This document shows, in pieces, positions 1 through 64,000 of a stretch of 64,000 nt of DNA (positions are counted from its first letter, which is position 1; the number at the start of each line of letters is the position of its first letter). A model generated the notes under the pieces. The model was not told where the DNA came from. It worked only from the letters and a program-made list of their open reading frames with translations, and searched no databases. A program made the position numbers and the translations under genes. Source of the DNA: Alcanivorax sp. DSM 26293 (GTDB lineage Bacteria; Pseudomonadota; Gammaproteobacteria; Pseudomonadales; Alcanivoracaceae); NCBI RefSeq assembly GCF_900107995.1, contig NZ_FNUM01000008.1:124001-188000 (forward strand), read 5' to 3'.

Positions 1-1
1 C

Positions 2-1348
2 CTGCGCAACGAACTGGGCGATCGCCTGTGGCTGGCGCCCTCCTGTTCCCTGCTGCACAGCCCGGTGGATCTGGATCAGGAAGACAAGCTGGATAGCGAG
101 CTGAAAAGCTGGCTCAGCTTTGCCAAACAAAAACTCCAGGAACTGGCGCTACTGGGCGGCGCCCTGGACGGCGACAGCAGCGTCAATGCGGGTCTGCAAT
201 CCCAACGCGACGCCCTGCAAGCCCGCGGTCTGTCCAATCGTATCCATAACCCGGTAGTGGGCAAGCGGTTGGCTGACGCCGGCAACGTCTCCCGCGACCG
301 CAACAGCCCCTTTGCCGAGCGCATTGCCAAACAACAGCAAGCGCTGCAATTGCCGGCCTTCCCCACCACCACCATCGGCTCCTTCCCGCAGACCCGGGAA
401 ATCCGTACCGCCCGCCGCGACTGGAAAACCGGTCGCCTGGACGACGCCTCCTACACCGAGCAGATGAAGCAGGAAATTGCCCGCTGCATCCGCTATCAGG
501 AAGAGGTGGAACTGGATGTGCTGGTGCACGGCGAAGCCGAGCGTAACGACATGGTGGAATACTTCGGTGAACTACTGGACGGCTTTGTCTTCACTCGCTT
601 CGGCTGGGTGCAGAGCTATGGCTCCCGCTGCGTGAAACCGCCGATCATCTTCGGTGACGTGCAGCGCCCCGAGGCGATGACCGTGGCGTGGGCGCAATAC
701 GCCCAGTCGCTCACCGACAAACCCGTCAAAGGCATGCTCACCGGGCCGGTGACCATCCTGCAGTGGTCCTTCGTGCGCGATGACCAACCCCGCGCCGATA
801 CCTGTCGCCAGATCGCCCTGGCCCTGCGCGATGAAGTGCAGGACCTGGAAGCCGCCGGCATCAAGGTGATCCAGATCGACGAACCCGCCCTGCGCGAAGG
901 CCTGCCACTGCGCAAGGCAGACTGGGGCCAGTACCTTGACTGGGCCGTGGACTGCTTCCGCCTGGCCACCGTGGGCGTGGCCGACGATACCCAGATCCAC
1001 ACCCACATGTGCTACTCGGAGTTCAACGACATCATCGAGGCCATCGCCGCTCTGGATGCGGACGTGATCACCATCGAAACGTCCCGCTCCAACATGGAAT
1101 TGCTGGATGCCTTCCGAGATTTCCAGTACCCCAACGACATTGGTCCGGGCGTGTACGACATCCACTCCCCCAATGAACCGGACGTGGGCTGGATGGTACA
1201 ACTGATGGAAAAAGCCGCGGAGCGACTGCCCAGAGAACGGCTGTGGGTAAACCCGGACTGCGGCCTGAAAACCCGCAAATGGGAAGAAACCCAAGGCGCG
1301 TTGGCCAACATGGTGGATGCCGCAAAGCAGCTGCGCGAGGCGGGTTAA
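2..1348 (+). CDS. metE: Cobalamin-independent methionine synthase MetE, 3' part
   Basis: Transfers a methyl group from 5-methyltetrahydropteroyl-triglutamate to homocysteine, the last step of methionine synthesis, in the cytosol. The reading frame is open from base 2, so the gene starts outside the window; the visible 448 residues are the end of a protein normally about 760 long. Typical MetE motifs are seen: [14 protein letters not shown]-like text at the very start (here [14 protein letters not shown]), then the C-terminal barrel with HTHMCYSEF (zinc-binding His and Cys), [12 protein letters not shown] and [11 protein letters not shown] (second zinc Cys). An in-frame GTG at 65 is internal and not a real start. 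The gene is followed by a repeat-rich spacer and a convergent nasS. Confidence 0.96.
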
Positions 1349-1355
1349 ACGTCCC

Positions 1356-1529
1356 GTAGGAGCGTCGCTCGCGGCGCGATAAGCCAAAACCTGAAAAGAC
1401 GGATTTACCACAGAGGACACAGAGATCACTGAGGGAAAAACAATTTTTTCTCTGTGTACTCCGTGCCCTCTGTGGTGAAAATGCTTTTGATCCTGGTTTG
1501 GGTTATCGCGCCGCGAGCGACGCTCCTGC
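1356..1529. repeat. Paired inverted REP elements enclosing a second inverted repeat
   Basis: Bases 1356-1382 and 1503-1529 are inverted copies of a 27-base REP-like sequence (GTAGGAGCGTCGCTCGCGGC...), differing at one base. Between them, 1404-1440 and 1444-1481 form another imperfect hairpin built on CCACAGAGG / CCTCTGTGG. The block lies between the convergent metE and nasS genes and could act as a two-way terminator or mRNA stabiliser; that role is inferred. Confidence 0.8.
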
Positions 1530-1552
1530 AGACGCCTGCCAAGGGGCGAGGA

Positions 1553-2725
1553 TCAACTCTGACCCTCCTCTTCCGCTTCAATCACCTTCAACAACCGATC
1601 CGGACCCAGCTCCACCGGCTTGGGTTCGCCGGGTAATTGCCAGTGGCCTGCGTGGCGCTCGTCCGGTTTGCTGTCCATTAGCGGCAGGCTGGTGAGATCT
1701 GCCAGGGCATCGCGAAACAGGTCGGTGCGGTAGCACTGGGCAGCAAAGGTCTGGGTTTCTTCCAGGCTGCATTGGCGCCAGCGCTGCATTTCCTCCAACA
1801 GGAAACGGGCGTCAGATCGCCAGGGAAAATTCGCATGGAAACCGGCGAACACATGAAAGTGATGGGCCGGAAACGGCTGCCCGGTCAAGCCGCCGGGCAG
1901 GCGCTGGCTGAACGGTGCGCGAATGATTTCCGCCGGTACATCCAGCCAGGCCGGATGCGCCAGTAGCGACAGGCTCTCCAGGAGATGCTCGTCGGCGTGG
2001 CGAGCTGCCTTATAGAGTGCCCGCAACATAGCGCGATGAGGCCCGGGATTACGGGCCACCCAGTCACGGGACACCGCCAGCACTTTTTCCGGTGCGTTTT
2101 CCCAGATCTGGTAACCGGAAAGAATGCAGTGCCCGGCACCGGTGAGCGCCGCCAGGCTGTTCCAGGGTTCGCCCACACAGAAGCCATCGATATGCCCCAT
2201 GCGCAGATGATCCACCATCTGCGACGGCGGCAGCACCACCAGCTTCACGTCGTGATCCGGGTCCAGCCCGGCCACGCTCAGCCAGTGACGCAATTGATAG
2301 GCATGGCAGGAAAACGGGAACACTACCGCCAGCACCAGTGGCGCCTCACCACTACTGGCGCGAGCTGCCACCAGCTTGTTCATGGCGCTGGCCATGTCGT
2401 TGGGCGTGGGTCCTTCAGACAAGGCACACAGCCCCTGGAACAACATGGGCGACACGGTAATACCGTTGCCGTTCAGCCCCATGGAGAAGGCCGTGGCCAA
2501 CGGCTTCTTGATGCACCCCAGCCCCAGCGACGTGGCCATCATCATGGGCGCCAGCATGGGGGCCGCATCCAGCTGGCCCACCAGCAAACGATCACGCAGG
2601 CTGGCCCAGCTCCACTCCGGCTGCAGCTCCACATCCAGCCCTTCGGCGGCGAAGTAACCCGCTTCCTGGGCTACCACCAGCGGCAGGCTGTCGGTCAGCG
2701 GCATATAGCCGATACGGATTTTCAT
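1553..2725 (-). CDS. nasS: NasS-type nitrate sensor (NrtA/CmpA-like, no signal peptide)
   Basis: A 390-residue protein of the NrtA/CmpA nitrate-binding family ([46 protein letters not shown]). It starts directly at the mature domain and has no export signal, unlike the transporter's NrtA at 11861-13234. That is the hallmark of cytosolic NasS, which in Azotobacter, Pseudomonas and Paracoccus binds nitrate or nitrite and holds the antiterminator NasT inactive when none is present. The nasT gene lies 545 bases upstream on the same strand. The Shine-Dalgarno AGGAG (about 2733-2737) is only a few bases from the end of a MITE-like insertion, so nasS mRNA must either read through that element or start within it. 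Gene order nasT-nasS is reversed from the usual nasS-nasT. Confidence 0.88.
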   Translation of the reverse strand: MKIRIGYMPLTDSLPLVVAQEAGYFAAEGLDVELQPEWSWASLRDRLLVGQLDAAPMLAPMMMATSLGLGCIKKPLATAFSMGLNGNGITVSPMLFQGLCALSEGPTPNDMASAMNKLVAARASSGEAPLVLAVVFPFSCHAYQLRHWLSVAGLDPDHDVKLVVLPPSQMVDHLRMGHIDGFCVGEPWNSLAALTGAGHCILSGYQIWENAPEKVLAVSRDWVARNPGPHRAMLRALYKAARHADEHLLESLSLLAHPAWLDVPAEIIRAPFSQRLPGGLTGQPFPAHHFHVFAGFHANFPWRSDARFLLEEMQRWRQCSLEETQTFAAQCYRTDLFRDALADLTSLPLMDSKPDERHAGHWQLPGEPKPVELGPDRLLKVIEAEEEGQS

Positions 2726-2739
2726 GGGGTTGGCTCCTA

Positions 2740-3004
2740 GCAGGCTGCTGAAAAACCCATTGCGTACTCAGCGTGGCCTGAAGCGTGCAGCTGTTGTGTC
2801 TTGTCTCGACGGGCAGGGTGGTTCCCTTTCCTAGAGGCAATGCGCAGCAGATGTGCGCTTCAGGCCGCGCCCTTCGGGTCTTCCAGGCTGGCCCGTACTC
2901 GTTGTTGCAATTTCTCGATGGGTGGACACACACCGTCAAAATTGCGCCTAGATTACGAGCCAGCCTGAAAGACTGAGCTCGCAATGGGTTTTTCAGCAGC
3001 CTGC
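2740..3004. mobile_element. MITE-like element, 265 bp, with perfect 25-bp terminal inverted repeats
   Basis: The ends 2740-2764 and 2980-3004 are perfect inverted repeats beginning GCAGGCTGCTGAAAAACCCA. The interior carries no convincing protein, so it is non-autonomous. CAGGCTGCTGAAAAA ends are common on insertion sequences and MITEs of gammaproteobacteria (family knowledge; I cannot assign the parent IS). I see no clear target-site duplication. It sits between nasT and nasS, ending just before the nasS ribosome-binding site. Confidence 0.8.
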
Positions 3005-3216
3005 CAGCGGCTGACGGCGAACGCTGGATACCTGACGCTTGACCACCTGAACACCTTCAGCCGGTGTAGCACGCCATACCTTTTTGGTGGGTGCCTCGAT
3101 CAGGCTGCGCGATTTTCTCAATGGGCTCACTCTTCTCATGCTCGCTCCAGTTTTGTGGGGCCGGTCGTTTACTATGCTCTGCGGGTGCGACCGCGACTCT
3201 CCCCCAGCTCAAGGGC

Positions 3217-3256
3217 AAAAAAATTCGCGATGGAACCATCGCTCCCACAGGGAAAG
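3217..3256 (-). repeat. Single REP element
   Basis: Read on the minus strand, this is a Pseudomonas-type REP: head TGTGGGAGC, dyad GATGGTTCCATC, then GCGAATTTTTTT. It lies in the nasT-nasS spacer just downstream of nasT, next to the MITE. The rest of that spacer (3005-3216) holds nothing I recognise. Confidence 0.65.
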
Positions 3257-3269
3257 CTGGGCAATTCCA

Positions 3270-3920
3270 TCACCCCTGCGCTTTCAGCATCTCGGCATAA
3301 TCCAGCACCGACCTGGCCACCTGGATCAGTGGCTGGCCGGTATTCATGGCCTGGCGCCGCAGGGTGCTGTAGGCATCCTGCTCGTTGAGGCGGCGGCGTT
3401 GCATCAGCAGGCCCTTGGCCCGCTCGATGATCTTGCGTTCTGCCAGCGCTTCGCGGGTCTGTTCCAGCTCCTCGCGCAGGGCCTGGTATTCCCGGAAACG
3501 GGCGGTGGCCACGCGCATCACACCACGCACCCGGGCCAGATCGGTTTCCCCGGCCACATAGGCACTGACGCCGGCACGCAGGGCCGCCACGATCAGATCC
3601 TCGTCGTCCTGGTTGCAGAACATGACCATGGGGCGCGGCATATCCCGCTGCACCAGGGCCATGCTTTCCAGGGTGTCCCGGTCCGGCGCGTCCATGTCCA
3701 CGATCACCACATCCGGGTTACTGGAATGCACCTTCTCCGCCAGCCCGGCAGCACTGGTCAGACGACACAGGATCTCGTGCCCTTCGTCGATCAGGGCACG
3801 CTCCAGAATGGCGGCGCGCGGTGGCTGGTCATCCACCAGCATGATTTTCAGGGCCATAGTGTCGGTAGCATCCGGGGATTGAGTGTTACTGGATTGGTTT
3901 GCAACGGTTGTGCCAGTCAT
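3270..3920 (-). CDS. nasT: NasT, ANTAR-domain antiterminator response regulator
   Basis: A response-regulator-like receiver domain (KIMLVDDQPPRAAILERAL, then VVIVDMDAPDRDTL with the acceptor-position Asp) followed by a C-terminal ANTAR RNA-binding domain (LAERKIIERAKGLLMQRRRLNEQDAYSTLRRQAM). NasT-type ANTAR proteins bind paired hairpins in leader RNAs and prevent termination upstream of nitrate-assimilation genes. The expected target is the leader with a strong terminator upstream of nasF (13267-13420). The start given is the longest one; Met at 3857 (MALKIMLVDD) fits the family N-terminus better, and neither has a good Shine-Dalgarno. It lies 109 bases after the globin gene, and nasS follows beyond the MITE. 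Confidence 0.92.
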   Translation of the reverse strand: MTGTTVANQSSNTQSPDATDTMALKIMLVDDQPPRAAILERALIDEGHEILCRLTSAAGLAEKVHSSNPDVVIVDMDAPDRDTLESMALVQRDMPRPMVMFCNQDDEDLIVAALRAGVSAYVAGETDLARVRGVMRVATARFREYQALREELEQTREALAERKIIERAKGLLMQRRRLNEQDAYSTLRRQAMNTGQPLIQVARSVLDYAEMLKAQG

Positions 3921-4029
3921 TCGTTTATTAACCCACTGTTTTTGTTTGCTATTCCTTTTTCACCATAAAGCCCCCCGCAAAGCGCACCATAGCGGTGCAC
4001 TCTGCGGCGCCAAAACGGCGCCTCGCGGC

Positions 4030-4437
4030 TCAGTAGTTCGCGGCCTCAATCATGGTGCTGGCCAGCAAGGTATAGGCCTCTGTCCAGGCCGATTCTGTGT
4101 CGGCATCGAAGGCGTCGCCCAGGCCCTGCGCCAATGTCCAGAGCAAGGCCTGCGCCACGGCGTCGTAATCTTCCGGTTTAACGCCGTAATCCTTATGGCG
4201 TTCACCCAGCTTCTGGACGGCGGGCACAATGGTATCGAGCCTGTCGAGCCCCTTTACCGCCACACCAATCATGCTCATCAGTTTCTTGCCCTGCTCTTCC
4301 ATGTTGCCCTTGAAGAGTGGTTCCAGTTCCGGGGCCTGGGTAAACAGGCGCTGATAAAACAGGGCGGCCGCCTGATCGGCAATGCCTTCCACTTGCTGCC
4401 AGCTGGCCTGCACCCGCGCAATATGTTCCGGTGTCAT
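4030..4437 (-). CDS. Single-domain globin
   Basis: A 135-residue globin (MTPEHIARVQASWQQVEGIADQAAALFYQRLFTQAPELEPLF; proximal-type His in LGERHKDYGV). It has the length of a Vitreoscilla-type or cytoglobin-like single-domain protein and no flavoreductase domain. Start Met 4437 is preceded by GGGAG. Single-domain globins bind oxygen or NO; beside nitrate genes a role in NO scavenging is plausible but inferred, and an external reductase would be needed. It sits between the DUF3365 cytochrome and nasT in the same direction, with two small hairpins (GGCGCC/GGCGCC and GCGCACC/GGTGC) just downstream before nasT. Confidence 0.88.
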   Translation of the reverse strand: MTPEHIARVQASWQQVEGIADQAAALFYQRLFTQAPELEPLFKGNMEEQGKKLMSMIGVAVKGLDRLDTIVPAVQKLGERHKDYGVKPEDYDAVAQALLWTLAQGLGDAFDADTESAWTEAYTLLASTMIEAANY

Positions 4438-4499
4438 GGTCTTTCTCCCGCTATTGGGTAAGTGCTTGCACGCACAGCGTGCAAGCAGGGTGTTGACGG

Positions 4500-5081
4500 T
4501 TACATGGGTACGCGAATCACCACGCCACCCATCACATCGCCCAGCTCGAAATCCGTTTTGGGAGAGTCCTTGTGGTTGTTGTGACAAGCCGCGCACGGGG
4601 CGGCCACCGCCACATCCGGGTATACCGCCGTGTAGTAGGTCGTGTCGCCAAGCGCCTCGGTGCCGTAAAAGTTCTTGCCCGGGTTATCGACGATGTACTG
4701 CAAGCCTTCTTTTTCCAGTTCTGTTTTGGGCGCATTTTGTGAATTGATGGGCCACAGTGACTGCAAGGAATAGGAGAAATCACTGGATACCTCGGCCACC
4801 GCTTCCGCCCCGTAACGGAACATCTGCGCCGGCAGCGGTGCGCCGTTTTCCAGGTCTTCCCAGTACTCATGGGGTTTGATGCTGTCAGCACCCGCCGGGC
4901 CCAATCGCCCGATGATCATCTTGGTGTAATTGGTGCGGTCCGCGTTCATCACTGCGAACAGGGAATCGGTGTAGACCTGTGGATCGATACCGACGGCAGG
5001 TTTGCTTTCCTGGCCGCCTCCGCAGGCACTTAACAGTAGTGTGGCCAAGGCTGTAGCGAACAACGTTCTTGAATATTGCAT
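4500..5081 (-). CDS. DUF3365 (Tll0287-like) haem lipoprotein
   Basis: A 193-residue protein with a lipoprotein signal (LATLLLSACGGG, lipobox LSAC) and a Tll0287-like/DUF3365 domain. One covalent haem site, CAACHNNHKDSPK, lies near the C-terminus, followed by the typical GDVMGGVVIRVPM ending. The domain is found in periplasmic haem sensors and small cytochromes. Here it is predicted to be anchored to the periplasmic side of a membrane and to exchange electrons with the multihaem protein encoded 48 bases upstream. The start at 5081 has a strong GAGGAGG ribosome site; an upstream in-frame Met at 5123 would spoil the lipoprotein signal. Confidence 0.88.
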   Translation of the reverse strand: MQYSRTLFATALATLLLSACGGGQESKPAVGIDPQVYTDSLFAVMNADRTNYTKMIIGRLGPAGADSIKPHEYWEDLENGAPLPAQMFRYGAEAVAEVSSDFSYSLQSLWPINSQNAPKTELEKEGLQYIVDNPGKNFYGTEALGDTTYYTAVYPDVAVAAPCAACHNNHKDSPKTDFELGDVMGGVVIRVPM

Positions 5082-5128
5082 GGGTGTTACCTCCTCAGGT
5101 TCAGGAACCTCTGAATGAAACATCAGTA

Positions 5129-6469
5129 TCAGTACGGTCCTCGCTTTCCTTCCCGGGCCTTGTCCCGCTCCACAGCCATATCCACCGATGGCACATGGTG
5201 TTCGGGTTTGCCCTGAAAGTTCTTTTCCACCAGATGCGGATCAGCCAGCGCATCAATGGCGAATTCCAGCCCGTGGCATTGCATGCACACTGGGCGAATC
5301 ATTTTTTCTACCGGACGCAGGGTCAGGCTCTGGTTGTGTTGCACCAGCACATCATCGCCATGGGTTTCCCGGGGCATATGGCAGGTGGCGCAGGTCACGC
5401 CACTACCAGGGGGCAGCTCGCCGCGTTTTTCCGCTTGCCATAATCGGTGGTGGCTGGAGCGAAGGTATTCGTTGCTGTGTTCATCGTTGTGGCAGCCCAG
5501 GCAGCTATCCACGGCAGCTTTTTGGGTGTCGAAATCATGGGCACCATGGCAACTGATACACGTTAGCTCCCGGTGGCTGGCTTCCACATGCATGTTCAGC
5601 ACCGATTGCGATGGCGTCATGGGTGATAACTCCATGGCCAGTCGCATGCCGTGCCGGCCCTGGAGGAACCCCTCGTTTTCCTGCTCATGACACTGGGCGC
5701 ACTGCAGCGGCGCTGGCTTGTCGACCCATTGATCGGCATCACCATGGCAGGCGGTACAAGCCACCCCGGCTTCCGCATGGGCGTTGCCATCCCAGTGCTC
5801 CGGCACGGTTTTGTCTGCGGGCGGCGTCCCGGAACCTTGTATCAGGGCAACCAGATCTGCGTCGCTCATCCGGCTGGCCAGGTTGCGGGGAGTCAGGCGG
5901 GGGCGCTCACTGAGCCAGGGCTCATCGGCATGGGCGAGCAGGAAATCTTCATAGAGCGCCAGGTTGTCATGGAAGTTATGGCAGCCGGCGCTGGCACAGG
6001 TATCGAATGCCATGCCTTGGTGGCTGGGGCGCTCTTCGCCAATGTCCTGATGACAATGCACACACATATCCATGGGCAACGTCACTCCCATGCCCACATC
6101 CAGCTCCGGCCGGTGCTCCACATGACAGGACACGCAGTAGCGGGCGTCCACATTGGCCAACCGGTTAGCGTTGCGCGGGTCAGTGAATTTGGATTTCGGG
6201 TGTGAGTCCCTGGCATCAGCAAGCTGCTCACCATGACAATTCACACACGCGTTTTGCAGCACCTCCTGGCTATTGAAACCTTCGTCATGGCAAGCACTGC
6301 ATTGCAGCTCAATCTGGTGATGGCCATGGGTCATGGCACCGGGAAGAAAGGCACTCTTGGAAGCATCGTTATCCAGTAATGACATGCCCAGCCAGGCCGC
6401 CAGTGCCAGCGACCCCAACAGCCATAGCCCCCACCACAGTGTCTTGATCCCCGGCTTCCCCACAGGCAT
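5129..6469 (-). CDS. Membrane-anchored multihaem cytochrome c, 11 haem motifs
   Basis: A 446-residue protein with one N-terminal membrane anchor (about residues 10-30) and a periplasmic domain with ten CXXCH motifs (Cys57, 75, 112, 136, 238, 257, 304, 323, 360, 395) plus one CX4CH (CASAGCH, residues 158-164). Many extra His residues could be distal ligands. It resembles the cytochrome c3/NapC-NrfH class in style, but I do not recognise a specific family. The gene starts 5 bases after the stop of the NirB-like membrane flavoprotein, so the two are co-translated. The most likely job is to carry electrons between that protein's membrane haems and the periplasm (inference). ATG 6469 is very close to AGGGG; GTG at 6463 is an alternative start with better spacing. 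Confidence 0.9.
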   Translation of the reverse strand: MPVGKPGIKTLWWGLWLLGSLALAAWLGMSLLDNDASKSAFLPGAMTHGHHQIELQCSACHDEGFNSQEVLQNACVNCHGEQLADARDSHPKSKFTDPRNANRLANVDARYCVSCHVEHRPELDVGMGVTLPMDMCVHCHQDIGEERPSHQGMAFDTCASAGCHNFHDNLALYEDFLLAHADEPWLSERPRLTPRNLASRMSDADLVALIQGSGTPPADKTVPEHWDGNAHAEAGVACTACHGDADQWVDKPAPLQCAQCHEQENEGFLQGRHGMRLAMELSPMTPSQSVLNMHVEASHRELTCISCHGAHDFDTQKAAVDSCLGCHNDEHSNEYLRSSHHRLWQAEKRGELPPGSGVTCATCHMPRETHGDDVLVQHNQSLTLRPVEKMIRPVCMQCHGLEFAIDALADPHLVEKNFQGKPEHHVPSVDMAVERDKAREGKRGPY

Positions 6470-6473
6470 TCCC

Positions 6474-8456
6474 CTAGAAGTAGTACGCAGACAGGATGTG
6501 AAACACCAGCAGCGCAGGTAGCGGCCAGCACACCAGAATATGCAACCAGGTACTGCCCTGACGCAGCCGCCCCATGGCCGGAACCGAGCCCTGCAACCGG
6601 GTCAACAGGGCTGCCGTCATCCCCACTATTCCCACGCCCAGAAAGCTCAGCATCAGCCAGCGATTCAGGTTGTCCCCCAGGGAAAAACCGGTGTGCCCGT
6701 AAAGCAGCGCCAGCGCCATCGCCCCGAGCGCGGCATGGGCAATACGCCACCCGCTGAATCCCCCCATCGGCAAACCAGGAAAGCGCTTTTTCAATGACAT
6801 CAGCAGTAAAAGCAGTGAAGCGATCAGCACCGCATAGCCACTCCACTGTCGCCATAGAGGGTTGCGGGAAACCAGCTCGAAGAACCCCATTTCCAATACC
6901 GAGGTGGCCGGCATCGGTGGCGGAAGCCATAACGCGACCCCCAGGAAAACAGCAGACAGGGCGGCAATAATGGCCAGGCTTCGACCGCCGGGCACACTCC
7001 GTTTGGCAGCGCCCTGCCCGCCACAAAGGCTGTCCAGAAGCGGCTCGCAACCGCCACAGACAGTGGCAGCTCCACTCGCCTGCTTCAGATCCGTCACCGC
7101 GGTGACGCCGCGATCCAGATATTCCTGTAACTGCCCCCGGGTCAGGCCACGGCATTGGCACACCACCGTCGCAGTCGGCCACTGCCCCACGGATTGGTCG
7201 TTGCTGTCACCCGGATTTCCCGTCAGTACAAAGCGGCCGACCTGCCAGGGCCACAGGCGCTTGCCATCGCGGATGCGATTGAGCACCTGTTGACGTTCCG
7301 GCCAGGGCCCCACCGATACCGTGCCGACCACCCGCCCGGTACGCACCATCAGCGCGCGATAGATGCCCTTTTCACGGTCGCGATAAACCAGAGTGCGATG
7401 CACCAGGCCACGCTCTTCATCACTGAACAGGCCGGCACTGAAGACTTCCAGCGACAGCACCTTGAGCCAGGTGCTGTCCGCCACCGGCATGTAGCTGACC
7501 GCTTCCCCGGCCAGATTGGCCGCTGCCACCCGAGCCTGTTGCAGGGCTGGCATAACCAGCCCGCACACCCGGTCCTGAAACTGGGCGCACTCTCCTACCG
7601 CATAGATATAGGGGTTGGATGTCTGCATACCCGCATTGACGCGAATACCACTGGCCACGGTGATGCCCGCCCGTTGGGCCAGCGCCGTGCGCGGAGCAAT
7701 GCCGGTGGCAAACACCACGGTGTCACAGGGCAGCAACTGATCGTCTGCCAGGCGCACCCCTTCCACCCGCTCCACACCTTCCACACGTTTCACCCGGGCA
7801 AGCAGGCGTACATCCACTCCCGCGCTGGCGAGGTTGTCGGCCACCATGTCGGCGGCTTCTGAATCCAGTTGCCGGTTCATCAAGCGGTCGGCGTGTTGTA
7901 TCAGGGTAACTTTGGTACCAAAACGGCACAGACTATGGGCGGCCTCAATGCCCAACAGGCCACCTCCGATCACCACGGTATGAGTGCTACGCAGCCGGCG
8001 TGCCATCAGTGCCTGGGCATCATCCATATCGCGAAAACGCAGCACACCGGAAAGTTCGGCGCCGGGAATACCGGGAATATGGGCTTCACTCCCCAGCGCC
8101 AGTACCAAACGACCGTAGTGATGGCGTTGCCCAAGGCTGTCCTCAACCCAGCGTCGCGCCGGGTTGATTGCAATAATGGCCCGCCCCACCAGATGCTCCA
8201 CGTTCGCATCCAGTTCGGCGGGCAGGTTGGTCAGATCATCAAAACCGGTGGAACCGGACAAAAAGGTGGACAGCTTGACGCGATCATAGGGCGCCCAGTC
8301 TTCCTGGCCGAACAGCTTGACCGGCGTGGTAACGCCACGACGGCGCAGCTCCACCAGACACTGCATGCCCGCCGGGCCATTGCCGACAATGATCAATGGC
8401 CGCTCGGTTTCGCTTTGCGGAATCTCGCTGTCAGGGAAAAACTGCCGTGCTTCCAC
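6474..8456 (-). CDS. NirB-like FAD/NAD(P) oxidoreductase with BFD [2Fe-2S] and C-terminal cytochrome-b-like membrane domain
   Basis: Three parts are visible in 660 residues. (1) A pyridine-nucleotide-disulfide type flavoprotein like the N-terminal half of NirB: FAD motif GNGPAG (25-30), NAD(P) motif GGGLLG (164-169), and YAVGEC near 285-290. (2) A BFD-like [2Fe-2S] domain with CQC (433-435) and CGGC (467-470). (3) About five membrane helices (493-511, 538-554, 572-588, 600-618, 637-656). Two pairs of His, 574/588 and 639/653, are each 14 apart, as expected for two b-type haems. The sirohaem nitrite-reductase half of NirB is absent and replaced by the membrane domain. It should pass electrons between cytosolic NAD(P)H and the membrane or periplasm. 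GTG start with GGAGG six bases upstream. Confidence 0.87.
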   Translation of the reverse strand: MEARQFFPDSEIPQSETERPLIIVGNGPAGMQCLVELRRRGVTTPVKLFGQEDWAPYDRVKLSTFLSGSTGFDDLTNLPAELDANVEHLVGRAIIAINPARRWVEDSLGQRHHYGRLVLALGSEAHIPGIPGAELSGVLRFRDMDDAQALMARRLRSTHTVVIGGGLLGIEAAHSLCRFGTKVTLIQHADRLMNRQLDSEAADMVADNLASAGVDVRLLARVKRVEGVERVEGVRLADDQLLPCDTVVFATGIAPRTALAQRAGITVASGIRVNAGMQTSNPYIYAVGECAQFQDRVCGLVMPALQQARVAAANLAGEAVSYMPVADSTWLKVLSLEVFSAGLFSDEERGLVHRTLVYRDREKGIYRALMVRTGRVVGTVSVGPWPERQQVLNRIRDGKRLWPWQVGRFVLTGNPGDSNDQSVGQWPTATVVCQCRGLTRGQLQEYLDRGVTAVTDLKQASGAATVCGGCEPLLDSLCGGQGAAKRSVPGGRSLAIIAALSAVFLGVALWLPPPMPATSVLEMGFFELVSRNPLWRQWSGYAVLIASLLLLLMSLKKRFPGLPMGGFSGWRIAHAALGAMALALLYGHTGFSLGDNLNRWLMLSFLGVGIVGMTAALLTRLQGSVPAMGRLRQGSTWLHILVCWPLPALLVFHILSAYYF

Positions 8457-8501
8457 CTTTCACCTCCGTAACGGTTTTGATGAAGGTTGCTGAAGTCAGG
8501 A

Positions 8502-9680
8502 TCAGAGTTTCAGCTCTGCCCAGGCCCACAGCTTTTGTGTATCCGAGCCGAAATCATCGGCGCTGTAGTCGGCGTATTTCAGGCCCACCACGTAGTGCTT
8601 GCCGATGGGGCGAGCCACCAGCAGGTTGGTTTCCGTGCCGTAGTCACTGCTGCCCTCTTCGGCCTGGAAGTCGTGATACACCGCCGCCAGCTTGAATCCG
8701 GCCAGTTTGGTGCCGACGCTGACAAAGCTGTCTTTCAGGCCATCCGCCGGGGTTACCAGGAACTGGTCCGCCCAACCGTTGAAGGCATGCTTGGTGGCCA
8801 GCGGGGTCTGGAAGGCCACCAGTCCGTCATCAGAGCCCAGCACTTCCTGTGCCACTTTCACGGTGACCCCGGCCATTTCTACGCCCACTTCGGCGAAGAC
8901 GTAGTCGGTATCGCCGGCTTCCACCTCTTGGCGGGCGCCTTCCAGGGTGAGAAGCAGCTTTACGGCATCCAGATCGAAGGCACCGGCATAGCGCAAACCG
9001 TAGGTGTCGTTATCGGAATCGGGCACGTTATCGGTTTCCAGCAGGTAACCGTAGGCGGTGAGGGATCCCCCCGGCGCACCAGCCCAGCTGGCGTTGAACA
9101 GGGTATTGGACACATTGGCATCGAACTTGGGCGTAATGCCGTTTACCTGGGTGAGATAGGCCGTTGAGAAAGAAAAATCACCGGTGCCGTAATCCAGCTT
9201 GGCGCCATCAAAGGTCTGCTCGTCCTGACGCCAGCCCACGTTACCGACGAAGCGGGCGTTGTCGTAGATAATGCGTTGACGGCCATAGGTGGCCACCAGA
9301 CCGTCGAGCGCATCGCTGCCGGTATAACGCACTGCGGCGCGATTAAGCTCGGTGACTTCCGGATCGGCGATCACCGGGTAGCCAGCCATATGCGGCGCAA
9401 AGTTGTCGACCTTGCCGACAATGCGTGTGTCTTCAAACTCCCCCAACACATCAAAACCGTGCAACGTGCCGCTCTGGTAACCCAGACGGGTGCGCAGGGT
9501 GAGTGCCTGGGCATCCTCTGCGGCACCGTCGCTATCCACTTCCTCATGGCGCAAGCGCAGATTCAGCAGCGGTTTGCCAGCTTTCAACGCGGTGATAAAC
9601 GCATCGTCTTCGGCGTGAGCCGCCCCCGAAAAGCCGAGCGTGGACAGGATGACGCCGGCGGCAATGGCAGAATGTTTCAT
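8502..9680 (-). CDS. Outer-membrane porin (alginate-export/OprD-like beta-barrel)
   Basis: A 392-residue protein with a Sec signal (AAGVILSTLGFSGAAHAED) and repeated amphipathic beta-strands ending in an aromatic-rich C-terminus (LWAWAELKL). It looks like the alginate-export-type/short-chain porins. Its place between the nitrate ABC transporter and the redox genes suggests it lets nitrate or nitrite across the outer membrane (inference). Start 9680 has GAGGAAG. A second in-frame ATG at 9737 has an even better GGGGGAGG and would add 19 residues (MTFERSIFIWEVNLLRKKT) in front of the signal peptide. Confidence 0.82.
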   Translation of the reverse strand: MKHSAIAAGVILSTLGFSGAAHAEDDAFITALKAGKPLLNLRLRHEEVDSDGAAEDAQALTLRTRLGYQSGTLHGFDVLGEFEDTRIVGKVDNFAPHMAGYPVIADPEVTELNRAAVRYTGSDALDGLVATYGRQRIIYDNARFVGNVGWRQDEQTFDGAKLDYGTGDFSFSTAYLTQVNGITPKFDANVSNTLFNASWAGAPGGSLTAYGYLLETDNVPDSDNDTYGLRYAGAFDLDAVKLLLTLEGARQEVEAGDTDYVFAEVGVEMAGVTVKVAQEVLGSDDGLVAFQTPLATKHAFNGWADQFLVTPADGLKDSFVSVGTKLAGFKLAAVYHDFQAEEGSSDYGTETNLLVARPIGKHYVVGLKYADYSADDFGSDTQKLWAWAELKL

Positions 9681-9837
9681 GGTCTTCTTCCTCAGCAAGT
9701 TAACTTCCCAAATAAAAATGGATCTCTCGAATGTCATGCGCACCTCCCCCGTTCCCGCTTTCGGTGCGCCAAAAAAAGCGGGGTTTTGATCCGGTTTGTC
9801 GTAATCGTCAGCGGGCGATATGAACCTTGGCCGCCTC

Positions 9838-9938
9838 TTCGGGATGCAAGCATCCTCTCCCACAACCCCCCCCTGTCCTTCCAATGTCTGTGTGGGGGTC
9901 GGGCGCTTTTTGTGGGAAGTCATGCTTGCATGACGAAA
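9838..9938. repeat. Inverted pair of REP elements (BIME) in the nasD-porin spacer
   Basis: Two REP-like units face each other: GGATGCAAGCATCC at 9842-9855 with CCCACAA at 9859-9865, and TTGTGGG at 9910-9916 with GTCATGCTTGCATGAC at 9919-9934. The arms 9844-9865 and 9910-9931 are also imperfect complements of each other, so the RNA can form either two short hairpins or one long one. This probably tunes the mRNA ratio of transporter to downstream genes. It is an alternative to reading these hairpins as a NasT target. Confidence 0.7.
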
Positions 9939-9974
9939 AGCCCCCCAACCCTGAAATGCTTATAGAGCAGACGG

Positions 9975-10814
9975 TCAGGCCCGTTTGCGATCCGCTTCGG
10001 CCTTGACGCTTTCACGCTTGGGCAATGGCTCCACCTTGCGTTGTTTCTCGTACAGGAATTGCAGCACCTGCTGACGACAACGGACGAAGGTGGGATCGTC
10101 GGCCAGGGCCAGTCGGTCCCGTGGACGCGGCACGTTCACATCCAGAATCTCGCCGATGGTGGCTGAGGGCCCATTGGTCATCATCACAATGCGGTCGGAC
10201 AGCAACACCGCCTCATCCACATCATGGGTAATCATGATCACCGTGGTACCCAGCTGAGCATGGATCTCCATCAGGGAATCCTGCAGGTGGGCACGGGTCA
10301 GCGCATCCAGCGCACCAAAGGGTTCATCCATGAGCAGCACCTGGGGCTGCATGGCCAGGGCCCGGGCGATGCCCACGCGCTGCTTCATGCCACCGGAAAT
10401 TTCGTCCGGCTTCTTGTGCATGGCATGGGCCATATGCACCAGCTCCAGGTTATGTTCCACCCAGTCACGAATCTCGGCTTTCGACTTGGTTTTCTTGAAC
10501 ACCTGCTTGACCGCCAACTCCACATTTTCGAACGACGTCAGCCACGGCAGCAGCGAATGGTTCTGGAATACCACCGCCCGCTCCGGGCCGGGTTCGGTGA
10601 CTTCCTGCTTGTCCAGAATCACACCGCCATCGGTGGCCTGTAACAGGCCGGCGACGATATTGAGCACTGTGGATTTCCCGCAGCCGGAGTGGCCGATCAG
10701 CGAGACGAATTCACCGGCATCAATTTTCAGATTCACATCTTTCAACGCTTCGAACGTGCCTTTCGGCGTGTCGAACTTCATGCCGACGTTGGAGAGCTCC
10801 AGTAAGGCTTTCAT
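9975..10814 (-). CDS. nasD: Nitrate-type ABC transporter ATP-binding protein
   Basis: A 279-residue ATPase of the NrtD/SsuB/TauB class: Walker A GHSGCGKST, Q-loop VVFQNHSLLPWLT, signature ISGGMKQRVGIARAL, Walker B VLLMDEPFGALD and switch His in MITHDVDEA. It powers import together with the permease upstream (17-base gap) and the binding protein. The start at 10814 (MKALLELSNVG) follows GGAGA. It has the short form, without the NrtA-like C-terminal domain of cyanobacterial NrtC. A taurine or bicarbonate substrate is possible for the subfamily, but nasST and the leader favour nitrate/nitrite. Confidence 0.93.
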   Translation of the reverse strand: MKALLELSNVGMKFDTPKGTFEALKDVNLKIDAGEFVSLIGHSGCGKSTVLNIVAGLLQATDGGVILDKQEVTEPGPERAVVFQNHSLLPWLTSFENVELAVKQVFKKTKSKAEIRDWVEHNLELVHMAHAMHKKPDEISGGMKQRVGIARALAMQPQVLLMDEPFGALDALTRAHLQDSLMEIHAQLGTTVIMITHDVDEAVLLSDRIVMMTNGPSATIGEILDVNVPRPRDRLALADDPTFVRCRQQVLQFLYEKQRKVEPLPKRESVKAEADRKRA

Positions 10815-10831
10815 GTCGTTTCTCCTATCCT

Positions 10832-11833
10832 TTAGCGCTGCACGGAAGATTTGTCCCACACCAGCGCGCGCTGCAGCATCAGCATCAGGCGATCCAGCAG
10901 GAAACCGATCAGGCCGATGACGATCACCGCCACCATGATCCGGCCCAGGGATTGGGAACTGCCGTTCTGGAATTCATCCCAGACGAATTTTCCCAGGCCC
11001 GGGTTTTGCGCCAGCATTTCTGCGGCGATCAGCACCATCCAGGCGATCCCCAGACTCAAGCGCAAACCGGTGAACATCATCGGCAATGCAGAAGGCAGCA
11101 CGATCTTGCGGACATGGCTCAGTGCATTGAGCCGAAGCACTTTGGACACGTTGACCAGATCCTGGCTAACCGATGTCACACCCACTGAGGTATTCATCAA
11201 TGTCGGCCACAGACAGCACAATGACACCGTGAACATGGATGTCAGGAAGGACTTGGCCACCATCGGATCATCCGTCACATACACCGCGCTCACTACCATG
11301 GTCACCAGCGGCAGCCAGGCCAGCGGCGAGACCGGTTTGAACAGCTGAATCAGTGGATTCATGGCCGCGTAGGCAGTACTGCTCAAACCGATCACGATGC
11401 CCAGAGGAATGGCAATCAATGACGCCAGCAGGAAGCCACTCATCACCGTGATCAGGCTGGTTCCGATCTGATCAAAGAAGGTCGGCGCACCGGTGTAATC
11501 CCGGTAAACCGGCTCCCACTCCGGCTGCTGCTGCAACCGGGCGGCAATGTACTTTTCCTGGCGTTCGTGAAACGCCACTTCCTTGGCACGGGACGCCTGA
11601 TGTTCATCCACCAGAGACCCTGCCTGCTCCCAGACATCAACCGGTCCAGGGAACTGGCCCAGCGAGGTGTCGATCCGCTGAGCGGCCAGTTGCCAGAGCA
11701 ACAGGAAGATCGCGATCCCCATCACCGGCCATATCAACTGACGAAGCAGGGCCTGCCACTGGTCACCGGTCATCTTGCCGGTAGCCAATGCACGGTAGGG
11801 TTCCATCCAGGTTGGGAAAGTCAGGGTCACCAT
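10832..11833 (-). CDS. nasE: Nitrate-type ABC transporter permease
   Basis: A 333-residue inner-membrane permease of the NrtB/SsuC/TauC type. It has the binding-protein-dependent-transport EAA loop region (ALSHVRKIVLPSALPMMFTGLRLSLGIAWMVLIAAEMLA) and an extended N-terminal part with one membrane helix near residues 30-50 followed by a periplasmic stretch rich in Gln and Glu, as in proteobacterial NtrB/NasE. It lies 27 bases after nasF and 17 before nasD, so it is part of the same operon. Confidence 0.92.
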   Translation of the reverse strand: MVTLTFPTWMEPYRALATGKMTGDQWQALLRQLIWPVMGIAIFLLLWQLAAQRIDTSLGQFPGPVDVWEQAGSLVDEHQASRAKEVAFHERQEKYIAARLQQQPEWEPVYRDYTGAPTFFDQIGTSLITVMSGFLLASLIAIPLGIVIGLSSTAYAAMNPLIQLFKPVSPLAWLPLVTMVVSAVYVTDDPMVAKSFLTSMFTVSLCCLWPTLMNTSVGVTSVSQDLVNVSKVLRLNALSHVRKIVLPSALPMMFTGLRLSLGIAWMVLIAAEMLAQNPGLGKFVWDEFQNGSSQSLGRIMVAVIVIGLIGFLLDRLMLMLQRALVWDKSSVQR

Positions 11834-11860
11834 GATTGCTTCTCCTCAGGTGGCGAGCGC

Positions 11861-13234
11861 TTAAAGCGCGTCGCCCTCTTTCAGGCCGATCGGAAACTTC
11901 GCCAGATACTCGTTCGGCTTGCGACCGTCATAGCTGATGTTGTCGATAAAGCCTTTTTGCGGTGGTTTGAAACCATCTTCGGTGGCGAAATCCGGGAATT
12001 CGTCCGCAGGGATTTTGCCTTCGGCGATCAGTGACTTGGCCGCTTGGGCATAGATGTCCGGGCGATAGACTTTCTTGGCGATATCCATGTACCAGCTATC
12101 CGGCTTGGACTCGCTGATCTGGCCCCAACGGCGCATCTGTGTCAGGTACCAGATCGCATCGGAGTAGAACGGGTAGGTAGCGTTGTAGCGGAAGAACACA
12201 TTGAAATCCGGCACCTCACGCTTGTCGCCTTTTTCGTATTCGAAGGTGCCGGTCATGGAGTTGGCGATCACGTCATAATCCGCCCCCACATAGTTCGGCT
12301 GGGATAGGATCTTCACCGCTTCCGGACGATTGGCGTTGTCGTTCTCGTCCAGCCACTTGGCGGCACGGATCATCGCCTTGACCACGCGGATATGGGTGTT
12401 GGGGTATTCCTCCGCCCAGGACTTGCTGACCCCGAAGACTTTTTCCGGATTGTTTTTCCAGATTTCGTAATCGGTAATCACCGGCACACCGATGCCCTTG
12501 AACACGGCCTGCTGGTTCCAGGGCTCACCCACGCAATAGCCATGAATGGTGCCGGCTTCCAGGGTAGCGGGCATTTGCGGTGGCGGCGTCACCGACAGCA
12601 ACACATCCGCCTGCAACTGGCCGCTGGTATCGCCCTTGTGCGGCGCATAGTAGCCCGGGTTCAGGCCGCCAGCGGCGAGCCAGTAACGCAGCTCGTAGTT
12701 ATGGGTGGACACCGGAAACACCATGCCCATTTTGAAAGACTTACCGTCGGCCTTGTATTGCTCTACCACCGGTTTAAGGGCATCGGCCTTGATCGGATGC
12801 ACCGGTTTGCCATCCTTGCTGGGAATATGCTTTTTCATTTCTTCCCAGACGGAATTGGAAACGGTGATGCCGTTGCCGTTCAGGTCCATGCTGAAGGCAG
12901 TAATAATATGGGCTTCGGTCCCGTAGCCGATGGTCGCCCCCAGCGGCTGCCCGGCCAGCATGTGAGCCCCATCCAGCTGACCGTCGATCACCCGGTCCAG
13001 CAACACCTTCCAGTTAGCCTGGGCTTCCAGGGTCACGAACAGGCCTTCTTCCTCGAAGTAGCCTTTCTCGTAGGCGATGGCCAGCGGGGCCATATCCGTC
13101 AACTTGATAAAGCCGAACTTCAGGTCGGCCTTTTCCGGCCAGCCCACCGCATCGTCCGCCACGGACGTGGCTGACAGGCCCAGTGTCATCGCAGCCAGCA
13201 CACCACGAAATGTTTTCTTGAAACCTTTCATCAT
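11861..13234 (-). CDS. nasF: Periplasmic nitrate-binding protein of the ABC transporter
   Basis: A 457-residue substrate-binding protein of the NrtA/CmpA family with a signal peptide ([22 protein letters not shown]). Family motifs are [52 protein letters not shown] and the late [10 protein letters not shown] region. It catches nitrate/nitrite in the periplasm for NasE/NasD. First gene of the operon, 33 bases after a leader terminator. Two adjacent Met codons (13234 and 13231) follow GAGGGAAGG; either may be the start. It is a paralogue of the sensor NasS at 1553-2725, which lacks the signal. Confidence 0.93.
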
Positions 13235-13266
13235 CCTTCCCTCTTCTGCCCGTTTTTTGCAGGCAT

Positions 13267-13317
13267 AAAAAAAGCGCTCAAAGCGTCCCGCCACCATTGG
13301 CAGGAATCTTTGAGCGC
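13267..13317 (-). terminator. Leader terminator (attenuator) upstream of nasF
   Basis: On the minus strand, a perfect 10-bp stem GCGCTCAAAG / CTTTGAGCGC is followed directly by seven T. It lies after the sigma-54 promoter and 33 bases before the nasF start, so the operon can only be made if this terminator is read through. With nasT present this is the expected antitermination site. Confidence 0.88.
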
Positions 13318-13348
13318 CTTTGCTCGCATCGGAGTGCGGTCGCCGTTG

Positions 13349-13390
13349 ACCACACAGATGGTTATCTCGCGCACAACGCAGTGGTTGTGC
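13349..13390 (-). promoter_or_regulatory. Candidate NasT (ANTAR) RNA target: two hairpins in the nasF leader
   Basis: The first hairpin, 13371-13390, has a 7-bp stem GCACAAC/GTTGTGC and a six-base loop CACTGC. The second, 13349-13362, has stem ACCA/TGGT and six-base loop TCTGTG. Two six-base-loop hairpins before a terminator is the arrangement known for ANTAR targets, but the loops do not clearly show the published A1/G4 pattern, so the assignment is tentative. Confidence 0.5.
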
Positions 13391-13405
13391 TTACCCTGTC
13401 TTAAG

Positions 13406-13420
13406 GCAAATGCTGTGCCA
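13406..13420 (-). promoter_or_regulatory. Sigma-54 (RpoN) promoter of the nasF operon
   Basis: The minus strand reads TGGCACAGCATTTGC: the -24 element TGGCAC and the -12 element TTGC with the exact five-base spacing of the consensus. Transcription would start near 13395 and run through the leader hairpins and terminator. A weak NtrC-like match (TGCATTTTGGTGAG) lies about 110-125 bases upstream, a usual enhancer distance. Confidence 0.82.
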
Positions 13421-13661
13421 GTTTTTAAAAGACTGATTTTTCATGGGGTTAGCGATATCAGGCACAAACCGACTCCACATCAACGCCCGGTTTTCGCTCA
13501 GCAGGCACTGTTGTGAGTCAGGGCTTTCTCACCAAAATGCATCACGGTTTCGGTGCCGCTCATTGTCTTCGCCAAAAACCCCGCGTTTTGCCCTGCCCTG
13601 GTGAAAAAAGCACGCACTGCCTTCGACCAAGGCCGCATTTATCACTGCGATGAATAATGAA

Positions 13662-13677
13662 CATCATTCGAATGATG
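13662..13677. promoter_or_regulatory. 16-bp perfect palindrome, probable operator upstream of the MFS gene
   Basis: CATCATTCGAATGATG is a perfect palindrome in the spacer between nasF and the divergent MFS transporter, 142 bases before the MFS start. It looks like a TetR- or MarR-type operator; no regulator gene is adjacent. A REP-like unit (GTAGGAGCCTGCCTGCAGGC) lies at about 13756-13778. Confidence 0.5.
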
Positions 13678-13818
13678 AAGCCGAACACGGCACAGCCTGT
13701 TAGGCTGCGCGCTCCATTGCGGTGGTGGCACAGATCCACAATCGCTAAAGACATAGTAGGAGCCTGCCTGCAGGCGAATGGCACCAGCCCTGGCAGCAGA
13801 CAAAACGGAATCGTGTTG

Positions 13819-14970
13819 ATGAACACAGACAGAGATCACCTGCTCACCGCCATCGCCGGCGCCTTCAGTCTGGTGATTGCCCTGGGCATTGGCCGCTTCC
13901 TGTTCACCCCGGCCCTGCCCGACATGATCGCCGAGACCTCCCTCACCGCCATCAGCGGCGGCTACCTGGCGGCCATCAACTACGGCGGCTACCTGGCCGG
14001 TGCCATGCTCGCCATGGCAGTACCCGCCCACCGGGCCCGCACCGCGTTCTGGCTGGCCCTGTGGGCAAGTGTCATCACCAGCCTGCTCATGGGCCTGAGC
14101 ACCACCTTCACCCCCTGGGCCATCAACCGCTTTCTGGCCGGGGTGGCCAGCGCCATCATCATGGTCAACGGTTCCGCCCTGGTGCTGGGCGCCATGCCCA
14201 ATCATCTGCGTGCCCGGCTGGGCAATATTCACTATGCGGGCATCGGCCTGGGCATCAGCATCGCCGCCCTCACCGTTGCCCTTATAGAAAGCCTGCGCGG
14301 CAGCTACGCCACCATGTGGCTGGCCTGCGGCGCCCTGGCCCTGGTCCTGCTGCCACTGCTACGCCGTATCCCCGCCCTGCCCCACGCCAAACACAGCCAG
14401 CACGAACGGGCGCCGGTGAACCGCTCCGCCCTGGGCTTTCTGATCGCCAGCTATACCCTGGCCGGGTTCGGCTACATCACCAGCACCACCTACCTGCCGG
14501 TAATCGCCAAAGCCCAACTACCGGGCCTGGACAGTGCCGCCTTCTATACCTGGCTGGCCGTGGGCCTGGCCGCCGTGCCCGCCAACCTGCTGTGGGGCAA
14601 ACTGGCCAGCCACACCAGCGAACGCAACGCGCTTATGGCCGCACTGGTGGTTCAGGCCCTGGGCGTCAGCGCCCCCGCCTGGTTACCGGGGCTCACCGGG
14701 CTGGTCGTCAGCGGCCTGCTGGTGGGCGGCACCTTCACCGCCGTGGTCGCCCTGAGCATGTACTGCGGCCGCCAGCTGGCCCCCCACGCCGCCAGCGCCG
14801 CCCTGGGAGCGCTAACGGCCTGCTATGGGGTCGGGCAGATACTGGGGCCGGTGGTGACAGCGCGGTTGCTGGAAAGTAGCGGGAGTTTTTCGCCCGGGTT
14901 GCTGGGGGCGGCGGCGGCGTTGATCGGGGCGGCGGTGTTGTTGGTGCCGTTGGGGAAGGTGCGGTTTTAG
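13819..14970 (+). CDS. YbfB/YjiJ-family MFS transporter
   Basis: A 383-residue major facilitator with about 12 helices. The N-terminus (LLTAIAGAFSLVIALGIGRFLFTPALPDM) and the run GGYLAAINYGGYLAGA are typical of the YbfB/YjiJ family, whose substrates are mostly unknown. Start Met 13819 places the first helix directly after a short cytosolic leader. The gene is divergent from nasF and its 3' end overlaps the convergent small membrane protein gene by 4 bases. Nothing in the sequence ties it to nitrate. Confidence 0.85.
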   Translation: MNTDRDHLLTAIAGAFSLVIALGIGRFLFTPALPDMIAETSLTAISGGYLAAINYGGYLAGAMLAMAVPAHRARTAFWLALWASVITSLLMGLSTTFTPWAINRFLAGVASAIIMVNGSALVLGAMPNHLRARLGNIHYAGIGLGISIAALTVALIESLRGSYATMWLACGALALVLLPLLRRIPALPHAKHSQHERAPVNRSALGFLIASYTLAGFGYITSTTYLPVIAKAQLPGLDSAAFYTWLAVGLAAVPANLLWGKLASHTSERNALMAALVVQALGVSAPAWLPGLTGLVVSGLLVGGTFTAVVALSMYCGRQLAPHAASAALGALTACYGVGQILGPVVTARLLESSGSFSPGLLGAAAALIGAAVLLVPLGKVRF

Positions 14971-15365
14971 AGCCGGTTCACTGCCTGCTGGCGTACCAGC
15001 AACGGCATGGCCGCAAACAGCAGCAAAGAAAAGAGATAGGCCATACCAGATACCGGGTCGCGTCCGGCCAGATACTCGCCCAGGCTCTGTCCTTGAAACC
15101 GCATCACCGCCAATTCGGCACTGAGCATCATCAACAGGGCCGGCAGGCCAGTGCCCATACACTGCATCACCGTCACCAACTTAAATCGCTGCACCAGCCA
15201 GCGGGCCACCAGAAAACTGGCCAGCATCATAAAAGGCAATTCAACCAGCTCAGCCCAGCGCTCCCCAAGTCGCGGCACCAGAAAGGGAATGCGGATCATG
15301 GCCAGGGCAAAGCCTGTGGCGAAGATCAGGATAAAGTAGACGAGAGCAGGTTTTATCAGTCGCAT
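14967..15365 (-). CDS. Small hypothetical membrane protein
   Basis: A 132-residue protein with about four hydrophobic helices (roughly 8-30, 42-60, 66-86 and 108-125). Charged residues between helices (RLGERWAELVELP, RWLVQRFK) are typical of a small integral inner-membrane protein. I do not recognise the family. It converges with the MFS gene with a 4-base overlap. Codon use matches the GC-rich neighbours, so it belongs to the host backbone rather than the AT-rich island that begins just upstream of it. Confidence 0.65.
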   Translation of the reverse strand: MRLIKPALVYFILIFATGFALAMIRIPFLVPRLGERWAELVELPFMMLASFLVARWLVQRFKLVTVMQCMGTGLPALLMMLSAELAVMRFQGQSLGEYLAGRDPVSGMAYLFSLLLFAAMPLLVRQQAVNRL

Positions 15366-15466
15366 TTGGAATACGGATTATGCTTTGCCTTACCGCCAGC
15401 GTAACGGGCCGGTTTGGAGCGTCAGCGGAAATCCGATCCCGTTGACGCACTTGTTCAAAGAGGCTA

Positions 15467-17260
15467 TCACCTTCCGAGGATCTTGAGGATTTCCTCAAAT
15501 CGGGCGCGAGAGCGTTGCAGGACTTCCTCGAAAGACCAAAGGTACAGCCCCGCTTTACTTTGCTTTTCTCTGACTGACAAAACTGAAGGATCGTATTCCC
15601 TTCCGATCACATATGTTTCAAAACTGATATTTGGTCGGTGGCGCGTTATCAAACCTTCGTATTCGAGGGCCTGAGTTATATGTTCCATCTTTATTTTTTC
15701 TTTTGGACGCTTAAACTCTATAATAACTGCATTACTTCCAGAATCCCTAGACCTACATATAAGGTCGGGTCTTAGTTCTTTGCGTTCTTCATATATCTTA
15801 TCAATCTTCCCATCGAGCAATGTCTTTAGCGGCTTATCTGATGACCAAAGCTCAAGACCCTCTTGAATTAACCATAAATTTGATTCAACGAGTTTGTGAA
15901 GGTCTATTTCATAAGCCTTATCTGAAGCGACCAATTCTTCTAAACGCTCGATTATTTTTATTTGTGTATCTACTATCCCTGCCACGCTGTTTAATTGGGT
16001 AAGGCCCCACTGGCTTACAAGGTCAGCCAACCTTTCAGCTTCATGCATATCTGCCGAAGCTATCGCATGCATTAGTTCCTTCAAAACATTAGACTCGTAG
16101 TATCTTAAAACCCACTCCACCAATTTTGTGGCATCGTCATCTGAGGCTGTTTTAAGTTTTCTGATAAGCTCTTTAACGACTGCAGAAGCTGTGCTCCTTA
16201 TGTGGGCAGGTAAAGCATCTAGCCGATCCTTTATCTCAGGCTGCTCCATCAGGATATCTGTTCGTTTCTTGGTTTCCTTTTCGTCGACACCTTGAATTAC
16301 TTTTTTTATGAACTCTTTCGCCCAATCATTAAATCTCTTTACCAATTCTGAGTCTTCAAGAAAACCATCCCTCGAAGTCTTTATAAGATCGTGTCTCTCA
16401 CCTGATTGTCCTTCAGGATCCAAAAATTCGGCATTAATCTCTCCGACAACTTTCTCTGCAGTAAAGAAACCGTGAGTTCGTGTATCTAGCCCAAACAATG
16501 ACGGCTCTTGAACAATTCTTCCGCGGACTCTTACCGCTAACCCAGGATTATTTTGCCGTTTATTTGCAATCACATAAAAACCGGTTACTTGACCCACCCC
16601 TTCTACATCTTGCGAAAAATCACTACGCTCACCATGCACGTCTTCCGCTGTGCATTCGACGCCATTGACGGTAATTGTGAAATCTTTCGCGGCAGGCATC
16701 ACCCTGTGAATATGGCGCCTAACCACATCTTCAGCGGGAAGCTGTAGGCCACTATGCAGTTGCAATAATTCTATGACGGTTCCGTTATCTTTCTTTGTAT
16801 CAACAGTTGTAATATCAAATTCGTGAGTAGAAAGTTCAGATATGTCTTCAAGGTCACTCTTATCTATAGTAATCGTAAACTGTTTGCCGTCTTTTCTTGT
16901 GCTGAGCTTTATCCGGGATGCAATACCGAAACCGGCTAGTTTTCCTATGCCTTTGCTGCCGATGATAAGCCGACCGCCAGCGCTCCGATCTCCACCCTCT
17001 CTTCGATCACGCCCAATATGCAAAAACTTTTCTTTTAATTGTGTTGCATCCATGCCCGAGCCATCATCTTCAATGACAATTAGTGCATTTTCATCAATGA
17101 CATCTGGGATTTCGATGGACACTTTTTTAGCATCTGCATCGTATGAATTCGCAACAAGCTCAGCTAGGCACTTTTGAACACTGTTATATGCAGATATACC
17201 CAAGTGATCCAAAATCCTTGGTGAAAAGGAAAATTTTGCTTTCTGCTTATCTGAACCCAT
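15467..17260 (-). CDS. GHKL (Hsp90/MORC-like) ATPase fused to PD-(D/E)XK nuclease; candidate phage defence protein
   Basis: A 597-residue protein in two parts. The N-terminal GHKL ATPase shows the N-box E34..N38..D41 (AELVANSYDAD), G1 DDGSGM (65-70) and G2 GSKGIGK (101-107), like MutL/Hsp90/MORC ATPases. A helical linker follows (about 300-450). The C-terminal domain has D499 (RPDL), E515-F-K517 (EFKRP) and Q530ALEY534, the catalytic core and QxxxY motif of RecB/Shedu-type nucleases. The gene is visibly AT-rich with rare-codon use unlike its neighbours, and stands alone between core genes, a sign of horizontal transfer. Prokaryotic MORC-like ATPases are often linked to restriction systems (family knowledge). 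A role in anti-phage defence is inferred; I cannot match it to a named system. Confidence 0.85.
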   Translation of the reverse strand: MGSDKQKAKFSFSPRILDHLGISAYNSVQKCLAELVANSYDADAKKVSIEIPDVIDENALIVIEDDGSGMDATQLKEKFLHIGRDRREGGDRSAGGRLIIGSKGIGKLAGFGIASRIKLSTRKDGKQFTITIDKSDLEDISELSTHEFDITTVDTKKDNGTVIELLQLHSGLQLPAEDVVRRHIHRVMPAAKDFTITVNGVECTAEDVHGERSDFSQDVEGVGQVTGFYVIANKRQNNPGLAVRVRGRIVQEPSLFGLDTRTHGFFTAEKVVGEINAEFLDPEGQSGERHDLIKTSRDGFLEDSELVKRFNDWAKEFIKKVIQGVDEKETKKRTDILMEQPEIKDRLDALPAHIRSTASAVVKELIRKLKTASDDDATKLVEWVLRYYESNVLKELMHAIASADMHEAERLADLVSQWGLTQLNSVAGIVDTQIKIIERLEELVASDKAYEIDLHKLVESNLWLIQEGLELWSSDKPLKTLLDGKIDKIYEERKELRPDLICRSRDSGSNAVIIEFKRPKEKIKMEHITQALEYEGLITRHRPNISFETYVIGREYDPSVLSVREKQSKAGLYLWSFEEVLQRSRARFEEILKILGR

Positions 17261-17745
17261 TCTAATTTCCTATTGAAAAGCGTATTCAGTCGAACGATTC
17301 GACCTATCTTTTTTCGACATAATTCTTTTATGACTTTCGGGAGAAACACAGAAATTCGCAAGACCATCAGGTCTCTTATAGTAAAAACAATAACCCACCT
17401 CGTTTGACAAAACTCGAAGAAGCGGCCTATTTCCTGACTTCCCCCGATCTCACCCCGTACTGAAAACCACTCTATATCAACCGTTTAGCATTTTCTGTAA
17501 GCCATATCCTACAAAGATATGGCTCGTTCTTTTGAGCACGGCATATAGGGGATCACCGTTTGGAGAGGTATGGCCCAAAGGGTCTGAATAAACCACTGGG
17601 CCTGGTTTGCGAAGGTGTAGGGACTCGTGAAGGCACGGCAGTGACTTCAGCCCCTTCGCCTTGCGAGCAAGGCTCCAACGAGGGCTGGTGGGGGTTGAGG
17701 CGTTGAAGGGAGTGGGAGTAAGGAGCGGCTGGGGAGCCGCTGGAC
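17261..17745. other. AT-rich upstream flank of the ATPase-nuclease gene; no gene seen
   Basis: The first ~290 bases are as AT-rich as the gene and are probably part of the same transferred segment; composition returns to GC-rich near 17550. Two dyads are seen: GTCGAA/TTCGAC at 17289-17303, just before the ATPase start, and GCCATATC/GATATGGC at 17501-17523. Either could be an operator, and the second could mark the island edge. No protein or RNA gene is supported. Confidence 0.5.
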
Positions 17746-18744
17746 TCAGGGTGTGATGGTGAAGCGCATGACGCCGATGATCTGGTTGTCGGCGGTGCGC
17801 ACTTCCACTCGCCAGCGGCCTTGTGAGGGCACCGGGATATGGCGTTTGTGGGACCAGGTGCGAAAGCCGGAGTCGCGGCCGCCGTAGAGTTTGAGGGGAA
17901 TCCGGTCGATCTGCTCACCGTTCTGAAACCAGTAATGGTAAATCTCCTGTCCCAGGCCCAACGGCGCCTTGATGGCGGTGTAGGCATAGAGGCCGGCGGT
18001 GACTTCGTCGCTGGTGAAGCTTTGCCCGGTCACCAATGGCTGGCGTTGCTCGCGGTTGAAGGACAGGGCCATGGCGCGCTCTTCCAGGGACAGGGTCAGC
18101 GGTGGCACCAGGGGTGCCAGCCAGCGTGGCGCCAGGGCGATCACACAGGACACGGCCAGCAAACCCGCCCAGCGAAACCATTTTCGCGGCCCACCGAAGC
18201 GCCAGAAGCTGGGCAGCGCAAACAGGGCCGTGAGCCAGCCGGCCCAGGTGAGTGCGGAATCCGTGCTCCAGTGGAAGATCAGCGGCAGCAGTACCAGCAG
18301 GGCCACAAACAGTGCCCAGGCGTGGAAGCCGAAGTACAGGGCCCGGTGTCGTGCCAGCCAGAAGTAAAGCGGGTCGATGATGCTGACCAGGGCGGCACTG
18401 ATCACCAGGGTGGTGAAGAAGATGTATTCCGCTCCACCGGACCATTGCAGCAGCACGAACGGCAGGCTGAAGAAGAAGGCTTCCTGGTGGACGGCCTGCA
18501 GCAGCAGTTTGAGCATGCCCTGGGACATACCCTCCATAGCGGTGCCGGCCAGGCGCCGTTGCCAAAGCCCTTCGGTGAGCAGGAGCAGCCAGCTCAGTAC
18601 CAGAAAGCCGGTGAGCACCGCGGCCAGCCAGGGCTGGCGTTCCACCAGAAAGTAACTGGAAAGGCCCAGTGCAAAGCTGATCACCGCCCACAGGTGGCGG
18701 ATCTGGTAGAGCTTGTCGGTCAGGGTTTGCAGGGCGGGTGGCAA
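17746..18744 (-). CDS. DUF5924/DUF2914-type membrane protein
   Basis: A 332-residue protein with about seven helices in the first two thirds (LWAVISFALGLSSYFLV through CVIALAPRWLAPLVPPLTL) and a soluble C-terminal DUF2914-like domain (GLGQEIYHYWFQNGEQIDRIPLKLYGG...GRWRVEVRTADNQIIGVMRFTI). This combination is the DUF5924 family of proteobacteria; its function is unknown. Start is a TTG at 18744 with GGAG eight bases upstream. It stands alone between the AT-rich island and oadB. Confidence 0.82.
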   Translation of the reverse strand: MPPALQTLTDKLYQIRHLWAVISFALGLSSYFLVERQPWLAAVLTGFLVLSWLLLLTEGLWQRRLAGTAMEGMSQGMLKLLLQAVHQEAFFFSLPFVLLQWSGGAEYIFFTTLVISAALVSIIDPLYFWLARHRALYFGFHAWALFVALLVLLPLIFHWSTDSALTWAGWLTALFALPSFWRFGGPRKWFRWAGLLAVSCVIALAPRWLAPLVPPLTLSLEERAMALSFNREQRQPLVTGQSFTSDEVTAGLYAYTAIKAPLGLGQEIYHYWFQNGEQIDRIPLKLYGGRDSGFRTWSHKRHIPVPSQGRWRVEVRTADNQIIGVMRFTITP

Positions 18745-18912
18745 GGGTGTCGCTCCGTTGAGGTTTGGCTGTTCGACGTACTATAGGCGTTGGGGTTCCC
18801 GGTGACTGTAGATCAGCGGGCCGTTGGTCGCCTATTGAGGTAAGAATCACGTTTTTGTGTATGAAGAAGGTAGTGGAGGGATCGGGTGTGCCTGATCGCC
18901 CTGCGGGCGATT

Positions 18913-18955
18913 TCCGCGCGAGCGCGGTTCGCACCTCGAGAGGAGCTCCTACAGG
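18913..18955 (-). repeat. REP-like element
   Basis: The minus strand reads CTGTAGGAGCTCCTCTCGAG then GTGCGAACC and a second GC-rich dyad (GCGCTCGCGCG). It matches the head and tail of the REP units at 61790 and elsewhere. It lies in the 256-base spacer upstream of the DUF5924 gene and downstream of oadB, which holds no gene. Confidence 0.6.
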
Positions 18956-19000
18956 GTGGGTATAGAAAGGTTGGAGCAGCGCGGCCTGGGGCCGCGCGGG

Positions 19001-20299
19001 TTAGCCGGCGAAGTTGAGGAGGACGCCGGCGGCGACGGCGGAGCCGATGACGCCGGCTACGTTGGGGCCCATGGCGTGCATGAGCAGGAAGTTGTGGGGG
19101 TTGGCTTCCAGGCCCACCTTGTTGGCCACGCGGGCGGCCATGGGCACGGCGGAGACGCCAGCGGCGCCGATGATGGGGTTCACCGGGTGGTGGCTGAGGC
19201 GGTTGAGCAACTTGGCCATGAGCACGCCGGTGGCGGTGCCGATCATGAAGGCCACCAGGCCCAGCACCAGGATGCCCAGGGTTTCCATGACCAGGAACTG
19301 TTCGGCGCTGAGTTTTGCGCCCACCGCCAGGCCCAGCATGATGGTGACGATATTGATCAGCGCATTGCTGGTGGTGTCCACCAGACGGCTGACCACGCCG
19401 GATTCCTTCATCAGGTTACCCAGGCAGAACATGCCCAGCAGCGGCGCCGCATCGGGTAATACCAACGCCACCAGCACCAGCAGCAGAATGGGGAAGAGAA
19501 TCTTTTCCGTCTGGCTCACCGGGCGCAGCTGCTCCATCTTGATGGTGCGTTCCTTGGCGGTGGTCAGGGCGCGAATGATGGGGGGCTGAATGATCGGCAC
19601 CAGCGCCATATAGGAATAAGCCGCCACGGCAATGGCGCCGAGTAGTTCCGGGGCCAGCTTGGTGGTCACGTAAATGGAGGTGGGGCCATCCGCGCCGCCG
19701 ATGATGCCGATGGCCGCCGCATCAGCCAGGGAGAATTCCATACCCAGGAAGTTCAGCGCCAGCGCCCCCAACAGGGCCGCAAAGATACCGAACTGGGCCG
19801 CGGCCCCCAGCAACAGGGTGCGCGGGTTGGCCAGCAGCGGGCCGAAGTCGGTCATGGCGCCTACGCCCATGAAGATCAGCAGCGGGAAGATGCCGGTCAT
19901 CAGGCCCACGGTGTAGATCAGGTAGAGGATGCCGTCGCCGTAGTTGGCTTTTTGCGCCAGGTGGTGGAGTTGGTCCTGTACGGCCGGCCCGGCGCCTTCA
20001 GCGGCTTTATAGAGCGCTTCTCGCCCGGCATCCGCATCCATGCCCAGCACCTGGGCCATGCTGGCGAGCAGATCCTGGCTGCCGAAGTGCATGGCCTGGC
20101 TGATGGCGGATTCCGCCAGCCCGGCCACGGGGATGTTGGCCAGCAGGCCACCAAAGCCGATAGGCAATAACAGCAGCGGCTCGAATTTCTTGCTGATGGC
20201 CAGCCATAGCAGGCCGAGGCAGACCAGCAGCATGATCAGCTGGCCCCCGGACAGATGAAACAGGCCGGTGCTGTGCCAGAGCGTCTCCAGTTTATCCAT
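19001..20299 (-). CDS. oadB: Oxaloacetate decarboxylase beta subunit (sodium pump)
   Basis: A 432-residue integral membrane protein. It carries the OadB/GcdB signature regions ([51 protein letters not shown], and the C-terminal [24 protein letters not shown]). This subunit takes carboxybiotin from OadA, releases CO2 and exports Na+. Its start overlaps the end of oadA by 8 bases, so the two are translationally coupled. Confidence 0.96.
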
Positions 20300-22088
20300 G
20301 GGCAGGCTCCAGGCTAATCAGGGTCTGGCCGACCGTAACCGCATCACCCTCTTTCACCGCCATCTCGGTGACGATGCCCGCTTCCGGGCTGGACACGTCG
20401 GTTTCCATTTTCATGGCTTCCAGCACCATGATCTTCTGCCCTTCGGTGACCCGGTCACCGGGCTTCACCAGCACTTTGAAGATATTGCCCGCCAGGGGCG
20501 CCGGGATCGGTGTGCTCTGGGACGGGTTGTGGACCACCGGCGAGTTGGGCTGGCCAGCCCCTGCGCTTCCGCCCAGGGCCTTGATGCCGGTCACGTCGCC
20601 ACCGTCACTGACTTTGACGGTGTATTCCCGACCCTCCACTTCCACGGTATAAACACCGTCGCTGTTGCCGGCCACAGGCAACGCCTTGCCGTCGGGTACC
20701 GGCTCGAACGCCGAGGGGTCGCCACGATGCTCCAGAAACCGCAGGCCGATTTGCGTAAACAGCGCATAGGTAAGCACATCATCGATGCGGCGCTTGCCGT
20801 CCGCCAGTTGCAGCCCTTTCTCGCTGGCCAGGGTTTCCACTTCACGGATCAGGCTGTCCATTTCGTCATCGATCAGGTCGGCGGGGCGGCAGGTAACAGG
20901 CTCATCACCGTCCAGGGCACGGGCCTGCAATTCCGGATTGAAGGCTGCCGGCGCCGCGCCGTATTCGCCGCGCAGTACGCCACGGGTTTCCTTGCTCAGT
21001 GCCTTGTAGCGCTCACCCGATAGCACATTGAGCACTGCCTGGGTGCCAACGATCTGGGAGGTGGGCGTGACCAGGGGAATAAAGCCCAGGTCTTCGCGCA
21101 CGGCGGGAATTTCCTGCAGCACTTCGTCGAAGCGGTCGGTGGCGCCCTGCTCTTTCAGCTGGCTTTCCATATTGGTGAGCATGCCACCGGGCACCTGGGC
21201 CACCAGGATGCGCGCATCCACACCGCGCAGGCTGCCCTCGAATTTCGCGTACTTCTTGCGCACTTCACGGAAGTAGCCAGCGATACGATTGAGTTTTTTC
21301 AAATCCAGGCCGGTGTCACGGTCTGTGCCTTCCAGCATGGCCACCACGGACTCGGTGGGGCTGTGGCCGTAGGTCATGGACATGGACGAGATGGCGGTGT
21401 CCACATTATCAATGCCGGCCTCGGCCGCTTTCAGTGCAGTCGCAGTGGACAGCCCGGTGGTGGCATGGCACTGCATGTGCACCGGAATGGACAGCGTCTG
21501 CTTGAGGCGGCTGACCAGCTCAAAGGCCACATTGGGGCGCAGCAGGCCGGCCATGTCCTTGATGGCCACGGAGTGGGCGCCCATCTGTTCGATCACCTTG
21601 CCCTGCTCTACCCACATATCCAGGGTATGCACCGGGCTGACGGTGTAGGCGATGGTGCCCTGTGCATGTTTTCCCTGCTTGATGACGGCGGCGATGGCGC
21701 GCTCGATGTTGCGCATGTCGTTCATGGCATCGAACACCCGGAACACGTCCACGCCGTTTTCGGCGGCGCGTTCCACAAAGGCGTCGACCACATCGTCGGC
21801 GTAGTGGCGGTAGCCCAGCAGGTTCTGTCCGCGCAGCAACATCTGTTGCGGCGTGTTGGGCATGGCCTTTTTCAGCTCGCGGATACGCTCCCAGGGGTCT
21901 TCGCCCAGATAACGGATGCAGGCATCAAAGGTGGCGCCGCCCCAGGATTCCAGGGACCAGAATCCAATGTCGTCCAGTTCTGCGGCAATGGGCAGCATGT
22001 CGTCCAGACGCATGCGTGTGGCGAAGAGGGACTGATGCGCGTCGCGCAGCACCACATCGGTGATGCCCAGAGGCTTGAGATCACTCAT
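20292..22088 (-). CDS. oadA: Oxaloacetate decarboxylase alpha subunit
   Basis: A 598-residue cytosolic carboxyltransferase. The N-terminal barrel has the metal/substrate motif [15 protein letters not shown] and [10 protein letters not shown]; a conserved carboxylase domain follows, then a Pro/Ser/Ala linker and a C-terminal biotinyl domain with [11 protein letters not shown] (biotin on the Lys of EAMKM). It moves CO2 from oxaloacetate to biotin. Start 22088 ([14 protein letters not shown]) fits the family; an upstream Met at 22142 does not. It follows oadG by 13 bases. Confidence 0.97.
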
Positions 22089-22101
22089 GGAAAAATTCCG
22101 G

Positions 22102-22347
22102 TTATTGCTGGGACTGCCGGTGCTGACGCACCGCCTTTTCAATGGCCTTGATCAACGCGGGGGACGGCATGTCTCCGGCGGGTGCTGCGGTGGTTGTCGC
22201 GGCGGGACTCACGGCTGGCGCTTGCCCGAAGCGTTTTACCAGTGCGGACATCAGGGATGTCACGGCCACGAGAATAATCAGAAAGGTAAAGACTACGCCC
22301 ATGCCGACCAGCATGAGCTCCAGGCCCTGGGCCATCAGTGTGTTCAT
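22102..22347 (-). CDS. oadG: Oxaloacetate decarboxylase gamma subunit
   Basis: An 81-residue protein with one N-terminal helix ([27 protein letters not shown]) and an Ala/Pro/Thr-rich linker leading to a short basic C-terminal tail, the classic OadG plan; it holds the alpha and beta subunits together. First gene of oadG-oadA-oadB. The start at 22347 has GGAG upstream. The putative control region (22348-22620) carries two dyads. Confidence 0.9.
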
Positions 22348-22495
22348 GGAACACTCCTTTACGGTTCCGGTGGCGGTTTGCATTACCGCGGGCGAGAGCG
22401 GGCCAGCCCGCCGTGTCAGCAGGCGCCCGGAAGGCTCCCGGGTGGTATTCGGGATATTTCCGATTATCTCTCGTCGATTTCTGGGAATGTAGAGG

Positions 22496-22551
22496 GATTG
22501 TCGACAATCTGCAATGAGGCTTGAGTACAACAAGGGTGATCAATTTGATCA
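22496..22551. promoter_or_regulatory. Two perfect dyads upstream of oadG
   Basis: GATTGTCGACAATC (22496-22509, 14-bp palindrome) and TGATCAA-T-TTGATCA (22537-22551). The first resembles GntR-family operators (TTGTCNNACAA-like). They lie 150-200 bases before the oadG start, in the only long spacer of this operon. No regulator gene is adjacent. Confidence 0.5.
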
Positions 22552-22621
22552 ATTCATGCGGGTCAGCGGGCCAGGCCGCCGGCTTCATACCTTGAGGCGT
22601 GTTTATTTTTTCTGGCTGAAA

Positions 22622-22656
22622 CGAAAAAGGGCCCGCTGATTAGCGGGCCCTTTTAG
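22622..22656 (-). terminator. Terminator of tRNA-Arg
   Basis: A strong GC stem, AAAAGGGCCCGCT / AGCGGGCCCTTTTT, immediately downstream of the tRNA on the minus strand; the T run is on that strand. It may also stop transcripts coming from the other side. Confidence 0.85.
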
Positions 22657-22661
22657 GGATA

Positions 22662-22738
22662 TGGCGCACCGGGGAGGATTCGAACCCCCGACCTACTGGT
22701 TCGTAGCCAGTTGCTCTATCCAACTGAGCTACCGGTGC
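22662..22738 (-). tRNA. tRNA-Arg (anticodon ACG)
   Basis: A 77-base cloverleaf with the 3' CCA encoded. The acceptor is GCACCGG/CCGGTGC, the D arm contains AGCTCAGTTGGATAGAGC, the anticodon arm reads ACTGG-CTACGAA-CCAGT (anticodon ACG, read as ICG), and the T arm has GGTTCGAATCC. The three CGU/C/A arginine codons would be read by it. Confidence 0.97.
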
Positions 22739-22828
22739 ATGTCTCGTTGCTGTATCGCCCCGAGAGGCTGCGCATTATTCCGAAAGCCCTGCTGGGAGTC
22801 AAGCGCCAGTCGCTTAAAACTTCAGCAA

Positions 22829-23308
22829 TCAGTCTTCTGCGGTTTCCATTTGTTTTTGCAGGTAATTTTCGATGCCCACCAGGTTGATCAGGCTGAGCTG
22901 GGTTTCCAGCCAATCGATGTGCTCTTCCTCGGATTCCAGGATGTCCTTGAGCAGGTTACGGCTGATGTAATCCTGAATGGATTCGCAGTAGGCGATGCCT
23001 TCGCGGAGGTCCGGTACCGCCATCTTTTCCAGCTTGAGGTCGCACTCGAGCATCTCTTTGGTGTTTTCACCAATCATCAGCTTGCCCAGGTCCTGCAGGT
23101 TGGGGATGCCTTCCAGAAAGAGAATACGCTCTACCAGCCAGTCCGCGTGTTTCATTTCATCGATGGACTCGTGGTATTCCTTTTCATACAGCGCCTGGAG
23201 GCCCCAGTCCTTGTACATTTTGGCATGCAGGAAGTACTGGTTGATGGCCACGAGCTCGTTGCCGAGTGCCCGGTTCAGGTACTCAATCGCCTTGGCGTCG
23301 CCTTTCAT
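22829..23308 (-). CDS. bfr: Bacterioferritin
   Basis: A 159-residue four-helix iron-storage protein. [36 protein letters not shown] carries ferroxidase Glu residues and [17 protein letters not shown] the last helix; the haem-ligand Met region ([18 protein letters not shown]) is present, so it is a haem-binding Bfr rather than a ferritin. It stores iron by oxidising Fe2+. Start 23308 is the usual MKGD. The electron donor Bfd is encoded just upstream on the same strand. Confidence 0.96.
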
Positions 23309-23398
23309 GGGGTTGTCTCCGTCCGATGAACTTGTGTCTAAACTTGGGTTAACCCCCATTGTTCAGCAAGCAGATGACAGAGACAAGGCAGGAATGCA

Positions 23399-23424
23399 AA
23401 AAAGCGCTTGCAATACAAGCGCTT
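23399..23424 (-). terminator. Terminator between bfd and bfr
   Basis: On the minus strand, AAGCGCTTG / CAAGCGCTT with a five-base loop is followed by a T run. It lies just after the bfd stop, so bfd and bfr are probably separate transcripts. Confidence 0.8.
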
Positions 23425-23444
23425 ATGTAAATGAGAACGATTAG

Positions 23445-23678
23445 TTATGCGGTTTGGGGCCAGTAGACCACCACACCATCAGAGGAAGGGTGCGAGAAGG
23501 AGGGTGCCTCGTCTGCGCTACGGGCTTCACGCATCACTTGGCGGGCATGACGGGCACATTTACCACACTGACTTCCAACCCCAAGTTCCCGACGAAGATC
23601 ACGCAGGCTGTCGCAGCCGTTGCCGACCGCTTCCCGTATATGGTTGTCAGTAATGCCCTTACAAATGCATACGTACAT
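23445..23678 (-). CDS. bfd: Bacterioferritin-associated ferredoxin
   Basis: A 77-residue [2Fe-2S] protein. MYVCICKGITDNHIREAV has the first two Cys (CxC) and GVGSQCGKCARHARQVM the second pair (CxxC), the Bfd pattern. It gives electrons to Bfr haem to release stored iron. Start 23678 (MYVCICKG) is the family start; a Met six codons upstream is less likely. A Fur-box-like sequence lies 45-63 bases upstream, which fits induction under iron limitation. The C-terminal tail after residue 52 is longer than usual. Confidence 0.95.
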   Translation of the reverse strand: MYVCICKGITDNHIREAVGNGCDSLRDLRRELGVGSQCGKCARHARQVMREARSADEAPSFSHPSSDGVVVYWPQTA

Positions 23679-23722
23679 AAGAATGCCATCCCTCAATCTC
23701 TAGTGGGCATGCTAACCCTAAC

Positions 23723-23741
23723 GCGAATCATTATCAACTGC
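23723..23741 (-). promoter_or_regulatory. Fur-box-like site upstream of bfd
   Basis: The minus strand reads GTTGATAATGATTCGCG, which keeps GATAATGAT of the Fur consensus. Position about 50 bases before the bfd start suits iron repression of bfd. Confidence 0.6.
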
Positions 23742-23962
23742 TTTCAGATAAGGAATCATTGGCCTGCCAGCACTTCGTCGTGGTCAGGCCGGTCATTGGG
23801 CATTTTTTTGCTTAGCCTCTCCCCTCTTAAGGGGACACACCGTAGAGATCAACGGGAGTGGCCCGAGGAGACCTGATTGGGGCTGCCCGGGACAGGCATA
23901 AGGAAGGCTGGCGGTGACTCAGGACAAGGAGCCAGGGGGAGCCCCCTGACCGCCACCGATTG

Positions 23963-24001
23963 CGTAGGGTGCACTGAGCCTAAGGCGAACTGCACCCTAC
24001 G
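23963..24001. repeat. Half copy of the 'TAGGGTGCACTGAGCC' repeat
   Basis: CGTAGGGTGCACTGAGCCTA then AGGCGAACTGCACCCTACG. Its outer ends pair with each other (CGTAGGGTGCA / TGCACCCTACG). Longer, doubled copies are at 33031-33110 and 45043-45126. The remaining spacer between bfd and the AlgP-like gene (about 23742-23962) shows nothing I recognise. Confidence 0.75.
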
Positions 24002-24027
24002 GATTGGAAAGACCCTGGTATTTCGAC

Positions 24028-24058
24028 AAAAAAAGCCCCGCGATGGCGGGGCTTTTTT
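24028..24058 (-). terminator. Terminator of the AlgP-like gene
   Basis: AAAAAAGCCCCGC...GCGGGGCTTTTTT, a symmetric hairpin 21 bases after the stop codon; it would work on both strands. Confidence 0.85.
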
Positions 24059-24079
24059 CAGAAAGTCCGGATCAGGGGA

Positions 24080-24847
24080 TCAGGACGATTTCTTGGCCGC
24101 TGGACGCTTGCTGGCCGCTTTCTTGCGGGCCGGTGTCTTGCGAGCGGCCGCTTTTTTGGCAGCGGGCTTGCGCTTGGCTGCGGTTTTCTTGGCAGGCGCC
24201 TTACGGGTGGCAGCTTTCTTGGCAGGAGCCTTGCGGGTAGCCGCCTTTTTACGCGTGGTGGTTTTTTTCTTTACCGCGCGCTTGGCTTTGGCTGCTGCTT
24301 TCTTGGCAGCGGCCTTCGCTTTCTGCTCGGCTTTTTTCTGCTCAGCTTTGGCTTTCTTCGCCAGTTTGCGCTCGTGTTCGCGCAACTTGGTCTTCAGATT
24401 GCGCTCAGCGGTACGGAGCTTTTTCACCTCACGGGTGACCACTTTCTTGGACGCCTGGATTTCAGCACGAATCAGCTTGGCTTCACCACGCAGATCCTGC
24501 AGTTTCAAACGAGCGGTATTCATGCGACCACGTGCTGTATCCACTGCACGCTTGGCGGCAGCGGTGGAAGACGCCTTCGCCTTATCGCGCTTGGCAGCAA
24601 GGTCAGCGCGCATTTTCGACAGCTTGCCATTTTCGGTATCGATCTTGGCGCGGTGCTTGTCCAGTTTGGTCTGTGTCTGTTCAGCTTTTTTCTGCGCCTG
24701 GTCCACGGCTTTCTGCTGCAGCTTCACCTTGGATTCGGCATTAGTGACGGACTTCGGCAGAGCCGGTGCCTTGGCAGCGGTTGCCTTCTTTGCTGCGGGC
24801 TTACGCGCCGCAGTTTTTTTAGCGGCGGCTTTCTTTGCTCGAGCCAT
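24080..24847 (-). CDS. algP: AlgP-like (histone H1-like) lysine/alanine-rich DNA-binding protein
   Basis: A 255-residue very basic protein. It has a Lys/Ala start (ARAKKAAAKKTAARK), a central coiled-coil (about 35-165, heptad-like KSVTNAESKVKLQQKAVDQAQKKAEQT...LKTKLREHERKLAKKAKAE), and a C-terminal tail of KAPAKKAATRK-type repeats like eukaryotic histone H1. Pseudomonas AlgP (AlgR3) has the same plan and affects alginate and nucleoid behaviour. The name is by resemblance; the role here is unproven. The repeat-rich tail is prone to length changes. A strong terminator follows. Confidence 0.78.
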   Translation of the reverse strand: MARAKKAAAKKTAARKPAAKKATAAKAPALPKSVTNAESKVKLQQKAVDQAQKKAEQTQTKLDKHRAKIDTENGKLSKMRADLAAKRDKAKASSTAAAKRAVDTARGRMNTARLKLQDLRGEAKLIRAEIQASKKVVTREVKKLRTAERNLKTKLREHERKLAKKAKAEQKKAEQKAKAAAKKAAAKAKRAVKKKTTTRKKAATRKAPAKKAATRKAPAKKTAAKRKPAAKKAAARKTPARKKAASKRPAAKKSS

Positions 24848-25774
24848 GATTGATCTCCTAAGCTATGGCGTTGTCATCAGTACTGCGACAATTCGAAAAA
24901 TAGCATAAAAAAAAATCAGTTGGTACATTATTTGACCAATTCGTTTTTGTTTTTTTCATTTACCGCTTTTCGTATTTGCTGACATCGCTTTTTTGATTCC
25001 TTTTCTGTTTCTTAAAAAACATTTTCCGGCCCTCCTCAGTCAGCCGGACAGGCACATCTGAAAAGCCGTCAGGAATATTTTCTGCACTTTTGGGCCGTTT
25101 TATTAAATAAAATCGCGATGGAGATCATTCAATGCACCATGGCAACATCATCGATCGGCACAGGGTGTTGGCACAAAGATGTACGGCAACGGTGACATTG
25201 CGAAACAGGGAAAAGAAAAAAACGCCCCTGCCCTGCTATCCCGTCAGGGTGTGGCTCGCAGGCCCGGGAGCAGCCGACTGGCCGAGTCCTTGTGTAGAAA
25301 GGTTACATTTTCGATTGCTGCTGAAAATTCGCCGAAAAGAGAATGCACGATCATGGGCAGCAACCCGTGGACAATGGCAGTGCACGGAACGCTATCAGGC
25401 TTGCCTTTTTACACAGGGGCCAGGAAACATCCCGGCTCAAGATTATGGCGCCCCCAGCAAGATGTCGTTTAGGCAGGCGACAGGGGCGTAATCGCAGTGC
25501 AGCGCACAACCGTCGATGACATGACAAAAGGAGATGAGAGAGGGAGAGGAATAACCCTCATGGCTGAGCCACCCTGAAGCCACTGCGCTCAAGCGCTGGC
25601 TTTTCTGACTCGCGCAATCGCGCCATGAGTATGCAATTTTTTCTGTTGTGACCACTCGGTAAGAAACCTGCCGACCGGCGTGGCATCTTTTCGGGACGCA
25701 TTCGCGGACATGGCAAAGGTTTCCGGGAGGAGCCTCCCGGCGTACCGGCGAGAGCCCGTGGAGCCTCCGCCAAC
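24848..25774. other. Long AT-rich upstream region of the AlgP-like gene; no gene supported
   Basis: About 930 bases without a convincing gene. Bases 24890-25130 are strikingly rich in A and T runs (TTTTTGTTTTTTTC and similar) and probably hold the promoter of the AlgP-like gene plus possible nucleoid-protein binding. Bases 25130-25774 are GC-neutral, with only short reading frames lacking family motifs or good ribosome sites. A small RNA here cannot be excluded. Confidence 0.45.
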
Positions 25775-25805
25775 AAAAAAGGGAAGCCCGCAGGCTTCCC
25801 TTTTT
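25775..25805 (-). terminator. Terminator of adk
   Basis: AAAAAGGGAAGCC / GGCTTCCCTTTTT hairpin 24 bases beyond the adk stop, with T runs on both strands. Confidence 0.85.
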
Positions 25806-25829
25806 CAGTCTGACACCTTCAAGCAAGGA

Positions 25830-26615
<786 letters not shown>

Positions 26616-26775
26616 TTAACGCCAGGCGGGCACTTTGACGACACGAATTTGTTGCAGAACCTTCCGTTTGGCCCATTCAGGGGCCTCCGAAGGGGTGCAA
26701 CTTTACCCTGAGGCCCCGTTCTTCACAAGTGATTGGAGGGTGCTACCTTGGTAGCACCCCTTTGAAAGGACGGGC

Positions 26776-27801
26776 TCAGGGGCGCTCGAGAACCAGCGTG
26801 GCCGGACTCTTCTGGGGTAGTTCAAGGGGTTTGACCGGAGCCATGATGGCAGCCTGATCCACGCCGCCGCCCGGCGCCGGGGTGTAACGGGCGCCTATGA
26901 CCAGCGCCGCCGAGTCATCCGGATATCGTTGCAGCCAGTCCCGGGCCGACAGCGACACGGTGGCCGGGAAATGGGGAACCACCTGGCGGCGGGCCGCCAG
27001 CGGCTGGCCACTGCTGCCGGCCTCACGAAGATAGACAAAGACGGTGCCGCCTGCGGGCAGATCGTCCGCCTCGACCACCGCCTGAATCCCGGCAAACTTT
27101 TCCTGACGTGACTTTTGCTGGCGGGCATTTTCCAGACCGCGTCGCAACAGATCACCGGTTTCACCCTCACTGTGGCGGGACAAAAGCGCTTGCCAGCCCT
27201 GCTCGGCCAGGTCATAGCGCCCGGCCCGATCCGCAGACATGGCCAGCATCATCCAGGCACCGTCATGGGCAGGTTCCCGGTCCAGCACCCAACGCAGCTC
27301 TGCCAGGGCCGGGTCCGTCAGTTTGCCACCGGCTTTCTGAATCAGCGCCCTGGCCAGCAGCAAGTGCATGGCGGGCTCCTGCGGACTCATGGCCAACGCC
27401 TTGCGGGCCGCTTCCTCACTCTGCTCCGGGGCGCCGAGTTGATCGTACAGCGAGCCCAGCGCATACCAGCCCATGGCAGACGGCTCTTTTACCAACTCTG
27501 CCTGCAGGACTCGCACCAGGGCGCCCACTGGCACCTCCGAGGCGGCACGCTCCGGAGACTCACCGGCGATAATGGCGCGGGCCACGTCGCGGTATTCCTG
27601 TTGGTCGGCAAGCCAGTCATTGGTGTGTTCGTTATAACCAATCAGGCCGTACCCGAGAGCCGCCAACAGCACCACGACCAGAGGGATACCAATGGCTCCA
27701 CGCATTACCTTGCCCGCCTTGCGGGCTTCGCGTTGCCACAGCAGCCATATCAGGGCGCCGAGGGCGACCAGCAGGACCACCGAAATCACTATCCACACCA
27801 T
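26776..27801 (-). CDS. ccmI: Cytochrome c biogenesis protein CcmI (TPR)
   Basis: A 341-residue protein. Two N-terminal helices (WIVISVVLLVALGALIWLLW, GIPLVVVLLAALGYGLIGY) enclose a short cytosolic loop, then a periplasmic TPR domain (GWYALGSLYDQLGAPEQSEEAARKAL, AWMMLAMSADRAGRYDLAEQGWQALL) and a C-terminal beta domain. CcmI holds apocytochrome c for the CcmF/CcmH haem lyase. Its start codon shares one base with the ccmH stop (TAATG). Final gene of ccmFGHI. Confidence 0.93.
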   Translation of the reverse strand: MVWIVISVVLLVALGALIWLLWQREARKAGKVMRGAIGIPLVVVLLAALGYGLIGYNEHTNDWLADQQEYRDVARAIIAGESPERAASEVPVGALVRVLQAELVKEPSAMGWYALGSLYDQLGAPEQSEEAARKALAMSPQEPAMHLLLARALIQKAGGKLTDPALAELRWVLDREPAHDGAWMMLAMSADRAGRYDLAEQGWQALLSRHSEGETGDLLRRGLENARQQKSRQEKFAGIQAVVEADDLPAGGTVFVYLREAGSSGQPLAARRQVVPHFPATVSLSARDWLQRYPDDSAALVIGARYTPAPGGGVDQAAIMAPVKPLELPQKSPATLVLERP

Positions 27802-28250
27802 TAACGGTCTCCCCGCTGATTCATGTCGCTTTCCTCACCGCCCTCATCACTGTCATCCACCCGGGCACTGGCCCGGCGCAACAACAGCACGATGATCACT
27901 GCACCACTGCCCAGTAGCAGCAATGGCGCCAGCCAGAGAATGGAGGTGGTCGGCGTTACCGGGGGGCGGTAGCTGACAAAATTGCCGTAGCGGGCCACAA
28001 AATAGTCGACGATCTCGTCGTTGCTTTTGCCTTCCTTGATCATGATCTCGACCCGGGCGCGCATATCCTGGGCAATGCCGGCATCGGAATCAGCAAGGCT
28101 CTGGTTCTGGCATTTGGGGCAACGCAATTCATCCAGCAAAACCCGAAACCGCTGTTCCTGTTCCGGGGTTTCGAATTGATAGATATCGGTGGCGGCCATG
28201 GCCGACAGGGAAATGCCAAGCAGAAAAACAATTCGCAGCATCCGTGTCAT
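27801..28250 (-). CDS. ccmH: Cytochrome c biogenesis protein CcmH
   Basis: A 149-residue protein: signal peptide, then the thiol motif LRCPKCQNQSLADSDA that reduces apocytochrome Cys residues, then one membrane helix (SILWLAPLLLLGSGAVIIVLLLRR) and an acidic tail. Length is that of the short CcmH (CycL) with CcmI as a separate protein. Start overlaps the ccmG stop by 4 bases (ATGA). Confidence 0.95.
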   Translation of the reverse strand: MTRMLRIVFLLGISLSAMAATDIYQFETPEQEQRFRVLLDELRCPKCQNQSLADSDAGIAQDMRARVEIMIKEGKSNDEIVDYFVARYGNFVSYRPPVTPTTSILWLAPLLLLGSGAVIIVLLLRRASARVDDSDEGGEESDMNQRGDR

Positions 28251-28789
28251 GCTTCCCCCCCCGGTTGGTTCTGTTCCAGCAAGGGCACAAATTTTTCCTT
28301 CCAGACACGGGCATTCAGGTCACCGGCGTGGCGCAGCACAATCTCGCCGTCCGGATTGATCAGGAAAGTTTCCGGTGCGCCGTAAACGCCCAGATCCAGA
28401 CCCAACTGCCCATCCGCATCCACAATCACATGGGTGAAGGGGTTACCGTGCTCCGCCAGATACTGACGGGCCGGATCACTCTCGTCCTTGTAGTTCAACC
28501 CGGCAATGGCAACGCCCCGGGCGGCCAGTTCCAGCAAGAAAGGATGTTCTATATAGCAGGTGGGGCACCAGGTGGCCCACACGTTGAGCAACTGCCAACG
28601 CCCCTTGAGAGAGTCCTGCGTCAGGGTCTCGTCGGTCATCAGCGACGGCAGGCTGAAACTCGGTACCGGTTTGCCCACCAGTGCCGAGGGCAATTCCTGC
28701 GGGTCACGCCCCAGGCCGCTGGCCAACAACACCGCCAGCAACACGAAGCCGACCAGCGGCAGGAATACCCAGGGAGAATTAGCTTTCAT
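28247..28789 (-). CDS. ccmG: Thiol:disulfide interchange protein CcmG/DsbE
   Basis: A 180-residue membrane-anchored thioredoxin. N-terminal helix (WVFLPLVGFVLLAVLLASGL), active site WATWCPTCYIEHPFL, and the YGAPETFLINPDGEIVLRHAGDL cis-Pro region typical of DsbE. It reduces CcmH and apocytochrome. Start 28789 lies 11 bases inside the ccmF end, so the genes overlap. In this window the multihaem protein at 5129-6469 and the DUF3365 protein would be clients of this pathway. Confidence 0.95.
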   Translation of the reverse strand: MKANSPWVFLPLVGFVLLAVLLASGLGRDPQELPSALVGKPVPSFSLPSLMTDETLTQDSLKGRWQLLNVWATWCPTCYIEHPFLLELAARGVAIAGLNYKDESDPARQYLAEHGNPFTHVIVDADGQLGLDLGVYGAPETFLINPDGEIVLRHAGDLNARVWKEKFVPLLEQNQPGGEA

Positions 28790-30749
28790 TGGTCGCTTCC
28801 TTTTCCCCGTTGGCAAAACGCAAGCGCCGGTAGCGTTTATCCGACAGCGCCAGCACACCACCAAACGCCATGATCAGTGAACCCAGCCATATCCAGCGGA
28901 TACCCGGTTTGAAATAAATCCGCACCGCCCAGGCATTGCCATCATCCAGGGGCTCGCCCATGGCCACATAAAGGTCACGCCAGAAACCCGCATCAATGGC
29001 AGCTTCGGTCATGATCTGGCCGCTGGCGTGATAGGTTCTTTTTTCCGGGTGCAGAATCACCACGGGCTCACCCTGGTAGGAAACCTGGAAATGGCCACGG
29101 GTGGAATCAAAGTTGGGCCCCTGATAGTTGTCCAGGCTATCAAAGACAAAATCGTATTCGCCGATACTGGCCCGGTCTCCGGGCCCCATGCGGATATCTC
29201 TCTCCACTTCATGGAAACTCACCAGGGTGATGCCAGCCACCATCACCGCCAGTCCGCAGTGCGCCGACACCATGCCCCAGTAAGCCCGTCCCAGTTTGCG
29301 CAGGCCGGTAAAGAATCCCTGACCATAGGCCCTGGCACGACGCACCACATCATCCACGTGGGCAAACACCAGATACAACGCCAGCATGATCGCCAGGACA
29401 CCTTGCCAGGGAGATGGCTCCGGCAAGCGGGAGCCGAACCAGCCGGCAATCACCGCTGCCGGTGCCAGCATGGCCATCCGCTTGACCAGCACGCGGCCAT
29501 CCTGACGCTTCCAGTTACTGAATACACCCGGGACCATGAGCACAATCAACGCCATGGTCAGCGGCACAAAGAATCCATTGAAATAGGGGCTTCGAATGGA
29601 AATTTTCAGATCCAGGGCCTCAAAGAACAACGGCGCAATGGTTCCCACCAGCACCACAAAGGTGGCGGTCAGCAGGATCAGGTTGTTGCCCAGCAAAAAG
29701 GCTTCCCGGGACACCGGCTTGAAGCCCTTGTTGTTTGTCAGGGTGGAAGAGCGGACCGCAAACAGCGTCAGTGCACCACCGGCGACCACGATCAGGAATC
29801 CCAGGATGAACGCGCCCCTCTCGGGGTCGTTAGCAAAGGCATGGACGGATGTGAGCACACCGGAACGCACCAGGAAGGTGCCCAGCAGGCTCAGGGAAAA
29901 GGCAATGATCGCCAACAGCACCGTCCAGGCCCGGAACAGGTTACGTTTTTCCGTCACGGCCAGGGAGTGGATCAGGGCGGTCCCGGCCAGCCAGGGCAGC
30001 AGGGAGGCATTCTCCACCGGGTCCCAGAACCACCAGCCACCCCAGCCCAGCTCGTAATAGGCCCACCAGGAACCCAACGCGATGCCGACAGTGAGAAAAC
30101 TCCAGGCCACGGTGGTCCACGGCCGGGCCCAGCGCGCCCAGGCCGGATCCAGATTCCCGGCCAGCAAGCCGGCCACGGCGAAAGCGAAAGCCACGGAAAA
30201 ACCCACATAGCCCATATAAAGCATGGGCGGATGAATAATCAGCCCCGGATCCTGCAGCAGTGGGTTCAGGTCTGCCCCGTCCAGCGGGAACCAGGGCAGC
30301 ACGCGGTCAAACGGATTGGACGTGAGCAGCATGAACAACAGGAAGCCCACCGAGATCATGCCCATGACAGACAAGACACGGGCCACCATGGCCAGCGGCA
30401 CGCTGCGACTGAGCACCCCCACCATGGCCGCCCAGCCGCCCAGCATCCAGCCCCACAGCAGCAGCGAGCCCTCATGCCCGCCCCAGATAGCGGACAGCCG
30501 GTAGGCCACGGGCAAGGCGGAATTGCTGTGATTGGCCACGTAGGCCACGGAAAAGTCGTTAATGAAGAAGCTATAGCCCAGGCAGACCATGGAAAGGGTC
30601 AGGGCCAGCCATTGCACCCAGGCAAGAGGCCGGGCGTACCATTGCAGGGCGAGGATATTGCGCTGCACTCCCACCAACGGGAATACCGATAAACACAGGG
30701 CTGCAGCCAGTGCCAACCACAGGGATAGATGCCCGATTTCTGCCGCCAC
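28779..30749 (-). CDS. ccmF: Haem lyase CcmF
   Basis: A 656-residue polytopic membrane protein with the tryptophan-rich motif GGWWFWDPVENASLLPWLAGTALIHS and conserved His in the helices (YVANHSNSALP, GGHEGSLLLWGWMLG, HPPMLYMGYVGF). It joins haem to apocytochrome c. GTG start with GAGGAG upstream. It heads a four-gene operon ccmFGHI; ccmABCDE are not upstream here. Confidence 0.97.
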   Translation of the reverse strand: MAAEIGHLSLWLALAAALCLSVFPLVGVQRNILALQWYARPLAWVQWLALTLSMVCLGYSFFINDFSVAYVANHSNSALPVAYRLSAIWGGHEGSLLLWGWMLGGWAAMVGVLSRSVPLAMVARVLSVMGMISVGFLLFMLLTSNPFDRVLPWFPLDGADLNPLLQDPGLIIHPPMLYMGYVGFSVAFAFAVAGLLAGNLDPAWARWARPWTTVAWSFLTVGIALGSWWAYYELGWGGWWFWDPVENASLLPWLAGTALIHSLAVTEKRNLFRAWTVLLAIIAFSLSLLGTFLVRSGVLTSVHAFANDPERGAFILGFLIVVAGGALTLFAVRSSTLTNNKGFKPVSREAFLLGNNLILLTATFVVLVGTIAPLFFEALDLKISIRSPYFNGFFVPLTMALIVLMVPGVFSNWKRQDGRVLVKRMAMLAPAAVIAGWFGSRLPEPSPWQGVLAIMLALYLVFAHVDDVVRRARAYGQGFFTGLRKLGRAYWGMVSAHCGLAVMVAGITLVSFHEVERDIRMGPGDRASIGEYDFVFDSLDNYQGPNFDSTRGHFQVSYQGEPVVILHPEKRTYHASGQIMTEAAIDAGFWRDLYVAMGEPLDDGNAWAVRIYFKPGIRWIWLGSLIMAFGGVLALSDKRYRRLRFANGEKEATNES

Positions 30750-31051
30750 GAGAGCTCCTCAATCCGCTTTTTTACTGTCCGATGCCTGTCAAACCGCCAT
30801 TACGCGCGGTCCGGCGCGCATAGCATCGGTACATGGTCCGGCAATTGCAAGTCCGTGGCGTGGGGGGAGCCGTTGAACAGCGCGAGGCGATTTTCACTGG
30901 CTCCCGAGCCGCAATTGACTCATGGGTATCATAGACAGGCGTCTTTATTGTCCGTTCATCGGTCATTTTCGGTAAAGCCATCCTTTCGACATATTTTGAG
31001 ACGCTTGCTATTCGTATGCTTTCACTTGGCTTTGCTAGTATGCGTTCGATC

Positions 31052-31066
31052 ATGACACCGTGTCAT
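31052..31066. promoter_or_regulatory. Perfect dyad ATGACAC-C-GTGTCAT upstream of fabA
   Basis: A 15-base dyad 74-88 bases before the fabA start, close to where a promoter would be. Many gammaproteobacteria control fabA/fabB through FabR- or DesT-type TetR regulators that bind such dyads; the sequence differs from the E. coli FabR site, so the regulator is unknown. The rest of the 390-base ccmF-fabA spacer shows nothing else clear. Confidence 0.55.
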
Positions 31067-31139
31067 ATCGGTGAAGATAAAACGTCATAAATCATCCATA
31101 TACTCGGAATGCGCCATCAGGCCTTCACGGAGTAAGACT

Positions 31140-31667
31140 TTGAGCACTACAACAGAACAGAAATCCTCCTACGATCGCGAGGATCTGCTTGCCTGCGCAC
31201 ACGGCGAGCTTTTCGGGCCCGGCAATGCCCGTCTGCCCTTGCCCAACATGCTGATGATGGATCGTATCACCCACATCAGTGATGAAGGCGGCAAGTACGG
31301 CAAAGGCGAAATTATTGCCGAGCTGGATATTCGCCCGGACCTGTGGTTTTTCGAATGCCACTTTGAGAGCGACCCGGTGATGCCCGGTTGCCTGGGCCTG
31401 GATGCCACCTGGCAGTTACTGGGCTTTCTGCTTGGCTGGCTGGGCCACCCGGGACGTGGCCGGGCCCTGGGCGTGGGCAATGTGAAATTTTCCGGGCAGA
31501 TTCTGCCCACCGCCAAGAAAGTCACTTACAAGCTGGACGTGAAACGGGTGATTTCCCGCAAGCTGATTCTGGGCATCGCCGATGCCACCGTCAGCGTGGA
31601 CGGCAAGGAGATCTATCTTGCCGAAGACCTGCGCGTGGGCCTGTTCACTTCCACCGACGGATTTTAG
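31140..31667 (+). CDS. fabA: 3-hydroxydecanoyl-ACP dehydratase/isomerase FabA
   Basis: A 175-residue hot-dog-fold enzyme making cis-3-decenoyl-ACP, the first unsaturated step of fatty acid synthesis. Motifs: [27 protein letters not shown], active His in [20 protein letters not shown] and the acid residue in [10 protein letters not shown]. No ATG fits the family N-terminus; a TTG at 31140 with GGAG eight bases upstream is the best start. An ATG at 31071 would add 23 unrelated residues. fabB follows by 9 bases. Confidence 0.96.
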
Positions 31668-31676
31668 GAGTCAATC

Positions 31677-32891
31677 ATGCGCCGCGTAGTCATCACAGGA
31701 ATGGGCATTGTCTCCTGCCTGGGCAACGATACCGACAGCGTCACCCGGTCCTTGCGCGAGGGCCGTTCCGGCATTCGCTTCAAGGAAGACTACAAAGAGC
31801 TCGGTATGCGCAGCCATGTTGCCGGCACGCCGGAGATCGCGCTGGACGACTTCATTGACCGCAAACCCCGCCGTTTCATGGGGGATGCCGCTGCCTACGC
31901 CTACATCGCCATGCAACAGGCCATCGCCGATGCCGGTCTGGAAGAGCACCAGGTCAGCAACGAGCGAACCGGCCTGATCGCCGGCTCCGGTGGCCACTCG
32001 TCCTTTAACCAGGTTGAAGCGGCGGATATCGCCCGCAACCGTGGCGTCAAACGTGTGGGGCCTTACATGGTTCCCCGGGTGATGGCGTCCACCGTCTCGG
32101 CCTGCCTGGCCACCCCGTTCAAGATCAAGGGGATCAACTACTCCATTGCCTCCGCCTGCGCCACCAGCGCGCATTGTATTGGCAACGCAGTGGAACAGAT
32201 CCAGCTGGGCAAACAGGATGTGGTGTTCGCCGGCGGCGGCGAAGAAGAACACTGGACGCTGAGCTGCCTGTTTGACGGCATGGGCGCCCTGTCCAGCAAG
32301 TACAACGACACCCCGGAAACGGCTTCCCGGGCCTACGATGCCAGCCGTGACGGCTTTGTCATCGCCGGCGGTGGCGGCATGGTGGTCGTGGAGGAGCTGG
32401 AGCACGCCAAAGCCCGCGGCGCAACCATCTACGCGGAAGTGATTGGCTACGGCGCCACCAGCGACGGCCATGACATGGTTGCCCCCAATGGCGAAGGCGC
32501 CGCCCGCTGCATGCGCCAGGCCCTGGCCACCGTGGAGGGGCAGGTGGATTACATTAATGCCCACGGCACCAGTACCCCGGTGGGGGATGTGGCCGAGCTG
32601 AAAGCCATCAGTGAGGTCTTTGCCGATAACTGTCCGTCCATCGGCTCAACCAAGAGCCTGTCCGGCCACAGCCTCGGCGCGGCGGGTGTCCACGAAGCCA
32701 TCTACAGCCTGCTGATGATGCAGCACAACTTCACCGCCCTGAGCGCCAATATCGAGACGCTGGACGAGAAAGCGGAAGGCTTGCCGATTCTTGTGCAAGG
32801 CAAGGACACAGGCCCAACCACTGTACTCAGCAACAGCTTCGGTTTTGGTGGCACCAATGCCAGTCTGGTACTGCGCAAATGGGAAGGCTGA
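31677..32891 (+). CDS. fabB: 3-oxoacyl-ACP synthase I FabB
   Basis: A 404-residue ketosynthase that extends the unsaturated product of FabA. Catalytic Cys in [12 protein letters not shown], His in [11 protein letters not shown] and His in [13 protein letters not shown]-terminal [13 protein letters not shown]. Paired with fabA as in Pseudomonas; the operon ends with a strong terminator. Confidence 0.97.
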
Positions 32892-32933
32892 GGAAAAAGC
32901 AGTTAACAGTTAATAGTGAATAGTTAACAGCTC

Positions 32934-32964
32934 AAAAAAGCCCGGCATTGCCGGGCTTTTTTTG
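32934..32964 (+). terminator. Terminator of fabAB
   Basis: AAAAAAGCCCGGC / GCCGGGCTTTTTTT hairpin 43 bases after fabB. It is preceded by a simple AT-rich repeat (AGTTAACAGTTAATAG, 32901-32930). Confidence 0.9.
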
Positions 32965-33030
32965 TTTGGGGTATTTGTTTTTGCAAGGTCGCCCTGCATC
33001 GCTTCGAGTCCACGAAAACCTTCCTTTATT

Positions 33031-33110
33031 CGTAGGGTGCACTGAGCCTAAGCGAACTGCACCATCAAACGCCGGATCGGTGCAGTTCGCTTAGGCTCAG
33101 TGCACCCTAG
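33031..33110. repeat. Doubled inverted copy of the 'TAGGGTGCACTGAGCC' repeat
   Basis: Bases 33031-33063 (CGTAGGGTGCACTGAGCCTA...) and 33080-33110 form a long near-perfect inverted repeat around a short GC-rich centre. A twin copy is at 45043-45126 and a half copy at 23963-24001. All three sit beside terminators between genes. Confidence 0.85.
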
Positions 33111-33137
33111 GTTTTGTAACGCTGCCGGTGTTTAACC

Positions 33138-33166
33138 CAAAAAAAAGCCTCCGCAGAGGAGGCTTG
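33138..33166 (-). terminator. Terminator of the acyl-CoA dehydrogenase gene
   Basis: On the minus strand AAGCCTCC-loop-GGAGGCTT followed by eight T. Confidence 0.85.
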
Positions 33167-33239
33167 AAAATACCGTCATAGCTATTCCTGCCGAGGCAGG
33201 TCCCGAGCCTGATGACGATAGGCACACAAGATTGCGCTG

Positions 33240-35027
33240 TCAGAACCAGTGATCTTCCATCTTGATAAAGGTGTTGTCCGCACTGATAAGCCGTTGCGCG
33301 TCCAGCTCAACCCGGGGTAGCTCCCAGTGAAAGAAATACTGGGCCGCCTGCAATTTTCCTTGCGCAAAATTATGGTCTTCGGGCGCCTCCAGCGCAGCGG
33401 CCGCATTGGCTTGTCGCAGCCACATCCAGGCCGCCACGGTATGCCCCATCAGTTGCAGATAGGCATTGGCGTTGGACAGGGCCATGCGCGGCCCCTGCTC
33501 TGCCATCAGCTTGCCCGCCACTGTCGTGGCCGCTTCAATGCGCGGCAACATGGCCTTCAGGGCCTGGGCAAAAGGCTGGCAGCGTTCGTCTGTGGTGTTA
33601 TCTATATCGGCCAGCATACGCTGGGCCAGCAGTTGCAGGCCCTTGCCATTGGCCATCCACACCTTGCGTCCCAGCAGGTCCATGCCCTGCACACCGGTGG
33701 TGCCTTCATGGATCGGGTTGAGTCGGTTGTCCCGCCAAACCTGTTCCACCGGGTACTCCCGGGTGTAACCGGCGCCACCGAATACCTGAATGGCCATGTC
33801 GTTGGCTTTGACACCAAATTCCGAGGGCCAGCTTTTCAGTACCGGCGTCAGCAGATCGAGTAACAGGTGCGCCTCTTTCGCCGCGGCCTCGTCACCGGTC
33901 TCGATATCATCCACCAGACGATAGCCATACAGACTCATGGCAATGGCCGCTTCAGAATAGGCTTTCTGGGTGAGCAGCAGACGCTTCACGTCCGCATGTT
34001 CAATGATCGGCACCTGTGGTTTGCTGAAATCCGCATCGTCCGGGTGACGACCCTGCAGGCGATCCCGGGCGTAATCCAGCGCGAAGCGGTAGCCCCGATA
34101 GCCCAGCACGGCAGCCCCAAACCCGACCCCGACCCGAGCTTCGTTCATCATCTGGAACATGTAACGCAACCCCTGGTGGGGTTCACCGACCAGATAGCCG
34201 TAACAATCATCATTATCACCGAAGGTCAGCGCCGTGCTGGTGGTACCGCGATAACCGAGTTTGTGAATCAGCCCGGCCAGTATCACGTCGTTACGTTCGC
34301 CGGGATTGCCATCCGCATCCAGGCGATACTTGGGAACCACAAACAGGGAAATGCCTTTCACGCCTTCCGGACCACCGGGTATCTTGGCGAGCACCAGATG
34401 CACAATATTCTCCGCCAACTCGTTGTCACCGCCGGAGATGTAGATCTTGTTGCCCTTGAGGCGATAGCTGCCGTCATCCTGTGGCACCGCACGGGTGCGG
34501 ATGTCCGCCAGGGAGGAGCCGGCATGGGGTTCGGTCAATGCCATGGTGCCGGTAAAACGCCCCGCCATCATCGGCGTCAGAAACTGTGATTTCAGCGCAT
34601 CGCTGGCAAAACTGCGAATCACATTGGCCGCTGCTGCTGTCAGAAACGCATAGCCGGTGGAGCTGGGATTCACACAGGTGAACATGCCTTTACAGGCCGC
34701 CGCAGCGATCTCCGGCAACTGCATGCCCCCTTCTTCAAAGCTGGCCCGCGAAGACAGGAAACCCGCATGGATATAAGCGTCGAAGGCCTCTTTGACTTCC
34801 GGACGCATTACCACCTTGCCGTCCACAAAGGAGGGTTCTTCCTTGTCCGCCAGGCTGTTGTGATTGGCGAATTTTTCCCGGGCCAGTTTCTCGGCGGTAT
34901 CCAGTGCGGCCTCAACCGTCTCGCGACTGTGTTCCGCAAAACGCGGACGTTGAAACAGGGTGTCGGTATCCAGCACCTCGAACAACTGAAAACTGAGATC
35001 ACGACGGTCGAGAATCACATCACTCAC
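33240..35027 (-). CDS. Acyl-CoA dehydrogenase (DmdC-like long form)
   Basis: A 595-residue FAD enzyme longer than classic acyl-CoA dehydrogenases (about 380). FAD/acyl regions FTGTMALTEPHAGSSLADIRTRAV and GNKIYISGGDNEL, catalytic-base region and Arg motif in QVFGGAGYTREYPVEQVWRDNRLNPIHEGTTGVQGMDLLGRK, plus an extra helical C-terminal domain. This architecture is shared with 3-methylthiopropionyl-CoA dehydrogenase DmdC and many uncharacterised beta-oxidation enzymes; the substrate cannot be read from sequence. Divergent from the GlxA-type regulator (97 bases apart). Confidence 0.9.
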   Translation of the reverse strand: MSDVILDRRDLSFQLFEVLDTDTLFQRPRFAEHSRETVEAALDTAEKLAREKFANHNSLADKEEPSFVDGKVVMRPEVKEAFDAYIHAGFLSSRASFEEGGMQLPEIAAAACKGMFTCVNPSSTGYAFLTAAAANVIRSFASDALKSQFLTPMMAGRFTGTMALTEPHAGSSLADIRTRAVPQDDGSYRLKGNKIYISGGDNELAENIVHLVLAKIPGGPEGVKGISLFVVPKYRLDADGNPGERNDVILAGLIHKLGYRGTTSTALTFGDNDDCYGYLVGEPHQGLRYMFQMMNEARVGVGFGAAVLGYRGYRFALDYARDRLQGRHPDDADFSKPQVPIIEHADVKRLLLTQKAYSEAAIAMSLYGYRLVDDIETGDEAAAKEAHLLLDLLTPVLKSWPSEFGVKANDMAIQVFGGAGYTREYPVEQVWRDNRLNPIHEGTTGVQGMDLLGRKVWMANGKGLQLLAQRMLADIDNTTDERCQPFAQALKAMLPRIEAATTVAGKLMAEQGPRMALSNANAYLQLMGHTVAAWMWLRQANAAAALEAPEDHNFAQGKLQAAQYFFHWELPRVELDAQRLISADNTFIKMEDHWF

Positions 35028-35123
35028 GGCTTGGCTCCGGTTAATTCAGGTGGAACAGCTTGCCATTCCCCCTGCTCGTCTGGCATTGTCGCCTATGACT
35101 TATTCATGGTGGAATACGACACG

Positions 35124-36116
35124 ATGTATCGAGTAGCCGTATTAGCCTTCGATGGCGTTTTTGCCTCTGCTCTGACCGGGGTGGTGGATTTGTTCAACCT
35201 GACCGGGGTGACCTGGAACCGGATACATGATCAACCCTTGAATCGGCAATTCGAGGTCAAGGTTGTCTCCCGGGGCGGCAATCCGGTGCGCTGTACCAAC
35301 GGCATCCGCATGGCAGTGGACTGCTCCCTGGAGCAACTGGATCAGGCTGACCTGGTGATCGTGCCAACCATCGGCGGCAAGCTGGAAACCGTACTGACCC
35401 AGGAACAGGAGGCGCTGCCCTGGTTGCGGTTTCTTTATCAGGGGGGCGCGGATCTGGCCAGCAACTGTACCGGTGCCTTCCTGTTGGCAGAGGCCGGCCT
35501 GCTGGACGGCAAGACCGCGACGACCCATTGGGGTTTCAGTCAGCAGTTCCGGCATCATTATCCGCAGGTCAAACTCAACGAGCGCGAGTTGATCACCCGT
35601 GATGGCAATATTTTCTGCGCCGGCGGCGGCACCGCCTGGCGGGATCTGACCATCCTGCTGGTGGAGCGTTATTGTGGGGCCGACCTTGCCCGGGAGTTGG
35701 CCCGCGCCTTTGTGATTGATGTACGTAATGACTTGCAAAGTATCTACGCCGGCCTGCCCGCCCACAGCTACCACCAGGACGATCAGGTGCAGACCATTCA
35801 GGCCTGGATTCATGAGCACTACAAGCAAAGCACCAGCCTGGGCCAGCTGGCTGAAATGGTCCACCTGAGCCCCCGCCAGCTGCAGCGCCGCTTTACCACC
35901 ACCCTGGGCGAGCCTCCGCTGCAATATCTTCAGCGGGTACGCATCGAGGCAGCCCGCAAGATGCTGGAGCGCGGCACCAATAACCTGGCAAAACTGTCCG
36001 AACAGGTTGGCTACCAGGACGTGAGCAGCTTTTCCCGTCTGTTCAAGCGCCATACCGGCCTGTCTCCCAGCCATTACCGTCAGCGTTTTGCCCGCACCGG
36101 CGCCCTCACTGACTGA
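35124..36116 (+). CDS. GlxA-type AraC-family transcriptional regulator
   Basis: A 330-residue regulator with an N-terminal DJ-1/PfpI-like domain (YRVAVLAFDGVFASALTGVVDLF; ASNCTGAFLLAEAGLLDGKTATTHW, with the nucleophile-elbow Cys) and a C-terminal AraC domain of two helix-turn-helix units (TSLGQLAEMVHLSPRQLQRRF; LAKLSEQVGYQDVSSFSRLFKRHTGLSPSHYR). The family often senses amine or betaine metabolites; it may control the divergent acyl-CoA dehydrogenase (inference). The start at 35124 has GGTGGAA upstream; a Met six codons earlier lacks one. Confidence 0.88.
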   Translation: MYRVAVLAFDGVFASALTGVVDLFNLTGVTWNRIHDQPLNRQFEVKVVSRGGNPVRCTNGIRMAVDCSLEQLDQADLVIVPTIGGKLETVLTQEQEALPWLRFLYQGGADLASNCTGAFLLAEAGLLDGKTATTHWGFSQQFRHHYPQVKLNERELITRDGNIFCAGGGTAWRDLTILLVERYCGADLARELARAFVIDVRNDLQSIYAGLPAHSYHQDDQVQTIQAWIHEHYKQSTSLGQLAEMVHLSPRQLQRRFTTTLGEPPLQYLQRVRIEAARKMLERGTNNLAKLSEQVGYQDVSSFSRLFKRHTGLSPSHYRQRFARTGALTD

Positions 36117-36202
36117 TAAAAAAACCGACGAGCGTGAAGAACCTTGACGGCTCGTTGACGACTGGGGCCTGATGATGGGCATAACTGCAAAGGAGAGACC
36201 CT

Positions 36203-36901
36203 GTGGAAAACCTGTCCATCTTACTCGTGGAAGACCATCGCCAACTGGCCCAGACCGTGGTGGAATTTCTGGAACAGGAAGGTGCCACGGTGGACTATGC
36301 CGGCAACACCAGTCTGGCCCGCGAATTGGTTCAGGAGCATCACTATGATCTGATGCTGCTGGATGTGATGCTGCCCGGGGAAGACGGCTACAGCTTCTGC
36401 CAGTACCTGCGCAAGGATCTGGCCCTGGACCTGCCGGTGATTTTCATGACCGCCCGTGACCAGCTGGAAGACAAGCTGGAAGGCTTCGACCGAGGTGGCG
36501 ATGATTACATCGTCAAACCCTTTGCCCTGCCGGAGCTGGCAGCACGGGTCTCTGCACTGATTCGTCGACAGCGCCGCGAAGTGACCGCCAACACCTTGCA
36601 GGTGGCAGACCTGGAACTGGACCCGGCCCGCCAGGAAGTTCGCCGGGACGGTCAGTTACTGAAACTGTCCCCCACCGCCTTCCGTATTCTGCGTATCCTG
36701 ATGCGCGAATCCCCCCGCGTGGTTAGCCGTGAACAGCTGGAACACGAGCTCTGGGGGGATCTGGTACCGGATTCAGACGCACTGCGCAGCCATCTCTACA
36801 ACCTGCGCAAGGCCGTGGACAAGCCCTTCGATAACGCTCTTCTGAACACTCTACCCGGTGTAGGTTTCAGCATTCAGGAAGACCGGCCCAGCGCAGGTTG
36901 A
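36203..36901 (+). CDS. OmpR-family response regulator
   Basis: A 232-residue two-domain regulator. Receiver domain: ILLVEDHRQLAQTV, phosphorylation Asp in YDLMLLDVMLPGEDGYSFC, Lys in DDYIVKPFALPEL. C-terminal winged helix: LKLSPTAFRILRILMRESPRVVSREQLEHELWG and SDALRSHLYNLRKAVDKP. GTG start after AAGGAGAG. The most likely partner is the histidine kinase at 37999-39267, separated by the GAF protein and on the opposite strand. Confidence 0.92.
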   Translation: MENLSILLVEDHRQLAQTVVEFLEQEGATVDYAGNTSLARELVQEHHYDLMLLDVMLPGEDGYSFCQYLRKDLALDLPVIFMTARDQLEDKLEGFDRGGDDYIVKPFALPELAARVSALIRRQRREVTANTLQVADLELDPARQEVRRDGQLLKLSPTAFRILRILMRESPRVVSREQLEHELWGDLVPDSDALRSHLYNLRKAVDKPFDNALLNTLPGVGFSIQEDRPSAG

Positions 36902-36995
36902 TTGGCAGAAAAAACCCGCCGTCCGTCTTGCAGGGCTTGTAGTTTTCATCCAGGGGACCAGAGAATACGCAAAATTTGCAATATTCCCGGTCCCT

Positions 36996-37835
36996 ATGCC
37001 CGCTAATATTCTTCATCTCCCACACTTCTCGTCCTGCAATGCCCTGCTCGATGCGCATCTTGAAGAGCTGCAGAAACGCTTCGGGATGACCACATGGATG
37101 ATTACCCGCCTGGTCGGTGACGAGCTGGTTATCTTGCGACTCAAAGATCGGCATTACCGGCTGCATCGGGGTTATCGACTGAACTGGCGCCAGAATTACT
37201 GTGGTGAGGTGGTGGAGAAAGGCCGTCCGGCTATTTTTCCCGATGCCTGTGCGCACCCCGACCATGCGTCGTTGTCACGGAACAATCCGTTGAATATCCA
37301 GGCATATGTGGGGCTGCCACTGGTCGATAGCGACAACCGCAAATTCGGCACTCTCTGTGCCATCGATCCACAACCCCAGTCTGACAGCCTGCAGGACGCC
37401 GCCACTTCCCTGATTCACGAGGCCGCCCTGATCAGCTTCCTGCTCAGCAACGCGGTGCGCGAAGCCAGGGAAAAACGTCTCACCACCTTTGTGGAGCATC
37501 CGGACCGATGTGACGATACCGGCCTGCCGGGCCATGAAGGCTGGCAAGACATTTGCCGACAGGAAGCCAGCAATTGCCGGGATTTCGGTCTGGAGTCATC
37601 GGTCCTTTATCTGCAGGCCCCACAGGGCAGCAACAGCCTGACCATTGCCGATTCCCTGGCCGCCTTGTTGCGGGATCAGGACAGCATTGCCCACCTGGGC
37701 GATAATCGTTTCGGGATCATGCTGGCAGACACCGATGAAACCAAGTCCCACCGTGTGGCAGACCGGATTCGTGATGCCTTGAACGCCAAACAATTGCTGG
37801 TGCGCATTGACCGGGAACGGCTGGTCAGCGGCTAG
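36996..37835 (+). CDS. GAF-domain protein with degenerate GGDEF-like C-terminus
   Basis: A 279-residue cytosolic protein. The first ~155 residues are a GAF domain of the type next to diguanylate cyclases (FGMTTWMITRLVGDELVILRLKD... NYCGEVVEKGRPAIFPDACAHPDH... NIQAYVGLPLVDSDNRKFGTLCAIDP). The C-terminal part looks like the second half of a GGDEF domain with LGDNRFGIMLADTDE where GGDEF should be, so it is not expected to make c-di-GMP. It probably senses a small ligand for the flanking regulators (inference). Confidence 0.78.
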   Translation: MPANILHLPHFSSCNALLDAHLEELQKRFGMTTWMITRLVGDELVILRLKDRHYRLHRGYRLNWRQNYCGEVVEKGRPAIFPDACAHPDHASLSRNNPLNIQAYVGLPLVDSDNRKFGTLCAIDPQPQSDSLQDAATSLIHEAALISFLLSNAVREAREKRLTTFVEHPDRCDDTGLPGHEGWQDICRQEASNCRDFGLESSVLYLQAPQGSNSLTIADSLAALLRDQDSIAHLGDNRFGIMLADTDETKSHRVADRIRDALNAKQLLVRIDRERLVSG

Positions 37836-37998
37836 CTAGAGCCTCTGTATAACGCCTTCAGGCTCACTCTTTCCTCTTTCTGCTGACTCGCCCCAACGGA
37901 TTGCAGGCCTGCCTGGCAGGCCCGGCAGCACTCGCAGCGCCCGAATACTCCAGAGCACAGGGGCGCGAACTGAAAGGCAAAATTGCCGGGTTTTGTGG

Positions 37999-39267
37999 CT
38001 AGGAAAAACGGATCGCCACTTCCGTGCCGCGCCCCGGGGCACTGGTGACCATCAGGTGCCAGTGATAGCGCTCACAGAGGCGTTGTACAATCGCCAGCCC
38101 CAAACCGTGGCCGGCTTCCTGGCTTTGCCCCCGCTCGAACGGTTTGAGGATTCGCGCCAACTCATCCGCATCCATACCGGCGCCATAATCCACCACGTGC
38201 ACGGTTTTTTCCGCCACCAGAATGGTGACATCACCGGAGCCACTGTAGTTGATGGCGTTGCGCACCAGGTTGGTTAATACAATCGTCAATGCCACTTCCG
38301 GGCTGTGCACCGTGAGCAAGGCAGTCTGACGCACCTGCAGGCGAATCTGCTTGCGATCGGCCAGCGGGCTGAGGCGCTCCATCAGATTCACTGCCAGGTC
38401 GTTGACGATCACATCCTCATTGTCTGGCTGACGCTGTTCCGTCCGCGCCAACATCAGCAAGGTTTCCAGCGTCGCCTCCATGTCTTCGACGGTATCTTCC
38501 ATGCGACGAATCAGCGGACGATCCCCGATCTGACTGACCAGTAATTCCAGGTTGGCACGAAACACCGCCAGCGGGGTTCTCAGCTCGTGGCTGGCATCGC
38601 GGGTGAACTGCCGCTCGCGCTCCACGAAACTCACCAACCTGTCCGCGTAGGCATCAAGGGCCGCCACCAACACGGCCACTTCGCTGTCAGTGTCCGCATC
38701 AATACCGCTCAGATCCGGGCGCGCAACGCTGGGATCTTCCACCGGAGTCTGCCGCAAACGATCCGCCAGCTGAACCAGTGGCGACAACAGGTCGCGGGAT
38801 TTTTTCCAGCCCAGGAACGAGGTGATATAGATCACCAGAAGGACACCGGTGAGCGGCAAGATACCAAACAGGAATGCCAGCACGGATACCCGTTGCTCAT
38901 CGAAAATCAGATACAGCCGGGCATTCCCCTGACGCTCGATATAGACAATCGGACGTTCGCCAGCGAGGTCCGCCCGCTGGTAACCGTCCGGCAGAGACTG
39001 CAGCACCTGCGGGATGTCATCGTTCACCGCTTCACTGTTCAGCAGCCCAAGCAGATGCCGGGTATTCGGGCGCGGCTGAGAGGGATTGTCATCCAGCAGG
39101 GACCAGTAGTGCTCGGCTTCCTTGATCAGCGCCTGCTTGACCAGTACCTGCTCAATGATGTTGGCGGTCGCCCAGACGCCCAGCACGGTCGTCAGACTGA
39201 TCAGCAACAGCTGCAACAGATAGACACGGGTAATACGATGCTGGACGCCGGTTTTCTTCATGCACAA
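37999..39267 (-). CDS. Membrane sensor histidine kinase
   Basis: A 422-residue kinase. Helix 1 (VYLLQLLLISLTTVLGVWATANII), a periplasmic sensor region of about 100 residues, helix 2 (VLAFLFGILPLTGVLLVIYITSF), a HAMP-like linker, H-box FTRDASHELRTPLAVFRANLE, N-box LTNLVRNAINYSG, and G-boxes VVDYGAGMD and GHGLGLAIVQRLCERY. All catalytic motifs look intact. It is convergent with the response regulator/GAF genes, which are its probable partners. Start could be 39267 or Met 39261. Confidence 0.9.
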   Translation of the reverse strand: MCMKKTGVQHRITRVYLLQLLLISLTTVLGVWATANIIEQVLVKQALIKEAEHYWSLLDDNPSQPRPNTRHLLGLLNSEAVNDDIPQVLQSLPDGYQRADLAGERPIVYIERQGNARLYLIFDEQRVSVLAFLFGILPLTGVLLVIYITSFLGWKKSRDLLSPLVQLADRLRQTPVEDPSVARPDLSGIDADTDSEVAVLVAALDAYADRLVSFVERERQFTRDASHELRTPLAVFRANLELLVSQIGDRPLIRRMEDTVEDMEATLETLLMLARTEQRQPDNEDVIVNDLAVNLMERLSPLADRKQIRLQVRQTALLTVHSPEVALTIVLTNLVRNAINYSGSGDVTILVAEKTVHVVDYGAGMDADELARILKPFERGQSQEAGHGLGLAIVQRLCERYHWHLMVTSAPGRGTEVAIRFS

Positions 39268-39279
39268 TGCTCAACAATG

Positions 39280-40302
39280 TCAGCCGGCGGCATTTGCCGG
39301 ACGGGAAAACAGATAGTGGGCCACGAACCACTCTTCCCCGTCACGATAGTCAAACAACTCCGCACAAGCCATGAAAAACATGCGCCAGCGTTGCAACCAG
39401 ACCTTTCCTTCGCCCTTGCCATAAACCTCATCCAGCAACGGGATCAGTTGGGACTGTTTCTGGTCCGCCAGATCCAGCCAGGCTTCCAGGGTCCGCGCAT
39501 AATGGGTACCGTTCACGGCCCAGCGCTGGTCTTCTTCCAGCTTGCCCGCACAGTGCGGCAACCAGTCGTAGGCCGGCATCATGCCACCGGTGAAAAAGTA
39601 ACGGGCCATCCAGTCGCTGCTGCCTTCGTCTTCAAACAGATAGGTCAGGTTGCGATGGCAAAAGACATGGATAAACAGTTTGCCGCCGGGCTTGAGCCAA
39701 TCGTGGATCCGCGCCATCAGCGCTGTGTGGTTGCGCATGTGCTCGAACATTTCCACCGACACCACGCGGTCAAACGGTTGATCCGGATGGTACAGGGACG
39801 CGTCGGCGGTGATCACACGCACATTGGTCAGACCCTTTTCCGCCGCCCGGCCCATAATGAAGGCTTTCTGTGACGCCGAGTTGGAAATGGCGGTTATGCG
39901 ACTACCGGGGTAATGCTCGGCCATCCACAGGGTCAGCGATCCCCAGCCACACCCCATTTCCAGAATATCCTGACCGTTGTCCAGCTCTGCCCGCTCGCAG
40001 GTCATTGCCAGCATGGTGCGCTCTGCCTCAGCCAGGTCGTTAACCCCCTTGGGCCAGTAGGCACTGGAGTATTTCAGATAGGGGCCAAGCACCTGCTCAT
40101 AAAACCGGGAATCCACCTCGTAATGTTGCTCGTTGGCTTCATCCTGACCCACCGCCACCGGGCCCTGTTTCAGCGCGCTTTCCAGGTCCTCGCGACGCTG
40201 CTTCTGTCGCTCCTGCTCAAGCCGCTTTCCCAACAAACGCCGGATACCGAAACGTACCAGGGCATCCGGCAACAGGCCGGACTCCGCCATTTGAATCATC
40301 AT
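39280..40302 (-). CDS. Cyclopropane-fatty-acid-synthase-like methyltransferase
   Basis: A 340-residue SAM-dependent methyltransferase. SAM site DILEMGCGWGSLTLWMAEHYPGSRITAISNS and the CFA-type stretches VVSVEMFEHMRNHTALM, PGGKLFIHVFCHRNLTYLF. It is shorter than true CFA synthase and keeps the related 'CFA-like' plan. It probably methylates or cyclises unsaturated lipid chains in the membrane (inference). Its start overlaps the end of the DUF1295 gene by 4 bases, forming an operon DUF2878-DUF1295-CFA. Confidence 0.88.
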   Translation of the reverse strand: MMIQMAESGLLPDALVRFGIRRLLGKRLEQERQKQRREDLESALKQGPVAVGQDEANEQHYEVDSRFYEQVLGPYLKYSSAYWPKGVNDLAEAERTMLAMTCERAELDNGQDILEMGCGWGSLTLWMAEHYPGSRITAISNSASQKAFIMGRAAEKGLTNVRVITADASLYHPDQPFDRVVSVEMFEHMRNHTALMARIHDWLKPGGKLFIHVFCHRNLTYLFEDEGSSDWMARYFFTGGMMPAYDWLPHCAGKLEEDQRWAVNGTHYARTLEAWLDLADQKQSQLIPLLDEVYGKGEGKVWLQRWRMFFMACAELFDYRDGEEWFVAHYLFSRPANAAG

Positions 40303-41072
40303 GCTTTGGGTCTCCAGGGAAAGAACGCACTGGTGGTGCGTTGATAGTCGCGATAATCGTCGCCACGGGATTTAAGTGCCTGCTTTTCGGTGTAGGGGAT
40401 ACCCGTGACGAACCACAGGAACACGAACATGGCCACTGGCAGGCACCACAACCAGGCACCCTGACTGGCGCCAATGGCAATCAGTGGGTAGCTGCACCAG
40501 TGCAACCACTCGAAAAAGTAATTGGGGTGACGGGAATAGCGCCACAACCCGTCTCGGCAGGTACGACCGGCGCTGTCGGGTTTGCGCTTGAAGCGTGCCA
40601 GTTGTCTGTCGGCAAGGCTCTCACCGGCAATCGCCAATGCCCCCAGACAAGCCCCGGCAAGCACCGCTATGCTGACGCTGTCCTGCTGGTTGCCAATAAC
40701 CCAGAATGTGAGGGCAAACCCCCATGCCAACAGTGCCTGGCCCCAGTAAAACAACAGAAAAACCGGTTGGGTCTTTTCCTGCAAGGCCTCGCGCATGGCC
40801 GCATAGCGACCGTCTTCCCGGGACTCACTGGCGACACGTCGAAAGATATGGCTGCCCAGACGCACAGACCAGAGCAACAGCAAGGCGCCGGCAACCCAGC
40901 GAGGCAATACCTCTCCGCTGCCGGTCACCAGAAAGATCAGGCCGACCACTCCCACAGACCAGGACCAGAAAACATCCACCCAGCCCGCATTGCGGGTCTG
41001 CAGTTGTTGTAACCACAACACGGTGGCAACAATCAGCAAGGCCACAAGCAACAAATAATGTATCTCAGGCAT
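40299..41072 (-). CDS. DUF1295 membrane protein (steroid 5-alpha-reductase-like)
   Basis: A 257-residue inner-membrane protein with about six helices and the conserved C-terminal motif DGLWRYSRHPNYFFEWLHWCSYPLIA, typical of DUF1295/steroid-5-alpha-reductase and isoprenylcysteine-methyltransferase-like enzymes. It may reduce or modify a lipid substrate using NADPH (family inference). It overlaps DUF2878 upstream by 8 bases and the CFA-like gene downstream by 4. Confidence 0.88.
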   Translation of the reverse strand: MPEIHYLLLVALLIVATVLWLQQLQTRNAGWVDVFWSWSVGVVGLIFLVTGSGEVLPRWVAGALLLLWSVRLGSHIFRRVASESREDGRYAAMREALQEKTQPVFLLFYWGQALLAWGFALTFWVIGNQQDSVSIAVLAGACLGALAIAGESLADRQLARFKRKPDSAGRTCRDGLWRYSRHPNYFFEWLHWCSYPLIAIGASQGAWLWCLPVAMFVFLWFVTGIPYTEKQALKSRGDDYRDYQRTTSAFFPWRPKA

Positions 41073-41604
41073 GATGATGTTCCTTTTCGCCGGTAAGTTC
41101 TGCGGCGTAGGCCAGCAACGGCACGGCCACCGCCCATACCACACCATAGGTGATCGCAATGGGCAGCCACTCAAGGGGCGCGCTGGCAGCGCCAAGCCTC
41201 ATCCCCATGGTGACCGAAAAGACCCCGCCAATGGCACCAAAAGCGGCTCCCAGCCAGGGTCTGCCGCATAGCCAGTTGAGGCTGTAATGAAAACTGACGG
41301 CAAACCCCAGCCACAGTGCCCAGATCCATGCCGGCGCCAACCAGGGGTGCTGCCAGCCGGTATAGGCCAGTAGCCCACTGCTCAGCCAGATCGGTTCAAG
41401 CAAGAGGCAAAGTACCAGCCCCCACAAGAGCATGGCGACATTTTTCGACCAGCGCGGGTCGAACCACCATTGTCCGGCCAGCATCACCGCCAAAACCGTC
41501 CAGGAAGGCCAGGACATTTCCCTGGCACCGCCAAACACCGCGGCAGCCCACAGCAGCTGAAAGCCGACAAAGTTGATAATCAAGGGAGCAGGCAATCGTT
41601 TCAT
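41065..41604 (-). CDS. DUF2878 membrane protein
   Basis: A 179-residue integral membrane protein of about six helices (LIINFVGFQLLWAAAVFGG, SWTVLAVMLAGQWWF, NVAMLLWGLVLCLLLEPIWLSSGLLAY, PAWIWALWLGFAVSFHYSLNWL, LGAAFGAIGGVFSVTMGMRLGA, YGVVWAVAVPLLAYAAEL). This matches the DUF2878 family, usually found beside CFA-like and DUF1295 genes. Function unknown. First gene of the operon; the promoter region faces the NTF2-like lipoprotein gene. Confidence 0.82.
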   Translation of the reverse strand: MKRLPAPLIINFVGFQLLWAAAVFGGAREMSWPSWTVLAVMLAGQWWFDPRWSKNVAMLLWGLVLCLLLEPIWLSSGLLAYTGWQHPWLAPAWIWALWLGFAVSFHYSLNWLCGRPWLGAAFGAIGGVFSVTMGMRLGAASAPLEWLPIAITYGVVWAVAVPLLAYAAELTGEKEHHHA

Positions 41605-41636
41605 CAGCGAACAGTGCACCGCGACTCGTCAATGGC

Positions 41637-41655
41637 CTGTGAAATTCCTTCACAG
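41637..41655. promoter_or_regulatory. Perfect dyad CTGTGAA-ATTCC-TTCACAG between divergent lipid-modification genes
   Basis: A 7+5+7 dyad centred in the 83-base gap between the DUF2878 start (41604) and the NTF2-like lipoprotein start (41688). It is well placed to control both directions. No regulator is encoded next to it. Confidence 0.55.
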
Positions 41656-41687
41656 CCGGATCACCTGACTGCGATCAGACTCGCCTC

Positions 41688-42251
41688 ATGAAATCATTAC
41701 TTTTGACAATGGTGTTGCTGGTACCGGTTCTACTAACGGGGTGTAGTAGTACTCCGCTTGGCCCCTATGGCTACACCGACCAATTTCTGGAACGCCTGGA
41801 AGCAGACGGCCAGGTTGCTGTGCAACCTGATGACGACACCCTGTCCCGCTTTATTGATTTCTACAATCCTCTGGATCATCAGCGCATCGCCGAAGGGATC
41901 GACCAGATTTATGCCAGCGATGTGTATTTCAACGACACCCTGGTGATCGTGCGGAACAGGGAGACTCTGCAGAAACACCTCCTGGCCACCGCCGAACGGT
42001 TGAGCTACATGTCACTGGAGCCGTTGAATGTGGTCCGCGACGGACAACAGGTCTACCTGGTCTGGGTCATGGAAGCGCATTTTTCCCTGCTGGGTCGGGA
42101 GCGCTTGTCCCGCACCATTGGCATCAGCCAGCTGCGTTTCAACCGCGACGGCCAGGTTTTCTTCCACCAGGATTTCTGGGACAGCAGCCAGGGCCTGGAT
42201 CAACATTTGCCAGTATTAGGACCGATGACACGATGGCTACGCGATCACTGA
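41688..42251 (+). CDS. NTF2-like lipoprotein
   Basis: A 187-residue lipoprotein (lipobox LLTGCSS) with a nuclear-transport-factor-2/SnoaL-like fold: DTLSRFIDFYNPLDHQRIAEGIDQIYASDVYFNDTL... LSYMSLEPLNVV... VYLVWVMEAHF... RTIGISQLRFNRDGQVFFHQDFWD. Members of this family occur beside DUF1295/CFA/DUF2878 genes in many gammaproteobacteria. It may bind a lipid intermediate in the cell envelope (inference). It overlaps the next gene by 19 bases. Confidence 0.83.
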   Translation: MKSLLLTMVLLVPVLLTGCSSTPLGPYGYTDQFLERLEADGQVAVQPDDDTLSRFIDFYNPLDHQRIAEGIDQIYASDVYFNDTLVIVRNRETLQKHLLATAERLSYMSLEPLNVVRDGQQVYLVWVMEAHFSLLGRERLSRTIGISQLRFNRDGQVFFHQDFWDSSQGLDQHLPVLGPMTRWLRDH

Positions 42252-42751
42252 CCCGTTCCTTTCTCCTTTCAATGGCCTGCCTGTTGGTAATGGGCAGCCC
42301 TGCCCAGGCGGATGACTGGCAGCAGTGCCACCGCAGTGATGTGAAGGCATTACGCTTTATTACCGTGGGTGAAGCTCGCCTGCTTCGGCAGGACTGCAAT
42401 GTGGATGACCTGCTGGCCGCCCCCATGAGACTGGAGTTCAGCTACCAACGGGAGGTGCCCGGTGATGCCTTTGCCAAGGCCGCCATGAACTTTCTGGAGA
42501 AAAACCTCAGTGACAGCGAGTTCGAACAGCTGAAACCCCGTTTTGAACGATTCAACAGCCATTATCAGGATATTGGCGATGGCGACACCTACGCCATGGT
42601 TTACCAGAACGAGCAGCTGCAATTGCTGCTCAACAACGATCCCCTCACCAGTGAACAAGGTGCGCAATTCGCAGAGGCCTACCTGACAATCTGGTTCGGG
42701 GAGAAACCCTACTCCAGCAATCTCAAGCAGGCCCTGCTGGGCAATCCCTGA
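42233..42751 (+). CDS. Chalcone-isomerase-like periplasmic protein
   Basis: A 172-residue protein with a signal peptide (FLLSMACLLVMGSPAQADD) and a chalcone-isomerase-like domain: PMRLEFSYQREVPGDAFAKAAMNFLEKNL, GDTYAMVYQNEQLQLLLNNDPL, EQGAQFAEAYLTIWFGEKPYSSNLKQALLG. Bacterial members are thought to bind fatty acids or lipids rather than flavonoids. It is co-transcribed with the NTF2-like gene. Confidence 0.84.
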   Translation: MATRSLTRSFLLSMACLLVMGSPAQADDWQQCHRSDVKALRFITVGEARLLRQDCNVDDLLAAPMRLEFSYQREVPGDAFAKAAMNFLEKNLSDSEFEQLKPRFERFNSHYQDIGDGDTYAMVYQNEQLQLLLNNDPLTSEQGAQFAEAYLTIWFGEKPYSSNLKQALLGNP

Positions 42752-42835
42752 CTGCGTCTCCACTATTGCGCCTGGGCGGGGCAATCGGGATACTGATTGG
42801 ATAAAAATCAATATCTTGTTCGGGGATATCACAGC

Positions 42836-43633
42836 ATGTCCAAGCTGTTCCATGTGGTGGCCTCATCGGCCCGGCAGACAAGCCGGCACGACCGTGCCAC
42901 CGCACTCAAGGGCACCTTGCTGATTACACTCAGCGCCGTATTGCTCTCTCTGATCCTTACCAGCATCGCCATTCTCGTGGTGGGTGAGAGGGACTGGCTT
43001 TCCGCCCTGATTCTGGCCACCGTGCTGCCGCTGATGCTGCTGCCGCCCCCACTTTATCTGGTGGCCAGCCGTTTGATGTCACTGGATCGGCAGAATCACC
43101 AGCTGCAACAGCTGGCCCGCGAGGACCACCTGACTGGTCTGTTCAACCGCCCTCACCTGCTCAGCATGCTGGAAAGAGAACTGGCATTGAGTCAACGTCA
43201 TAACTACACGGTTTCCATTCTGTTACTGGAGATTAACGACTTCACCCAGTTGCTGGATGAATACGGTCGCCATACCGGTGAAAAAGCATTGCGCCTGTTT
43301 GCCGATTGTATCCGTGAAAAAATCCGCGAAAGCGATCTGTTCGGACGCTTCGATGGCGCCCAGTTCCTGCTGGTACTCCCCCACACTAACTACGATGATG
43401 CCGCCCGAATGGGTGAAGGTCTGCGCGCGCTCACTGCCGGCATAAGACTGTCGAGCCCGCAACCCGGAGAAGCACAACCGGAAAATGTCAGAATCAGCGC
43501 CAAAATCGGTGTTGCCAGCACCGAAAACAGTGGCCGCAATATCAATCCTCTGCTTAACGAAGCCGACTATGCGCTTTACCAGAACCGCAACGAAGGACGC
43601 GACCGTTCTGAAGTGCCGAAAAGCAATCTTTAA
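42836..43633 (+). CDS. Membrane GGDEF-domain protein with degenerate active site
   Basis: A 265-residue protein: two helices (TLLITLSAVLLSLILTSIAILVV, ALILATVLPLMLLPPPLYLVA), then a GGDEF domain starting at DHLTGLFNRPHLLSMLERELAL. The active loop reads GRFDGAQFLLVLP instead of RxGGDEF, and the first metal-binding Asp position is ILLLEINDF. It is therefore probably not an active diguanylate cyclase but a c-di-GMP/GTP-binding or scaffold protein. Start 42836 is preceded by GGGGAT. Confidence 0.85.
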   Translation: MSKLFHVVASSARQTSRHDRATALKGTLLITLSAVLLSLILTSIAILVVGERDWLSALILATVLPLMLLPPPLYLVASRLMSLDRQNHQLQQLAREDHLTGLFNRPHLLSMLERELALSQRHNYTVSILLLEINDFTQLLDEYGRHTGEKALRLFADCIREKIRESDLFGRFDGAQFLLVLPHTNYDDAARMGEGLRALTAGIRLSSPQPGEAQPENVRISAKIGVASTENSGRNINPLLNEADYALYQNRNEGRDRSEVPKSNL

Positions 43634-43826
43634 ATCGTACCTCAAAAATAAAAAGTAATGCTTTTACACTAGATAATTACAAAACCCCACTCCGCCGATA
43701 CCAAACTATTTCCATATTTGTAAATTTTTTTATTAATCTGTCATGTGAGGATTTACATGGGAGACCGGCTGCACAACACTGACCCGGTGTTTGTACTGCC
43801 TATTGGACAAAACAAGGAAGGAGCTT

Positions 43827-44984
43827 ATGAACGCTAAACATTTTTTGGCGGCTAGTATTGCTTGCGCATCTGTCACTGCGACCACTGCGGTCACTGCTGA
43901 TGAAATTCCCGAGCGTTATTTCTACTTTGGTGGTCACATCAGTGAGAACTGGATCGACATCGGCGATCACTACGACCAGAACACCAGCGAGAACAGTGTA
44001 ACCCTTCCCGGTGCCCAACTGGGCTACCGCTTCAACCGTGACTGGTCTGTCCAGGGTTGGTGGGAGCGTAACAACTCCAACACTGACCTGATTGGTGATG
44101 CAGACATCAACATCGCTCACGGTAGCCTGCGTAAACACTTCGCCGGCAACTCCGCGTTCGAACCCTACGTGGGTATCGGTGCCGGTGAGTTCCGCACCGA
44201 GCCGACCAGCGACAGCTCCAACGATTTCAAGGAAACCATCGGTACCCTGGAAACCGGTTTCCAGACCCTGCTGCACCCGCACTTCCTGCTGGACGTGGGC
44301 GCTCGTCCCTACTACAGCTTCCGCACCGAGCGCTGGGATGCTGAAGTCTATGCAGGCCTGAACTTCCTGATCGGTGCATCCGAGAAGGAAGAAGAGCCGG
44401 CGCCGGTAGTTGAAAACGTGGTAACCGACAGCGACGGTGACGGCGTACCTGATGATCGCGATCAGTGTGCCAACACCCCGGCTGGCGCCCAGGTTGACGC
44501 AACCGGCTGCGAACTGGACGACGATGGTGACGGCGTAGTCAACAGTGCCGACGAATGCCCGGATACTCCGGCCGGCGCACTGGTAGACGAGAAAGGCTGT
44601 CAGCAGTACCTGGAGAAAGACGTTAAGGAAACCCTGTACGTTGAGTTCGGTCTGGACAAGGCGGAAGTGCGTCAGACTTCCTACCCTGACCTGGAGCGTC
44701 TGGCTGAAGAGATGCGCAAGTATCCCTCTGCTGACCTGGTACTGGAAGGTCACACCGACAGCACTGGCGCAGCGAGCTACAACAAGTCGCTCTCCAAGAA
44801 GCGTGCTGATGCAGTGAAGAAAGTACTGGTGGAAGAGTTCAACATCAGCACTGACCGCATCACCACCGAAGGCTACGGCGAAGAGAAGCCGATTGCCGAC
44901 AACGGCACCAGTGAAGGCCGCGCGGAGAACCGTCGCGTAGAAGCCATCATGAAGGCCACTACCCAGGAAGCTCAGTACCAATAA
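43827..44984 (+). CDS. OmpA-family outer-membrane protein (OprF-like)
   Basis: A 385-residue protein with a signal peptide, an eight-strand beta-barrel (RYFYFGGHISENWIDIGDHY to AEVYAGLNFLIG), a linker with calcium-binding thrombospondin type 3 repeats (DSDGDGVPDDRDQCANTPAGA, DDDGDGVVNSADECPDTPAGA), and a C-terminal OmpA peptidoglycan-binding domain (LEGHTDSTGAASYNKSLSKKRADAV). It anchors the outer membrane to the wall and may form a small pore. AAGGAAGGAG at a good distance gives the start. Likely highly expressed; a strong terminator follows. Confidence 0.95.
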   Translation: MNAKHFLAASIACASVTATTAVTADEIPERYFYFGGHISENWIDIGDHYDQNTSENSVTLPGAQLGYRFNRDWSVQGWWERNNSNTDLIGDADINIAHGSLRKHFAGNSAFEPYVGIGAGEFRTEPTSDSSNDFKETIGTLETGFQTLLHPHFLLDVGARPYYSFRTERWDAEVYAGLNFLIGASEKEEEPAPVVENVVTDSDGDGVPDDRDQCANTPAGAQVDATGCELDDDGDGVVNSADECPDTPAGALVDEKGCQQYLEKDVKETLYVEFGLDKAEVRQTSYPDLERLAEEMRKYPSADLVLEGHTDSTGAASYNKSLSKKRADAVKKVLVEEFNISTDRITTEGYGEEKPIADNGTSEGRAENRRVEAIMKATTQEAQYQ

Positions 44985-45000
44985 GAGCTTTTCCTGAACG

Positions 45001-45030
45001 AAAAAGGGCCGGCATTGCCGGCCCTTTTTT
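45001..45030 (+). terminator. Terminator of the OmpA-family gene
   Basis: AAAAAGGGCCGGC / GCCGGCCCTTTTTTT hairpin 17 bases after the stop. Confidence 0.92.
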
Positions 45031-45042
45031 TATGCTCTTCGT

Positions 45043-45126
45043 CGTAGGGTGCACTGAGCCTAAGGCGAACTGCACCGATTCAACGCCGGGGTGGTGCAGT
45101 TCGCCTTAGGCTCAGTGCACCCTACC
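45043..45126. repeat. Doubled inverted copy of the 'TAGGGTGCACTGAGCC' repeat
   Basis: Bases 45043-45076 and 45092-45126 are long inverted copies (CGTAGGGTGCACTGAGCCTA... and its complement), almost identical to 33031-33110. It lies between the convergent OmpA-family and tadA genes. Confidence 0.88.
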
Positions 45127-45133
45127 CACCATC

Positions 45134-45586
45134 TCAACCCTTGCGGCGAGCCGCGAAAAACGCCTTCAGCATGGCCGCACTCTCCGCCGCCAGCAGCCCG
45201 CCTTCCACCAGCAGCTTGTGGTTATAGAAGTCCACCTGCGGCAACTGCAATTGACTCTCACAGACCCCGGCTCGGGGCTCTTTGGCTGCATAGACCAGAC
45301 GAGCTACACGGGCATGAACCATGGCACCAAAACACATGGTGCAGGGCTCAAGGGTCACGTACAGCGTGCTTCCCGGTAAGCGGTAATTCTGCTCGGCACG
45401 TGCAGCAGCACGTAGCGCCACCACTTCCGCATGGGCGGAGGGATCATGGGCGATGATGGGTTGATTGTAGCCCTCGCCCAGCACCTGCTGATCACGGACC
45501 AGCACGGCCCCCACCGGCACTTCGCCTGCCTCGGCAGCCTGCCGGGCCAGTTCCAGCGCCCGCTGCATCCAGATTTCGTCGTTCAT
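45134..45586 (-). CDS. tadA: tRNA adenosine(34) deaminase TadA
   Basis: A 150-residue zinc deaminase: HAEVVALR with zinc His and catalytic Glu, and PCTMCFGAMVHARV with zinc Cys residues. It turns A34 of tRNA-Arg(ACG) into inosine; the substrate tRNA is encoded at 22662-22738. Start 45586 (MNDEIWMQRALELA) fits the family. Divergent from purT. Confidence 0.96.
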   Translation of the reverse strand: MNDEIWMQRALELARQAAEAGEVPVGAVLVRDQQVLGEGYNQPIIAHDPSAHAEVVALRAAARAEQNYRLPGSTLYVTLEPCTMCFGAMVHARVARLVYAAKEPRAGVCESQLQLPQVDFYNHKLLVEGGLLAAESAAMLKAFFAARRKG

Positions 45587-45689
45587 GGTTCTATCCTGAT
45601 CAATGCGGGGCCATGGTATGTCGCAGCCGGCCCTAGCACCAGCACCCCATTTCGTTACAATCATGCCATCAATCGCATTGAGAGCTGTT

Positions 45690-46871
45690 ATGACATCCAT
45701 CGGAACGCCTTTTACCGACACCGCCACCCGCGTCATGCTGCTGGGCAGCGGCGAACTGGGCCGGGAAGTGGCCATCGAACTGATTCGTTATGGCTGCGAA
45801 GTGATCGCCGTGGACCGCTACGATCATGCCCCGGCCATGCAGGTGGCCCAGCGTCGTCATGTCATCAACATGCTCGATGGTGCCGCCCTGCGCCAGTTGG
45901 TCGAACAGGAAAAGCCGGCACTGATCGTGCCGGAAATCGAAGCCATCGCCACCGACGAACTGGTTCAACTGGAAAGCGAAGGCTTTACCGTGGTGCCCAC
46001 TGCCCGGGCTGCAAGACTGACCATGAACCGCGAAGGCATTCGCCGCCTGGCAGCAGAAGAATTGTCACTGCCCACCTCCCCTTACCGCTTTGCGGAAAGC
46101 CTGGAGGAATACCAGCAGGCTGTTGCCGAGATAGGTCTGCCCTGCGTGGTCAAACCGGTGATGAGTTCCTCCGGCAAGGGCCAGAGCACCGTGAAAACCG
46201 AAACTGACATCCAGTCCGCCTGGGACTATGCCCAGTCCGGAGGACGCGCCGGTCAGGGGCGGGTGATCGTTGAGGGCTTTGTGGACTTCGATTACGAAAT
46301 CACCCTGCTTACCGTGCGCCACCGGGATGGCACCACCTACTGCTCCCCCATCGGTCACCGTCAGGAAAATGGCGATTATCAGGAATCCTGGCAACCCCAG
46401 CCCATGAGCGACAAGGCGCTGCAAGCCTCCCAGGAAGTGGCGGGTGCCATCACCGAGGCACTGGGCGGCCTGGGCATTTTCGGCGTGGAGCTGTTTATCA
46501 AGGGCGACCAGGTGTATTTCAGCGAAGTGTCACCGCGCCCCCATGACACCGGCCTGGTAACCCTGCTTTCACAGAACCTGTCCGAGTTCGCCCTGCATGC
46601 CCGCGCCATTCTCGGACTGCCAGTCCCTGACATCGAACAACGGGGGCCCAGCGCCTCTTCGGTACTGCTGGTGCAAGGCGACTCCAACCAGATGCGTTAC
46701 CGTGGGCTGGACCAGGCCCTGGCCCAACCGGAAACCGAAGTGCGCCTGTTCGGCAAACCGGAGGTGAAGGGCAGCCGCCGCCTGGGTGTTGCCCTGGCCC
46801 GTGGTGAATCCATCCAGGAAGCGCGTGACAAGGCGAATGCCGCCAGTGCCGCACTGAAAGTCGATCTATAA
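45690..46871 (+). CDS. purT: Formate-dependent GAR transformylase PurT
   Basis: A 393-residue ATP-grasp enzyme that uses formate and ATP to formylate GAR in purine synthesis. N-terminal nucleotide-site [39 protein letters not shown]-grasp [18 protein letters not shown] and substrate-site [13 protein letters not shown]. Start 45690 ([15 protein letters not shown]) aligns with the family. Followed at 16 bases by the TM2 gene. Confidence 0.97.
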
Positions 46872-46887
46872 AACGAGGTTAATCGCC

Positions 46888-47283
46888 ATGCAGAATCAGG
46901 ATACGCACAGCAAGGTCATCGGCTATCTGCTGTGGATTTTCGGCTTTATGGGCGCCCACCGGTTTTACTACGGTCGCCAGATCACCGGCACCATCTGGTT
47001 TTTTACGCTGGGGCTGTTTTTCATCGGCTGGATTATCGATCTGTTCCTGATCCCGGGAATGGATGATGCCGCCGACGAACGCTACGAACCCGGTAGTATC
47101 GACTACAACATCGGCTGGGTTCTGCTTACCTTCCTGGGCATCTTCGGCATTCACCGCTTCTACATGGGCAAGGTAATCACCGGCATCATTTACCTGCTCA
47201 CCGCCGGCCTGTTCGGGCTGGGCATTCTCTACGATTTCTGGACCCTGAACGGCCAGATCACCGAGAAAAACCGCCTGGCCTGA
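46888..47283 (+). CDS. Tandem TM2-domain membrane protein
   Basis: A 131-residue protein with two TM2 units: YLLWIFGFMGAHRFYYGRQITGTIWFFTLGLFFIGWIIDLF and VLLTFLGIFGIHRFYMGKVITGIIYLLTAGLFGLGILYDFW. Each is a pair of helices joined by the conserved G(A/I)HRFY(M/Y)G turn. Function unknown. Sits 16 bases after purT and may be co-transcribed. Confidence 0.88.
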   Translation: MQNQDTHSKVIGYLLWIFGFMGAHRFYYGRQITGTIWFFTLGLFFIGWIIDLFLIPGMDDAADERYEPGSIDYNIGWVLLTFLGIFGIHRFYMGKVITGIIYLLTAGLFGLGILYDFWTLNGQITEKNRLA

Positions 47284-47318
47284 ACCCGGCATACGCCACG
47301 CCCATCGCGGGCGTGGCC

Positions 47319-47753
47319 TCAACGCATCACAAACCCGGCAAACAACACCGCGAAACCACCCACCTCGGCCACGATCAACGACACCATGAATGTGGACATG
47401 GCCAACTCCGGCACACTGCCGCCGCCCAGCCGGTGGGGCCGTTGCAACTGGTTACGGGTGTCCTGCAGAAAACCGTGGAGAATATAACTGCCAATGGCCA
47501 GGCCGAAGAACAGCAGGCTCGCCAGGACGGCCAACGTATTGATCCAGTCGTCCCAGACGCTAAGCAACGCAAACCGCTCCAGCACCAGACAGGCAAAGGC
47601 GTACATCAGGCTGGCCCGGTGCGCCACATCCACGTAGTAATGGGCACGCCCCTTTTCACTGGTAGCCACCTGCCAGTACTTCCACACCCCGGTCAGCAGG
47701 CCGGTCAGAAAGTAAATGCCGCAGCCCCACAAGGCCCACTGGTCTGCTGTCAT
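47319..47753 (-). CDS. Hypothetical membrane protein in the ArsR operon
   Basis: A 144-residue protein with about four helices (ALWGCGIYFLTGLLTGVWKYW, LMYAFACLVLERFALL, TLAVLASLLFFGLAIGSYILHGFL, LAMSTFMVSLIVAEVGGFAVLFAGFV) and several His. I do not recognise the family. It follows the ArsR-type regulator by 12 bases in the same direction, so it is probably controlled by it. Confidence 0.65.
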   Translation of the reverse strand: MTADQWALWGCGIYFLTGLLTGVWKYWQVATSEKGRAHYYVDVAHRASLMYAFACLVLERFALLSVWDDWINTLAVLASLLFFGLAIGSYILHGFLQDTRNQLQRPHRLGGGSVPELAMSTFMVSLIVAEVGGFAVLFAGFVMR

Positions 47754-47765
47754 TGCGCTCTCTCC

Positions 47766-48092
47766 TTATAATTCAAAAAAACGGGCCAGGGTCGCCTGCA
47801 TGTGCGGCCGGGTATGGCAATAGCGCCGCCGCCCTTCCCTTTCCACCCGGATAAGCCCGGCTTCCGCCAGTTCACGCACATGGTGGGATACCGTAGGGGC
47901 ACCGATATTGAGACGCTGCATGAAGTCCCCGAAGGCACAACCCGCCGGCACTTTCGCCAGATCCGCATGACCATGGGCGCGGCAATGCTCCAGAATCACC
48001 TGGTAGATTCGCAAGCGGTTAGGATTGGACAGGGCCCGAAAGGCCGCTGCCAACTGCTCCGCCGAGCTCTCCGATATGTCTTTCCGTGCCAA
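47766..48092 (-). CDS. ArsR-family transcriptional regulator
   Basis: A winged-helix regulator of about 108 residues: AAAFRALSNPNRLRIYQVILEHC and APTVSHHVRELAEAGLIRVEREGRRRYCHT. Three Cys (in EHCRAH, AGCAFGD, RYCHT) could sense metal or thiol stress, but no classic CxC metal motif is present. A GTG at 48101 overlaps the Shine-Dalgarno GGAGG; TTG at 48092 has eight-base spacing and is preferred. Divergent from the Old Yellow Enzyme gene with a clear dyad between. Confidence 0.86.
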   Translation of the reverse strand: MARKDISESSAEQLAAAFRALSNPNRLRIYQVILEHCRAHGHADLAKVPAGCAFGDFMQRLNIGAPTVSHHVRELAEAGLIRVEREGRRRYCHTRPHMQATLARFFEL

Positions 48093-48139
48093 AACCGGCA
48101 CCTCCCCACAAAACAGTTTGACGGGTATAAAACTAACTT

Positions 48140-48163
48140 ATAGTTTGACCATCATCAAACTAT
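48140..48163. promoter_or_regulatory. Operator-like dyad between arsR-type gene and Old Yellow Enzyme gene
   Basis: ATAGTTTGA - 6 bases - TCAAACTAT, a perfect 9+9 dyad. A partial second copy (AGTTTGAC...AAAACTA) lies just upstream near 48114-48135. Size and place suit an ArsR dimer site controlling both divergent genes. Confidence 0.75.
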
Positions 48164-48200
48164 ACAGCTGCTGACCGTAACAGGTCGTTGGAGGACAATC

Positions 48201-49454
48201 GTGAGCCACGCGGACACTCTCGGGCAATCACTGGCCCTGCCCTGCGGAATAACGCTGAAGAATCGCTTCGCCAAATCCGCCATGAGCGAAGCGCTGGGAA
48301 CCATCGATAATCATGTGACCCCGGCGCTGGAGCGACTCTACGGTCGCTGGGCCCAGGGCGGCACCGGGTTGCTGATTACCGGCAATATCATGGTCGACCG
48401 CAACCACACCGGTGAGCCCCGAAACGTGGTGCTGGAAGACAAGCGCGACATGACCCTGCTGAAACGCTGGGCGGATGCGGGCCAGAGCCAGGGCAATGAT
48501 ATCTGGGTGCAACTGAACCACCCGGGCAAACAGATCCCGCGCATGCTCGCCAGCGGCGATACCCTGGCGCCTTCCGCGGTGCCCTTCGGCAAGGAACTCA
48601 AGAGCGCTTTCAAAACGCCACGGGCGCTCAACGAAGACGAGATTTTCGATATCATCCGGCGCTTTGCCACCAGCGCGGCACTGGCAAAAGAGGCCGGCTT
48701 TACCGGTGTCCAAATCCATGGCGCCCACGGATATCTGGTCAGCCAGTTCCTGTCCGGCCACCATAACCGTCGTAACGACAAATGGGGCGGCTCCCTGGAA
48801 AACCGTATGCGTTTCCCGCTGGAAATCTATCGCGCTATCCGCGACGCCGTTGGCCCGGATTACCCGGTGAGCATCAAACTCAACTCTGCAGATTTTCAGC
48901 GTGGTGGTTTCACCGAAGAAGAATCCATGACCGTGGCCGAAACCCTGGCCGCCGAAGGGCTGGATCTGCTGGAAATCTCCGGGGGTAACTATGAAAACCC
49001 GGCCATGGCCGGCGCCAGAGGTGTGCGCGAAAGCACGGTGAAGCGGGAAGCCTACTTCCTTGACTACGCCCAGGCCATTCGCCAGCGGGTTTCCATACCG
49101 CTGATGGTCACCGGCGGCTTCCGCTCAGCCCAGGCCATGGCGCAAGCGGTGGAAAGCGGCGCCACCGACCTGGTCGGTATTGCCCGCCCCTTGGCCGTGG
49201 AACCGGATCTGGCCAACCGCATTCTCGCCGGCCAGGAAGGAGTCATCAGCCGCGTCACGCCGCGCAAGACCGGTATCAAGATGATCGACGAAATGGCCAT
49301 GATGGAAGTGTCCTGGTTCTCCCGTCAGCTGCATCGCATGGGCAAGGGAAAGGACCCGAAACCGGATGAGAGCGTCCTGCTGTCGCTGTTCAAGGTAGTC
49401 ACCGAGATGGGGATTGGCAGCTTCAAGACCCGTCGGTTGCGGGCAAATAATTAG
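48201..49454 (+). CDS. NADH:flavin oxidoreductase, Old Yellow Enzyme family
   Basis: A 417-residue FMN enzyme: LPCGITLKNRFAKSAMSEALG (N-terminal FMN region), VQLNHPGKQIPRML, GFTGVQIHGAHGYLVSQFLSGHHNRRNDKWGGSLENRMRF (catalytic His/Asn and the strongly conserved GGS.ENR), and VGIARPLAVEPDL. It reduces activated double bonds such as enones; the substrate is unknown. No iron-sulfur or second flavin domain, unlike FadH. Controlled probably by the divergent ArsR protein. Confidence 0.92.
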   Translation: MSHADTLGQSLALPCGITLKNRFAKSAMSEALGTIDNHVTPALERLYGRWAQGGTGLLITGNIMVDRNHTGEPRNVVLEDKRDMTLLKRWADAGQSQGNDIWVQLNHPGKQIPRMLASGDTLAPSAVPFGKELKSAFKTPRALNEDEIFDIIRRFATSAALAKEAGFTGVQIHGAHGYLVSQFLSGHHNRRNDKWGGSLENRMRFPLEIYRAIRDAVGPDYPVSIKLNSADFQRGGFTEEESMTVAETLAAEGLDLLEISGGNYENPAMAGARGVRESTVKREAYFLDYAQAIRQRVSIPLMVTGGFRSAQAMAQAVESGATDLVGIARPLAVEPDLANRILAGQEGVISRVTPRKTGIKMIDEMAMMEVSWFSRQLHRMGKGKDPKPDESVLLSLFKVVTEMGIGSFKTRRLRANN

Positions 49455-49604
49455 TTGAAAGTTCAAAGTTGAAAGTTACAACGCGCGATAGGTGTGTTGT
49501 AACTTAAACGCAAGAGGCCGCGCTTAACGATAAGCGCGGCCTCTTGCTTTTCAGGGACAGGCGGAACCTTCCCGCGTTTCAACTTTGAACTTTACACTTT
49601 CAAC
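49453..49604. repeat. Large inverted-repeat terminator block between convergent genes
   Basis: The centre CAAGAGGCCGCGCTT-AACGAT-AAGCGCGGCCTCTTG (49511-49546) is a perfect 15-bp stem, a two-way terminator. It is flanked by simple inverted repeats (GTTGAAAGTTCAAAGTTGAA at about 49455-49476 and its complement at about 49578-49604). Confidence 0.82.
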
Positions 49605-49609
49605 TGTCT

Positions 49610-51646
<2,037 letters not shown>

Positions 51647-51702
51647 TCACCAAGGATGGCTACGCGTTAATTATCTGGACGGCGTCAAGTTAATGGCTTA
51701 TT

Positions 51703-51715
51703 TTGACACTGTCAA
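51703..51715. promoter_or_regulatory. Dyad TTGACA-C-TGTCAA overlapping the fadH promoter
   Basis: On the minus strand TTGACA of the dyad is a perfect -35 box, with TAACTT 17 bases on as a weak -10. A further GTCAAG half-site lies at about 51684-51689. A TetR-type repressor binding here would block fadH; the divergent tetR at 51900 is the natural candidate. Confidence 0.6.
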
Positions 51716-51899
51716 GATTATTCCTGAAACTACCCTGGCAAGTGACACGTTGAACGTTTCAACGCGGCATCTGTGTGGCCATAATCTGCACCACCCTGGC
51801 CGCGCTGAAACCCGCTAGTTCGCGTAACCGGCGGATCGTCTGCCGCCTGCTTTACCGGGCGTGGTAACTTGCCACTTTCAACTTGCAACCGGATTACCC

Positions 51900-52508
51900 A
51901 TGTCACGACCCGCCCGCTACCACCACGGCGACCTGCATTCCACACTGCTCCGGGAAGCCAACCGCTTGCTGGACGAGGACGGCATTGATGGTCTCTCCCT
52001 GCGCAAACTGGCAGAACGGGCCGGCGTCTCCCGCACCGCACCCTACCATCACTTTCGTGACAAGAATGCCCTGCTCTGCGCCCTGGCCACCCAGGCCTTC
52101 AGCCAGCTGGATGAGATGATCGCCCGGCAATTGCAGGGTGACGGCTCCCGGGAACGGATTCAGCACTTTGTCAGCGAGTACCTGCGTTTTGCAACCGAAC
52201 ACCCGGAACAGTATGAACTGATGTTTGGTCGCACAATCTGGAAGAGCGGAGACCCCACCGACGAACTGAAAGCGGTGGCCTACCGCAGTTTCCGCCACTA
52301 TGCCGAGCGGCTGGGCAGCCAGCTTCAGGGCCGACTTCCCGCTGACACGGATCCGCTACGGGTTGCCCAGGCCAGCTGGGCCACCATTCACGGGCTCTGC
52401 CGCCTGGTCATCGATGGCATCTATGTGAACCGGGACGACATGGAAGCGGTGAGCCAACAGGCCGTGGCGTTGATCATGGCCGCCCTCAAACCGGTGAAAA
52501 ACGACTGA
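51900..52508 (+). CDS. TetR-family regulator
   Basis: A 202-residue regulator. N-terminal DNA-binding domain YHHGDLHSTLLREANRLLDEDGIDGLSLRKLAERAGVSRTAPYHHFRDKNALLCAL (typical TetR helix-turn-helix), C-terminal WHG-type ligand domain (LRVAQASWATIHGLCRLVIDGIY). It lies between the divergent fadH and the molybdopterin enzyme, and may control either. Start 51900 is set by MSRPARYHHGDL. Confidence 0.9.
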   Translation: MSRPARYHHGDLHSTLLREANRLLDEDGIDGLSLRKLAERAGVSRTAPYHHFRDKNALLCALATQAFSQLDEMIARQLQGDGSRERIQHFVSEYLRFATEHPEQYELMFGRTIWKSGDPTDELKAVAYRSFRHYAERLGSQLQGRLPADTDPLRVAQASWATIHGLCRLVIDGIYVNRDDMEAVSQQAVALIMAALKPVKND

Positions 52509-52606
52509 TACACCGCCAATAACGACTCACTGGGTATTCGGGTCATAGGACTGCTCCACCACTTCGGGCTAGCCTGAGAGAAAGGGAGAGACAAAAGACC
52601 CGAGCC

Positions 52607-54736
52607 ATGAAAACAATAGCCACGTTCTGTCGCGTCTGCGAACCCTCCTGTGGCCTGGTGGCCCAGGTGGAAGACAACATTGTCCAGCGCCTGCAACCCG
52701 ACAGGAACCATCCTGTCAGTCAGGGGTTCGCCTGTCACAAGGGCGTCAATTACCTGGCCATTCACCAGGATCCGGATCGCCTGGACTACCCCCTGCAACG
52801 TGAGGGCTCCCGGCAGCCCGGTGAAGGGCAATGGCATCAGCAAGACTGGGATAGCGCTATCGCCGCTGTCGGAGATCAGCTTGCACAGATCCGCGACCAG
52901 TATGGTGCGGATGCCATCGGCGGATATATCGGCAACCCCACCGCCTTCAATGCCCTTGGCAGCCAGGGTATCGGTGAGTTTTTCATGGGTATCGGCAGCC
53001 GCCGTATCTTCAACTCCGGCACCCAGGACTGCTCCAACAAGTTTGCTGCCGGCGAAGCCGTTTTCGGCACCAGCACCCTGCACCCGTTACCGGATATCGA
53101 CAATACGGACTGCCTGCTGATCTTCGGCGAAAACCCCAAAGTCTCACACATGAGCTTTATTTCCATTGCCGATCCCATGGCCAAAATTCGCGCGGCCTGC
53201 CAACGGGGCGCCCGTGTCTTTTACATCAACCCACGCAGGATCGAATCCGCCAGCCCGAAGACCGGCGAGGTGATACAGATTCTGCCGGACACCGACTTCT
53301 ATCTCATGGCCGCCCTGCTCCACGAGATTGATGCGCTGGGTCGTTTCAACCAAGCCGTGCTGCGCGACCATGGCAATCACGTGGATGAACTGCGTGAGGT
53401 GATCGCGCCCTATTCCGCCGACAGCGTGGCCGATGTGGTGGGGCTCAGCGCTGGAGATATCCGTGCCCTGGCGGATACCTTCAGCGCGGCCAAGCGTGCC
53501 TCGGTGCACATGTCCACCGGCGTCAACATGGGTCGACAGGGCACCCTCTGCTACTGGCTCCTGCAGATGCTGAGCTTCGTCACCGGCAACCTGGACAGGG
53601 AAGGGGGGAATTTCTACAGCGAGGGCTTCTACCCGGCCGCCAAAGCGGGCCGTGCCCGGCCTGACGACAGCCTGTTCTTCTCCACCCGATACGGCGAGCT
53701 ACGGCATATCCGGGGCGCCCTGCCCAGCAACCTGCTGCCGGACATGATCCTGGATGACGACAACCCTGTGCGGGCCCTGGTGGTGATTGCCGGCAACCCC
53801 CTGCTCAGCGTGGGCGGCGAGGATCGCTGGCGCCAGGCCCTGGAAAAACTGGACCTGCTTGTTGTCATCGACCTGTTTCGCAACGCCACCGGGGAGTACG
53901 CCCACTTTCTGCTACCCTCCGCAGATATGCTGGAGCGACCGGACATCAATATCTGCGGCTTGGGCATGCAGTACCGCCCCCATGTGCAATACACCGATGC
54001 CGTGGTGCCGCCAGCCCATCAACGCAAGGAAGAATGGTGGATCCTGTCCCGGCTACTGCAACGCATGGGCTTAAGCGCTCCTCTGCTGGAGCAGACCCCG
54101 GCCAACCCCTTCGGGCGACTGGAACATATGATGTCCCGACACCAGCTGGACGTGGCGACCCTGAAGCAGGCCCCCTCCGGTACCGTGGTTCTCGACACCC
54201 AGCCCATTGGCCGCCTCTACAGGGACTTCGTGCAGACCGACGACAAACGGGTGGACTGCTGTCCGCCCCTGTTTGCCGAAGCCATTACCCTGGCGCGGCA
54301 ACAGTTCGATGCCCTCAAACACACTGCCCCGCCATTCCGGTTGATCACTCTGCGGACCAACTACATGCACAACAGCTGGTACCAGAATGTGGCCAACCTG
54401 AAACGGGGTCAGCATGACCATAATCCCTTGCACATGAACCCCCAGGACATGGCCTCACTGGGACTGGCTGATGGCGACCATTTGATCCTCAAAAACGAGT
54501 ACGGGGAAGTGATGGCGCAGGCCCGCGGGGATGACTCCCTGCGGCCCGGCGTGGTAGCCATGACCCATGGCTGGGGGAATCAGAAAACCCCGGGGCTGAC
54601 CGTGGCCAATCGCTACCCGGGGGTGAATATCAATGCCCTGCTGCCCCACGGTCCGGGCAGCTTCGAAAAGCTGAGCAACCAGGCATTCATGAGTGGCATA
54701 CCGGTAACCATCAAAGCCGCAGGCAAGTTCGCCTGA
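52607..54736 (+). CDS. Single-subunit molybdopterin oxidoreductase with [4Fe-4S]
   Basis: A 709-residue enzyme of the DMSO-reductase superfamily. [4Fe-4S] ligands C8, C11, C15 and C43 (FCRVCEPSCG, FACHKG), with the following Lys usual for electron passage. C140 in GTQDCSNKFAAGEAVFG is a plausible molybdenum ligand. Bis-MGD regions include IFGENPKVSHMS, NPRRIESASPKTGE, STGVNMGRQGTLCYWLLQ, NPLLSVGGEDRW, and the C-terminal cap with LRTNYMHNSWYQN and HNPLHMNPQDMASLGL. No Tat signal, so it is cytosolic. Size suits a formate-dehydrogenase-H- or NasA-like protein, but substrate is not readable. No partner subunit or cofactor gene is adjacent. Confidence 0.88.
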   Translation: MKTIATFCRVCEPSCGLVAQVEDNIVQRLQPDRNHPVSQGFACHKGVNYLAIHQDPDRLDYPLQREGSRQPGEGQWHQQDWDSAIAAVGDQLAQIRDQYGADAIGGYIGNPTAFNALGSQGIGEFFMGIGSRRIFNSGTQDCSNKFAAGEAVFGTSTLHPLPDIDNTDCLLIFGENPKVSHMSFISIADPMAKIRAACQRGARVFYINPRRIESASPKTGEVIQILPDTDFYLMAALLHEIDALGRFNQAVLRDHGNHVDELREVIAPYSADSVADVVGLSAGDIRALADTFSAAKRASVHMSTGVNMGRQGTLCYWLLQMLSFVTGNLDREGGNFYSEGFYPAAKAGRARPDDSLFFSTRYGELRHIRGALPSNLLPDMILDDDNPVRALVVIAGNPLLSVGGEDRWRQALEKLDLLVVIDLFRNATGEYAHFLLPSADMLERPDINICGLGMQYRPHVQYTDAVVPPAHQRKEEWWILSRLLQRMGLSAPLLEQTPANPFGRLEHMMSRHQLDVATLKQAPSGTVVLDTQPIGRLYRDFVQTDDKRVDCCPPLFAEAITLARQQFDALKHTAPPFRLITLRTNYMHNSWYQNVANLKRGQHDHNPLHMNPQDMASLGLADGDHLILKNEYGEVMAQARGDDSLRPGVVAMTHGWGNQKTPGLTVANRYPGVNINALLPHGPGSFEKLSNQAFMSGIPVTIKAAGKFA

Positions 54737-54758
54737 AACCCGTGCAAGGCAACCGCTG

Positions 54759-55760
54759 TCAGTGCCTGTTCAGAAAGGCCTTGAGCGCGGCGATATAATC
54801 ATCAAACGCCTCGTACTGAGGCACATGGCCAATGCCGTCCATCTCCACCAGGGCCGCATGAGGAATGCGACTGGCTGCCTCCTTGCCCAGGCGATCATAA
54901 CGGCCCAGCTGATCCCTTTGCGCTTCCGGAGCCCGGTTACGTCCCAGTGCGGTTCGATCACGGGTACCGATAATCAGTAATGTGGGCAGGGTCAGCCGAT
55001 CGAAATCATGCACCACCGGCTGGCTGTAGATCATGTCGTAGTGCAATGCGGAATTCCATGCAATGCGCCGGTAATCCGGACCACGCATCCACCCCTGCTG
55101 CAGGGTGAGCAGGGGGTCATAGGTCTTTTTCCACTGACCATCAAAATAGCTGCGGGTCATGTAGGCTTTGACCTTCTCCGGGTTCTTGTTCATTTCTCCC
55201 TGATACCAGGCGTCCACGGACTGCCATGGCACCTGCTTGCGCTGCCAGTCTTCCAGGCCAATGGGATTAACCAGCACCAGTGCATCGCTGCGATCCGGAA
55301 ACATCAACGCAAAGCGGGTGGCCAGCATGCCCCCCATGGAGTGCCCCACCACTGTGACACGGTCCACCTTCAGGGTATCCAGCAGACGGCGGGTCTGGTC
55401 GGCGAGGGTCTGGAAGCTGTATTGAAAATGCGCCGGTTTCGATGACTTGCCAAACCCGATCTGGTCCGGCGCTACCACCCGATACCCTTCGGCCAACAAG
55501 GCCGTCATGGTGTCTTGCCAGTACGCACCGGAAAAATTCTTGCCGTGCAAAAGCAGGACTGTTTTTCCATTGCCCTGTTTCGGCGCCACATCCATGTAGG
55601 CCATCTCCAGATCCTGTTGCTGATCCTCCAGACTCAACATCTGCACCGGGAAGGGATAGGCGAAATCCGTCAGACGGGCATCAAGAGAAACCGGTGCCGC
55701 GACCAGTCGTCCGGCCAGTAACAGTCCCAGCAGCACCAGCCACAACCGCTGTTCTTTCAT
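54759..55760 (-). CDS. Exported alpha/beta hydrolase
   Basis: A 333-residue hydrolase with a signal peptide ([20 protein letters not shown]). Oxyanion region [16 protein letters not shown], nucleophile [18 protein letters not shown], acid in [13 protein letters not shown], and catalytic His in [10 protein letters not shown]. Substrate unknown; esterase or lipase-like activity is likely in the periplasm or outside. Convergent with the molybdopterin enzyme. Confidence 0.88.
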
Positions 55761-55837
55761 GGGGCTCTCCTTACTCAGGCGTTGTCAGGGGTTTATGGTC
55801 CGAGTGCGCTCACCCTGGCCAGGTTCCCTGCCGGTGA

Positions 55838-57171
55838 TCACGATGGCTGGCGTCCACCAAGCAGAAGCGGTAGCCGCACCACCACCTGCAAGCCCCCCAG
55901 CGGGCTTTCCCCCAGGGACAGATCGCCGCCATAAGCCGCCACGGTATCGCTGACAATGGCCAGCCCAAGGCCATCCCCCGGTGTGCGTTCGTCCAGCCTC
56001 TGACCCCGCTGCAGGACCTGCTGGCGACGCTCAGAGGCAATCCCCGGACCATCATCCTCCACACACAGGCACAGCTGTCCGTCACCTTGATCCAGTGTCA
56101 GGCGAATGTGGCTTTTTGCCCATTTGAACGCGTTATCCAGCAGATTGCCCAGCACTTCCAGCATATCGTCCCGCTCCAGTGGCAGAGCGGTCAGCTGGTC
56201 CCCTTCTACCGTCACTTGCAGGGAACGGTGATGAGCCCGCTCCAGCGTCGTGACGAGCAGGGGCACATGATCAGCCGGACAAAACCGGTTGCCGGCCGTT
56301 ACCCCCGCCGCCACGCGGGCCCGTCCCAGCGCCCGGCGGATCGTCGCTTCCATCTGATCCAGCTGCTCTTGCAGCAATGCATGGAGGGCAGGATCCGCGG
56401 TTTTCAGTTGTTCATTGCAGCGATTTTTCAACACCGCCAGCGGGGTTTTCAGCGCATGCCCCAGATCCCCCAGCCCATGGCGGGAGCGCTGCAGCTGTTG
56501 TTCGGTATGCCGTTGCAGACGGTTGATTTCCACCACCAGCGGGTGCAACTCCAGCGCCACGTTTTCATTGAGCGTATTGCGCTGGCCACCGCGAAGCTGT
56601 TCGATCTCCTTGCGGGCTTGCCGCAACGGTGACAGCCCCCGGCGCAACAACCACTGTTGCACCCCTGCCAACACCAGCAGCACCACCAGCCAGGCAATCA
56701 GCACAGCGGTGCGGGTGCGGGCGTACGCGGTCATCACCGGGGTGTAATCCTGGGCCACAACGATGGTCACCGGCTGATCGTTCATCCGGTATTCACCGCG
56801 GTAACGCAGTAACTGCTGACCGCCCGGCCCGGGCTGCAGCATCGGGTCCATGCCGGGGGACTCCGGCATGGACAGCGTGGCATCCCACAGTGACCGGGAG
56901 CGCCAGCGGCTGTCATCCACCAGCACCACGAAATAACGTCCGGAGAGAGGCCGCCGGTAAGCCGGATGCAGTCGCGTCGGGTCCAGCGTCAGCACATCAT
57001 TCCGGTCCCGGCCAATGGCGGTGAGCACCCCGGCCGCATCGTCACGCAGCGAGGCGCTGAGCGAGTCACGTTGTTCTCGCTCCAGCCACCACAGCGCCCC
57101 CTGGCTAATCAACAGCCCCGCCAGCAGCAAGCTGACGAACAGGCTGATACCCAGGCGACGGCCGATGGAGG

Positions 57172-57175
<4 letters not shown>
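55838..57175 (-). CDS. PhoQ/PmrB-like sensor histidine kinase
   Basis: A 445-residue kinase with helices at about 10-30 ([24 protein letters not shown]) and 157-176 ([21 protein letters not shown]), a periplasmic sensor region between, a HAMP linker, and H-box [23 protein letters not shown]-box [13 protein letters not shown], and G-boxes VEDDGPGIA and [18 protein letters not shown]. The H-box H-A-L-K-T-P is PhoQ-like. It overlaps the response regulator stop by 4 bases. With PepSY proteins it forms a typical envelope- or metal-stress operon. Confidence 0.92.
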
Positions 57176-57839
<664 letters not shown>

Positions 57840-57843
<4 letters not shown>

Positions 57844-58151
57844 TCGTCTCGCTCATCATCCAGCCAGGCCCCGTCACGGGCATCGATTTCCAGTTCGCGC
57901 ACCACCCTGTCACGGGTCAACAACTCGATTTCATAAATCAGGATACCGTCATCCCGTTCCAGCTCCACTTCCAGCAAGCGAGCCTCCGGATAACGGCCAA
58001 GGATAGCATCCAGTACAGTTTCAAACGGCAGCACCACGCCCTGCTCCCGAAGACGCAGAGCTTCTTCGTGGCTGACATCGTCCGCAATCGACGAACTGGA
58101 AAACAGGCCAAGCAGGGCGAGTAACCCCGCCCTGCTGACCCGTTTCGACAT
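57840..58151 (-). CDS. PepSY-domain periplasmic protein
   Basis: A 103-residue secreted protein: signal peptide ([18 protein letters not shown]) and one PepSY domain ([68 protein letters not shown]). Such proteins often sit before a PhoPQ-like pair and may be sensed or controlled by it. An in-frame Met at 58175, overlapping the upstream gene's end, is an alternative start. Confidence 0.86.
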
Positions 58152-58161
58152 TGTCACAATT

Positions 58162-58470
58162 TCAGTCCCGTTCATCCTTCAGCACATCGCCGGTACTGGC
58201 ATCAATGTCCACATCCCATTCCTGGCCCTGGCCATCACGGAGCTCCACCTGATAGATGTAGCGACCGTATTCGTTTTCCAGATCGGTGTCGGTGATCTGT
58301 GCGTCGGGATGCGTATCCATGGCCACCTTGTCCAGCGTCTCCAGGGACTGGATTGTGCCGTCTTTCACTAACTGTGGCACTTGCTGGTGGGGTACATCAT
58401 CCGCATGAACGGTACCGGCGGCGGCCACGCCGAGCAGGGCGGCAATCAGAGGGGTTCGGGAAAATCTCAT
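58162..58470 (-). CDS. PepSY-domain periplasmic protein
   Basis: A 102-residue secreted protein: signal peptide (TPLIAALLGVAAAGTVHADD) and a PepSY domain (QLVKDGTIQSLETLDKVAMDTHPDAQITDTDLENEYGRYIYQVELRDGQGQEWDVDIDASTGDVLKDE). It is the first gene of the PepSY-PepSY-regulator-kinase operon and a paralogue of the next gene. Start 58470 has AGGAGC upstream. Confidence 0.88.
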   Translation of the reverse strand: MRFSRTPLIAALLGVAAAGTVHADDVPHQQVPQLVKDGTIQSLETLDKVAMDTHPDAQITDTDLENEYGRYIYQVELRDGQGQEWDVDIDASTGDVLKDERD

Positions 58471-58600
58471 GGTGTTGCTCCTTTCCTGTTGGGTTTGGGT
58501 CCCTGTGGGGATAGGAAACACTCTAAGAGCACAACCTGAATTTACCCTGAACGCTACCTGAAACCAGCATGAATCCGTGGGCAGCGGATATTTCAGGCAT

Positions 58601-58630
58601 AAAAAAACCGGCCCGAAGGCCGGTTTTTTG
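58601..58630 (-). terminator. Terminator of the thiolase gene
   Basis: AAAAACCGGCC / GGCCGGTTTTTT hairpin 14 bases after the thiolase stop. Confidence 0.88.
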
Positions 58631-58644
58631 CGTCATGCCAGCGA

Positions 58645-59931
58645 TTATTTCTCGAGAATCGCTACCACGCCCTGACCGCCAGCAGCACACACGGAGATCA
58701 GTGCGCGGCCGGAGCCTTTTTCGTTCAGCAGCTTGGCCGCGTTGGCGATGATACGGCCACCGGTGGCAGCGAACGGGTGGCCGGCTGCCAGGGAGGAGCC
58801 TTTCACGTTCAGTTTGCTGCGGTCGATGCTGCCCAGCGCCTTCTTGCGACCCAGACGCTCTTTGCAGAAGGTCTCGTCTTCCCAGGCTTTCAGGGTAGAC
58901 AGTACCTGGGACGCGAAGGCTTCGTGGATTTCGTAGAAATCGAAGTCCTGCAGGGTCAGGTCCAGCTTGTCCAGCATGCTCGGCACAGCGTAGGCCGGTG
59001 CCATCAGCAGGCCTTCTTTCTTGCCGATGAAGTCGACGGCAGCGGCTTCACCGATGGTCAGGTAGGCCAGTACCGGCAGGCCACGCTCTTTGGCCCACTC
59101 TTCGGTGGCCAGCAGTACTGTGGACGCACCGTCGGTCAGCGGGGTGGAGTTGGCCGGGGTCATGGTGCCGTCCGGGCCACCGAAGCAAGGCTTCAGGGTA
59201 GCCAGTTTTTCCAGGGTGGAGTCACCGCGCATGTTGTTGTCGCGCTCCAGGCCCTTGAACGGGCTGATCAGGTCATCCTGCCAGCCATCTTCATAGGACT
59301 TGGCCAGGTTCTGGTGGGATTTCCACGCCAGCTCGTCCTGGTCTTCCCGGGCAATGCCCCACTCTTTGGCGGTGATCGCCTGGTGCTCACCCATGGACAG
59401 GCCGGTACGGGGCTCGCCGTTCTTGGGGATGTCGGGCATCAGGGATTTCGGATTGAGCAGCTTCAGGCCCAGCTTGGCGCGTTCGCCGTTGGTCTTGGCA
59501 CGGTTCAGCGCCATGAACACCTTGCGGGCTTCCTCGTTCACACCCAGCGGCGCGTCAGAGGTGGTGTCCACACCACCGGCGATGGCGCAATCGATCTGAC
59601 CCAGCGCAATCTTGTTGGCCACCAGGATGGCGGCTTCCAGACCGGTGCCGCAGGCTTGCTGCAGGTCATAGGCCGGGGTTTCCGGGGCCAGCTTGGAGCC
59701 CAGTACGGATTCGCGCACCAGGTTGAAATCCCGGGCGTGCTTCATTACTGCACCGGCAGCCACTTCGTCGATCTTCTCGCCGTGCAACTTGAAACGATCC
59801 ACCAGACCGTCGATAGCAGCAGTCAGCATTTCCTGGTTGCTGGTATCAATATACGCAGAGTTGGAACGGGCAAACGGGATACGGTTACCGCCGATAATGG
59901 CAACCTTACGTACGGCTTTACCTGCCAGCAT
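58645..59931 (-). CDS. Acetyl-CoA C-acyltransferase (FadI-type thiolase)
   Basis: A 428-residue thiolase. Nucleophile Cys in LQQACGTGLEAAILV, His in NVKGSSLAAGHPFAATGGRI, and the second Cys in SVCAAGGQGVVAILE. It splits or forms 3-ketoacyl-CoA in fatty acid oxidation. Start 59931 (MLAGKAVRKVAIIGG) has AGAGGA at eight bases; an ATG two codons upstream is too close to it. Divergent from the FabG-like gene, with which it probably shares a pathway. Confidence 0.93.
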   Translation of the reverse strand: MLAGKAVRKVAIIGGNRIPFARSNSAYIDTSNQEMLTAAIDGLVDRFKLHGEKIDEVAAGAVMKHARDFNLVRESVLGSKLAPETPAYDLQQACGTGLEAAILVANKIALGQIDCAIAGGVDTTSDAPLGVNEEARKVFMALNRAKTNGERAKLGLKLLNPKSLMPDIPKNGEPRTGLSMGEHQAITAKEWGIAREDQDELAWKSHQNLAKSYEDGWQDDLISPFKGLERDNNMRGDSTLEKLATLKPCFGGPDGTMTPANSTPLTDGASTVLLATEEWAKERGLPVLAYLTIGEAAAVDFIGKKEGLLMAPAYAVPSMLDKLDLTLQDFDFYEIHEAFASQVLSTLKAWEDETFCKERLGRKKALGSIDRSKLNVKGSSLAAGHPFAATGGRIIANAAKLLNEKGSGRALISVCAAGGQGVVAILEK

Positions 59932-60243
59932 AGTCATGTCCTCTAAAGATGGCGGTGAGCAACGACAGCGTGAAAACGCTACAGTATTCACTCGAATGGG
60001 CGCAGTCTACCCGCAACCGGCACGGCCTCATTGGCTCAAACGCCTGTTTGACTCCCGGCGCCGGTCAATACACCTGCCACATTGCAGTGATTCAATACGC
60101 GCCAGTGTGCGACAGGGCTGATTCCCATGCCCTACGAAAGAAGTCTGATTTTGGCCGTTCTTTCCCTGGCACATCTTTAAACTCGCTCTGGTTGCACTAA
60201 TGTAGCCAGACACATTCATCTTCTGATGGCAAAGGACAGGATC

Positions 60244-61662
60244 ATGAGCGATACCTATCAGGCGATTGCCAATTCCTCTATGGGCAAGGCGCTGTTTGGC
60301 GCAATCAATCTCCCCATCCCGGTGATTCTCGATCGCTGGCAGCCGGGCCAGGCTTCTTTCATCAAGGGCCGCGTACTGGTGGGCGCCGCCAACGGTTCCA
60401 CCGGTATCGATACCGTCCTCGCGACATTGAAAGGGGCACCGGAAGCACAGGTCGCCGTGCTGGCCAACACCGGCAACGCCACCGAGCTGCAGAAGAAAGC
60501 CGGCAAGCTGGGCGTGAGCGCGGACAACTACACCGCCAACCGCGAAGACGATGCCAAGTTCAAGGGCCTGGTATTCGATGCCACCGGTATCCAGAACCCG
60601 GATGAGCTGAAAGCCCTGTGGGAATTCTTCCACCCGGTAATTCGCAAGCTGGAAAAATGTGCCCGCGTTGTGGTCATTGGCCGCACTCCGGAAAAACAGA
60701 CCGGCGCCACCCGTGTGGCCCAGCGCGCCCTGGAAGGTTTCACCCGCTCTGTGGGCAAGGAAATCAAGAAAGGCGCCACCGCCCAGCTGGTGTACGTAGA
60801 CGAAGGTGCTGAAGCACAATTGGCGTCTCCCCTGCACTTCTTCCTGTCGCCGAAATCCGCCTACGTGTCCGGCCAGGTGGTTCGTGTTTCCGAAGCCGGC
60901 TTCAAGGCGACCAAGTTTGACTGGGACAAGCCGCTGGCGGGCAAAAAAGCGCTGGTCACCGGCGGTTCCCGCGGTATCGGTGCGGCCATTGCCGAAGTCC
61001 TGGCCCGCGACGGCGCCACCGTGACCGTGCTGGATATCCCGCCCATGGCTGATGACCTGAACCAGGTGGCCGAGCAGATCGGTGGAGATACCCTGGAACT
61101 GGACATCACCGCTGACGACGCACCGGCCACCATCGCTGCCAAGGCGAAGGCCATCGGCGGCTACGACGTGGTTGTGCACAATGCCGGCGTCACCCGTGAC
61201 AAGATGCTGGGCAACATGCCGGAGAAATTCTGGGACATGGTGCTGAACATCAACATCGCCAGCCAGCTGCGCATCAACGAAAAACTGCTGGCTGACGGCG
61301 GCATGGGTGAAGGTGGACGCATCATCTCCATCAGCTCCATCGCCGGTATCGCCGGTAACCTGGGCCAGACCAACTACGGCGCTTCCAAGGCAGCCGTGAT
61401 CGGCATGATCGATGCCTACAAGGACGAGTACGCCGAGAAAGGCATCACCATCAATGCCGTGGCCCCGGGCTTCATCGAAACCCAGATGACCGCCGCTATA
61501 CCCTTCACCATCCGTGAAGCGGGCCGTCGCATGAACGCCATGAACCAGGGCGGCCAGCCGGTAGACGTGGCTGAAACCATCGCCTTCTTTGCCAGCCCGG
61601 CCTCTCAGGGTCTGACCGGCAACGTGGTGCGTGTGTGTGGCCAGATGCTGCTGGGTGCGTAA
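60244..61662 (+). CDS. fabG: High-molecular-weight 3-oxoacyl-ACP reductase (FabG4-like)
   Basis: A 472-residue two-domain SDR. The first ~215 residues are a flavodoxin-like, non-catalytic Rossmann domain, and the second is a full FabG domain: KALVTGGSRGIGAAIAEVLA (NADPH site), HNAGVTRDKMLGNM, SISSIAGIAGNLGQTNYGASKAAVIGM (Ser, Tyr, Lys), and the long C-terminal helix. This plan equals mycobacterial FabG4, which uses NADH and CoA/ACP thioesters. Start 60244 (MSDTYQAIAN) follows AGGA; ATG 60226 is possible. Confidence 0.92.
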   Translation: MSDTYQAIANSSMGKALFGAINLPIPVILDRWQPGQASFIKGRVLVGAANGSTGIDTVLATLKGAPEAQVAVLANTGNATELQKKAGKLGVSADNYTANREDDAKFKGLVFDATGIQNPDELKALWEFFHPVIRKLEKCARVVVIGRTPEKQTGATRVAQRALEGFTRSVGKEIKKGATAQLVYVDEGAEAQLASPLHFFLSPKSAYVSGQVVRVSEAGFKATKFDWDKPLAGKKALVTGGSRGIGAAIAEVLARDGATVTVLDIPPMADDLNQVAEQIGGDTLELDITADDAPATIAAKAKAIGGYDVVVHNAGVTRDKMLGNMPEKFWDMVLNINIASQLRINEKLLADGGMGEGGRIISISSIAGIAGNLGQTNYGASKAAVIGMIDAYKDEYAEKGITINAVAPGFIETQMTAAIPFTIREAGRRMNAMNQGGQPVDVAETIAFFASPASQGLTGNVVRVCGQMLLGA

Positions 61663-61716
61663 CAGCTGCAAGCCTCAAGCTGCAACACGGTTTGAGGCTT
61701 TCGCCACATGATCGAC

Positions 61717-61748
61717 AAAAGAGCCGCGCCGCAAGGTGCGGCTCTTTT
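61717..61748 (+). terminator. Terminator of the FabG-like gene
   Basis: AAAAGAGCCGC...GCGGCTCTTTT hairpin 55 bases after the stop, with a T run on the plus strand. Confidence 0.85.
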
Positions 61749-61780
61749 GTTTGTGGGTTGTACTCCCAATCTATCAACGA

Positions 61781-62020
61781 TAGCCGCTGTAGGAGCTCCT
61801 CTTGAGGGGCGAACCGAGCGAAGCGAGGCGGCAGACACATCCGTCCCCGCACTCTTTTCTAAAAGCTGCCGAGCCTTGAAGCGCCTGATCATCCTTCGGA
61901 TGATTTCCGCGTTCACACTCAGTTCGCCCCTCAAGAGGACTATTCGCTACGCTCACCTTTCGGGCCGCACTGTACTGCATGCGTTACTTCGCTGCGCTCT
62001 GTTCCTACAGCGGTTTCATA
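61781..62020. repeat. ~240-bp inverted-repeat element with REP-like ends
   Basis: Left end GCCGCTGTAGGAGCTCCTCT then TGAGGGGCGAAC (61783-61814). Inner right arm AGTTCGCCCCTCAAGAGGA (61921-61939) and outer right arm TTCCTACAGCGG (62002-62013) pair with it. The interior has no gene. It may be a decayed BIME or MITE. The rest of this spacer up to 62118 is featureless. Confidence 0.6.
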
Positions 62021-62118
62021 GATAGGCTGTAGTAAATGCCGCCACGGAAACCCTGGCGCATCCGGTCCCCGGTTTTATCTTTTCGCAACTCGCTCCTCGT
62101 CACTCGCTACTGCTTTAT

Positions 62119-62150
62119 AAAAAGCCCTGCCAGGTCTACCCCGGCAGGGC
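62119..62150 (-). terminator. Terminator of the fatty acid hydroxylase gene
   Basis: On the minus strand GCCCTGCCG...GGCAGGGC followed by TTTTT, 57 bases after the stop. Confidence 0.75.
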
Positions 62151-62206
62151 CTGAAAGATCCCGTGCTCTCCCGCAACGAAACACGGTGTGATCAGCGCGG
62201 CGGCAC

Positions 62207-63124
62207 TCAGGCCGCTTTCGCCAGTTTGTCTTCGCGTTTCTTTTTCGCTTTCGCCGCTCCGCCCGGCATGTACTGACGCACATCCCAGAAGAAATAACGC
62301 TTCAACACACTGCTGGCTTCGTCATCATTCTGCCGCCAGCCATACATCGCGGGTTTCTCCTTCTCGATGGCCAGGGTGCCGAAAATCAGCCAGTCGTAAA
62401 TGGCCAGCGTGGAGGTCACGTTCCTGGCGGAATTGGGGCCACGGGAATGATGATGGTGATGCTGGGTCGGGAAGGTCAGCACATGGGCCAGTGCCCACAT
62501 GGTCTTGCGCACCCAGGCCCACCGGTGGTTATGGAAATACAGATCCCAGTTCCAGTTCACATGGGTCTGGGCCGCCCAGATGCCCTTGATGGCGGTTCCG
62601 ATCAGAAACACCTCTACCAGCCCCAGATACAGGCACACCAGCTGGAAGGTGTAGTTGGGCATGATCAGCCACCAGGCCCAGCCGTTCACAAAGGTCTGGG
62701 TCACAGACAATTGCCCCTTGTTGTCCTGGCCGCCTGCCAGGTGGTGGGGGCGATGGCTCATCTTGTAGAACGCCTGCACCCATTGCAGCAGCCGGTTCTT
62801 CGGTCGGCGGCTGTGGGCAAACAGGTGGAAGGAGCCATGGATAAATTCTTCGATGCAGAAGAAGACGATCAGGGTCGGCCAGAAATACTGCTCTTCAAGC
62901 CAGGCCAGGGAGCCCGCACTGCCAGGAAACAGGCCGGACAGCCCCAAGGTCAGCAGCAGTAGTACCAGGGGCCGTTGCACGACCACCATCATCAGGGTGG
63001 CCAGGAAGGCGACCTTCCAGTCCTGACGGGTCTTTTTTCCGTCGCGGGTCCGTCCGGCGAGGACTTCCCAGATCGCGGCGAGAACAATAAAAACTGTCAC
63101 AAAGGTAGTGAGTTGCTGGTCCAT
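62207..63124 (-). CDS. Fatty acid hydroxylase / sterol desaturase family protein
   Basis: A 305-residue membrane di-iron enzyme. Helices at the N-terminus (TTFVTVFIVLAAIWEVLAG, VAFLATLMMVVVQRPLVLLLLTLGL) and the His clusters EEFIHGSFHLFAH, MSHRPHHLAGG and TQHHHHHSRGPN that bind the two irons. It uses O2 to hydroxylate or desaturate a lipid; substrate unknown. Very basic C-terminal tail (AKAKKKREDKLAKAA). Start 63124 (MDQQLTTF). Divergent from the LysR regulator that may control it. Confidence 0.88.
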   Translation of the reverse strand: MDQQLTTFVTVFIVLAAIWEVLAGRTRDGKKTRQDWKVAFLATLMMVVVQRPLVLLLLTLGLSGLFPGSAGSLAWLEEQYFWPTLIVFFCIEEFIHGSFHLFAHSRRPKNRLLQWVQAFYKMSHRPHHLAGGQDNKGQLSVTQTFVNGWAWWLIMPNYTFQLVCLYLGLVEVFLIGTAIKGIWAAQTHVNWNWDLYFHNHRWAWVRKTMWALAHVLTFPTQHHHHHSRGPNSARNVTSTLAIYDWLIFGTLAIEKEKPAMYGWRQNDDEASSVLKRYFFWDVRQYMPGGAAKAKKKREDKLAKAA

Positions 63125-63220
63125 TGTTATTCTCCGGTTCAAGCATGTTGTTGCGCACACCGTTGAAAATAGACACCGGGTATTCCTTTTCCTAATTGAT
63201 ATTTGATATAAGTAATATCC

Positions 63221-64000
63221 ATGAAACTGAATTTACGCAGTGTCGACCTGAACCTGCTGCCAGTATTCCACGCCATCATGGAGGCAGGGCAGCTGTCCCG
63301 GGCGGCAGAACAGCTTGGCATGAGCCAGCCAGCGATCAGCGCGGCGCTGCAACGGTTGCGTCATACCTTGGGCGACGAGCTGTTTGTGCGGACTCGCCAG
63401 GGCATGTTGCCCACTCCCCGTGCCCGGGAACTGCATCAGCATCTGGCGCCCCAACTGGCCTCCCTGCGCGACGTTCTGGATCCGCGCAATCGCTTTGACC
63501 CTGCCACCAGCCAACGGCATTTCCGCCTGCTCAGCACTGATTATTTCGAGATGGTACTGCTTCCGCCCTTACTGCAACGGATCCGCCAGCACGCACCGGA
63601 CGTAATGCTGGAAGTGGCGCCGGTCGGTGACAACATGGCGGACACCCTGCACAAGGCCCATGCGGACCTGGCCGTGGATGCATTTGTGCCGGAAGACAGC
63701 CGGCTACGTCGGCACGTCCTGCTGGAAGAAAATCTGGTGGTGGTTGCCCGGCAGGGTCACCCGCAATTTCGCGGTCGCTGCAGTAAAAGGCGCTTCCTGG
63801 AGGCGGAACACGTGGTGTTGCCGGAGCGTCACCGTCGACTGCCGCTGGATCTGGTACTTAACGCGCCGGGCTGGCAGCGCCGCACCGGCGCCCGGGTGAC
63901 CCAATTTGCCAGCATGCTCGCCGTCACCGCCCGCTCGGACATGATCGCCACGGTGCCCGAGCGTCTGGCTCGCCATTATGCCCATGGGCTGCAATTGCAG
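63221..64000 (+). CDS. LysR-type regulator, cut by the window end
   Basis: The first 260 residues of a LysR regulator: helix-turn-helix LLPVFHAIMEAGQLSRAAEQLGMSQPAISAALQRLRHTLGDELFVRTRQGMLPTPRARELH, then the start of the substrate domain (HFRLLSTDYFEMVLLPPLLQRI). The frame is open to base 64000. The ATG at 63221 is preceded by an AT-rich promoter-like region with TTGATATTTGATATAAG. Divergent from the fatty acid hydroxylase gene, 96 bases away, the usual LysR-target layout. Confidence 0.92.
   Translation, partial: MKLNLRSVDLNLLPVFHAIMEAGQLSRAAEQLGMSQPAISAALQRLRHTLGDELFVRTRQGMLPTPRARELHQHLAPQLASLRDVLDPRNRFDPATSQRHFRLLSTDYFEMVLLPPLLQRIRQHAPDVMLEVAPVGDNMADTLHKAHADLAVDAFVPEDSRLRRHVLLEENLVVVARQGHPQFRGRCSKRRFLEAEHVVLPERHRRLPLDLVLNAPGWQRRTGARVTQFASMLAVTARSDMIATVPERLARHYAHGLQLQ

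What the first reader, a model, noticed from the sequence alone, without database searches (positions are those of the whole stretch)
15467..17550. Lone GHKL ATPase-PD-(D/E)XK nuclease in an AT-rich island: candidate single-gene defence system
One 597-residue protein joins an intact MORC/MutL-like ATPase (N-box, G1, G2) to a nuclease with D499, E515xK517 and Q530xxxY534, similar in style to Shedu/RecB. The gene and its ~290-base upstream flank are clearly more AT-rich than everything around them and sit between ordinary membrane-protein genes. That pattern fits horizontal gain of a stand-alone defence gene. The motifs are seen; the defence role is inference.
Basis: partly seen in the sequence, partly recalled or inferred. 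Interest (0 to 1): 0.8.

Follow-up and report, generated by a model that had tools for sequence, protein, structure and literature searches.

The report
Integron-carried ATPase-nuclease, likely phage defence
A bacterium carries one gene that fuses an ATP-driven clamp to a DNA-cutting enzyme, of a kind already shown elsewhere to block viruses, and here it appears to have arrived as a gene cassette of the bacterium's own gene-capture system, an integron.

Summary
Window 15467-17260 (-) encodes 597 aa with intact GHKL motifs and a PD-(D/E)XK active site (D499, E515xK517, Q530, Y534). GC is 42.5% (GC3 38%, against 70-86% in ten other window genes). The protein is of the paraMORC3 kind described in 2008. 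A protein of that architecture, VcSduA ("Shedu type I-D"), is a proven anti-phage system. This sequence misses both the Shedu and the BbrUII/HgiDII cut-offs. The modelled nuclease domain is closest to Shedu nucleases, tied with EndoMS. In trees it pairs only with one Actinomycetota protein (36-38% identity), between a stand-alone clade and methylase-linked forms. None of the 15 other genus genomes that hold the flank has it at this site.

The AT-rich upstream flank is not part of the gain: it is a genus-wide repeat, one copy of which lies beside the genome's integron integrase, so it looks like an attI/leader site. The gene ends in a degenerate attC-like site, and relatives carry other cargo here, some with defence genes. 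I read it as an integron-borne, ATP-gated anti-phage nuclease. Defence and capture are inferred, not shown.

The parts
15467..17260 (-). GHKL ATPase - PD-(D/E)XK nuclease gene (paraMORC3-type), 597 aa
16814..17185 (-). GHKL (HATPase_c_3) domain, about residues 26-149
   Evidence: Pfam PF13589 82.6 bits; whole model matches MORC2/MORC3 ATPase cassettes
15470..15973 (-). C-terminal part modelled alone (residues 430-597): PD-(D/E)XK nuclease with E451, D499, E515xK517, Q530, Y534
   Evidence: AF2 pLDDT 91.2; best VIA Z to Shedu nuclease domain 8ti9_C 12.6, EcSduA 8ps4_A 11.9, EndoMS 5gke_A 11.9
17276..17545 (-). attI/leader-like element upstream of the gene; genus-wide multi-copy repeat, one copy divergent from intI
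15388..15459 (-). degenerate attC-like site directly after the stop codon; R boxes decayed
   Evidence: 62 of 75 columns to an inter-ORF site of the same genome (E 5.6e-13) and 49 of 62 to one about 6 kb from intI in G002 (E 5.1e-7); not found by the attC profile R1
14967..15365 (-). downstream flank, 132-aa ORF, kept in several relatives
17746..18744 (-). conserved upstream flank, DUF5924/DUF2914 protein

Best explanation
A single-gene anti-phage nuclease of the paraMORC3 kind, carried as an integron gene cassette. Inferred mechanism: two chains clamp around DNA through their ATP-bound GHKL-S5 modules (as MORC, MutL and Hsp90 ATPases do). The clamp state, set by a feature of invading DNA such as ends or topology, licenses the C-terminal PD-(D/E)XK domain to cut it. 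The gene sits directly behind an attI/leader-like element, the position where cassettes are expected to be transcribed best, and ends in a decayed attC. It was therefore probably captured by the genus's integron integrase and has since become fixed. Shown here: domains, active-site residues, predicted fold, absence from this site in relatives, the repeat element, the integrase, homology of the 3' end to array sites. Inferred: dimer clamp, trigger, cleavage, promoter, capture event, defence role.
For: Motifs conserved across 90 rows. Whole model closest to MORC ATPases. Nuclease-domain model closest to Bacillus cereus Shedu and E. coli SduA, tied with EndoMS. VcSduA, same architecture, loses activity with changes at its GHKL glutamate or nuclease lysine. 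No relative at this site in the 15 other genus genomes with the DUF5924 flank. Cargo of relatives at the site includes AbiTii, Dsr1, PDC-S02, PDC-S31 and PDC-S55 hits. attI-like element: 7 matches at 6 places in the own genome and in 16 of 17 genus genomes, in 0 of 29 genomes of the family outside the genus. Integron integrase TIGR02249 388 bits (cut-off 265) beside one copy. 3' end homologous to two inter-ORF sites in arrays.
Against: The attC-like site lacks canonical R'' and R' boxes, and the attC profile built here finds nothing in the window even at E 10. The same profile finds no site in 8.6 kb on the cassette side of the own genome's intI (L237) nor in L217, so the own primary array looks empty or unrecognised. 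Of 20 cargo ORFs tested 7 had PADLOC hits against 1 of 10 backbone genes, one-sided Fisher about 0.15 by hand, not significant. Pfam SduA_C is sub-threshold. The nearest relative L132 has a cytosine methylase hit 1.5 kb away, with HNH- and Vsr-like ORFs between by my reading, so the lineage may have had a restriction-modification role. The promoter scan finds no consensus promoter in the element on this strand. No phage or biochemical data.
Confidence: 0.66

Rival explanations
1. An orphan restriction enzyme of the BbrUII/HgiDII kind: an ATP-dependent sequence-specific type II nuclease that lost, or works with an unlinked, cytosine methylase.
For: NF050001 BbrUII/HgiDII scores 228 bits, best NCBIfam hit; PADLOC REase_II 94.9 bits; the nearest relative L132 has a methylase hit 1.5 kb away. 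In the mixture-model tree a branch at 97 keeps the P0001-L132 pair out of the 25 rows that hold the stand-alone clade.
Against: 228 bits is far below the cut-off of 550. The only cytosine methylase found in the genome is on another contig, near an ORF that reads as a phage-type integrase. In the same tree a branch at 98 keeps the pair out of the 22 rows of the methylase-linked side.
Confidence: 0.19
2. A DNA-repair or recombination enzyme (MutL- or EndoMS-like), not defence.
For: GHKL and EndoMS/NucS fold similarity.
Against: Patchy distribution: 2 of 17 genus genomes, 6 of 46 family genomes, own included; atypical GC; variable site; restriction or mobile genes beside several relatives.
Confidence: 0.07
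3. Acquired by ordinary recombination at a chromosomal hotspot; the attI-like repeat and the attC-like end are incidental. (This concerns the route, not the function, so it overlaps with the others.)
For: attC boxes decayed; cargo at this site in L028, L029 and L040 holds no site found by the attC profile; none beside the own intI either.
Against: Element copy beside intI in the own and four other genomes; attC profile hits in cargo at the same site in 4 of 7 loci searched (L026, L030, L037, L038), though L026, L037 and L038 also gave training sites; the 3' end's match to the hotspot loci was equalled by 1 of 1,000 random window pieces.
Confidence: 0.2

Closest known systems
paraMORC3 family (Iyer, Abhiman, Aravind 2008, PMC2292703)
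   Same: GHKL + S5 + C-terminal RE-fold nuclease with E-D-ExK; a subset occurs as stand-alone genes, mainly in proteobacteria and bacteroidetes
   Different: Belongs to a rare separate lineage with one partner found, L132; here in an integron-like setting
VcSduA / Shedu type I-D (Adams et al. 2025, PMC12137116)
   Same: N-terminal GHKL ATPase, C-terminal PD-(D/E)XK domain, single gene
BbrUII/HgiDII restriction enzymes (NF050001)
   Same: GHKL N-terminus, similar layout; 228 bits
   Different: Below the cut-off of 550; no adjacent cytosine methylase
Integron-borne anti-phage cassettes (Darracq 2025, Kieffer 2025; seen only as cited in PMC12409362)
   Same: Defence gene as integron cassette
   Different: Lies at an attI-like element away from intI. 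Attachment-site copies away from the platform are not unheard of: delta-attI-type cassettes in mobile integrons (PMC12901181, abstract and outline), attG sites and CALINs (PMC12444791, passages)

Membership tests
paraMORC3 | Intact GHKL ATP-binding motifs | tested here: met
   PF13589 82.6 bits over 25; E34, N38, D65, G67, G69, G101, G104, G106 invariant in 90 rows
paraMORC3 | S5 domain after the GHKL domain | tested here: inconclusive
   Model aligns over about 350-470 columns to MORC ATPase cassettes, TM 0.34-0.39 by query length; S5 not delimited separately
paraMORC3 | C-terminal RE-fold nuclease with E-D-ExK | tested here: met
   E451, D499, E515xK517; fold
paraMORC3 | No linked modification gene (stand-alone subset) | tested here: met
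   For cytosine methylases: PF00145 in the own genome only on contig C7. Adenine methylases not searched
Shedu (type I-D) | SduA_C/DUF4263 domain at the curated threshold | tested here: not met
   14.1 bits, cut-off 27. Among relatives: 6 of 6 A1 members, query included, match at E 0.1, best 2.5e-6; 0 of 9 A2 members
Shedu (type I-D) | Shedu nuclease fold | tested here: inconclusive
   Top row 8ti9_C Z 12.6, 141 aligned, rmsd 3.0; EndoMS within 1 Z unit
Shedu (type I-D) | Anti-phage activity | not testable with these tools
   needs phage challenge
BbrUII/HgiDII type II restriction enzyme | NF050001 above 550 bits | tested here: not met
   228.3 bits
BbrUII/HgiDII type II restriction enzyme | Adjacent cytosine methylase (trait of the linked relatives seen here) | tested here: not met
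   none in the genome outside contig C7
Integron gene cassette | attI-type site at the 5' side | tested here: inconclusive
   Homologous to the stretch beside intI (element positions 109-270) in the own genome, G005 and G015, and for its last ~50 bases in G007 and G011; attI function and core not tested, and the bases at the joint differ from the other copies
Integron gene cassette | attC with canonical R'' and R' boxes at the 3' side | tested here: not met
   Homologous to array sites but boxes decayed; profile R1 finds none in the window
Integron gene cassette | Integron integrase in the genome | tested here: met
   TIGR02249 388 bits, cut-off 265
Integron gene cassette | Excision or integration by IntI | not testable with these tools
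   needs an assay

The most novel reading that the evidence does not exclude
This genus runs a distributed integron: one integrase, but several attI/leader elements scattered over the chromosome, each a landing pad and expression platform for cassettes. The pads are used in part as dispersed single-gene defence posts, here for a rare third lineage of ATP-gated GHKL nuclease in a cassette of about 1.9 kb.
Probability: 0.4. Interest if true: 0.76.

Novelty: new variant of a known kind. Interest (0 to 1): 0.55.

Why it matters
If right, it links two recently described themes, GHKL-gated Shedu-like nucleases and integrons as stores of defence genes. It also suggests that integron cassettes can be captured at several attI-like sites of one chromosome, so that more than one cassette stands in first position. 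That is testable with standard recombination and phage assays.

Tried and rejected
Viral-contig search with P0001: 7 pattern matches, no relative. With A3: 9 loci, of which 4 (L172, L173, L174, L176) were checked and all 4 had a methylase hit in the locus. Solved-structure search by sequence: no significant hit (best E 0.083). Foldseek on the nuclease domain found only EndoMS at E 0.001 or better and shows no Shedu chain in its 50 listed rows; Shedu rows appeared in the VIA second look. The first tree (FastTree, 106 rows) left the P0001-L132 pair unresolved outside the 57-row stand-alone clade; the mixture-model tree of 49 chosen rows places it between the two sides. RNA structure in the attI-like element: 0 of 30 predicted pairs with changes on both sides, so no case for a structured RNA. 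Rfam: only a tRNA in the window. The attC alignment gave no consensus base pair, so model R1 is sequence only; it misses the window site and finds nothing beside the own intI. VcSduA's sequence was not obtained, so it is in no tree. Gu et al. 2025 (PMC11805627) is not held; Loeff, Darracq and Kieffer 2025 were seen only as cited.

Full report
What is there. The ORF at 15467-17260 (-) encodes 597 aa. Residues 26-148 match HATPase_c_3 (82.6 bits, cut-off 25) and HATPase_c (33.2 bits, cut-off 26.4); the C-terminus matches SduA_C (Shedu) only weakly, 14.1 bits against a cut-off of 27. The best NCBIfam model is BbrUII/HgiDII restriction enzyme, 228 bits against a cut-off of 550; the best PADLOC model is REase_II, 94.9 bits. 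In a 90-row alignment of relatives E34, N38, D41, D65, G67, G69, G101, G104 and G106 are invariant, and E451, R497, D499, E515, K517 and Y534 are kept in 90% or more; Q530 joins them in the 72-row set. E451 would complete the E-D-ExK set.

Composition. Gene GC is 0.425 and GC3 0.376, against GC3 0.70-0.86 in the ten other window genes tested; 0.6% of equally long windows in the 64 kb are as low. Three stretches of short accessory ORFs near other element copies in the same genome have GC 0.38-0.48, so the value fits that class of genes.

Structure. AlphaFold2 on 72 rows gives mean pLDDT 88.0 and pTM 0.67; the top PDB matches of the whole chain are MORC2 with DNA and MORC3, mixed with TRAP1/Hsp90. 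Residues 430-597 modelled alone give pLDDT 91.2 and pTM 0.87. VIA ranks the Bacillus cereus Shedu nuclease domain first (8ti9_C, Z 12.6, 141 aligned, rmsd 3.0), then E. coli SduA (8ps4_A, Z 11.9) and EndoMS (5gke_A, Z 11.9). Rows within one Z unit are tied, so the Shedu fold is favoured but not proven over EndoMS. Foldseek alone gave only EndoMS at E 0.001 or better.

What is known of such proteins. Iyer and colleagues described paraMORC3 in 2008 as GHKL-S5 proteins with a C-terminal RE-fold nuclease bearing E-D-ExK, a subset of them stand-alone (PMC2292703, parts 1 and 2 of 4 read). Adams and colleagues showed in 2025 that VcSduA, a GHKL plus DUF4263 protein, defends against T1-like phages and that E27A and K557A each abolish this; they call it Shedu type I-D, note the earlier paraMORC3 annotation, and model a dimer with a clamp-like middle domain (PMC12137116, passages and section 12 read). 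A 2026 review says that E. coli SduA binds DNA ends with an N-terminal clamp and nicks at a fixed distance (PMC12904381, passages). The equivalents of E27 and K557 here would be E34 and K517 (inference; the VcSduA sequence was not at hand).

Relatives. Own genome included, 2 of 17 genus genomes, 6 of 46 family genomes (both with the protein) and 27 of 390 order genomes (profile A1, E 1e-20) have a match. The other genus hit, in G001, is 27% identical, lies elsewhere, and sits beside ORFs that read as hsdM and hsdS. Among the plasmid and phage records examined, no cytosine methylase is annotated beside L046 and L047 (586 aa) or the broken L050, and the methylase profile finds none in the unannotated L048 and L049; the other eight (L003, L051-L057, about 580-750 aa) have one next to them or two genes away. 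That profile, trained on genes of those eight loci, hit 30 of 128 loci searched (L003, L027, L042-L167), many with short flanks; none belongs to the 57-row stand-alone clade. SduA_C matched 6 of 6 stand-alone-type proteins, query included, and 0 of 9 others at E 0.1. In both trees P0001 pairs with L132, an Actinomycetota MAG protein of 36-38% identity (support 99 and 100). The mixture-model tree, which is unrooted, puts the pair between two sides: a branch at 98 separates it from 22 methylase-side rows and a branch at 97 from the 25 rows that hold the stand-alone clade. L132 has a methylase hit 1.5 kb downstream, with HNH- and Vsr-like ORFs between by my reading. Profile A3 (P0001 + L132) found 1 of 369 class and 5 of 398 phylum genomes, own genome included; the two best new ones are 29-30% identical. 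So this is a rare third lineage, as far as the genomes searched go.

The site. The DUF5924 flank is present in 16 of 17 genus genomes, own included; G009 has only a weak match. In 12 of the 15 relatives fetched at least part of the other side (MFS-type gene or 132-aa ORF) is alignable too. None has P0001 there. The space between holds other genes, from about 330 bases in G010 to about 7.5 kb in G012. Of 20 cargo ORFs tested, 7 had PADLOC hits at E 0.001: AbiTii and Dsr1 (1,725 bits) in G012, PDC-S02 in G004, PDC-S31 and PDC-S55 in G001, a patatin effector in G013 and a weak mREase_II in G003. One of 10 backbone genes (an ABC ATPase) also hit. One-sided Fisher is about 0.15 by hand, so the contrast is suggestive only.

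The upstream element. 17276-17545 aligns at 84-89% with the same place in G010, G001, G016, G004 and G003 (G012 keeps half, at 92%), relatives with other cargo, and the similarity stops 12-19 bases before our start codon in the best cases. It is a repeat: 7 matches at 6 places in the own genome and matches in 16 of 17 genus genomes; with a second query, in 15 of 16 genus and 0 of 29 other family genomes. In the own genome the copy at C13:100490-100650 covers positions 109-270 and lies about 200 bases from, and divergent to, a 332-aa ORF that is an integron integrase (TIGR02249 388 bits, cut-off 265). The same arrangement holds in G005 and G015, and for the last ~50 bases of the element in G007 and G011. 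Integrases above the cut-off occur in 13 of 17 genus genomes; in the other eight of those 13 no element match was listed beside the integrase. I read positions 109-270 as attI and the 5' part as a leader, perhaps a promoter; the promoter scan does not support a consensus promoter there.

The downstream end. After the stop codon, 15459-15388 read on the minus strand match an inter-ORF site in an array behind another element copy in the own genome (62 of 75 columns, E 5.6e-13) and one about 6 kb from intI in G002 (49 of 62, E 5.1e-7). Both partner sites end in GCGTTA and the first begins GTTTAAC; ours reads TTTGAAC and GGCGGTA, so the boxes have decayed. Of 1,000 random window pieces 1 matched the hotspot loci as well. 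A sequence-only attC profile (24 sites, window excluded) found 34 sites in 24 chosen loci at E 0.001, 10 of them not in the training set, and 2 more near intI in G002 (a third at E 0.0079). It found none in the window, none in L217 and none in 8.6 kb on the cassette side of the own intI. At this very site in relatives it found attC sites in 4 of 7 loci searched (L026, L030, L037, L038), of which L030 gave no training site.

Reading. The simplest account is an integron cassette: gene in first position behind an attI-like leader, attC remnant at its end, foreign composition, cassettes at the same place in relatives, integrase present in the genome. The protein is most likely a stand-alone ATP-gated anti-phage nuclease. 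The review PMC12409362 (passages read) reports anti-phage cassettes in chromosomal and mobile integrons, says that defence genes in cassettes are reduced in size, and that systems of more than two genes were absent from them. On several attI-like elements in one chromosome I saw no paper in the listings. The one paper listed (PMC10127599) uses the word attI-like and was not opened; related ideas are delta-attI cassettes (PMC12901181, abstract and outline) and attG sites and CALINs (PMC12444791, passages). The library is open-access only, so this is weak evidence of novelty.

Limits. The genus is unnamed here. Defence, cleavage and capture by IntI are inferences. The distributed-attI idea rests on sequence similarity and on position beside intI in five genomes. 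Gene names such as hsdM, Vsr, HNH, glmS and SIR2 for loci other than the window are my reading of translations.

Noticed in passing
window 17265-17545; other own-genome matches at G000 C12:2040, C13:100490, C17:109584, C22:214252, C15:75966: Genus-specific repeated element, attI-like in part; the copies looked at lie next to runs of short ORFs, by eye. Two own-genome matches cover only positions about 31-86.
   Followed up: partly
L217:4295-5293: Integron integrase of the own genome (TIGR02249 388 bits), divergent from an element copy; no attC profile hit on its cassette side.
   Followed up: yes
L220:534-1325: ORF in the own genome downstream of an element fragment that reads SIR2-like by eye; no family search run.
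   Followed up: no
L026:7181-10333: Dsr1-like ORF (1,725 bits) at the same site in G012; the match begins at profile position 345, so the start may be missing or the ORF broken.
   Followed up: partly
L027:6179-7924: Second GHKL-nuclease in the genus (G001, 27% identity) beside ORFs that read as hsdM and hsdS.
   Followed up: partly
L003:5968-7926: E. coli phage PhiR44_1 carries an annotated ParaMORC3 gene next to a Dcm gene, among genes named as in phage P2.
   Followed up: no
L185:6188-7723: The only cytosine-methylase-like gene found in the own genome, near an ORF that reads as a phage-type integrase on contig C7.
   Followed up: partly
L232:3812-4078: In G003 an element copy lies just downstream of an ORF that reads as glmS.
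   Followed up: no
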